Shown here: one piece after another, positions 1 through 38,134 of the stretch
Layout of the letters: each line of letters opens with the position of its first letter
Numbering within the stretch: the stretch's first letter is position 1
Assembly (NCBI GenBank): GCA_024281015.1
Contig: JAMXLL010000198.1
Coordinates: forward strand, 1 to 38,134
From: Candidatus Binataceae bacterium
GTDB lineage: Bacteria; Desulfobacterota; Binatia; Binatales; Binataceae
Direction of reading: 5' to 3'
DNA: 38,134 bases
Notes under the pieces: model-generated
Database searches by the model: none
Told to the model about the DNA's origin: nothing
Seen by the model: the letters and a program-made list of their open reading frames with translations, nothing else
Made by a program: the position numbers and the translations under genes

Positions 1-163
1 CGGCGTTGCCGTTCGCCCTGACTCACACGTGTAGGCGCCTCCGTTCGCCTGTCAGCAAACGCTTAGAGGCACTGAAGTACTTGCTCGACTTGCTCCGGAG
101 TGATGCCAACACTTACGGCGCTGCTCAAACAGGCATCACCTGCGCCCGACGATCCCGGTTTGT

Positions 164-1789
164 ATGATCGTCGGCAGCCGTAGCACGCCGGTCGTGAACT
201 CAATATGGGCTCGTCTGAGCGGCCCGGATTTACCGCCGGGACTTCGCAGCGAGGCGAATTGTTTGTTGGCGGTAATGTTGGTGGGCTTCGGAATTCGGCT
301 TTATCTGGCTCTTACAAGCTACTGCATTTCCGGCGATGGTGTCGCATATCTCGGCATGGCGCACTACTTTTCCGCCGCTGAGTGGCATGCCGCATTAGGA
401 GCAGTGTTTTCTCCGCTGTATCCCGCGCTTATTTCCGTGATGCACTATGGGGTCACGAATTGGGAAATGGCGGGCGAACTGGTTTCGGTCATTTTAGGCA
501 CGGCCGCGGTTGCGACCACCTACTTGATGACTCGCGAGGCATTAGGCTCTCGGCAGCTCGGGCTCGGGGCCGCAATTTTGATGGCGATTCATCCTGAGAC
601 CGCGGCTTACTCTGCGTCGGTGCGGACCGAAGCCGGTTACATGTTTTTAACTACTGGTGCATGTTGGCTGTTACTTAGAGCGGTGAAGGAAAGGCAGCTA
701 CGATACGCAGCGGTGGCTGGAATCGCGGCTGGTCTGGGTTATTTATACCGGACGGAGGCAGTCGGCTTTCTTCCATTAGGTGGCGGCCTGTTCCTGGCGT
801 CGGGATGGTTGTGGAATCGGGTGTCGCGCCGCTGGGCGTTAAGCGCAGCGTGCATTTTCGCCACCGTGTTCGCAATAATTGCTGCGCCATACGTCGCGTA
901 TCTCAGGGTTACGTCCGGTCATTGGAGTATTGGCCGCGAATTCACTGCCGCGATGATGTACGGAATGGGCGACGTCGCACAGCACGGCGAACGATGGCGA
1001 CAATTTGGCTGGTCGGCAAGCGCTTCGCCGCTTGCTACGATATTGTCGCATCCGCGGCTATATGCGCAGAAGGTCGGGCAGGATGTAGTCGTTTCGACCT
1101 ATAGTTTCGCGCAGGCGTTGCAGCCGCTTTTGACAGTAATGCTCGCGATAGGAATTTGGGTTCGCAGGCGAGGGTTTTTCATTAGAGCTGGAGAGGCGTT
1201 CCTTGCCACGATTGTTTTATTCTATTTCTGTGGCTTCGCACTCTCCTACACAGGCACGCGATTTATGGCTCACCTGCTCCCTTTCACTTTTGGATGGGTA
1301 GCAGCCGGCGTTATTGCAGCATCCGAACAAGCCGCCCAATGGTGCAAGCCAGGTCGCCGCAAAATCGTGCACGCCGTGATTCCCACCGCGATTGCAATTG
1401 CACTGCTCCCGCGCACTCTGTGGCCGCTCGGTTACGATATGCGAGGCGTACGATATGCGGGCGAGGATATCGCGCAGATGAAAAAGGGGCCTGTCCTGGT
1501 CGCCGCACGCGATGGCCGGGTTGCCTATTACGCGGGGGCACGACTGGTCGAATTGCCGCTGTTGCCTCCCGAAGATTTCTGCGGATGGCTCGCCGCGCAG
1601 GGTGGCAATTTCCTGATGGTTGCGAATCAGGACGAAGAGCTCTTCAACATTGCACGCCATCATCGCTGTCTTGAGTTGCTCAGAAGATATCCGCGGTATG
1701 GTGCAGGATATTACGACCTGTATGCTGTGAGGGTAGTGCATCAAGTGCGGCAGGGTGCCCGCTCCCCTGCAGGCAGCACAATACGATAA
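164..1789 (+). CDS. GT39/ArnT-like polytopic membrane glycosyltransferase
   Basis: 541 aa ORF with many hydrophobic segments and an N-terminal 'YCISGDGVAYLGMAHYF' acidic loop typical of GT-C/PMT-like enzymes; stop overlaps the next start (TAATG at 1787-1791). Confidence 0.8.
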   Translation: MIVGSRSTPVVNSIWARLSGPDLPPGLRSEANCLLAVMLVGFGIRLYLALTSYCISGDGVAYLGMAHYFSAAEWHAALGAVFSPLYPALISVMHYGVTNWEMAGELVSVILGTAAVATTYLMTREALGSRQLGLGAAILMAIHPETAAYSASVRTEAGYMFLTTGACWLLLRAVKERQLRYAAVAGIAAGLGYLYRTEAVGFLPLGGGLFLASGWLWNRVSRRWALSAACIFATVFAIIAAPYVAYLRVTSGHWSIGREFTAAMMYGMGDVAQHGERWRQFGWSASASPLATILSHPRLYAQKVGQDVVVSTYSFAQALQPLLTVMLAIGIWVRRRGFFIRAGEAFLATIVLFYFCGFALSYTGTRFMAHLLPFTFGWVAAGVIAASEQAAQWCKPGRRKIVHAVIPTAIAIALLPRTLWPLGYDMRGVRYAGEDIAQMKKGPVLVAARDGRVAYYAGARLVELPLLPPEDFCGWLAAQGGNFLMVANQDEELFNIARHHRCLELLRRYPRYGAGYYDLYAVRVVHQVRQGARSPAGSTIR

Positions 1790-2868
1790 TGAGGCTCGAG
1801 GCGAATCATCCGCGGCTCGCTTCGGCTTCGGCCGAGGCGATCGATTATTCGGCGGAGCCTCCCGTCGATCTCTCGTTGGTCGTTCCGGTTCACAACGAAA
1901 GCGCGGGTCTCGAACAGTTCTTCGCGCGGCTCATCCCGGTGCTCGACAATCTAGGCTGCGCTTCCGAAATTATTTGCGTGGACGATGGGAGCAACGACGG
2001 TACTCTTGAGCGGCTGTTGGCAATGCGCGAGCGGTTGCCCAATCTGAAAGTGTTGAGCTTGTCACGTAATTTTGGCAAGGACGTCGCGCTGAGCGCTGGC
2101 TTCGAGAATGTCAGCGGAGCCGCGGCAGTGCCGATAGATGCCGACCTACAGGATCCCCCGGAGTTAATCCCCCAGATGGTGGCGAAGTGGCGTGAGGGGT
2201 TCGACGTGGTTTATGCAACCCGCGCTCGGCGAGCCGGCGAAAGCATCTTTCGCCGCTACTCCGCACGTTACTTCTATCGCATCTTCGACCGTATCACTGA
2301 TATTCCTATTCCGCCCGACACTGGCGACTTCCGTCTGCTCGACCGGCGGGTAGTTGATATCCTGGTCCGTTTGCCTGAGCGCACGCGTTTCATGAAGGGG
2401 CTGTTCGCATGGGTCGGATTCAGGCAGACCGCGGTGCTCTTTGATCGGCCTGAGCGGCGGGCGGGCCATACTAAATGGACATATTGGCGGCTGTGGAATT
2501 TCGCGCTCGACGCCATCACCTCGTTCAGCTCGGTCCCGCTAAAGGTTTGGAGCTACGTTGGTGTCATAGTCTCGCTGTTTGCCTTCCTGTATGCGCTTTT
2601 CTTAGCTGGCCTCACTATAATCCGCGGAGTCGTGGTCCCCGGCTATGCTTCGATAATGGTGGCAGTGCTGTTCCTTGGCGGAGTGCAACTTATCACACTG
2701 GGGATCATTGGCGAGTATCTAGCTCGCATGTACAACGAGGTCAAAGGACGTCCCCTTTATCTACTGCGCGGGCGATGGGGATTCGACGATCATTCGGGTA
2801 GGCAGCCGGAAGGCCGTGAAGTTAACCAAAAACCGGAGCCGCCCGCGGCTGCCGGGGCGCGTGGATAG
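1789..2868 (+). CDS. GT2 family glycosyltransferase (dolichol/undecaprenyl-phosphate sugar transferase, GtrB/DPM1-like)
   Basis: 'LSLVVPVHNESAGLEQFF', 'ICVDDGSNDGT', 'DADLQDPPELIPQM' and two C-terminal TM segments. Confidence 0.92.
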   Translation: MRLEANHPRLASASAEAIDYSAEPPVDLSLVVPVHNESAGLEQFFARLIPVLDNLGCASEIICVDDGSNDGTLERLLAMRERLPNLKVLSLSRNFGKDVALSAGFENVSGAAAVPIDADLQDPPELIPQMVAKWREGFDVVYATRARRAGESIFRRYSARYFYRIFDRITDIPIPPDTGDFRLLDRRVVDILVRLPERTRFMKGLFAWVGFRQTAVLFDRPERRAGHTKWTYWRLWNFALDAITSFSSVPLKVWSYVGVIVSLFAFLYALFLAGLTIIRGVVVPGYASIMVAVLFLGGVQLITLGIIGEYLARMYNEVKGRPLYLLRGRWGFDDHSGRQPEGREVNQKPEPPAAAGARG

Positions 2869-2879
2869 TCTCGCTTGCG

Positions 2880-3617
2880 ATGGACGCAGCGCTTTACCCT
2901 CTGCTTGCTGCGGTCGAGGACACTCATTGGTGGTTCGCGGGAAGGAGAGCCATCTGCGAACAAATGTTGACGCGGCTTAAATTGCGATCCGATCCTCTGA
3001 TTCTTGAACTCGGATGTGGTACGGGCGGAAACTTTCCGATGCTTGCCAGGCGTGGTCAGCTCTTTGCCATGGACGAAGACGAAAGTGCGCTCAGGTTTGC
3101 CGCTTCGCGACGGTTGGCGAAGCTCGCGCGGGGGTCCCTGCCCCGCCAATTTCCATTCACGCGCCGGCGCTTTGATCTGGTTGTGATGACCGACGTATTG
3201 GAACATCTCGACGACGAGCGCGGATCATTAACTGCAGTGCGTGCCATTTTAAGACCCGGGGGCGGTTTGCTGATCACGGTGCCGGCCCTGAAATGGTTGT
3301 GGAGCGAACATGATGCTACGCATCACCATCGCCGCCGTTATCAAGCGCACGAACTACGCCGCTTGCTCGACGATACTGGTTTCACAATAGATTACCTCGG
3401 CTACTACAACTTTCTGCTATTCCCCGCGATAGCGGCCGTCCGCTTATTGCAGCGACTGCCTGCAGCGGTCCGCCCCAATAATGGCACGCACGATCTCAGA
3501 ATGCCGTCGCGGCTGCTGAACACGCTCTTGCTCCACGTTTTTCGTTCCGAGCGGCTCGTGCTCGAGCGGTTTCGTCCACCGCTGGGTGTCTCGCTCATAG
3601 CGCTTGCCCACACTTAA
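2880..3617 (+). CDS. class I SAM-dependent methyltransferase
   Basis: SAM-binding motif 'ILELGCGTGGNFPML', 'FDLVVMTDVLEHLDDE'. Confidence 0.9.
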   Translation: MDAALYPLLAAVEDTHWWFAGRRAICEQMLTRLKLRSDPLILELGCGTGGNFPMLARRGQLFAMDEDESALRFAASRRLAKLARGSLPRQFPFTRRRFDLVVMTDVLEHLDDERGSLTAVRAILRPGGGLLITVPALKWLWSEHDATHHHRRRYQAHELRRLLDDTGFTIDYLGYYNFLLFPAIAAVRLLQRLPAAVRPNNGTHDLRMPSRLLNTLLLHVFRSERLVLERFRPPLGVSLIALAHT

Positions 3618-3632
3618 TGAATCGATTGTCTT

Positions 3633-5342
3633 GTGGCGGCTGGTGACCCGAAATCTTGCGAGAGGCAAGGTCTGCTAATTCAAGGCGCAGGGGTATTCCT
3701 GATTGCGACCGGTTTTCTGCTTACCCTTGGCCCATGGGCCCCGTTTACCAAGGAGCTCGGCACATGCGAGTCGGGGGCGGTGCGCGATGTACTCGGCGGC
3801 AATGTAATCCTGCCACGCTTTCTGCCCGGGCCGATCGTTCACGTACCGCCGCTCTACTGGTGGATAGCTGCACTATGCGTCAAGGCGCTCGGATGGAACG
3901 AACTCGCGTTTCGCCTGCCCTCGCTCCTCGCTGCGGCCTTGACCTGCGCGATTGTGTTCGTCTGGAGCGGCCGGACACTCGGCTTGCATGCGGGATGGTG
4001 GTCGGCGGCCAGCCTGCTGCTGTGCCATTTCTTTCTCGATGCAGCGCGGCAACCGCGGATGGATTCGATGCTGGCACTGTTCGTCACTGCCGCGGTAGTA
4101 AGCCTCGAACGCGCGATAGTGGCGCGCGAACCCGTCAACCGGCGCCGATCCTGGTATTTCGTCGCTGCCGGCGCGATCGGGCTCGGTGCCTTGAGCAAGG
4201 GAATAATCGGAATCATCCTACCGGGGCTGGTTGTACTGCTGTTCCTGTTCATACGACGCCGGCCAGGCGACCTCTTAAATCCGGGTTTGATCGCGGCATT
4301 CACGACGGGATTGGCGACTGGACTAGCCTGGTTTATGGCCGCTTATAGGCTCGGCGGGCACCCGTTCCTGCAATGGCAGCTGCGAATGAATCTCTGGGAC
4401 CGCTTCATGCCGGCGGCGGCCGGTGGCGCGGCTTATTGCGCTCATCCCTTCTGGTACTTTGCGCCGCATATTGCGCGGGGCTTTTTGCCCTGGAGCCTGT
4501 ATCTGCCGGCGTTTGCGGTAGCCGCATGGCCGTCACGAGAGCGGCGTCTGCCCGAGCCGCTGGCATACGCGCTTTGCTGGTTCGCCGCGCTGTTCTTTTT
4601 CTTTTCGGCCTCGCATGGCAAGTGCCTCGTTTACATCTTGCCGGCGTTTCCTCCGCTCGCAGTTTTCATTGGCTGGACAATGGCCGAAGTGCAGGGAGAA
4701 TTCGGCGCCAGCAAGTGGGTGAACCAGCTTTTCTCCGCCGCTACCGTGCTTGTTGCACTAAGTGTGCTGATACTGGTGATCGCCGCGATACTAGTGATCG
4801 TTTACAACGGGCCGGTGATATCGGGACTGCGGTTGCATCCAACCGATCGGCGTTTTCTCGAACTGCTGGTCAGGCAAGGCGTCAATCCCGCACTGCTGGT
4901 TTGGGCGAGTCTCTCGCTGGTCGGATGCAGCCTTGGGCTTGGTGGATGGTGGAAAATGGAACCGATCTTTGAAATGTCAGGAATACTGGTGGTAGCGGCG
5001 GTGGCAGGCTGGTTCTGGTTTGGGGTGATGAATCCCGCATTGGCGCGGGGCGAAACGCTGAAAGGCTTCGCACGCCAGGCGGCGAAAATAGTGCCCGCCA
5101 ACGAGCGCATCGGCCATTTCGGCCTGGGCGATTGCGAGTTGAATTTTTATTCCCCACGGCCGCTGGAACCGGTTTCTCGAATTTCCTGCACCGCTGCGGG
5201 CCAGGGCGAACCGTACATCATAATTCGCGAACAGGATCTGAATGCGATTCCGCTTACGCGCCGAGGATGCTTCGTCACCGAGTTAGAAGCAACTCCGAAT
5301 GACAGCATCGGTCCACGGCTGCTGGTCAGGCGGAGTTATTAA
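3633..5342 (+). CDS. GT39/ArnT-like glycosyltransferase family protein
   Basis: GTG start; 569 aa polytopic protein with 'GNVILPRFLPGPIVHVPPLYWWIAALCVKALGWNELAFRLPSLLAA' and 'GALSKGIIGIILPG', typical of ArnT/PMT_2 proteins. Confidence 0.88.
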   Translation: MAAGDPKSCERQGLLIQGAGVFLIATGFLLTLGPWAPFTKELGTCESGAVRDVLGGNVILPRFLPGPIVHVPPLYWWIAALCVKALGWNELAFRLPSLLAAALTCAIVFVWSGRTLGLHAGWWSAASLLLCHFFLDAARQPRMDSMLALFVTAAVVSLERAIVAREPVNRRRSWYFVAAGAIGLGALSKGIIGIILPGLVVLLFLFIRRRPGDLLNPGLIAAFTTGLATGLAWFMAAYRLGGHPFLQWQLRMNLWDRFMPAAAGGAAYCAHPFWYFAPHIARGFLPWSLYLPAFAVAAWPSRERRLPEPLAYALCWFAALFFFFSASHGKCLVYILPAFPPLAVFIGWTMAEVQGEFGASKWVNQLFSAATVLVALSVLILVIAAILVIVYNGPVISGLRLHPTDRRFLELLVRQGVNPALLVWASLSLVGCSLGLGGWWKMEPIFEMSGILVVAAVAGWFWFGVMNPALARGETLKGFARQAAKIVPANERIGHFGLGDCELNFYSPRPLEPVSRISCTAAGQGEPYIIIREQDLNAIPLTRRGCFVTELEATPNDSIGPRLLVRRSY

Positions 5343-5350
5343 TGACGTAT

Positions 5351-6124
5351 TCAGAGCGAGCGCTCGGCTTGCGCCACGTAATATTGTGTCCACAGGGTCC
5401 AGCTTAGTGGACCATCGCGCAACCGTTCCTCGAGCCATCGCTCCAAGTGCATTCCCATCATTCCGCCAAATTCTGCCACCAGCGGCAGGTATAGGCCGGA
5501 TTTGAATTGCTGGCGAATGTGGAACCCGGCCGATTCGAGCGCGCGCCGCATCTGGCGTTCATTCATCAGGCTGACATGGCCGGTTTCAAACACCGCTTCC
5601 CTATAAACCCGCCGAACCAGGTCGATGACACCCGGCATGAACGCAAGCTTGCAGGCCAGTTCCATCAGGCTGTAGCGCTGCGGAGTTGAAGCGAGCAGAA
5701 AGCCGCCAGGAGCAATTATCCTTTGTATGCCGGCAAATGCGCCACGCGTATCGGGAATGTGCTCAAGCACTTCACTGCACAGCACAAGGTCGAAACCATG
5801 CGCCGGCAGATGCGATTCGGTAATATCGTCGACCTCAATTCGCAGGTTAGCCAGGTCTGCGGTTCGTGCGCGGACATATTCGACCTGGCTCGGATTGACG
5901 TCGGTGGCAACTACTTCGTTGTAATGAGCGGCCAGGGCCCTCAAATACACGCCAGCACCGAAACCGATTTCGAGGGCACGGCCGGGCCGCTCGCGCGCGC
6001 ATTCGGCAATTTTGGCGATCAGCCAATCGCGGCGGGTGCAATGCAGCCAGCGGCGCGTCGGATTACGCGAATTGTATAAGGTTTCGAGCAGCCCAATGAG
6101 CTGTAATTCCGATTCCTGCACCAC
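5351..6124 (-). CDS. class I SAM-dependent methyltransferase
   Basis: 'ALEIGFGAGVYLRALA', 'FDLVLCSEVLEHIPDTRGAF'; convergent with the GT39 gene. Confidence 0.88.
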   Translation of the reverse strand: MVQESELQLIGLLETLYNSRNPTRRWLHCTRRDWLIAKIAECARERPGRALEIGFGAGVYLRALAAHYNEVVATDVNPSQVEYVRARTADLANLRIEVDDITESHLPAHGFDLVLCSEVLEHIPDTRGAFAGIQRIIAPGGFLLASTPQRYSLMELACKLAFMPGVIDLVRRVYREAVFETGHVSLMNERQMRRALESAGFHIRQQFKSGLYLPLVAEFGGMMGMHLERWLEERLRDGPLSWTLWTQYYVAQAERSL

Positions 6125-6194
6125 GGCCGCGTTTAGTATCTCGCTTCGGGGGCTTTAAGTTTTAAGTAGGTTGAGCACGGGTCATCAGTGACAC

Positions 6195-6214
6195 CATAGT
6201 ATAACAATACTATG
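6195..6214. repeat. perfect inverted repeat CATAGTAT-AACA-ATACTATG
   Basis: 8-bp arms and 4-nt spacer read directly; lies about 70 bp upstream of the minus-strand methyltransferase start (6124). Confidence 0.8.
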
Positions 6215-6376
6215 ACAGGCATTACTGAGACGGGCCTTTGAGCTGCTCGACGGCTTGCCTCGGAGCACTTGAACCATCTAGCCTCTGAAGACTGCGATCT
6301 GCTGCTATAGCTTTCTGGTTAACACAGGTCCGCACGGTGTCCATGAAGCGACGCTGAGAACGTCAGGCGCGGCAAG

Positions 6377-8149
6377 TCAGCGGCCATTGCCGGATTGAGC
6401 TGTTCCGCCGAGCGCAAAACCCTTGTATCCATGCGCCGCAACTTCGTCGCATTTCTGACGGTAGACCCCTACTCCCCCCAAATAAGCCATGAAGACACGC
6501 GGCTTGCCGGGCATATTCGCTCCCATATACCAGGAGTTAGCACGGGTCATCAGCGTGGCGTCAGCGACCTCGGCGACGTGGAAAGTCCATTCCGCCTCGG
6601 CAGCGGGCGTCGCCTCGATAACCGTGAGGTTGTGCTTGAGCATGTAGTTGACGCAATCGGAGATCCACTCGACGTGCTGTTCGATCGACACCGGCATGTT
6701 GGACATCACCGAGGGACTGCCCGGACCGGTGATCATAAAGAGGTTCGGAAAACCGGTCACTGCTAGGCCCAAATAAGTATGCGGACCGTCTGCCCACTTT
6801 TCCGACAGCGACTTCCCAGCGCGGCCTCGCAAGTCGATGCTGGTCAGCGGACCTGTCAACGCATCGAAACCAGTTGCAAAGATGATAATATCGAACTCGT
6901 ACTCCTCACCCCCGGCGCGGATACCCTTCGGTGTGATCTCCTCGATTGGTGCATCGGCTGCATCGACCAGCAGGACGTTGGCTTTGTTAAAGGTCTCGAA
7001 GTAATTGGTATCGAGGGGCTGGCGCTTGGTACCGTATGGATAGGTCTTCGGAATCAGCTTTTCCGCGACGACAGGATCATTCACGGTCGCGCGAATTTTG
7101 CGCTTCAGGTAATCGGCGCAGAGGTCGTTGGCTTCCTGGTTGAAGAGCATATCCTGGTAGTTACCGATCCAGAACGCGAAGCCGCCGGCGTCCCAGCGTT
7201 TATCGAACTCACGTTGTCGCTCCTCTGGCGAGTCATCCAGCGCGGATTTTTCAATAAAATAGATCTCATGGCCGAACTGTGAGTTTCGGATCCGCTCAAC
7301 GATGCCATCGTAGTCAGCCTTGCGCGCCTTGACCACCTCCGGATCAACCTTGCCATTGCGCGCCGGCACGCAGAAAGCGGGGGTGCGCTGAAAGACCGTC
7401 AGCTGTTTTGCCTGCTGCGAAACTTCGGGAATCACCTGCACGGCGGTTGCGCCTGTGCCGACCACAGCGACCCGCTTGGCCGTAAAATCGACGCCACCCT
7501 GCGGCCATTGATTGGTGTGGTACCACTTGCCCCTGAACGTCTCAAGACCTCTGAATTTGGGCAGGTTGGCCTTTGACAAGGTGCCGACGGCCGCGATCAG
7601 ATAACGCGCCGAGACCACCTCGCCAAGTGACGTTCGCACCTGCCAGCGGTTGGTCTCTTCATCAAAAGCGGCTGCCGTTACACGCGTGCTGAATTGGATA
7701 TCGCGCCGCAAGTCGAATCTATCCGCAACGTGATTCAGGTAGCGAAGGATTTCCGGTTGCTCCGGATAGCGCTCGCTCCATTGCCATTCCTGCAGTAGCT
7801 GCCGGTCAAAGGTGTAACAGTAGATGTAACTCTCGGAATCGCAACGCGCACCCGGATAACGGTTCCAATACCATGTTCCACCTACGTCGTCGCCATCCTC
7901 GTAGACACGAACCGAGAGTCCGAGCATGTCGCGCAACCGGTGGAGCATGTACATTCCTGAGAATCCCGCACCGATCACGACAGCATCGAACTCAGGTACT
8001 GACCTGGTGAGTGACAGTGGAGCACTCTCTGGTACAATCGCCATCGCATTCACCTCTGCAACGTTACCGGAGTCAAATATCCCGTTTCTCTTTTTGTCAC
8101 GTCTGTTGCCCGGAATTGCGGTACACAAAGAGCTGCGCCACGCTGACAT
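6377..8149 (-). CDS. flavin-containing (Baeyer-Villiger-type) monooxygenase
   Basis: 'VVIGAGFSGMYMLHRL', 'GGTWYWNRYPGARCDSES', BVMO fingerprint FxGxxxHxxxW ('FRGKWYHTNQW'), second Rossmann 'VVGTGATAVQVI'. True start is probably internal (MAIVPESAPLSLTRS). Confidence 0.93.
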   Translation of the reverse strand: MSAWRSSLCTAIPGNRRDKKRNGIFDSGNVAEVNAMAIVPESAPLSLTRSVPEFDAVVIGAGFSGMYMLHRLRDMLGLSVRVYEDGDDVGGTWYWNRYPGARCDSESYIYCYTFDRQLLQEWQWSERYPEQPEILRYLNHVADRFDLRRDIQFSTRVTAAAFDEETNRWQVRTSLGEVVSARYLIAAVGTLSKANLPKFRGLETFRGKWYHTNQWPQGGVDFTAKRVAVVGTGATAVQVIPEVSQQAKQLTVFQRTPAFCVPARNGKVDPEVVKARKADYDGIVERIRNSQFGHEIYFIEKSALDDSPEERQREFDKRWDAGGFAFWIGNYQDMLFNQEANDLCADYLKRKIRATVNDPVVAEKLIPKTYPYGTKRQPLDTNYFETFNKANVLLVDAADAPIEEITPKGIRAGGEEYEFDIIIFATGFDALTGPLTSIDLRGRAGKSLSEKWADGPHTYLGLAVTGFPNLFMITGPGSPSVMSNMPVSIEQHVEWISDCVNYMLKHNLTVIEATPAAEAEWTFHVAEVADATLMTRANSWYMGANMPGKPRVFMAYLGGVGVYRQKCDEVAAHGYKGFALGGTAQSGNGR

Positions 8150-8603
8150 GTGAAAAAGGTTCGCCTTTCCAGCCCCCGAATCGTTTCTGCAATTCCAATT
8201 TGGTGAGGCAAGCCATCAGTCCAGCCCGGACGGCCACACATACCGCAGTTGCACCGGCCCACAGGCGTACAAGATTTTCGTTGCTCAGAATATACTGGCG
8301 CGAACCTGCTGCTGGGTCCGATCATTCGAGCGGCACATGATCCGCGTCATATGAGCGCCAATGGGCTATTCTATCCGTCCGTTGAGCCAGATCGAAACGG
8401 CTGAAATCCGGTACGAAATTTTCTAACGCGCGCTGTCACACGGATCTCCAAGGCGTCCCGCGGGTTCACTTGGCTGGCATCCAGTGTGAGAATTGGCATC
8501 TTACGGCTATCGGGCTAAGTTGCTTGTCAAGCCGGTAACGCGCCGTCGGCTCCGGCCTGTTGTGAAGCTGCGCCGATATTATGATTAGAGGGAGAATAAA
8601 CGG

Positions 8604-9023
8604 ATGAAGACTTCGGCGAATATCGAGCCCGTGCGTAAGCTGTGCGAGCGCTGGGCGTGGCTGTCAGAAACGGAATTCGCGGAACTGCTGGCACCAAACT
8701 GCATCTATTACGACGTGCCCTTTCCTCGTGCGCAAGCGGTTGGCCCGCAGGCGGCGCACGCTAAGCTAAGTGCGATGCAAAAGGATTGGGACATTGGGCT
8801 TGAAGTCGTCTCTATCGTTGGCGACGCGGACACCGTCATAGCGGAGCGAGTTGAGCACTTCAGGAACAAGACCAACGCTGTCGAGCCATTTGATCTGCCG
8901 GTGGTCGGAGTGTTTGAGATCGCCGATGGTAAAATCAAGGCCTGGCGCGATTATTGGGACAGGTCCGCAGCTGAACCCCTGTTGAGATTCATGGCGATGA
9001 GTCGGGGTCAACGGACCGCCTGA
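8604..9023 (+). CDS. SnoaL-like / NTF2-fold nuclear transport factor 2 family protein
   Basis: 'IVGDADTVIAERVEHF...LPVVGVFEIADGKIKAWRDYWD' typical of limonene-epoxide-hydrolase/SnoaL-like proteins; RBS-like 'agggagaa' upstream. Confidence 0.85.
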   Translation: MKTSANIEPVRKLCERWAWLSETEFAELLAPNCIYYDVPFPRAQAVGPQAAHAKLSAMQKDWDIGLEVVSIVGDADTVIAERVEHFRNKTNAVEPFDLPVVGVFEIADGKIKAWRDYWDRSAAEPLLRFMAMSRGQRTA

Positions 9024-9398
9024 TCGCTGCGCACGCCATGGGGACGAAATGCCCGGGGCCGAGTTCTTGATGTTGATAGGACTCAATCCTGTTGGGTGGC
9101 TTTTTCCTACTCGCACATGTTTAGCAGCGCGTCACCGAAGAACCTCCGAGATAGTAAGTTTCGCCATCAATATTGGCGTCGCCCACGGCTTGAATCACGC
9201 CGCGGTTACAGCCGCTGCGCTGAACATGCGCGGCAGCAAAAATAAACCGCTTCCAAGAAAGAACCCTCGCCAGGAATTGATGTTCGACGTCTCTCTCAGC
9301 CGATTGCGGATTACGCCGATAACCAAAAACATCGGCCGCCCCAGAATCACATCGTTGAACAAGGATAAACAATTGGAACCAGACGACGGACGCCAGCG

Positions 9399-9761
9399 AT
9401 GAAGCAACCGTTTTTAGGCTCGTGGCGCATCGTTGAGATGGAGCTGTGGGCGCGCGACGATCTCGATTTGGTTGGTCCTGCTCACATCCGGTTCAATCGC
9501 AATGGGACGGGAGAATTCCAGTTCATGGCGGTTCAAGGCGAAATGGATTGCCGGTTTGGCGAACGCGACGGCAGCCCAATCGTGGAGTTTTCGTGGTACG
9601 GATCCGAGGAGATGGATAAAGGCTGCGGTCGTGGCTGGGCGAGGTTGGACGCCAACGACGAATTGCATGGCCGCTTTTTCTTTCACCTGGGAGACGACTC
9701 CGCGTTTACCGCTACGCGCGGGCGTGAGGCGGCGAAAACGCGAGCACGCCAGAGGGCTTGA
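9399..9761 (+). CDS. small conserved hypothetical protein
   Basis: 120 aa ORF 'MKQPFLGSWRIVEMELWARDDLDLVGPAHIRFNRNGTGEFQFMAVQGEMDCRF...'; sequence composition looks protein-like on this strand. Confidence 0.7.
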   Translation: MKQPFLGSWRIVEMELWARDDLDLVGPAHIRFNRNGTGEFQFMAVQGEMDCRFGERDGSPIVEFSWYGSEEMDKGCGRGWARLDANDELHGRFFFHLGDDSAFTATRGREAAKTRARQRA

Positions 9762-10104
9762 GCAAAAAAGCTCTCGAGCTAGAGCGTGAAGCCGCTCCTC
9801 AGCGAGACGGCGCGATAGAGGAGCGACAGGTTCGTTCTCAGTCGCGAGATTACGTTTACCCATCTGTAATTGCTGAACCAATCGGCATAATTCGGCACTG
9901 CCCGCTTCGAGACTGCTAACGGTTGCGGCGAGATCGGCAGCGGTGACCGGACTCGACGCGGCGGCTTAGATCCTGATCAGCAGCTCACGGCGCCTTCCTC
10001 CACAGGGCGTCCGGCACGGGTCGTGACAGTCGCTCCATCCAACCTTGTCGCCTCATTTACACGAATCAACTATTAAATTGTCGGTATAATTGCTGGAACG
10101 TTAC

Positions 10105-10122
10105 TATTGACAATGATCAATA
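10105..10122. promoter_or_regulatory. candidate operator: inverted repeat TATTGA-N6-TCAATA
   Basis: Perfect 6-bp arms about 40 bp upstream of the MarR-like ORF start (10163). Confidence 0.5.
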
Positions 10123-10162
10123 ATTCCACGAGTGTTACACGGACGGTTGCCGAAAAACGTCC

Positions 10163-10756
10163 ATGGTGAAAAAGACCGCGAATCAGGCCAAAGGCCCCCT
10201 GCTGCCAGCAAACCGGAGGGCCGCGGGCGAGTTGATGGAGTTCTTTTATCCGGTCCATTACGAAATCGGGATCGCGCTTGAAGACGTGGTGCGGGCTGAC
10301 CAGCTCTCGCGTCCGCAGGCCGCAAGCTTATGGCTTATCCGATCCCAGGGTGAAGATGGCTGCCGGATGCGCCGCAAGGACATCGAAGCAAACCTGCGGC
10401 GCTGGTTCGAAATCACCAGCGCGGCGGTCTCGCGCGCGCTCCGCGCGATGATGCGGCCGCCGCTACAGCTTATCCAAATCCGCGAAGATCCGAGGTCAGG
10501 GCGCGAAAAACTGGTGTCGCTGACGCCCAAGGGCAAAGCGTTTCTGGACGCCGTCGCGACGAAGGCTACTCAGGTATTGGCCAGCCTCATTGAAGATGCG
10601 CCGCCCGAGGTAATCGATGCAGCGATTCTCTACTTTCGCCACCTGACGGGCGCCTTTAATCAGTGGCGGACCCGAACGCGCTTCCGCCTGATTCAACCCG
10701 CTCAGGAAAAACCCGGTGAATCCCGGAAAGGTTCCAAGCGATCAGCGGATGGATGA
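10163..10756 (+). CDS. MarR-family winged-helix transcriptional regulator
   Basis: 'LSRPQAASLWLIRSQGEDGCRMRRKDIEANLRRWFEITSAAVSRALRAMMRPPLQLIQIREDPRSGREKLVSLTPKGKAFLD' matches the MarR winged-helix layout. Confidence 0.82.
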   Translation: MVKKTANQAKGPLLPANRRAAGELMEFFYPVHYEIGIALEDVVRADQLSRPQAASLWLIRSQGEDGCRMRRKDIEANLRRWFEITSAAVSRALRAMMRPPLQLIQIREDPRSGREKLVSLTPKGKAFLDAVATKATQVLASLIEDAPPEVIDAAILYFRHLTGAFNQWRTRTRFRLIQPAQEKPGESRKGSKRSADG

Positions 10757-10907
10757 AGTCTATTTACCTTTTTATGGCCTACCCTGCTGCAACCCTTCGA
10801 AAAGGGCAAGCGCAGGTTCTTCGCAACCGTTTTGTATACCTGCAATTAGACACTGTGACCTCAGAAGATCGTATGGCGCGCCGGGAGAGTTACCGTCGGG
10901 AAGGTAA

Positions 10908-10921
10908 GTTGATCGGTCAAC
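10908..10921. promoter_or_regulatory. candidate operator: inverted repeat GTTGA-TCGG-TCAAC
   Basis: Perfect 5-bp arms directly upstream of the RBS (agggagg) and ATG (10929) of the second BVMO. Confidence 0.4.
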
Positions 10922-10928
10922 AGGGAGG

Positions 10929-12536
10929 ATGATTATCGTGACCCAAGAGTATGATGCTATCGTCATCGGGGCTGGCGTATCTGGCTTGTATACGCTGTAT
11001 AAACTCCGTGAGCTTGGCCTTTCGGCACGGGTGTTCGAGGCCGGGACCAATATTGGGGGTACGTGGTACTGGAATCGCTACCCCGGTGCCCGTTTCGACT
11101 CTGAGAGCTATTCCTACCAATACTCATTCTCCCAGGCGTTGATTGACGAATGGGAGTGGAGCGAGCATTTCTCCGGCCAGCCGGAAGTCGAGCGGTATCT
11201 GCACTTTGTCGCCGACAAATTCGATCTCAAACGCGACATCGAGTGCAATGCTCGCGTTGCGACTGTCATATACGACGAAGCAAACAAGCAGTGGGAGATT
11301 GAGACGCACAACGGTTTGCGCGCCCGGGCGCGCTACGTGATCTGCGCCACCGGCCTGCTCTCGGCACACCAGTTTCCAGAGTATGAAGGAGTTGAAGACT
11401 TCACCGGCTTATCGCTGCACAGCGCCCGGTGGCCGAAGGAACCGGTTGACTTCAGAGGCAAGCGCGTCGGCATCATCGGCACGGGCCCGACTGGGGTGCA
11501 GATCATTCAGAGTATTGCCCCAGAATGTGGGGAGCTGACCGTTTTTCAGCGGACCGCCAATTGGTGTACGCCTCTGCGTAACCGCCCAATTACTGTGGAG
11601 GAACAACGGAAATTAAAACAACAAGCGCGCGAGATTTTTGCCTTGTGCAAGCGTACCTGGGCTGGCTTCATTCACGAGCCGGACCCACGCGCCGCTATGG
11701 ACGTGCCGAAAGAACAGCGCCTGGCCCGCTATCAGGAGTTGTACGAACGCGGCGGCTTTGCGCTATGGCTTGGGAATTACAGTGATTCCTTTATGTCTCA
11801 GGAAGCTGCTGATGAGGTCGCCGACTTTCTCGCGAACAAGATCCGCGAGCGCGTCACCGACCCTGCGGTGGCCGAAAAACTGATCCCGAAACACACCTTC
11901 GGCACCAAGCGGTGCCCAGGCGAGAAGAATTACTATGAGGCCTTCAACCGCGATAACGTCAGACTAATTGATCTACGCGAAGCGCCGATTACGAAAATCA
12001 CCGGGTCCGGGATCGAGACCGCCAACGGGTTGCATGAACTCGATGTGATTATCTATGCCACAGGGTTTCATAGCGTCACTGGCGAGCTGCTTCGTATGGA
12101 CATCCGGGGCCAAAACGGGCGCTCACTCCAAGAGCATTGGTCCGACGGACCACGAACCAACCTCGGCGTTCAATTTTCGGGATTCCCCAACCTCTGGGCT
12201 ATCATGGGACCTCATAATCCAGCCGTGTTCTGCAATATCACGCGGTGTGCTGAGACCAATGTCGAATGGATAATTGATTGTATTCGTTACATGCGTGAGC
12301 ATGGATTCGAGACCATGACCACAACTGTCGAGGCCGAAGACGCGTGGACCAGGCGCTGTTATGAATCCGCCAAGGGGATGCTCATCAATGACATGCAAGA
12401 TTCCTGGTTTTTCGGCAGTACCAATCCCAAGAACGTGCGCGGCCGCTTCCTCTTATTTGCGGGCGGCGTACCGCTGTATCGGCAGATCTTTGCCGACGTT
12501 GCCGCGAGGGGCTACGAAGGCTTCGAGTTGCGCTAG
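10929..12536 (+). CDS. flavin-containing (Baeyer-Villiger-type) monooxygenase
   Basis: 'AIVIGAGVSGLYTLYKL', 'GGTWYWNRYPGARFDSES', fingerprint 'FTGLSLHSARW', 'IIGTGPTGVQII'; strong RBS. Confidence 0.94.
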   Translation: MIIVTQEYDAIVIGAGVSGLYTLYKLRELGLSARVFEAGTNIGGTWYWNRYPGARFDSESYSYQYSFSQALIDEWEWSEHFSGQPEVERYLHFVADKFDLKRDIECNARVATVIYDEANKQWEIETHNGLRARARYVICATGLLSAHQFPEYEGVEDFTGLSLHSARWPKEPVDFRGKRVGIIGTGPTGVQIIQSIAPECGELTVFQRTANWCTPLRNRPITVEEQRKLKQQAREIFALCKRTWAGFIHEPDPRAAMDVPKEQRLARYQELYERGGFALWLGNYSDSFMSQEAADEVADFLANKIRERVTDPAVAEKLIPKHTFGTKRCPGEKNYYEAFNRDNVRLIDLREAPITKITGSGIETANGLHELDVIIYATGFHSVTGELLRMDIRGQNGRSLQEHWSDGPRTNLGVQFSGFPNLWAIMGPHNPAVFCNITRCAETNVEWIIDCIRYMREHGFETMTTTVEAEDAWTRRCYESAKGMLINDMQDSWFFGSTNPKNVRGRFLLFAGGVPLYRQIFADVAARGYEGFELR

Positions 12537-12692
12537 CGGGACCGACCAGATGAAAACGACTAAGCTCTTCGGATCAAAATCACGGGAGCGCTTGAACAAA
12601 GTGGTGGGACTGACGGAGTGAGTCACAGGACAGCACTTCAGCTTTAGTATCTGATTGTCAGCGTGCAGGGATCTACTATTATAGTGTGTTAA

Positions 12693-12949
12693 TGCGAAGA
12701 ACTGGAGATTGGATATCAGCTGAAGTGCTACGCACGCAATCCGCTTACACGCGTCGCACCAGCGGAATACAAAACGCTGCCTTCGCTCGAAACCGCGCCA
12801 GTGATTACTGCGGCGATCTCGTTCTTGGCGAGTTCGGTGCAATTATGCAAGATACAATCGCCAAGTACGGCGCGGGCGCCCTCGTGGTCAAGCCAGACAG
12901 CCCCGAGTTTACCGACTACCTATACTGGTTCCATTTCGCGACGGTTTGA
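12693..12949 (+). pseudogene. degraded glutathione S-transferase fragment
   Basis: One frame reads 'CEELEIGYQLKCYARNPLTRVAPAEYKTLPSLETAPVIT'; a frameshift leads to 'GDLVLGEFGAIMQDTIAKYGAGALVVKPDSPEFTDYLYWFHFA' in the ORF-track frame. Together they resemble a GST N-terminal domain; a TAA precedes the first part and a TGA follows. Confidence 0.75.
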
Positions 12950-12978
12950 CCAGTTGCCGCAGAGCAGCATGACCTTCG

Positions 12979-13632
12979 TCATAGGTCAGTCTCCCCGTCC
13001 GGACTTCCGTGCCAGCGGGCATGCGGCGCCCGCCAGCCGAAGAAAATCGCCATCACCCGCAGAAGGATGCATACCGCTGCACCAAACAGCATCGGCAAGA
13101 GCGGAGGCAGTCCCAGTGCTTCTCCGACCGAAACGATCACTCCGGCAGCCAGTGCCGCTATGGCGTAGAGATCCTCGTGCAGCACAAACGGGATCTGGCC
13201 GGCGAGGACATCTCGTGTCATCCCTCCGCCAATTCCGGAAATCATGCCAAGCACCGCTGCTATAACCGGATTTATCCCGTAGCTGATCGCTTTCTCCGCA
13301 CCGGTGACGGCGAACAGGCCAAGTCCGAGCGCGTCCAGCACCAGCACGGAATGGCTCACCAATTGCTCTGCTGGATAAGCAAAGAAAACCACTAAACCGC
13401 CGATTATTGTGATGGCGAAATCGTGCCAATTGGCGATGGTCGCTGGGGGCACCGCGCCGATTAAGACGTCGCGCGTGATTCCACCGGCCACTCCCACGAC
13501 CCAGGACAGAAACAAGACCCCGAATATATCGAACCGCTTTTGGACTGCGAGCACTGCACCGCTGAGCGCAAATACAAATGTACCTGCTCCATCTAGACTG
13601 GAGATCAAGACTTGTGGGATAGCAGCATGCAT
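12979..13632 (-). CDS. trimeric intracellular cation channel (TRIC)/UPF0126 (YicG-like) family membrane protein
   Basis: 'LDGAGTFVFALSGAVLAVQKRFDIFGVLFLSWVVGVAGGITRDVLIGAVPP' and repeated 'GGGMTRDVLAGQIPFVLHEDLYAIAAL'. Confidence 0.93.
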   Translation of the reverse strand: MHAAIPQVLISSLDGAGTFVFALSGAVLAVQKRFDIFGVLFLSWVVGVAGGITRDVLIGAVPPATIANWHDFAITIIGGLVVFFAYPAEQLVSHSVLVLDALGLGLFAVTGAEKAISYGINPVIAAVLGMISGIGGGMTRDVLAGQIPFVLHEDLYAIAALAAGVIVSVGEALGLPPLLPMLFGAAVCILLRVMAIFFGWRAPHARWHGSPDGETDL

Positions 13633-13817
13633 GCTCGCAAATGTTAGGGAAGCTCAGCGCACTTGCGAACGCCGCATTTAGTCGAGGCGCTCATGGAAAT
13701 CACCCCTGGTTGCGCACGGTGAGCCGGCCGTCGCTCATAATCGGCAGGAACACCTACGCCAGCAGCAAGGCTTGCATCTAGTAGTTGTAGCTAGACGAAT
13801 CAACTTGTAGAAGTTTC

Positions 13818-15098
13818 CTAGGCGGCTGCATACCCATCGATCAGCCATGCACCTGCCGCGGCGAGCATAGCCTCAATTCCTGCACGCAGTGTGGGATTGA
13901 TTACCGGTGCGAAATCAGGCGCATGGTTTGCGGGAATCTCGTCGAGTTTTCCAGCCCGCTCTGCCACATTGTATCTGTCCGGGTCGATGCCGCCGATTAC
14001 CCAAAACACCGACGGCACATTCCAGGCAGTGCCGAACAGACCGAAATCTTCGCTGGCTGTCACAGGCTCTATCTCGCGCACTTTGTCCTCGCCAAAATGG
14101 CGCTTCAGCGCCGCCACGACCTTCTGGGTGGCGGCCTCGTTGTTCCGTGTCAGCGGGAATTCACTTATCACTGAGTAGTCAGGCGGTTTCGGCGCACCCG
14201 AGGCGGCCGCTTCCGCTTCGAGTATGCGCTTGATTGCGGCCAGTACGCGCGTGCGCACGTTATCTTTGAAGGTGCGAACGTTGAGCCGGAGCAGAGCTTG
14301 ATCCGGGATTACGTTCTCGTTCATTCCGGCGCGAAGAGTGCCAACTGTGACTACGGCACTGTCCGTCATCGCGACCTCGCGTGACACGACCGTCTGCAGG
14401 CGCAACACAGCGGAGGCCGCCATCACAATGGGATCAACGCTTCTTTGCGGCATCGAACCATGTGCCCCGCGGCCGAAGAGCGTCACCTCCCAGCTATCCC
14501 CCGCCGAAAGCATGATGCCACTACGCCAACCAATCTCTCCGGCACGGAGCGGCACCACGTGCTGGCCGAGCGTTACATCCGGTTTTGGAAAGCGCGTGAC
14601 CATCCCATCTGCGATCATGGCGCGGGCGCCCTGGCCTACTTCCTCTCCGGGCTGGAACACGGCCATTACCGTACCGGTCCACTTGTCGCGATTCTCGGCC
14701 AACACCCGCGTCGCGCCCATCAGCCAGGTAACGTGCATGTCGTGCCCGCAGGAATGCGCGATCGAGGTGGCCTGGCCGAAGCGGTCGGTACCGCTCGCCC
14801 TGCTGGCATAGGGCAGGCCAGTGCTCTCGCGAACCGGAAGCGCATCCATGTCGGCGCGCATTAGAACCGTCGCGCCGTTTCCGTTGTGCAGCAATCCCAC
14901 TACGCCGGTGCCACCAACCCCCTCGGTTATCCTAAACCCCTGTTCCCGTAGCCAAGCTGAAACAATGCCTGCTGTGCGGTGCTCCTGCATCGATAATTCG
15001 GGATGGGCGTGAATGTCTTTGTACACCTCTTCCAACTTGGCGAGCAGATCGCCGGAGGGGCTGGGCAGTGCATCAGCAGCATCGGTACGCTCCGTCAT
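13818..15098 (-). CDS. M20 family metallopeptidase / amidohydrolase (hippurate hydrolase-like)
   Basis: 'DIHAHPELSMQEHRTAGIV', 'VLMRADMDALPVRESTGLPYAS', 'HSCGHDMHVTWLMGA', 'TASEDFGLFG'. Confidence 0.93.
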   Translation of the reverse strand: MTERTDAADALPSPSGDLLAKLEEVYKDIHAHPELSMQEHRTAGIVSAWLREQGFRITEGVGGTGVVGLLHNGNGATVLMRADMDALPVRESTGLPYASRASGTDRFGQATSIAHSCGHDMHVTWLMGATRVLAENRDKWTGTVMAVFQPGEEVGQGARAMIADGMVTRFPKPDVTLGQHVVPLRAGEIGWRSGIMLSAGDSWEVTLFGRGAHGSMPQRSVDPIVMAASAVLRLQTVVSREVAMTDSAVVTVGTLRAGMNENVIPDQALLRLNVRTFKDNVRTRVLAAIKRILEAEAAASGAPKPPDYSVISEFPLTRNNEAATQKVVAALKRHFGEDKVREIEPVTASEDFGLFGTAWNVPSVFWVIGGIDPDRYNVAERAGKLDEIPANHAPDFAPVINPTLRAGIEAMLAAAGAWLIDGYAAA

Positions 15099-15197
15099 GG
15101 GTCTTCCCCTATCATGTCATCAGGCTAGCCATTCCACGCAGCCGACCGTGTATTCGACAAGCCGCATCCATTAATCGAAAATCGACTGCCAATAGGG

Positions 15198-15899
15198 TTA
15201 GCCTGCGAGGTCAAATAGCAGAACCTCGCCTCCCGAATCGGAGCCGATCGATATCAAAGCTTCATTCTCGATCGCTGCCCCGTCACCGGCCTTTAATAGT
15301 GTGCCGTTCAGGTTGGCATCGCCGCGGGCTACGTGTAGCCAGGCCTTGTGCCCGGACGCTGTTGCATGGGTCAGCGTCTGTCCCGAATCCAGCAGGGCAG
15401 CAAAAACGCATGCGTCCTGCTGGATGTGGACGGAACCCTCGGCCCCGTCGGAAGAAGCGATAAGTCGCAGACGCGCCCGCTTTTCCTCATCACTAAAGAA
15501 TATTTGCTCATATGCGGGAGGGAGATTTGTCCGTGCTGGTATCAACCAGATTTGGAGGAAATGCACCGGCTCCTTGATCGAGGCGTTGTATTCACTGTGC
15601 GTGACGCCGGTCCCGGCACTCATGCGTTGCACTTCGCCGGCTCTGATTACCGAACCATTACCCATGCTGTCTTTATGTTCCAGCGCACCAGAGAGGACGT
15701 AGGAGATTATTTCCATATCGCGATGACTATGCGCTGGAAATCCCCTTCCCGGTGCGACCGTATCGTCATTAATAACGCGCAGCGCGCCAAACCCTACAAA
15801 TCTAGGGTCGTAATAGTCGGCAAACGAAAAAGTATGAAACGTACTTAGCCAACCATAATCAGCGTGTCCCCGTTCCTCTGCTCTGCGTACCGTCAACAT
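15198..15899 (-). CDS. pirin family protein (YhhW-like cupin)
   Basis: 'RGHADYGWLSTFHTFSFADYYDPRFVGFGALRVINDDTVAPGRGFPAHSHRDMEIISYVLSGALEHKDSMGN' is the pirin signature. Confidence 0.96.
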   Translation of the reverse strand: MLTVRRAEERGHADYGWLSTFHTFSFADYYDPRFVGFGALRVINDDTVAPGRGFPAHSHRDMEIISYVLSGALEHKDSMGNGSVIRAGEVQRMSAGTGVTHSEYNASIKEPVHFLQIWLIPARTNLPPAYEQIFFSDEEKRARLRLIASSDGAEGSVHIQQDACVFAALLDSGQTLTHATASGHKAWLHVARGDANLNGTLLKAGDGAAIENEALISIGSDSGGEVLLFDLAG

Positions 15900-16022
15900 A
15901 AATAATCTCCTGCCGTGTGGCTCGAACCCTCAATATCTATCACCCGAACTATCAGTTTACTTCCCTGATTGGCCGTGAGATAAGGCAATCTCTCAAATAG
16001 CTCAATGTGAGGTCCGGGAATA

Positions 16023-16802
16023 ATGGCGCAGGGAAGAATCGCTGATCGGGTAGCCATCGTGACTGGCGGCGGGTCGGGTATCGGGAAGGCGACCGTAGAG
16101 GTATTTGCGCAGGAAGGCGCCAAAGTCATCGTGGGTGATCTGCCAGACAGCGCGGGCGACGAGGTCGCCAGATCGATTGGCGGCACGTTCGTGGCGACCG
16201 ATGTAGGCGATCCTAAACAGGTCGAGCGGCTGGTGCGCACCGCGGTCGATAAATTCGGCCGGCTCGACATAATGTACAACAATGCCGGTATCGGCCTGAC
16301 GTCGCCGCTGCTGGAACATTCCGACGAACTTTACGCGAAAACGATTCGAGTAGATCTTGACGGGGTGTTCTGGGGACTTCGTTACGCCGGCAGGGTGATG
16401 GTCGCGCAAAAAGGCGGAGCGATCGTGAATACCGCGTCGGTCGCGGGCATTCGCGGCAGCGTGGGATTATCGGCCTACAACGCAGCCAAACACGGCGTCA
16501 TCGGGCTGACCCGCAACGCAGCCCTTGAACTCGCGCCGGCAGGCATACGGGTGAACTGTGTATGTCCCGGAATCGTCGACACACCATTGGTCGCCCGCGC
16601 GTTCGGCCATACCGAAGCCATTCGCGAAACTATGCATCGCTTCCATCCACTCGGCCGAATGGCGCGGCCGGTCGAGATCGCGAAATGCGTGCTCTTCCTG
16701 GCCTCCGACGACGCATCGTTCGTCACTGGGCATGCGCTCGTGGTCGATGGCGGTCTTTGCGCCGGTGTCGGCAACACCGCAGGCATCACCGACAATCAGT
16801 AG
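16023..16802 (+). CDS. SDR family NAD(P)-dependent oxidoreductase
   Basis: 'TGGGSGIGKATVEVF', 'NNAG', 'SAYNAAKHGVIGLTRNAALELAPAGIRVNCVCPGIVDT'. Confidence 0.95.
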   Translation: MAQGRIADRVAIVTGGGSGIGKATVEVFAQEGAKVIVGDLPDSAGDEVARSIGGTFVATDVGDPKQVERLVRTAVDKFGRLDIMYNNAGIGLTSPLLEHSDELYAKTIRVDLDGVFWGLRYAGRVMVAQKGGAIVNTASVAGIRGSVGLSAYNAAKHGVIGLTRNAALELAPAGIRVNCVCPGIVDTPLVARAFGHTEAIRETMHRFHPLGRMARPVEIAKCVLFLASDDASFVTGHALVVDGGLCAGVGNTAGITDNQ

Positions 16803-16978
16803 CGGCAACGACCCGGCGCCTCACTTTCACCTACCGATCGAGGAGTTTATGCCCCTATGGGGGGCGGTGCTTACGCTAACCATTCCATTTAACGACCTCA
16901 GCCGCGCCTTGATGTGGGATTTCCATGTCAACCGGTGAGCACGAGTCCGCGAACCCTAAAACTGGCGGCGACGGAGCA

Positions 16979-17002
16979 GGCCTGCCCGATCAAGGGCAGG
17001 CC
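16979..17002. terminator. hairpin terminator between convergent SDR and cupin genes
   Basis: Perfect 9-bp stem GGCCTGCCC-GATCAA-GGGCAGGCC followed by TTT; sits between two convergent gene ends. Confidence 0.75.
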
Positions 17003-17015
17003 TTTGTACGCCGGT

Positions 17016-17453
17016 TCAGCGTTCGGGAGGTGCAAAGATCGTCAGGCCGAACAGCGGCTCGCTGCCCGTCCGCAAGGTGTGCATTGCGCCGGCCGGAATT
17101 GTTACTACATCGCCCGCCTTGATTTCCTGCTCTTTGCCGGAGACCCGCGCGGTCGCGCGGCCGTCGATCACGTAGATTATCTGGTCGCCGCGATGGCTGT
17201 TTTCGTGGTCGTTGCTGAAGTTAGCCGGTATCGTAAACACCATCGACTCGCTCTGCGGCGTTTTGCCCAGGTTGCGAGCTGCAGGTTTATCAGCACCGCC
17301 ACGATGCGCGAACACGTTTTCAACTCCCAGTCCGCCATTGGCCGCACTGCCATCGGCGAGTTCCATCATCTGCTTCTCGAAAAGCTCATCCGAGATTAAA
17401 CCCTTGCGATAGGCTTTGAGGAGCTGCTGAACCTCGAAATCCTTGGTTGCCAT
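17016..17453 (-). CDS. cupin domain-containing protein
   Basis: 'NDHENSHRGDQIIYVIDGRATARVSGKEQEIKAGDVVTIPAGAMHTLRTG' cupin motifs; RBS 'aggagg' upstream. Confidence 0.9.
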   Translation of the reverse strand: MATKDFEVQQLLKAYRKGLISDELFEKQMMELADGSAANGGLGVENVFAHRGGADKPAARNLGKTPQSESMVFTIPANFSNDHENSHRGDQIIYVIDGRATARVSGKEQEIKAGDVVTIPAGAMHTLRTGSEPLFGLTIFAPPER

Positions 17454-17548
17454 CTGACTCTACCTCCTTTTTGCGAGCATCCGAATAGACGAACCGCCCG
17501 ACTCGACGCATACCACGAATTGCGCCGGGCCTGCTATCAGCAGCGTTG

Positions 17549-18769
17549 CTATCGAGTGTTTCGCTGGGCCAGTGCCGGACGCACTGGCGACAACTGTTCA
17601 GCGACCACTCCAGAATCAGCCAGCTCGCGCGGCACCTCCCGGTTTGTGGCTAGGGCAGCGCTCAGCCGGCCCATCGCTGGCGACGTTTCGATACCGTAGC
17701 CGCCCTGGCCCGCGATCCAAAAGAAGCCTTCGATCTGCGGGTGGAAACCGACGACCGGGCAACCGTCGATGACGAACGAACGCAGGCCCGCCCATTTACG
17801 ATCAATATGCCTGACCGGTAACGACGCGTATTGTTGAATACGTTCAATAGCACCCGCTATGTCGAGGTCTTCAGGATGAACATCACACGGTTCTATCGGC
17901 GTTTCGTCAGCCGGTGACGCGAGAATCCTGCCTGCATCGGGCTTGAAGTAGAAGGTTTCGTGGAGATCGTGCACCACCGGCCAATCGCGTATCGATATGC
18001 CTGACGGTGGCTGGAAGATAAATGCGGTCCGCCGTTTTGGAACCAGTCCGATGGGTGCGACACCGGCAAGCTCTGCTACCCTGTCGCACCACGCGCCGGC
18101 GGCGTTGACCAGTACAGGGGCTTCGAAATCGGCAGCCGGCGTCCCCACCTTCCAGCGCCCGCGCACGCGCTCGACCCTGCCGACCTCTGCCTCTGAGAGG
18201 GTTTTGCCGCCACGCGCCCGTATGCCGCGCAAAAAGCCCTGATGAAGCGAATGGACATCGATGTCCATCGCCTCAGGATCATACATAGCGCCGCCGAGAT
18301 AGGTCTCGCGCAATGCTGGAACCATTGACCTTGCCTCGCCAGCGCTCAACCGCCGGACTTCGTCGACATATCGCCCGCATTCTTCGGCGGCGCGATCAAG
18401 CATGGCGCAATCGTCTCGTCCGCCAATCAGAAGCAACCCGCGCGGCTTCAGTAGTGGGCTTTCGCCGAAACCTGCCGGCGGGTCGAGGAAGAAAGATTTA
18501 CTGGCGCTCGCCAGCGCCCGTATTACGTCTGGGCCGTGACTCTTCAAAAAAACCGCAGCCGAGCGGCCGGTTGAGTGATAACCGAACTGCGACTCGCGTT
18601 CGAGCAGGAGCACCGTGCCAAACTCGGCCAATGCAAATCCTGCTGACGCACCGGCAATTCCGCCACCGACGACGATGAAGTCATAAACGTTCATGGCACA
18701 ACTATTTACGAAAAGTAGAGCATCTTCGTTCGCGACCGGGTACGCGTAATCCGTTGGCGCTCCAGTCAC
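17549..18769 (-). CDS. DAO-type FAD-dependent oxidoreductase (DadA/glycine-oxidase-like)
   Basis: 'DFIVVGGGIAGASAGFALAEFGTVLLLERESQFGYHSTGRSAA' and C-terminal 'FFWIAGQGGYGIETSPAMGRL'. GTG start overlaps the upstream TGA (GTGA); an internal ATG (MNVYDF) is an alternative start. Confidence 0.92.
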   Translation of the reverse strand: MTGAPTDYAYPVANEDALLFVNSCAMNVYDFIVVGGGIAGASAGFALAEFGTVLLLERESQFGYHSTGRSAAVFLKSHGPDVIRALASASKSFFLDPPAGFGESPLLKPRGLLLIGGRDDCAMLDRAAEECGRYVDEVRRLSAGEARSMVPALRETYLGGAMYDPEAMDIDVHSLHQGFLRGIRARGGKTLSEAEVGRVERVRGRWKVGTPAADFEAPVLVNAAGAWCDRVAELAGVAPIGLVPKRRTAFIFQPPSGISIRDWPVVHDLHETFYFKPDAGRILASPADETPIEPCDVHPEDLDIAGAIERIQQYASLPVRHIDRKWAGLRSFVIDGCPVVGFHPQIEGFFWIAGQGGYGIETSPAMGRLSAALATNREVPRELADSGVVAEQLSPVRPALAQRNTR

Positions 18770-19629
18770 CGTTCAACCGTTTGCCGCTCTATGTCCAGCA
18801 TTTGATCGAGTCCAATCGTCTGATGAAGCCCGTCCAGCTCCGCTCTCACGCCGCCAGCGCCAAACAACGCCGCGGAAGTACCGTCCGCAATTGCTTTGTA
18901 ACAGCGGCGAAGCATCTGGTGGAAAACCAACACCGGTGTGACGGGATCAACTAATAGCCGAAAGCCCAATCCGGACAGGTCGGCTTTGCTCAGTCCCATT
19001 CTTTTCAACTGGCCATCAGTGGTCAGCGTGACGAGAGGCGGTGCAAGCCTTTCGCCGATGGCACGGAAATGCTCAGCGCTCTGAGCCGTGACGAACAACA
19101 TGTCAGCGCCAGCACGGCGATAGAGATCGGCCCGCCGCAGCGCATCGTCCATCGTCGAGGAACGTAGCGCGTTCGTGCGCCCGATTATCAGAAAGTTCGG
19201 ATCGCGCCTGGCGCGTACTGCTTCGCGGACTTTGGCTGCCATCAACTCGCCCGGAATCATGTGCTCGATACCGATATGATGATGCGCGCGTTTCGGCAGG
19301 ATTTGATCTTCTATCTCGATGGCCGCAAAGCCGGCAGCCTCCACCATGTTGACAGTCCGATGGAGATGCATTGGATCGCCGAAGCCACAAGCTCCGTCGA
19401 GGATCAGCGGCCGCCGGCACACCGTGCGGATATCAATGCCGATCCGGACCATCTCGGTGACAGTCAAATTGGCTTCCGTGACACATTGCATATACCCGAG
19501 ACTGCCGCCGCCGAGATAAAGAGCCGGAAAACCCGCTGCCTCGGCGAGCTTGGCACTCAATGGATTGAACACCACGGGCGCCTCGACCAAAGAATTGCCA
19601 TCGATCATTTCACGGAGGCTCGCCATCAT
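18766..19629 (-). CDS. isocitrate lyase/PEP mutase superfamily protein (oxaloacetate decarboxylase/2-methylisocitrate-lyase-like)
   Basis: 'VFNPLSAKLAEAAGFPALYLGGGSLGYM', 'DGACGFGDPMHLHRTVNMVEAAGFAAIEIEDQILPKRAHHH', 'IIGRTNAL'; RBS ggaggaag. Confidence 0.92.
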   Translation of the reverse strand: MMASLREMIDGNSLVEAPVVFNPLSAKLAEAAGFPALYLGGGSLGYMQCVTEANLTVTEMVRIGIDIRTVCRRPLILDGACGFGDPMHLHRTVNMVEAAGFAAIEIEDQILPKRAHHHIGIEHMIPGELMAAKVREAVRARRDPNFLIIGRTNALRSSTMDDALRRADLYRRAGADMLFVTAQSAEHFRAIGERLAPPLVTLTTDGQLKRMGLSKADLSGLGFRLLVDPVTPVLVFHQMLRRCYKAIADGTSAALFGAGGVRAELDGLHQTIGLDQMLDIERQTVER

Positions 19630-19742
19630 GTTACTTCCTCCAATCGAACAACTATTCGATACATGGCTGCGCCGGAGAGTGAAGTTTGCATCAACGGTGA
19701 GAAAACCGGTAGGGCCGATGGAGCTCGGCGCGAGGGTTTTGC

Positions 19743-19748
19743 TTGACA
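19743..19748 (+). promoter_or_regulatory. candidate sigma-70 -35 element TTGACA
   Basis: Perfect TTGACA; possible -10 hexamers (GATAAT at 19764 or TAATGA at 19766) lie inside the Fur-like palindrome. Confidence 0.45.
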
Positions 19749-19763
19749 GGGCGCACGGTCATC

Positions 19764-19782
19764 GATAATGAGATTCATTATC
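19764..19782 (+). promoter_or_regulatory. Fur-box-like operator GATAATGAGATTCATTATC
   Basis: Perfect palindrome with 8-bp arms and 3-nt centre; matches the classical Fur consensus GATAATGATAATCATTATC at 17 of 19 positions. Confidence 0.8.
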
Positions 19783-20640
19783 AAAATGGCCGCCCCCTAC
19801 CCCATCCCCCTTAGACCGCTGCTTGTCGCCTCGTTCGTCCTGATAACGGCGGCCACGAGGGCGCGGGCTCAGATCGACCCTTGGGAATTCGAAGTTTACC
19901 CCTACGCGACATCCTCTCGAGGTACCCTGGAAATCGAAACCAATAACGCCGTCGTGGCAAATGGCCACAGCGCTGGGGGTGATGGCACCGCGTCAGGAAC
20001 ATTCAAGAGCCAGGCAATGTGGTACAACCAGTTCGAGTTCACCTACGGCCTTACCGACCGGCTTGAATCGGCTTTCTATCTTGAGCTGGCCCATCCGAGC
20101 GGCAACGAATTTTGGTACGCGGGGTCGAAGTACCGGGTGCGTGGCAGACTTCGCGATGAAGGAGAGTTGCCTGTTGACTTGGGATGGTACGCGGAACTCG
20201 AATGGCACAAGACTCCGCAGTTCGACGACTCGGACCTGGAACTTGAGTTGCGCCCGATCCTGGAAAAGGATATGGGCCGGTTCTCCATAATTGCCAACCC
20301 TGTTTTTGAGAAATCGCTGATCGGCGCCGGCCATAATCAAGGCTTCGAGTTCGGCTATCGCAGCGCGTTGGATTACGCATGGAAGCCCTATTTATCCCCG
20401 GGGATCGAGTTCTACGGCGGGATCGGACTGCTCGACGACAGTGATCCGCTCGATCGCCAGCAACACTACGTTTTTCCTGTTATATGGGGCCATCTGCCGT
20501 ACGGCGCCGAGTACAACCTGGGCCCCGGTTTTGGGCTGACACGGGGTTCGGACCATGTGATCGTCAAGTTTAATTTTGAATTGGAACGTTTCGTCGGGGC
20601 ATTGTTCGGCCCCTCTGCCGACAATGGATGGTTTTACTAA
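19768..20640 (+). CDS. secreted/outer-membrane beta-barrel-like hypothetical protein
   Basis: N-terminal signal-like 'LRPLLVASFVLITAATRARAQ' followed by alternating strands rich in aromatic residues ('MWYNQFEFTYGLTDRLESAFYLEL'); start may be ATG 19786 or later. Confidence 0.7.
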   Translation: MRFIIKMAAPYPIPLRPLLVASFVLITAATRARAQIDPWEFEVYPYATSSRGTLEIETNNAVVANGHSAGGDGTASGTFKSQAMWYNQFEFTYGLTDRLESAFYLELAHPSGNEFWYAGSKYRVRGRLRDEGELPVDLGWYAELEWHKTPQFDDSDLELELRPILEKDMGRFSIIANPVFEKSLIGAGHNQGFEFGYRSALDYAWKPYLSPGIEFYGGIGLLDDSDPLDRQQHYVFPVIWGHLPYGAEYNLGPGFGLTRGSDHVIVKFNFELERFVGALFGPSADNGWFY

Positions 20641-20648
20641 GAGTTAGT

Positions 20649-20660
20649 GAGGCGCGCCTC
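20649..20660. repeat. 12-bp perfect palindrome GAGGCGCGCCTC just after a stop codon
   Basis: Read directly; 9 nt after the stop at 20640. Confidence 0.55.
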
Positions 20661-20741
20661 GTTTCCGCCTTTCCCGCCTCACCTGCTTTGACCCCCGGGA
20701 GCGGTGGACATTCGGCCGAATTACGGCATATTGTGGCCGGT

Positions 20742-21305
20742 ATGGAGCGCCATACTGAGATCGCTGTTTTTGCTGGAGGATGTTTCTGGTGCACCGAAGC
20801 GGTTTTTGAGCGGCTGAAGGGGGTTACTTCGGTAATGCCAGGATATACAGGGGGTGTCGTGCCCAATCCCAGGTATGAGCAGGTCTGTACCGGGAGGACG
20901 GGGCACGCCGAGAGCATTCGAGTCGAGTTCGATCCGGCAGAAATTTCCTACAACGATCTGCTCTCGGTATTTTTTGCTACGCACGACCCGACCTCGCTCA
21001 ACCGGCAAGGTGCGGACGTCGGCACCGAGTATCGCTCCGCAATTTTCTATACTACCGCCGAGCAGAAACGCACAGCCGAAGACTACATCGGGAAGTTGAA
21101 CGAACAGCTTCCGCTCAAGGTCGTGACCGAAGTGGCTCCGCTCGGCGAATTCTATGAAGCGGAAGATTACCACCAACAGTATTATGGCAATAATGCCTTT
21201 GCGCCTTACTGCCAGTTCGTTATCGAGCCCAAGCTGCAAAAGCTCTACAAGAATTTCGGCGGAATGCTAAAGCAGGCCGATAAAGCCGCCTCGCCGTCCG
21301 AATAA
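20742..21305 (+). CDS. msrA: peptide-methionine (S)-S-oxide reductase MsrA
   Basis: 'AVFAGGCFWCTEAVFERLKGV', 'YTGGVVPNPRYEQVCTGRTGHAESIRVEFDP', 'QGADVGTEYRSAIFY'. Start set to the internal Met of the 20628 ORF. Confidence 0.95.
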   Translation: MERHTEIAVFAGGCFWCTEAVFERLKGVTSVMPGYTGGVVPNPRYEQVCTGRTGHAESIRVEFDPAEISYNDLLSVFFATHDPTSLNRQGADVGTEYRSAIFYTTAEQKRTAEDYIGKLNEQLPLKVVTEVAPLGEFYEAEDYHQQYYGNNAFAPYCQFVIEPKLQKLYKNFGGMLKQADKAASPSE

Positions 21306-21407
21306 AGCCGCGCCGAATTTTGTCACCATGAATGATGAATGTCGACGCGGCTTGATGGTTCGAAGATACTGGCTTATTTTCGCTGGTCCACCAGTAAAAC
21401 CGCACAG

Positions 21408-22268
21408 CTAGACATCGGTGCCTCCCTGGCCGCCAGACGAGTCATCCCAACCGCCGTCGCCGGACCCGGAGGCGTCCCAATCGCCACTGCCGTTCGCGCC
21501 CGTGCTCTGATCGCCGCTGTCCTCCCATCCACCCGAAGAACTCTCCCCAGGTTGCACACCGAAGACGTCGCCGCCCAGATCTCCTGCGCCCGAGGATGAT
21601 TGCGGGACATCAAAATCCGAGGGCTGCTCTCTTTCACGTCCGAGAAAATGGTCAATCGCGCGTTCTCCAGCCGCCGCCCCGGCGCCGAACCCAAGTCCGG
21701 CCAGCACGGACCCTAAAATGCCGCGGCCGCCGTACCCCGCCGTTGGCGCGCCCAGCCCAAAACTTCCACCGCCAGCGCTCGGGGCTGAGTCAGCATAGCT
21801 CCTGGATGCCTGGCCGCGATATCGAAGGGCACGAAACAAGACATAGACGAAGAAGGCGCCTATCAGCAGCCACCACCAGTGGACATGATTGGTACTGTAA
21901 TTCGGGACCGCCGCTGGGCGAGGTTGCCCATTGATTCGTCGCTCGAGGTTTGCGACCGATTGCGGGTTGGCAAAAGGCAAGCCGGGCTTAAGGCGCTCAG
22001 CTGCTTCAAGATAACCTCGGGCTTCCCCTGCTCTTCCTTCGGCGGCCAAAATCTGGGCCATCACGTAATGTGCCCGTGCGCTATCCGGATAAGCCTGAAG
22101 CACCTCCCTCGTCATCGCCTCCGCCTGAGCGAGATGACCGGTACGAGCCGCCTGATACACCTGATCGATAGAAGGGGCGTTGGCCCTGGCCAGCGTAGCA
22201 GTCGTGATCAAAACCAGCGCGGCAAAAACCAGTTCCAGCGTGCGCGCAAATTCGCTTCTTCTTACCAT
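21408..22268 (-). CDS. TPR-containing protein with signal peptide, one central TM and Gly/Ser/Asp/Trp-rich C-terminus
   Basis: TPR segment 'AQAEAMTREVLQAYPDSARAHYVMAQILAAEGRAGEARGYLEAAERLKP', TM 'WWWLLIGAFFVYVLF', tail 'GGWEDSG...GDWDASGSG...GGWDDSSGG'. Confidence 0.8.
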   Translation of the reverse strand: MVRRSEFARTLELVFAALVLITTATLARANAPSIDQVYQAARTGHLAQAEAMTREVLQAYPDSARAHYVMAQILAAEGRAGEARGYLEAAERLKPGLPFANPQSVANLERRINGQPRPAAVPNYSTNHVHWWWLLIGAFFVYVLFRALRYRGQASRSYADSAPSAGGGSFGLGAPTAGYGGRGILGSVLAGLGFGAGAAAGERAIDHFLGREREQPSDFDVPQSSSGAGDLGGDVFGVQPGESSSGGWEDSGDQSTGANGSGDWDASGSGDGGWDDSSGGQGGTDV

Positions 22269-22516
22269 GTTTAACTCCTAAGCGGCATCCAAACCATTGT
22301 GTGCTGGGGTCCATCCCAGGGAGATATCAGCGAAATCGATCAGGGAGTGGGCGACCACGCTTGGCCCCCGCCAAGCTCCGATTGCACTACTCCATCACAA
22401 TTCTCACCTCCTGGTGGAACCGGGCACCGACCCCTCGTTCTGAATCAAGCGCAACTCTGAAGAACCCCACAGCGCTCTGCTCGGTGCGCATAATCGGCCA
22501 GCGCTCCGCAAGGCCT

Positions 22517-22822
22517 TCAGCCGACATTCGCGATTTTTTGACCAACGGCCTTGCTGGCGAACATCTCCAGCAGCTTGCTGCCCAGCCGCGTAGCCACTCC
22601 TCCTCCCAGAACGAACCCTACGCTCGCTGCCAATCCGAGAGAGAACAAGGCGCGTTCCCGAACCCTTTGTTCGAAGTGTGCCAGGTCAATGTTCACCCCT
22701 GCCGCGTTGAGGTATCTCTGGACAGCGTTCTTGAACGCGCCATTCGCCGTGTTGGCCGGTCCGACGGGATAATTAGCGGATTCATCGACAATGTTTTCAA
22801 TTCCGTCCTGTGCTTCCACCAT
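22517..22822 (-). CDS. small membrane-anchored hypothetical protein, ElaB/DUF883-like layout
   Basis: 101 aa; hydrophilic N-terminus then Gly-rich TM 'RERALFSLGLAASVGFVLGGGVATRLGSKLLEM'. Confidence 0.6.
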   Translation of the reverse strand: MVEAQDGIENIVDESANYPVGPANTANGAFKNAVQRYLNAAGVNIDLAHFEQRVRERALFSLGLAASVGFVLGGGVATRLGSKLLEMFASKAVGQKIANVG

Positions 22823-23224
22823 GATGGAATTACCTCACTCAACATAACTCGAGGAATGGTTCCTGATTCGCTCCAAAAGCTGCACACGAAAGAGCCCGAA
22901 GGTTCAGAGTACTCGGGCCCGCGAGGATGCGGGTTAGTTCCTGTGAAGCCGAAACCTGTGCTCATACAATCTGGGATGCACCCGGACATTTAGCAGGGAG
23001 CAAAAATCACACCATAGGCGTTTGCGATTTCAGGTTTGTTGAATTCAACAAATGCTTTGCCGCGTCGACACAGGTCACGATGCAGAGTACTGGTAACTTC
23101 CATAGGCGTGCTTGCTCTTTACGAGCAGGTTAGCGAAGCGGGTGCGGGTGGCCGCTCCTGCTAGATTGTTCCTCTAATATTAAGAGATAACGGACCCGCA
23201 ACCACCAACCGCGAACAAATCGCC

Positions 23225-23656
23225 ATGGCTGAACCAATTATTGTTTTCGAGCCCTATGCTTCCGCAAAACAGCGGGAATTCGTCGAAGAGATAATCAATC
23301 GTCGCAACGTGCGCCTTACCGGGCACGATGAATGGCATCCGGTAGCCTTTTTTGTGAAGACGAACGAAGGTGAGATTCTGGGCGGTCTGCTAGGACAAAT
23401 CTGGGCACGATGGCTGTACATCACCACACTCGCAGTGCGAGAGCGTTTTCGCGGTCGCGGCTACGGCACCAAGTTGCTCGCGCGGGCGGAGCAATATGCG
23501 CTGGAGAGCGGGTGCACGAACGCCTGGCTGAGCACTTTCAGCTTTCAGGCTCGTCCGCTTTACGAGCATCTCGGTTACCGTGTGTTCGGGCAACTCGAAG
23601 ATTATCCTGAGGGCCACTCGCTCTTCTTCATGACCAAGCAAATTTTAACGAAATAG
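23225..23656 (+). CDS. GNAT family N-acetyltransferase
   Basis: 'LYITTLAVRERFRGRGYGTKLLARAEQYALESGCTNAWLSTFSFQARPLYEHLGYRVFGQLEDYP'. Confidence 0.93.
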   Translation: MAEPIIVFEPYASAKQREFVEEIINRRNVRLTGHDEWHPVAFFVKTNEGEILGGLLGQIWARWLYITTLAVRERFRGRGYGTKLLARAEQYALESGCTNAWLSTFSFQARPLYEHLGYRVFGQLEDYPEGHSLFFMTKQILTK

Positions 23657-23743
23657 TCGCCATTGTAAGACTATACTTCACGGGTAAAGCGGCTTTATTT
23701 CACCCAGGATTAGCCATTCATGAGCAACTCCCAGAGCCGGCGA

Positions 23744-24925
23744 TTAGCGAGACCTGCCGGTCAGCGCCAGCGGTGCATAGTAGGGGCGATTGCCCAGAGC
23801 ATCTACGGCCGCGAAAAACTCCGGTCCCGACGCATTGCCGACGTCAACCATCTCAAGTGCTTGCCGAACAAAGTGCCAGCTCTCCGGACAGAGTTGTTTC
23901 GCCAGATCGAAATAGTATTGAGCTTCAGCCTTCTCGCCCCGTGACAATAGGTATTGCCCAAGGCGGAAATTCGCGTTCGCCAACGCTTCGTTCGATGAAG
24001 GCGCTTCGACCCGGGCAAGCGCCTGATCGGGTGATAAGGCATACGCGCTCGTCTCGCCGTTCTTAACCCAATCTCGTACTGCCTCGACGTAGCTCATTCG
24101 CGTTGCGCGCCCATGCTCGGCCAATTCCGCCGGCATCGAGAAGGTCGCGCGATCCATCTTGCGGAAGCCGTCGGTCGCTCCGGCCGGCTCAGCCGGCCGT
24201 ACTATACGGCCTCGCTCGTCGATCCAGACCGCCATTGGCACGTTGGTCATGTTATAGAGCTGTGCGACGATATGCCGCTCATCGATCAAACACGGATAGG
24301 TCGCCGGTGCTGCCTTGGCGCATAGCTCGGAGCTCCAGCCCATGATATCGCGCAAGGGCTGCGGAAGGTCGATTGGCGTGGCCGGCCGAATCCAGCTTTC
24401 TACCGCAGCGCGCCCGCCGGCATCGAAAGCGACGGCAATAATGGTGAAGTTCTGGTCCTTCAGTTCTTCATAGATGCTCTGCCAGACCGGCAGATCGAAG
24501 CGGCACCCTCACCAGGAGGCCCACGACATCAACAAGACCTTCTTCCCCCGATAATCCGAGAGCGAGTGCGGATTGCCCTCGAGGTCGGGCAAGGTGAAAT
24601 CCGGTGCCTCAAGCGAGCGGAGCCGGCTGCTAATCTGGTCTGGAGCGTCGCTGAATGACCAGAAAGCATGTTGTTTATCGTGTACGAACGGCTCTCCGAG
24701 ATGGCGCGCTAAAGCAGAAAGATTGAACAAGCCCGGCCGCACGAACTCGGACTCCCGCCCAACCGGAATTGGCACGCAACGTTCACCCAGGCAAGCACCC
24801 TGCTGCTTGAGCTCCCACCCGGTCGTGCGAGTCAAATCCTCGTTGGACATCCAGAGATCGTCGCCTTCTATCACGGCGCTATTCACAACAGTAGTGCGGT
24901 CGCCGTAAATGACAGATGCTCGCAT
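23744..24925 (-). CDS. thioredoxin/redoxin-fold selenoprotein (393 aa with Sec at residue 139), ResA/TlpA-like with WASW-U-GCR active site
   Basis: ORFs 24509..24925 and 23744..24355 are in the same frame; translation across the single TGA (24509-24511) continues without another stop: '...DFTLPDLEGNPHSLSDYRGKKVLLMSWASW-U-GCRFDLPVWQSIYEELKDQNFTIIAVAFDAGG...'. RBS ggagg before ATG 24925; SECIS-like hairpin right after the TGA. Confidence 0.88.
24476..24501 (-). promoter_or_regulatory. bacterial SECIS-like stem-loop downstream of the UGA
   Basis: mRNA: UGAGGGUGCC-GCU-UCGAU-CUGCC-GGUCU-GGCAG-AGC. Perfect CUGCC/GGCAG stem with 5-nt loop GGUCU, plus GCU/AGC outer pairing with a UCGAU bulge. Loop starts at nt 24 counting U of UGA as 1. 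Confidence 0.82.
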
Positions 24926-25254
24926 CTTTAATCCTCCGGTTCGAAACAGCGTACTAGCCTTTCTCAGTCTCGTCGAGAAGTTCTCGGCACAGCGCAGGGT
25001 GCCGGGTCCGGTTGAAACTCCAGGTTACCGCGCTGAAGCGCCGGCCGAATGAAGCCGCGCCCGTAATACCCGCATTCCTCGCCCTTCAGCGCGCTGACCG
25101 AGCGGCCTTTCTGTTGCAGATTCCCCAATCCTGAAAATTGACCGACCCACCTCAAGCCATAGCTCCGAATGGGAGCGATCAAATTTTTGGCGGCCGCGTA
25201 ACCTTTCCGCTCAACCCCGACAAATTCACCTTCAGGAGGACAAAGAGTCAACTG

Positions 25255-26814
25255 ATGGAGCGGGAGAGAGCAGCAGCGCGGCACGGGTTCGGCACGAGAT
25301 GCGGCATGCTTTTACGAATGACTGGAGTTGCGACGGGCCTAATCCTGTCTGCTTGCCTACCGGTTCTCGGGCCTGCCGCATCAGCCGCCGATTTCAACGA
25401 CGCCGACCTGGGCGCGGTACAGCAACAGCTAGCCAAAATCAAAAATGAAGAATCAGCCGAAAAACGGCGGGTCGAACGAGATGAGCGAGCAATTCGCCAG
25501 CTCGAGCAGCAACTCGAGCAACTGCAGTCGCAGCATTCCGGGCTGGTTCGCCAGGCAGATGCGCTTAAGCACACCAGCGACCAGCTCAAGGCCAATACTG
25601 CGCAAATTCAAGATCTCCAGAAACAGATCGCAGCAAGTTCCAGTGACGAACAGTTCGGGTCAGCGATAAACCGCTGGCTGGGAACTCATCAATTCACCTG
25701 GAACGGGGCGGTCGCAGCCGACTTTATTTACGATCGTGGCAATAACACCAACACTTTCGCGCTGACCTTCGAGCCACTCGTTATTTATCGGCTAAACGAT
25801 TGGATCTCGTTCGAGGGCGAACTCGAAGCCGCTCTCCCCCAAGGCTCCAGTGCTGAATTCGGGTTGCCAGTGGCGATGTGGCAACTCTTTCTCAACGATT
25901 ATCTGCAGGTCAACGCGGGCATTTTCGACCAGCCTTTTGGCGACTGGTATGAGGCTCAGAGTGCTGTGTGGGTCAACCGGTTCATTACCGCTCCACTTCT
26001 TTATGGTGCAGAGGCAATTATCCCACCGACCGAACTAGGTTTGCAGCTTCGTGGCGGTCTGCAATGGGGCGCGCTGGGACAGGACGTTGACTATACGACG
26101 TGGGTAGCGAATGGGCCAGGCTTTTCGGATTTGCCCCAGCCAACCGTCGGCCAAACACTCAATCCGGTTAATAACATCCAGACTAACACCAACGGTAAGG
26201 CTTTTGGTACGCGCCTCCGGTTTTATCCATTCCCGGTGGATTCGAATCTTGGCCGGCTGGAGCTCGGTGCCTCGACCTACGACGGCAAATGGCTAAATGG
26301 CAATTGGTTCAACTCGTGGGGGCTCGACTATGCATACCTGAATGGCAGCCTGCAAACACGTGGTGAGTATGTCCAGACGTATCGCCAAATGCCTAATGGG
26401 ACGGCTCAGGACAAGCGACAGGGCTGGTATGTGCAGTTTGGTTATTTTCTGGATAACCTCCCCATTCCACAGCTAGCCTTCGGACTCGACCGATACATCA
26501 AGAATCTTGAGCCACTGGTGCGGTATTCAGGGGTTAACCAGCGCGCGGTTGTAGCCGAGGAGATCGACACCACACCCCAGCTGGGCTTTAGCGGTTCGCC
26601 CGCCATATTCACGCCTCATGCGCGAGAGGTTGCACTCGGAATCGACTACTGGATAGAGCCGTCGATAGTTTGGCAGACCGAATTTGACATTGAATTGCCG
26701 CGTGCCGGTGGAACTCTCTTCTCCTTTGATGGCGCAAATACTCCGACCGGCTCGCCGATCGGAGCTACTCGAAACGATCATGCAGTAATAACCCAATTTG
26801 CTATCGGCTTCTGA
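25255..26814 (+). CDS. outer-membrane porin-like protein with N-terminal coiled coil
   Basis: Signal 'MTGVATGLILSACLPVLGPAASAA', coiled coil 'KRRVERDERAIRQLEQQLEQLQSQHSGLVRQADALKHTSDQLK', then beta-barrel-like region ending in ...AIGF. Confidence 0.8.
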   Translation: MERERAAARHGFGTRCGMLLRMTGVATGLILSACLPVLGPAASAADFNDADLGAVQQQLAKIKNEESAEKRRVERDERAIRQLEQQLEQLQSQHSGLVRQADALKHTSDQLKANTAQIQDLQKQIAASSSDEQFGSAINRWLGTHQFTWNGAVAADFIYDRGNNTNTFALTFEPLVIYRLNDWISFEGELEAALPQGSSAEFGLPVAMWQLFLNDYLQVNAGIFDQPFGDWYEAQSAVWVNRFITAPLLYGAEAIIPPTELGLQLRGGLQWGALGQDVDYTTWVANGPGFSDLPQPTVGQTLNPVNNIQTNTNGKAFGTRLRFYPFPVDSNLGRLELGASTYDGKWLNGNWFNSWGLDYAYLNGSLQTRGEYVQTYRQMPNGTAQDKRQGWYVQFGYFLDNLPIPQLAFGLDRYIKNLEPLVRYSGVNQRAVVAEEIDTTPQLGFSGSPAIFTPHAREVALGIDYWIEPSIVWQTEFDIELPRAGGTLFSFDGANTPTGSPIGATRNDHAVITQFAIGF

Positions 26815-26815
26815 C

Positions 26816-27100
26816 ATGCAAACCAGATTAATGCTTGCGGTTCCGATGTTCACGTTGGCCCTGGCAGCGGCCGGATTGCTTCCCAAGACTCTGGCGGAAG
26901 AACAGAGCCCGCAACAACGCAAAATGTTGATCGAGGGCGCCCACCTGTGGTCGGTCTACTGCAACCAGTGCCATAACGCCCGGCCAGGTTCCCAATTCTC
27001 TCCTGCTCAGTGGGATGCGATCACGATGCACATGAAAACGTTGTCGAATATGCCTGCCAAGGACATGCGCTCGATTAAGCAGTTTTTGAAGTTTCGTTGA
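26816..27100 (+). CDS. small mono-haem c-type cytochrome-like protein
   Basis: Signal 'LMLAVPMFTLALAAAGLLPKTLAEE' and a single haem motif 'CNQCH'; starts 2 nt after the porin stop. Confidence 0.78.
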   Translation: MQTRLMLAVPMFTLALAAAGLLPKTLAEEQSPQQRKMLIEGAHLWSVYCNQCHNARPGSQFSPAQWDAITMHMKTLSNMPAKDMRSIKQFLKFR

Positions 27101-27142
27101 GAATTAGTCCGCCACTCCGGGAATGTACAAAGGAGAACAGTG

Positions 27143-27565
27143 ATGCGAGCAATACTGGAATCAACGCCTCGTCGTAGTGAACTAATACTTACGTTCTTTG
27201 CGACGATAGTTGCTGGATTACTGGTAATTGCAGTAGCCAGATCTCGGGCGGCCAAGCCGGCGGTTGTCATCAAGATGATGGACATGCCGGCCAGCTTCGA
27301 ACCTACCCGTATAACTATAAAAACCGGCGATACAGTCGAATGGGAGAACACTGGTAATCAACTCCACCATGTGACGACTGACCCGTCAGCCGCGCTCAAG
27401 AAAAATGACGTCGCGATACCAGCAGGCGCCAAGCCCTTCGACTCTGGTTTCCTTAAACCGGGCGAATCTTTCAGCGAAACATTTTCGGTCCCTGGAGTTT
27501 ACCGATACACATGCGCGGTGCATGAGGCCAAAGGCATGAACGGGGAACTTGTAGTCCAGAAATAA
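27143..27565 (+). CDS. cupredoxin (plastocyanin/amicyanin-like type-1 copper protein)
   Basis: N-terminal anchor, 'FEPTRITIKTGDTVEWENTGNQLHHVTTD' and 'YRYTCAVHEAKGMNGELVV' giving H...C-x2-H-x4-M copper ligands; RBS aggag. Confidence 0.92.
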   Translation: MRAILESTPRRSELILTFFATIVAGLLVIAVARSRAAKPAVVIKMMDMPASFEPTRITIKTGDTVEWENTGNQLHHVTTDPSAALKKNDVAIPAGAKPFDSGFLKPGESFSETFSVPGVYRYTCAVHEAKGMNGELVVQK

Positions 27566-27705
27566 GCGTTCGACGGTTTGGAAAGCATCGTGACAGAGGC
27601 GCGTTCCGGGAATTTCCGAGGCTGGCGAGGAGCGCCTCAGGAGCGATTTAAGCGCGTCCAGATAGAGCTCGAGTTTGTCCGAAACATTTAGATGGGAGGA
27701 AAACA

Positions 27706-28878
27706 ATGAACAGCGTGCATCGAGATCTGTTGCCAAGTTTCTTCGCGCATGCGCCCAGCTTGCGCAAAACTGGGAAACGCCGACGTGCCAAACGGTTTCC
27801 CGCTCTACTGGGATGCCTCCTGGGAACGGCGGTGATCGTACTGATAAACGGGCGCGCGGCGACAGCCCAACCGATCGTCCCCTTACAGGTGTCAACATCT
27901 CCTGCGAATGGCGATACGAATCCCTATGGGCTCATTAACGTGCCGCCTGGATTTCCTGCTGGATCGATTCACAAGGGTCAGCTTCTCGTTTCGAACTTCA
28001 ACGATGCTACCACTCAAGGCAAAGGGACCACCATCATTGCAGTGGACCCGGGTACCGGCGAAACGTCGCTGTTCTTCCAGGGGACACCGGGAACACCGCT
28101 CGGGTTTTCCAACGCGCTAACCGTCGCGCGCGCCGGATTTGTCTTCGCCGGTTCAGTCCCCACGAGCGATCCCGGTGGTACCATGGCCGAACCCGGTGCA
28201 CTGCTCGTGCTCGACAACCAGGGCAGTCTCGTAACTTCGCTTTCGCAGTCTGACAAGATCAACGGACCGTGGGGTATGGCGATTAATGACCAAGGGAACG
28301 GCGCGCAACTGTTCATTTCCAACGTCCTCGACGGAACTATCACCAGGCTCGAAGTGTCTTTCCAGCACGGCGGCTTCGCTGTTGTCGGTACTCCGCTGAC
28401 GATCGCTTCAGGTTACGCCTTCGGACCGGATCCTACCGCGGTAGTCGTCGGCCCCGCCGGGCTGGCGTACGACAGCAACAATGATGTGCTTTATGTCGCC
28501 TCGGAATTAAACAACAAGATTTTCGCGTTGAACGGTGCAGGTACGACAACTAACGACCTCGGCACCGGCAACGTGGTCTTCTCAGATTCGACGCATCTGG
28601 CCGGTCCCCTGGGTTTGATTTTGGCTACGAATGGCGATCTCATTACTGCCAATGCAGATCCGTCGACCGTGATCACGCCGCCTGGGACGAACACAACCGC
28701 TGGACCGAGTGAAATCGTCGAATTCACGAAGGACGGTCACTTCGTGAGAACCTTCTCGATTGATTCCGCTCCGGGTTCAGCTTTTGCGATTAATGAACTT
28801 TCCAAGGGTGGGCATCTTCAGTTCTCTTACGTGGACGATGCAGAGTCGACGCTGACCGTATTGCGCCTCTCGCACTAA
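27706..28878 (+). CDS. secreted NHL/beta-propeller-like protein (related to TIGR03118-type proteins)
   Basis: Signal-like N-terminus; repeats such as 'GPWGMAINDQGNGAQLFISNVLDGTITRLEV', 'GPAGLAYDSNNDVLYVASELNNKIFAL'; RBS 'gggagg' before the ATG. Confidence 0.75.
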   Translation: MNSVHRDLLPSFFAHAPSLRKTGKRRRAKRFPALLGCLLGTAVIVLINGRAATAQPIVPLQVSTSPANGDTNPYGLINVPPGFPAGSIHKGQLLVSNFNDATTQGKGTTIIAVDPGTGETSLFFQGTPGTPLGFSNALTVARAGFVFAGSVPTSDPGGTMAEPGALLVLDNQGSLVTSLSQSDKINGPWGMAINDQGNGAQLFISNVLDGTITRLEVSFQHGGFAVVGTPLTIASGYAFGPDPTAVVVGPAGLAYDSNNDVLYVASELNNKIFALNGAGTTTNDLGTGNVVFSDSTHLAGPLGLILATNGDLITANADPSTVITPPGTNTTAGPSEIVEFTKDGHFVRTFSIDSAPGSAFAINELSKGGHLQFSYVDDAESTLTVLRLSH

Positions 28879-28906
28879 TCTTTCGCCAATCGAAAATACA
28901 ATTGGG

Positions 28907-30082
28907 GTGACCATGAAAAACAAGAGAATGCCGATCGTTCTCCTCGGAGCTATCTTCGTGTTGATCGCATTCGGCGATCACTCGCGCGCGGCCGGGATGG
29001 GCTACGCACAGAGAAATCTGGTTTCCAATGGCGCCGTCCCCGCCGATAACATTGATCCGAACCTGATTAACCCGTGGGGCATTTCATTTTTCCCCGGAGT
29101 GAGTCCGTTCTGGGTTTCGGACAACAACGCCGGGGTTAGTACTCTATATGACGGCACAGGCTCGCCGATTCCGCTGGTAGTGGATATTCCGTCACCGACA
29201 GATCCGACCCAAGGTGGCAGAACGGGGGCGCCGACAGGGCAAGTTGCAAACCCTACTTCGGCGTTTAACATCATCAAGATCAGCGACCCGAATGGCACTG
29301 ACTTCGGTCCAGCTCTTTTTATCTTTGCCACCGAGGACGGCACGATTGAGGCATGGAACCTGAACAAAACCCTTGAACCAGATGGAGCTCTGTCACCGTT
29401 TCTCGGCGGTGTTCCAGATGATGCCGTGATCGTGGTCGATAACTCAGCCAAGGGCGCGGTGTACAAGGGTCTGGCGATGGGAGCAGTCAGCGGCAATCCG
29501 ATGTTGTACGCGACGAATTTTCGGACCGGCAATATAGACGTCTTCGACGGCAACTTCCGGCAGGTTCCGCTTGGCGGATCGTTCATCGACCCGAATGTAC
29601 AGCATGGATATGCCCCATTCGGCATCCAGAACATCGGAGGCAAGCTCTGGGTTACTTACGCGAAGCAAGATGCGGCCAAGCATGATCCAGTTAACAGGCC
29701 GGCGCACGGATTCGTCAGTGTGTTCGATACCGGCGGTAATCTGCTCCAGCATTTCGCCCAGCATGGGCATCTCAACTCGCCGTGGGGTGTTGCTATGGCG
29801 CCGGCGAGCTTCGGCCAATTTGCCGGAGACATCCTCGTCGGGAATTTTGGCGATGGACGAATCAACGCGTATGATCAGACAACTGGCCACTGGCTAGGCA
29901 CGCTGTCAGATGCGGATGGCAGTCCGATCGTCAATCCTGGGCTCTGGACGGTGACCTTCAGTGGCCCGGCCGACGAGACCGCAGCGGGTGCGGAGCCGGA
30001 TACCCTGTATATCACAGCGGGACTCATCGGCCCGACCCATGAGCAAGCCGGGCTTTTCGCAAAGATCTCGCCGATTCCATAG
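28907..30082 (+). CDS. TIGR03118 family secreted protein
   Basis: 'YAQRNLVSNGAVPADNIDPNLINPWGISFFPGVSPFWVSDNNAGVSTLYDGTG' and 'SPWGVAMAPASFGQFAGDILVGNFGDGRINAYD'. Confidence 0.88.
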   Translation: MTMKNKRMPIVLLGAIFVLIAFGDHSRAAGMGYAQRNLVSNGAVPADNIDPNLINPWGISFFPGVSPFWVSDNNAGVSTLYDGTGSPIPLVVDIPSPTDPTQGGRTGAPTGQVANPTSAFNIIKISDPNGTDFGPALFIFATEDGTIEAWNLNKTLEPDGALSPFLGGVPDDAVIVVDNSAKGAVYKGLAMGAVSGNPMLYATNFRTGNIDVFDGNFRQVPLGGSFIDPNVQHGYAPFGIQNIGGKLWVTYAKQDAAKHDPVNRPAHGFVSVFDTGGNLLQHFAQHGHLNSPWGVAMAPASFGQFAGDILVGNFGDGRINAYDQTTGHWLGTLSDADGSPIVNPGLWTVTFSGPADETAAGAEPDTLYITAGLIGPTHEQAGLFAKISPIP

Positions 30083-30099
30083 CCGCTTTTGCGCAGAGT

Positions 30100-30128
30100 C
30101 GCGGGGCCACCGACGTAGTGGTTCCGCG
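30100..30128 (+). terminator. hairpin downstream of the TIGR03118 gene
   Basis: CGCGGGGCCAC-CGACGTA-GTGGTTCCGCG: 11-bp stem when two G-U pairs are allowed; starts 18 nt after the stop; no clear U-run. Confidence 0.5.
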
Positions 30129-30819
30129 CCTCTCTCTCATGTTCCTCCGTCACACGCATTGGGACAGGCGATACAAGCCCGCCCTACCTGTCAGGCATCT
30201 CCCAATGTGACGTCTCCAAATATTCATTCATGGGAGCCGCTTCGCGGACCGAGAAACAACCGTAGCGGCTTCGCGGCGCAAACCGATCCGAGATCCTTTC
30301 GATTCGCTCGCTGCTCATTTGCTCGAAATGATGGAGAGTCGCGCAACTCTTAAGGTTGTTTGAGCGACGGACAGTGTTTCAGGACTGCGGTGCGATACCG
30401 AGACAGCCGCGGGATTGACGTTGCAATTGGCCGCCGTTGGTTAACTAACGTTGTGTCCTGCCGGAGTTTGATATCCGGCTCATTTTCCTATGCACGGAAG
30501 AGCACGCTTTTCAAGTGACCCGCGAATTGCTGACGATGTTTATGGAGCAATTAGACCCTGGTTGCGGGCCGTCCGTCGAGCGCTTACCGGCTGAATACAG
30601 ATTTGAGTCCCGCTCAAAGCTGATTGAGCGTGGCACCATAGTAAGTGCCATTGCCAGACGCGAGTTTTACAGTTTTGCGGTCTCGGTCAGAAGCCGGTGG
30701 ACATAACCCGGTCGCATCGCGAAGACCGGAAGGTCAACACCGGTGCCCCGATCTCCCCGGCGGGAGAGGCTTTTCAATCGCAAGAGAACAGAACAAAGAA
30801 ACCGCGCGGCGCCCTGAGG

Positions 30820-31767
30820 CTAAAGGTGTGAATCCCCCTTGTTAGTGGCTAGCAGAAACTCCAACGGTATGCGCACCCGCTTGCGCCAAGCCCGTTCCCC
30901 GTGCTCTGCACCCTCGAACCTCAAGGTAACCCAGTCCTCTCCATGTTTGTAACCCTTGGCTATCAAAATCTGATCCACCTCTTGTTGATACGGCTCATAT
31001 AGCGCATCGACAGTCGCCGTCCCATGATCAAAGTACAGACGATGCTCGCCCGCTGGGGGCAGCGCCCCGGCCAGATAATCAATGACGATTCCGCCGGAAG
31101 CTGGCCAATGAGTGGAAATACAACCCGCTCCGGCGAAGCAGTTGGGATACTCGCAGAGCGCGTATATCGAAATGAGGCCGCCCATGCTCGATCCCATAGT
31201 GAACGTGTTTTCCCGATCTGGCAGAGTCCGGTAATGCTCATCGATAAACGGCTTGAGTTCTCGCACCAGGAACTTCAAATAGCTATCTGACAGTGGTGAA
31301 CGTCTGCGTGCCAGCGGCGAAGGGGAGAGCTTCACTGCGCGCTCCGGCATATACTCCTGTGAGCGTTGCGGGGTATTCCAGATTCCAACCACGATCGCCC
31401 CGCCTACCCGCTCCGCCGCGATCAGCTCAGACATGGCTTCGTCGACTCCCCAATCGACTCCGATAAACGAAGATTGTGGATCGAAAAGATTCTGCCCGTC
31501 GTGCATATAAATAACCGGGAACCTCCGGCCGGGCATCTGGTGGTACTCGGACGGCAGCCACACGTCGACATTGCGCGAGGCAATATAGTCCGACGAGAAT
31601 TCGCGATAACGCCGTAGCATACCGAACCTGGCAGACCTCGTTTCGAGGTAATCTGGCGGGCCGCTTATGCGCTGGGCGGCCGCAGCAATAAACATCCGCT
31701 GCAAAGCTTCGCACCACGCGCGGTACCAGAAGAATTGAAAGGCGAACGCATCGAACAGCGGGTTCAT
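30820..31767 (-). CDS. alpha/beta-hydrolase fold esterase (esterase D / enterochelin-esterase-like)
   Basis: 'RRFPVIYMHDGQNLFDPQSSFIGVDWGVDEAM', nucleophile elbow 'TMGSSMGGLISIYALCEYPNCFAG', C-terminal 'EGAEHGERAWRKR'. Confidence 0.88.
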   Translation of the reverse strand: MNPLFDAFAFQFFWYRAWCEALQRMFIAAAAQRISGPPDYLETRSARFGMLRRYREFSSDYIASRNVDVWLPSEYHQMPGRRFPVIYMHDGQNLFDPQSSFIGVDWGVDEAMSELIAAERVGGAIVVGIWNTPQRSQEYMPERAVKLSPSPLARRRSPLSDSYLKFLVRELKPFIDEHYRTLPDRENTFTMGSSMGGLISIYALCEYPNCFAGAGCISTHWPASGGIVIDYLAGALPPAGEHRLYFDHGTATVDALYEPYQQEVDQILIAKGYKHGEDWVTLRFEGAEHGERAWRKRVRIPLEFLLATNKGDSHL

Positions 31768-31784
31768 CCGGCTAATCCTTTCCG

Positions 31785-31805
31785 GCTGGCCGCTGTGCGG
31801 CCAGC
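31785..31805 (-). promoter_or_regulatory. perfect 9-bp hairpin in the 5' leader of the esterase gene
   Basis: GCTGGCCGC-TGT-GCGGCCAGC read directly; lies 18 nt upstream of the ATG at 31767. Confidence 0.6.
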
Positions 31806-32424
31806 TATGAGCGACATTTTTCGTTTGTGCTTGTGGAAGTAATGCGGGTGTTCAAGCACAGTACCAAGAATAGGATAACACGATTTCCGCCGAGTGCGTG
31901 CGATCGACGGTGTCCAGATGGCCGGGGAAATGTGTCACGAATTCGGTTCCTAATGTCACACCGCAATGTTGTCGCTTCGCCGCGCACGGTTCGGAAAACG
32001 CTCAATTGGTTTCGCTGAGTTGGCATCCAATACGTACGCACGATTAGTCCAATTCTCCGACCAGTGTCGGTGGCCTGAGCAGCAAGCGTGAGGCTGACAA
32101 TATTTATCCACAGTCAAGAGCCGGTAACCTCATCGGGGAACTCGTGTCTATCAAGGTTTGCCCGCCAGCCAAGCGCCCGCGCCGTAGTGTTTGGGTGGCA
32201 CGGCTGCCGCGGCCAGATAATCGTCAGCTGGAGAATGGCGCGTGTAGACGCAATTAGCGATAAGAGTGCTTCTCAATCCGAGGCCATCTGTAGTCATCGT
32301 TAATCGGGTTGCCAGTCTTTTAATCTCGCTTGTACCTGGTCCGGCTTGCCAGTTGCATCTGCATCCGGAGAAGTAAGGACTGAATCCTAACACCAGTGCC
32401 CAAACACCGGAGGCCCTCCCCGCA

Positions 32425-34140
32425 ATGACTGACCTGACCGAGCCTCTAGAAGCGCAATTAGCCCACGCAGACGACCGTATCCGTCTCAATCACTGGATAC
32501 CCCAGCAATGGGGTGTGGTGCCGCGGCTGCGGATTGGCCAGCGATGGTTCAACCTGATGTGGCTCATCCCGATCGGGATAACCCTCCTGATGCTGGGTAT
32601 TGCCACGGCGCAGGAGCTGATGCAGCTTTCGGCAGTGAAGAGTTTTCTCCGGCGCTACCCGGGGCAGATCGCCGAACCCATATCCTATTCGGGCTTTCCA
32701 TTGTGGCTGCGGCTCGAGCATTTCTTCAATCTCTTTCTGATGTTTCTTATTATTCGCGCTGGTATCCAGATACTGGCCGATCATCCACGGTTATACTGGA
32801 ATCGAGACTGCACGCCGGGCACAGAGTGGTTCCGCTTTCAACGCGACGTGCCGATGCACCGCATCTGGACCGCCAAGGATGATTCGGTGACCTTGCCGGG
32901 ATGGTTGGGGATTCCCGGACTTCGCCATTCTATCGGACTTGCGCGATGGTGGCATTTTTCGTGCGCATTGTTGTGGGTGCTAAACGGGGCGGCATTTTAC
33001 GCGATGTTATTCGTGACCGGCCAGTGGCAGCGGGTCGTGCCGCACAGCTTGGCAGTTTTCCCCAATTCGCTCTCCGTCGCGCTGGAGTACCTGTCGCTGC
33101 GGTTCCCGGCCAACGAGGCCTGGATCCGCTACAACAGCCTGCAGCAGCTCACCTACTTCATTACCGTGTTCGTTGCTGCGCCGCTTGCGATTATCACCGG
33201 TCTGATGCAGGGACCGGCCATCTCGAACAGCGTTGGACGTGTCGGAAGAATCCTTCACCGGCAAGCGGCTCGTTCGATCCACTTTTTGGTAGCCTGCTGG
33301 TTCGTCTTCTTTATCTTCGTACACGTCACACTGATTTTCATAACGGGCTTGCGGCAGAATCTGAATAATATGTTTGCGGGCGTTAACGATGATGGGTACC
33401 GCGGTTTCATCATCTTCGCCATTGCGATGATAATCGTTGCCATAACCTGGGTATTCGCGACGCCGCTCACGATCAGATACGCGCGCCTGGTGCAACGTAC
33501 CGGCCGCTTCATGGTAGGTTGGCTGAAGGGTGTTTCTGAACGCATGAACCCCAGCCTGGAACTTACAGAAGCCGACATATCTCCTTTCTTCTGGCCCAAC
33601 GGCACGATGCCGAACTCGGCCGAGTTCGAGGCCCTGGTACACGATCACTTCAATAATTATAAGCTGCGGGTTAGCGGTCTCGTGAGTAATCCCAGGACAT
33701 TCTCCTTCGATGAGCTGAAAGCGATGCCGAAGCAGGAGCAGATCACTGCTCATTTCTGCATTCAAGGATGGTCCGGGGTCGCGAAATGGGGCGGAGTGCC
33801 GATGGGCCGTATCCTCGACCTGGTCAAGCCAACGGCGTCGGCGCGCTACGCAGTATTCTACTCTTTCGCCGAGGGATCAGACGGCGGCCGCTACTATGAT
33901 GTCCACGAGCTTCGAAACATGCGCCACCATCTGACTATCCTCGCTTACGAAATGAATGGAGCGCCTGTGAGTGTACTCCATGGAGCTCCATTACGGTTGC
34001 GATGTGAGAACGAACTCGGCTTCAAACAGGTTAAGTGGATCGAGGCGATTGAATTTGTCGCCGACTTCCGCCAGCTTGGGGGCGGGCAAGGTGGCTACAA
34101 CGAGGACCACGAGTTCTATGGCTATCGCATGCCAATCTGA
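32425..34140 (+). CDS. fusion of di-haem cytochrome b (b561-type) membrane domain and sulfite-oxidase/YedY-type molybdopterin domain
   Basis: N-terminal TM/His segments 'LEHFFNLFLMFLIIRAGIQILADHPRLYWNRDC', 'HSIGLARWWHFSCALLWVLNGAAF'; C-terminal 'AHFCIQGWSGVAKWGGVPMGRIL' with the Moco-ligand Cys and 'LRCENELGFKQVKWIEAIEFV'. Confidence 0.88.
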   Translation: MTDLTEPLEAQLAHADDRIRLNHWIPQQWGVVPRLRIGQRWFNLMWLIPIGITLLMLGIATAQELMQLSAVKSFLRRYPGQIAEPISYSGFPLWLRLEHFFNLFLMFLIIRAGIQILADHPRLYWNRDCTPGTEWFRFQRDVPMHRIWTAKDDSVTLPGWLGIPGLRHSIGLARWWHFSCALLWVLNGAAFYAMLFVTGQWQRVVPHSLAVFPNSLSVALEYLSLRFPANEAWIRYNSLQQLTYFITVFVAAPLAIITGLMQGPAISNSVGRVGRILHRQAARSIHFLVACWFVFFIFVHVTLIFITGLRQNLNNMFAGVNDDGYRGFIIFAIAMIIVAITWVFATPLTIRYARLVQRTGRFMVGWLKGVSERMNPSLELTEADISPFFWPNGTMPNSAEFEALVHDHFNNYKLRVSGLVSNPRTFSFDELKAMPKQEQITAHFCIQGWSGVAKWGGVPMGRILDLVKPTASARYAVFYSFAEGSDGGRYYDVHELRNMRHHLTILAYEMNGAPVSVLHGAPLRLRCENELGFKQVKWIEAIEFVADFRQLGGGQGGYNEDHEFYGYRMPI

Positions 34141-34676
34141 GTCATTGACATGTACTGATAGGGACTAACGTGTCGTTTACGTTATCACAGATCATTGCGG
34201 TGGAGGTGGGCCCGCGAGGGACTCTCGATCGCGACCACGGCTCGCCTTCGGAAGAACAAGCAGGCACATTCGATCTCGGCTTGTTCTCGCACCAGCACCT
34301 GGTCGGCGACCTGCTTGAGCTCCGATTATTGGGCGATAGTCAATAACAATTCATTGCCGAGTATTACTCGGATTACGTTCCTGCGGATCGTGTTCGCGCC
34401 GCTGACCCCCGTAGTACTTCCACCTGCTGCGTAGTCAAGTCGGATAATCACCGGCGGGCCCATGCTACCGCCTGAGTGCCAAATAAAAATCTGGACTGCG
34501 CACGATGCACTGTTAACCTTGCTCTTGGACGTTTCCGTTCAGAACGTCTCAATGAAAGATTTTGTCCCTCACGATTGAAGGGTCACATCTGCTGATTGCA
34601 ATCGTGCGAAACGCAGCTTTCCTCGAGTTTAAGCAACCTAGACCGCCTCTGCTCACCCCTTGGAGGAAATACAGGC

Positions 34677-35432
34677 ATGAACCTACAGAATGCTCTGACC
34701 AGTTCGGAGCAGAATATCAGTTATAGGGAACGGCTGTTTTCGCTTCTGTCTGGAACAGTATTGCTCGGCTATAGCTTGTACAAACGTAGCCCGGCAGCTC
34801 TCGGGTCGGTCCTCTTATCCGTCGCACTATTTGATCGGGCGATCAGAGGACATTGCGCGATATCTCAGATGATGGGTCGAAACACGGCACCTTCTGCGAA
34901 ACAGGGGCCACGACCGCTCGAGGCCTCTTATGCCCTGACGATCGCTCGATATCCTCAAGACATCGAACCCTCCTTCGGCGAGCCAGAGAACTTGCGCAAG
35001 ATACTGGAAGGCGGCGATATTCCCGAAGTCCCGGCCGAACGTTCATCCGTGACTGTCGCATCGGATGGCGCCTTCAAGCATCAGTTTTCGGGAAACAACG
35101 AAGCCGACGGGGAAATCCGAATCACGAAGCATACATCCAACCGCTTGGAATGGCAGCAGCCTGGAGCATTTGGGTCTGTGGATTTGCAGCTTGCGCCCGG
35201 GGGCAGAGGGACAGAAGTCAAAGTAACAGTGCGCAGGAATAAGCCAATTCAGTTCTGGCAAGAACTGGCCGTCTATGATGCTCGCCGTAAGCTCCGTAGG
35301 GGATTGCGGCAGCTCAAACAGAAACTCGAGTCAGGAGACATTCCGACGATTGTCGGCCAGCCATCCGGCAGGGCAGGTGGACGTGATCTGCACGGAGGAA
35401 TCAGCCTGGCGGAAATGGCGTCACTGACCTGA
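34677..35432 (+). CDS. DUF2892-like membrane segment fused to an SRPBCC-like region
   Basis: 'NISYRERLFSLLSGTVLLGYSLYKRSPAALGSVLLSVALFDRAIRGHCAISQMMGRNTA'; RBS 'ggagg' before ATG 34677. ORF track starts earlier (34596). Confidence 0.72.
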   Translation: MNLQNALTSSEQNISYRERLFSLLSGTVLLGYSLYKRSPAALGSVLLSVALFDRAIRGHCAISQMMGRNTAPSAKQGPRPLEASYALTIARYPQDIEPSFGEPENLRKILEGGDIPEVPAERSSVTVASDGAFKHQFSGNNEADGEIRITKHTSNRLEWQQPGAFGSVDLQLAPGGRGTEVKVTVRRNKPIQFWQELAVYDARRKLRRGLRQLKQKLESGDIPTIVGQPSGRAGGRDLHGGISLAEMASLT

Positions 35433-35478
35433 ATCTTTCGAGGCCGCTTCCAAAGGCCATAATCACAGGAGAGAGTTC

Positions 35479-36651
35479 ATGAAAGCTGTCTGCTATCGCG
35501 GTGCCAACCGGCTGCAGCTTGAGAATGTCAGTGATCCCAAGATTCTGCGCCCCACCGACGCTATCCTGAAGGTTACAATGACTGCCACCTGCGGCTCCGA
35601 CCTGCATCTTCTCGGAGGCTACGTTCCTTCGATCAAGCGCGGCGACATCATCGGCCACGAGTTCATGGGCGAAATAGTCGAGACCGGACCCCAGGTAAAG
35701 AGATTGCGCAAAGGGCAGCGCGTCGTGGTCGGATCCGTAATCGCCTGCGGCGCATGTTATTACTGCGAGCATGAAATGTGGTCGCTGTGTGACAACACCA
35801 ATCCTAATGAAATGCTCGAAGAGACCCTCGGTTACATACCTGCGGGCATTTACGGGTACTCGCATGCCATGGGCGGCTACGCCGGTTCGCACGCTGAATA
35901 TGTCCGCCTTGCCTATGCCGACTGGGGAGCATTCCCGGTGCCAGACGGCGTGACCGATGAGCAGGCAGTGTTTGTCTCTGATGCGGTTCCCACCGGCTTC
36001 ATGGCAGCCGATAACTGCAACATCCAAAGAGGCGATATCGTTGCAGTCTGGGGATGTGGCGGCGTGGGACTAATGGCCATGGCAAGTGCTCGAATCCTCG
36101 GCGCAGAGCAAATAATTGCCATCGATTGCTTGCCAAACCGGCTGCAGGTCGCAAGTGACAGGCTCGGGGCGGAGACCATAAACTTCCACCAGACCGACGT
36201 GCCGGAGGCGCTGCGCGAGATGACCGGGGGGCGCGGACCAGATGCCTGTGTAGACGCGGTTGGCATGGAAGCAATAGGTTTCGGCCTGGTTTCCGATGCA
36301 TATGATCGGATAAAGCAAACTCTGCGGCTCGAGACCGATCGCGGCGCAGTGCTCCGACAGGCGATAATGGCATGCCGCAAGGGCGGCACTTTTTCGATTG
36401 CTGGAGTTTACCTGGGTTGGATCGACAAGTTCCCGATCGGGGCCGTAATGAATAAGGCACTGACTGTCCGCACGGGCCAGCAATATGGACAAAAATACAT
36501 TCCCCGCCTGCTCAAGCTCGTCCAGGACAAGAAACTCGACCCTTCTTTCCTTGTAACTCACCGCACGGATCTCGAAGGGGTGCCCAAGGCATACAGCACG
36601 TTCAAACAAAGGTCAGAAGGGATTTTACGCGCAGTATTCACCCCGAATTAG
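35479..36651 (+). CDS. zinc-dependent alcohol dehydrogenase (glutathione-independent formaldehyde dehydrogenase-like)
   Basis: 'TCGSDLHLLGGYVPSIKRGDIIGHEFMGEIVETG', 'GSVIACGACYYCEHEMWSLCDNTNP', 'VAVWGCGGVGLMAMASARILGAEQIIAID'. Confidence 0.95.
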   Translation: MKAVCYRGANRLQLENVSDPKILRPTDAILKVTMTATCGSDLHLLGGYVPSIKRGDIIGHEFMGEIVETGPQVKRLRKGQRVVVGSVIACGACYYCEHEMWSLCDNTNPNEMLEETLGYIPAGIYGYSHAMGGYAGSHAEYVRLAYADWGAFPVPDGVTDEQAVFVSDAVPTGFMAADNCNIQRGDIVAVWGCGGVGLMAMASARILGAEQIIAIDCLPNRLQVASDRLGAETINFHQTDVPEALREMTGGRGPDACVDAVGMEAIGFGLVSDAYDRIKQTLRLETDRGAVLRQAIMACRKGGTFSIAGVYLGWIDKFPIGAVMNKALTVRTGQQYGQKYIPRLLKLVQDKKLDPSFLVTHRTDLEGVPKAYSTFKQRSEGILRAVFTPN

Positions 36652-36741
36652 TCGTACCAGGGACACGCTCTCCCGGTTGCAAATTGGAAAGAGCTGAGGG
36701 TTCTTCTGACTACCGCTGCGTTCCATGCCGTGCGAGCTTGA

Positions 36742-36764
36742 ACGGCTGCTCTGACGGCAGCCGT
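36742..36764 (+). terminator. candidate hairpin downstream of the Zn-ADH
   Basis: ACGGCTGC-TCTGACG-GCAGCCGT perfect 8-bp stem about 90 nt after the stop; no U-run. Confidence 0.35.
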
Positions 36765-36954
36765 AAAGGACCAGCGGCCTTAGCTAATTGTACGCAGTAC
36801 CGCGCGCTTAGATGACTGTCTCGCACGGATGGACGCGGCGATTGGTATCTTATCGGCCTTGTGAGTGCTGATGTCTCAGGCACCCGCCCATCCGTTGATA
36901 TTGTTGATCTAATCTCCTGAGAGATGTTTCTCGGAACGTACTACTCGAAAAGTG

Positions 36955-37980
36955 TCATTCAGTCTCGTCGCGGCGCTGAAGCGTCGTTTCAGAGGAGGTA
37001 CAATTACTGGAACGTTCGTTACTTCTACTGGAACGTTCGTTACTTCCGAACAACTCCGTTGTCGCGCAGGGCGTGTTGACCCCGGTAAGATGCCGTCGCG
37101 CCGCATTGAGGCAGCGCCATAACTCTTCTGCGTATAAAGCGGCAACTGCTCCTGTAGCCCCAAGCATCAGAGCCACGTAGTTCGCGGGCAATGGGTCGCG
37201 CTTTAAGCGCAAATCCCAATCCGGAGATAGGTCATTCAAATGTAGCAATGAGAGGAATTGGTCAGGATGTAGACAGGCAGTAAGCGATAATCCGCAGAAT
37301 GGGAGCATCTCCAATGCACTGTGAATGTGCTGCTCGGCTGGTCCTATTCTCCTTCGCTTGGCGGTAAAGAAAACGTCCCAGATCGCAGTGCCCTGATGGA
37401 CAATAAAGCCCGCCACCATGGTCGCAAGCACGCCCGCGTTGACGTCCAGGAAGAGACCGGCAAGTGTTGGGACGGCGCCTTCTGCGAGCATCAAGGAATG
37501 TATCGCGCTCTCCGCTACTCCACTGGTCGTCTGAATGTTCTCTCGACGGTGCAATAAGTAGTCGATAAACGACGAAAGGATCCATCCGGGCACAATCAAG
37601 TATGATCTCGAATGCGCCGTTTGAAATCGCTCTCCGGGACCGCCTAGGCTTCCGCCGTACACTATTGCGGAATAGACTTGCGCCGCCGGTCGCCAATGCT
37701 CGAGCGAATCTTCTGATCTGACCACTCCAACGCTGCTAGAACCTCGTTCAGCTGAAGGCCGCTGCTGGACAATAATGTGCGGCAGAGGCGTTTTGGGAGT
37801 CGCCGACCCGGAGAGTGCGAGATCGTATCGTGAATACTGGTCGGATTGAAAACCGGACAATTCAGGGTCGCCAGCTCTGGTGAAAGCTCCTAGGCCGATA
37901 ATGGTGGCTGTCTTAACCGGAAAAAGGAGACTGCCATTCCGGCGTAGCAGCCAGCCTGATGCTATGTAGCCCTCGTGCAA
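36955..37980 (-). CDS. polytopic membrane protein with conserved-looking Asp/Glu/His residues
   Basis: 'DYLLHRRENIQTTSGVAESAIHSLMLAEGAVPTLAGLFLDVNAG...HQGTAIWDVFFTAKRRRIGPAEQHIHSALEMLPF'; the true start is uncertain, since the first ~115 aa look less protein-like. Confidence 0.6.
   Translation of the reverse strand: MHEGYIASGWLLRRNGSLLFPVKTATIIGLGAFTRAGDPELSGFQSDQYSRYDLALSGSATPKTPLPHIIVQQRPSAERGSSSVGVVRSEDSLEHWRPAAQVYSAIVYGGSLGGPGERFQTAHSRSYLIVPGWILSSFIDYLLHRRENIQTTSGVAESAIHSLMLAEGAVPTLAGLFLDVNAGVLATMVAGFIVHQGTAIWDVFFTAKRRRIGPAEQHIHSALEMLPFCGLSLTACLHPDQFLSLLHLNDLSPDWDLRLKRDPLPANYVALMLGATGAVAALYAEELWRCLNAARRHLTGVNTPCATTELFGSNERSSRSNERSSNCTSSETTLQRRDETE
37005..37046. repeat. perfect tandem duplication of 21 bp (tactggaacgttcgttacttc x2)
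   Basis: 37005-37025 and 37026-37046 are identical; in frame in the minus-strand ORF (SNERSSR/SNERSSN). Confidence 0.9.
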
Positions 37981-38134
37981 GTGCTATGCCGCATCTAGTA
38001 CTACCCAAAATACTTGAAATCTTCGCACCCCCTCTGGTGGTGGCGATAAAGGCGGGGGCCGCATCGTGAGCACGTATTCCTGCCGTCGTGAGCTTTTGAA
38101 CCGTCAGCAAGATCCCTTTGCGTTCGTGACGCCG

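Follow-up and report, generated by a model that had tools for sequence, protein, structure and literature searches.

Reading frame and in-frame TGA

The window analysed here is a 38,134 nt stretch of DNA from a Candidatus Binataceae metagenome-assembled genome (MAG), and the locus of interest lies on its minus strand. The ORF track splits this locus in two at an in-frame TGA, and we regard it as a clean case of a gene divided by ordinary annotation. The features discussed below are the following, with domain boundaries being approximate.

23744..24925, minus strand: predicted selenoprotein gene, 393 aa and a TAA stop, selenocysteine (Sec) at residue 139, member of NF041054 (WAxxUGC_long)
24509..24511, minus strand: in-frame TGA, predicted to be read as Sec at residue 139 in the motif WASW-U-GC; TGA in 32 of 33 family members and TGC in one
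24478..24494, minus strand: putative SECIS hairpin UCUGCC-GGUCU-GGCAGA, 6 bp, with a loop beginning 20 nt after the UGA
24626..24925, minus strand: beta-rich N-terminal domain, approximately residues 1-100, with invariant C45 and C50 (CX4C)
24161..24610, minus strand: thioredoxin-fold domain of the ResA/TlpA/AhpC-TSA type, approximately residues 106-255, with Sec139-Gly-Cys141
23765..24130, minus strand: C-terminal helical TPR-like region, approximately residues 266-387, with a weak TPR_2 match

The minus-strand frame from 24925 to 23744 holds only two stops, the internal TGA at 24511-24509 and the terminal TAA at 23746-23744. The initial annotation had stated that this TGA ends the first ORF while the same frame continues without a stop, and a stop scan bore this out; the residues it gave on either side (WASW-U-GCR) are the same in our read-through translation, which reads MSWASW-U-GCRFDLPVWQSIYEEL. 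The TGA is followed by 254 stop-free codons; base composition alone would produce such a run with a probability of about 8e-5. The second listed ORF (23744..24355) begins at an internal TTG, but the frame is in fact unbroken from the TGA. The read-through product aligns end to end across the TGA with the relatives L021 and L022 (61% identity, residues 1-388), and the nearest named relatives are two Candidatus Binataceae MAGs. As the homology spans the TGA, the continuous frame is not in doubt.

The locus might also be thought to encode two proteins, one of 138 aa cut short at the UGA and the other starting from the internal TTG. Sec decoding is usually inefficient, and when selenium is scarce a share of the product is probably truncated, but such a split would part WASW from GC inside the thioredoxin fold, and the conservation runs unbroken across it; we consider two separate products extremely improbable. 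Our preferred reading is that 23744..24925 is a real selenoprotein gene in which UGA is predicted to be read as Sec, and we put the probability of this at about 0.96.

Family membership and the Sec column

A profile search with the 393-aa read-through product, as proposed earlier, gave a match to NCBIfam NF041054, 'ResA-like WAxxUGC motif-containing protein', of 307.5 bits (301.3 by genome search) against a curated whole-protein cut-off of 300 bits. This is the curated family of ResA-like WAxxUGC proteins to which the initial annotation had pointed. The motif with in-frame TGA that NF041054 requires is present as WASW-TGA-GC, and Pfam detected AhpC-TSA/Redoxin along with a weak TPR match. The gene is a further member of a known selenoprotein family; its description as an unannotated selenoprotein holds for the ORF track only, as NCBI already annotates the family and publications list it. 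'Prx-like (UGC-containing)' selenoproteins are listed in the Global Ocean Sampling study (PMC2398784) and a 'UGC-containing TlpA disulfide reductase family protein' in a 2026 review (PMC13188914), and from motif and domain we infer that both names refer to the NF041054 family.

All 28 aligned members match NF041054, and the identity between the window's protein and the other members found ranges from 33 to 61%. Among 96 genomes, being the source genome and its relatives, NF041054 matches over the cut-off were seen in 26, with further TGA-containing matches below it, and by our own count the TGA-form gene is present in 41. The family is widespread among genomes related to the source genome, and it is less a surprise than a reasonable subject for biochemical work. 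A plasmid search detected no close relative, only ResA-like partial matches.

In the 33 members inspected (the window's gene and 32 relatives) the codon at the Sec column is TGA in 32 and TGC, encoding Cys, in one (L052). Distant ResA-like homologues have Cys (TGT/TGC) at the same column, so that every homologue examined carries either Sec or Cys where the first active-site Cys of a TlpA/ResA-type protein had been placed. The genome harbouring L052 (G048) is given as 100% complete, and in it selB was not found at E <= 1e-60 nor tRNA-Sec at E <= 1e-9; the Cys form in this genome fits a Sec-to-Cys exchange following the pathway.

These counts bear directly on whether the locus is a pseudogene, that is, a Cys-type ResA-like gene whose TGC/TGT became TGA through a nonsense mutation or was wrongly assembled as TGA. 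TGA is one base away from both Cys codons and the source MAG is fragmented, but the same TGA occurs in 32 of 33 members, from many genera and families and in separate assemblies, which refutes this explanation and agrees with the earlier argument that a random nonsense mutation was unlikely. The covarying hairpin after the TGA and the Sec machinery in the genome, both treated below, also speak against it, and we assign it a negligible probability.

A putative SECIS element downstream of the UGA

Bacterial SECIS elements have been described with 16-37 nt between the UGA and the apical loop (PMC10778597), and as 5-6 bp hairpins with an invariant loop G (PMC4607533). The hairpin at 24478..24494 has a distance of 20 nt, a G in the loop and compensatory changes. 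In 29 distinct sequences, which are mutually related, 99.4% of the stem cells are paired, and no slid version of the hairpin comes near to it in pairing. The outer stem pair appears as CG, GC, AU, UA and UG, so that five standard pair types account for 28 of the 29 sequences and a mismatch for one, while the loop G is invariant.

Further, two codons within the element are frozen. Leu145 is encoded by CTG in all 33 members, against 33% of the Leu codons overall in these genes, and Gln149 by CAG in all 33, against 76% overall; these are the only frozen synonymous sites among the conserved degenerate positions. On the other side, the Cys member L052 also retains both codons. The folding energy 3' of the UGA was no better than that of synonymous or dinucleotide shuffles, and the SECIS assignment therefore rests on covariation and codon freezing. 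An Rfam search gave no named family at the hairpin. On the strength of the covariation and the frozen codons, we predict that the hairpin is a bacterial SECIS element, and the constraint acting on it can be read from compensatory changes together with frozen synonymous codons.

On either side of the GU in the loop, positions 24 and 27 (window 24488 and 24485) were found as GC in 13, CG in 11 and AU in one. This pattern suggests contact across the SECIS loop, or it may stem from linked codon choice at Pro146-Val147.

Selenocysteine machinery in the source genome

The source MAG (G000) comprises 4.83 Mb in 379 contigs and is 91.7% complete with 5.3% contamination. Of the four genes that the initial annotation proposed to look for, selA (567 bits, cut-off 268), selB (367 bits, cut-off 242) and selD (385 bits, cut-off 125) were all detected over the cut-off, whereas the bin yielded no intact selC, the gene for tRNA-Sec. 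This is the one gap among the checks put forward in the initial annotation; the others that were run favoured its reading. The selD gene (L019, contig C24:1258-2181) has one in-frame TGA, at GUAGK, which we take to be the active-site position, and for this reason selD is a second selenoprotein gene. For formate dehydrogenase TIGR01553 the cut-off was not reached, and a Sec-type FdhA was not shown.

A search with the tRNA-Sec consensus pattern gave no match in the bin, and one over-threshold RF01852 match was rejected, as it is a tRNA-Ser(TGA). Elsewhere selC is present in 34 of the 43 genomes tested, and ARAGORN reports tRNA-SeC in G001, which is of the same genus as the source. The end of a conserved segment lies 284 bases from selC in G001. 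In the source genome, on contig C19, the matching segment leaves 275 bases up to the end of the contig. Because this syntenic segment stops so near the contig end, selC is likely missing through an assembly break there.

On another contig of the source genome (C156:3173-3203; L092:1501-1531), a stretch of 31 bp matches the selC 3' end at 97%, directly following a gene for what reads as a glycine cleavage T protein. This stretch is not a tRNA and was rejected as such; it looks like a remnant or an attachment site. In L065 (G020) there are two copies of the selC 3'-end segment, at 176-204 and 1501-1529.

That the bin lacks an intact tRNA-Sec would be in keeping with general UGA read-through or reassignment, for instance to Trp or Cys, in place of Sec insertion, and opal suppressor tRNAs are used by some bacteria. 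On the other hand, TGA serves as the ordinary final stop in many relatives' copies of this very gene, selA, selB and selD are all in the source genome, and the same-genus G001 does have tRNA-Sec. The position is moreover that of an active-site Cys in homologues, and the covariation of the SECIS hairpin likewise argues against reassignment, which we hold to be very unlikely.

Among the 96 genomes, the TGA form occurs in 37 of 77 with selB versus 4 of 19 without detected selB (Fisher P = 0.04, a value that is only indicative because the genomes are related). Three of these four are incomplete (53, 80 and 85%). The fourth, G073, speaks against the Sec reading: its completeness is put at 99%, yet it carries a TGA-form gene (L042) with no selB found at E <= 1e-60.

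Domain structure and proposed chemistry

An AlphaFold2 model based on the 28 aligned members, with Cys substituted for Sec, reached a mean pLDDT of 91.9. For the thioredoxin domain the nearest solved fold by structure comparison was ResA, and sequence matches agree. The TPR_2 match is weak in the window's protein and was seen in 24 of the 28 family members. The invariant residues include C45, C50, C139/U and C141. As inspection by eye shows no signal peptide, we assume that the 393-aa product is probably cytoplasmic.

We propose that SelB, acting on the hairpin 3' of the UGA, would bring Sec-tRNA(Sec) to the ribosome, where UGA would be translated as selenocysteine. Sec139 would then be the nucleophile on a disulfide or peroxide substrate and Cys141 would resolve it as a selenenylsulfide. 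Regeneration of the reduced form might involve the N-terminal Cys45/Cys50 pair and the cellular thiol system, and the TPR region might dock a partner. That the Sec-Gly-Cys active site performs thiol-disulfide or peroxide chemistry seems somewhat favoured, while a relay through Cys45/Cys50 is a tentative suggestion. We further speculate that the protein could be a single-chain redox relay, where the N-terminal CX4C is a built-in partner of the Sec-Gly-Cys thioredoxin domain and the TPR arm picks the client; this we think rather doubtful. To our knowledge, such an architecture (CX4C, Sec-Gly-Cys thioredoxin domain and TPR) has no characterised counterpart.

Neighbouring genes

None of the window ORFs tested between 18766 and 31767 was conserved beside the relatives' genes, where the flanks were short, and therefore no operon partner is named. 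Elsewhere in the window, 28907-30082 encodes a protein of the TIGR03118 family (338.6 bits against a cut-off of 80), and the gene preceding it (27706-28878) matches weakly. The ORF at 32425-34140 has a C-terminal MsrP/sulfite-dehydrogenase-like and an N-terminal cytochrome-b-like part, with matches below cut-off, and 20628-21305 encodes peptide methionine sulfoxide reductase MsrA in an ordinary frame with no TGA.

Comparison with known systems

SelL and the Prx-like selenoproteins with UxxC or UxxU motifs are also thioredoxin-fold selenoproteins, but their motif spacing differs from the UxC of the window's protein, and the SelL-related NF040769 matched weakly in only 2 of the 28 members. ResA, TlpA and StoA have a CxxC motif and are exported or membrane-anchored. 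The window's protein has the thioredoxin fold in common with these thiol-disulfide oxidoreductases, whereas CxxC is absent and replaced by UxC, additional N- and C-terminal domains are present, and there is no obvious signal peptide. The 'Prx-like (UGC-containing)' proteins (PMC2398784) and the corresponding entry in PMC13188914, likened here by description, are similar in having a UGC motif in a thioredoxin fold of the AhpC-TSA/TlpA type. With NF041054 the window's protein shares both motif and domain order, at a score just over the cut-off (307.5 versus 300).
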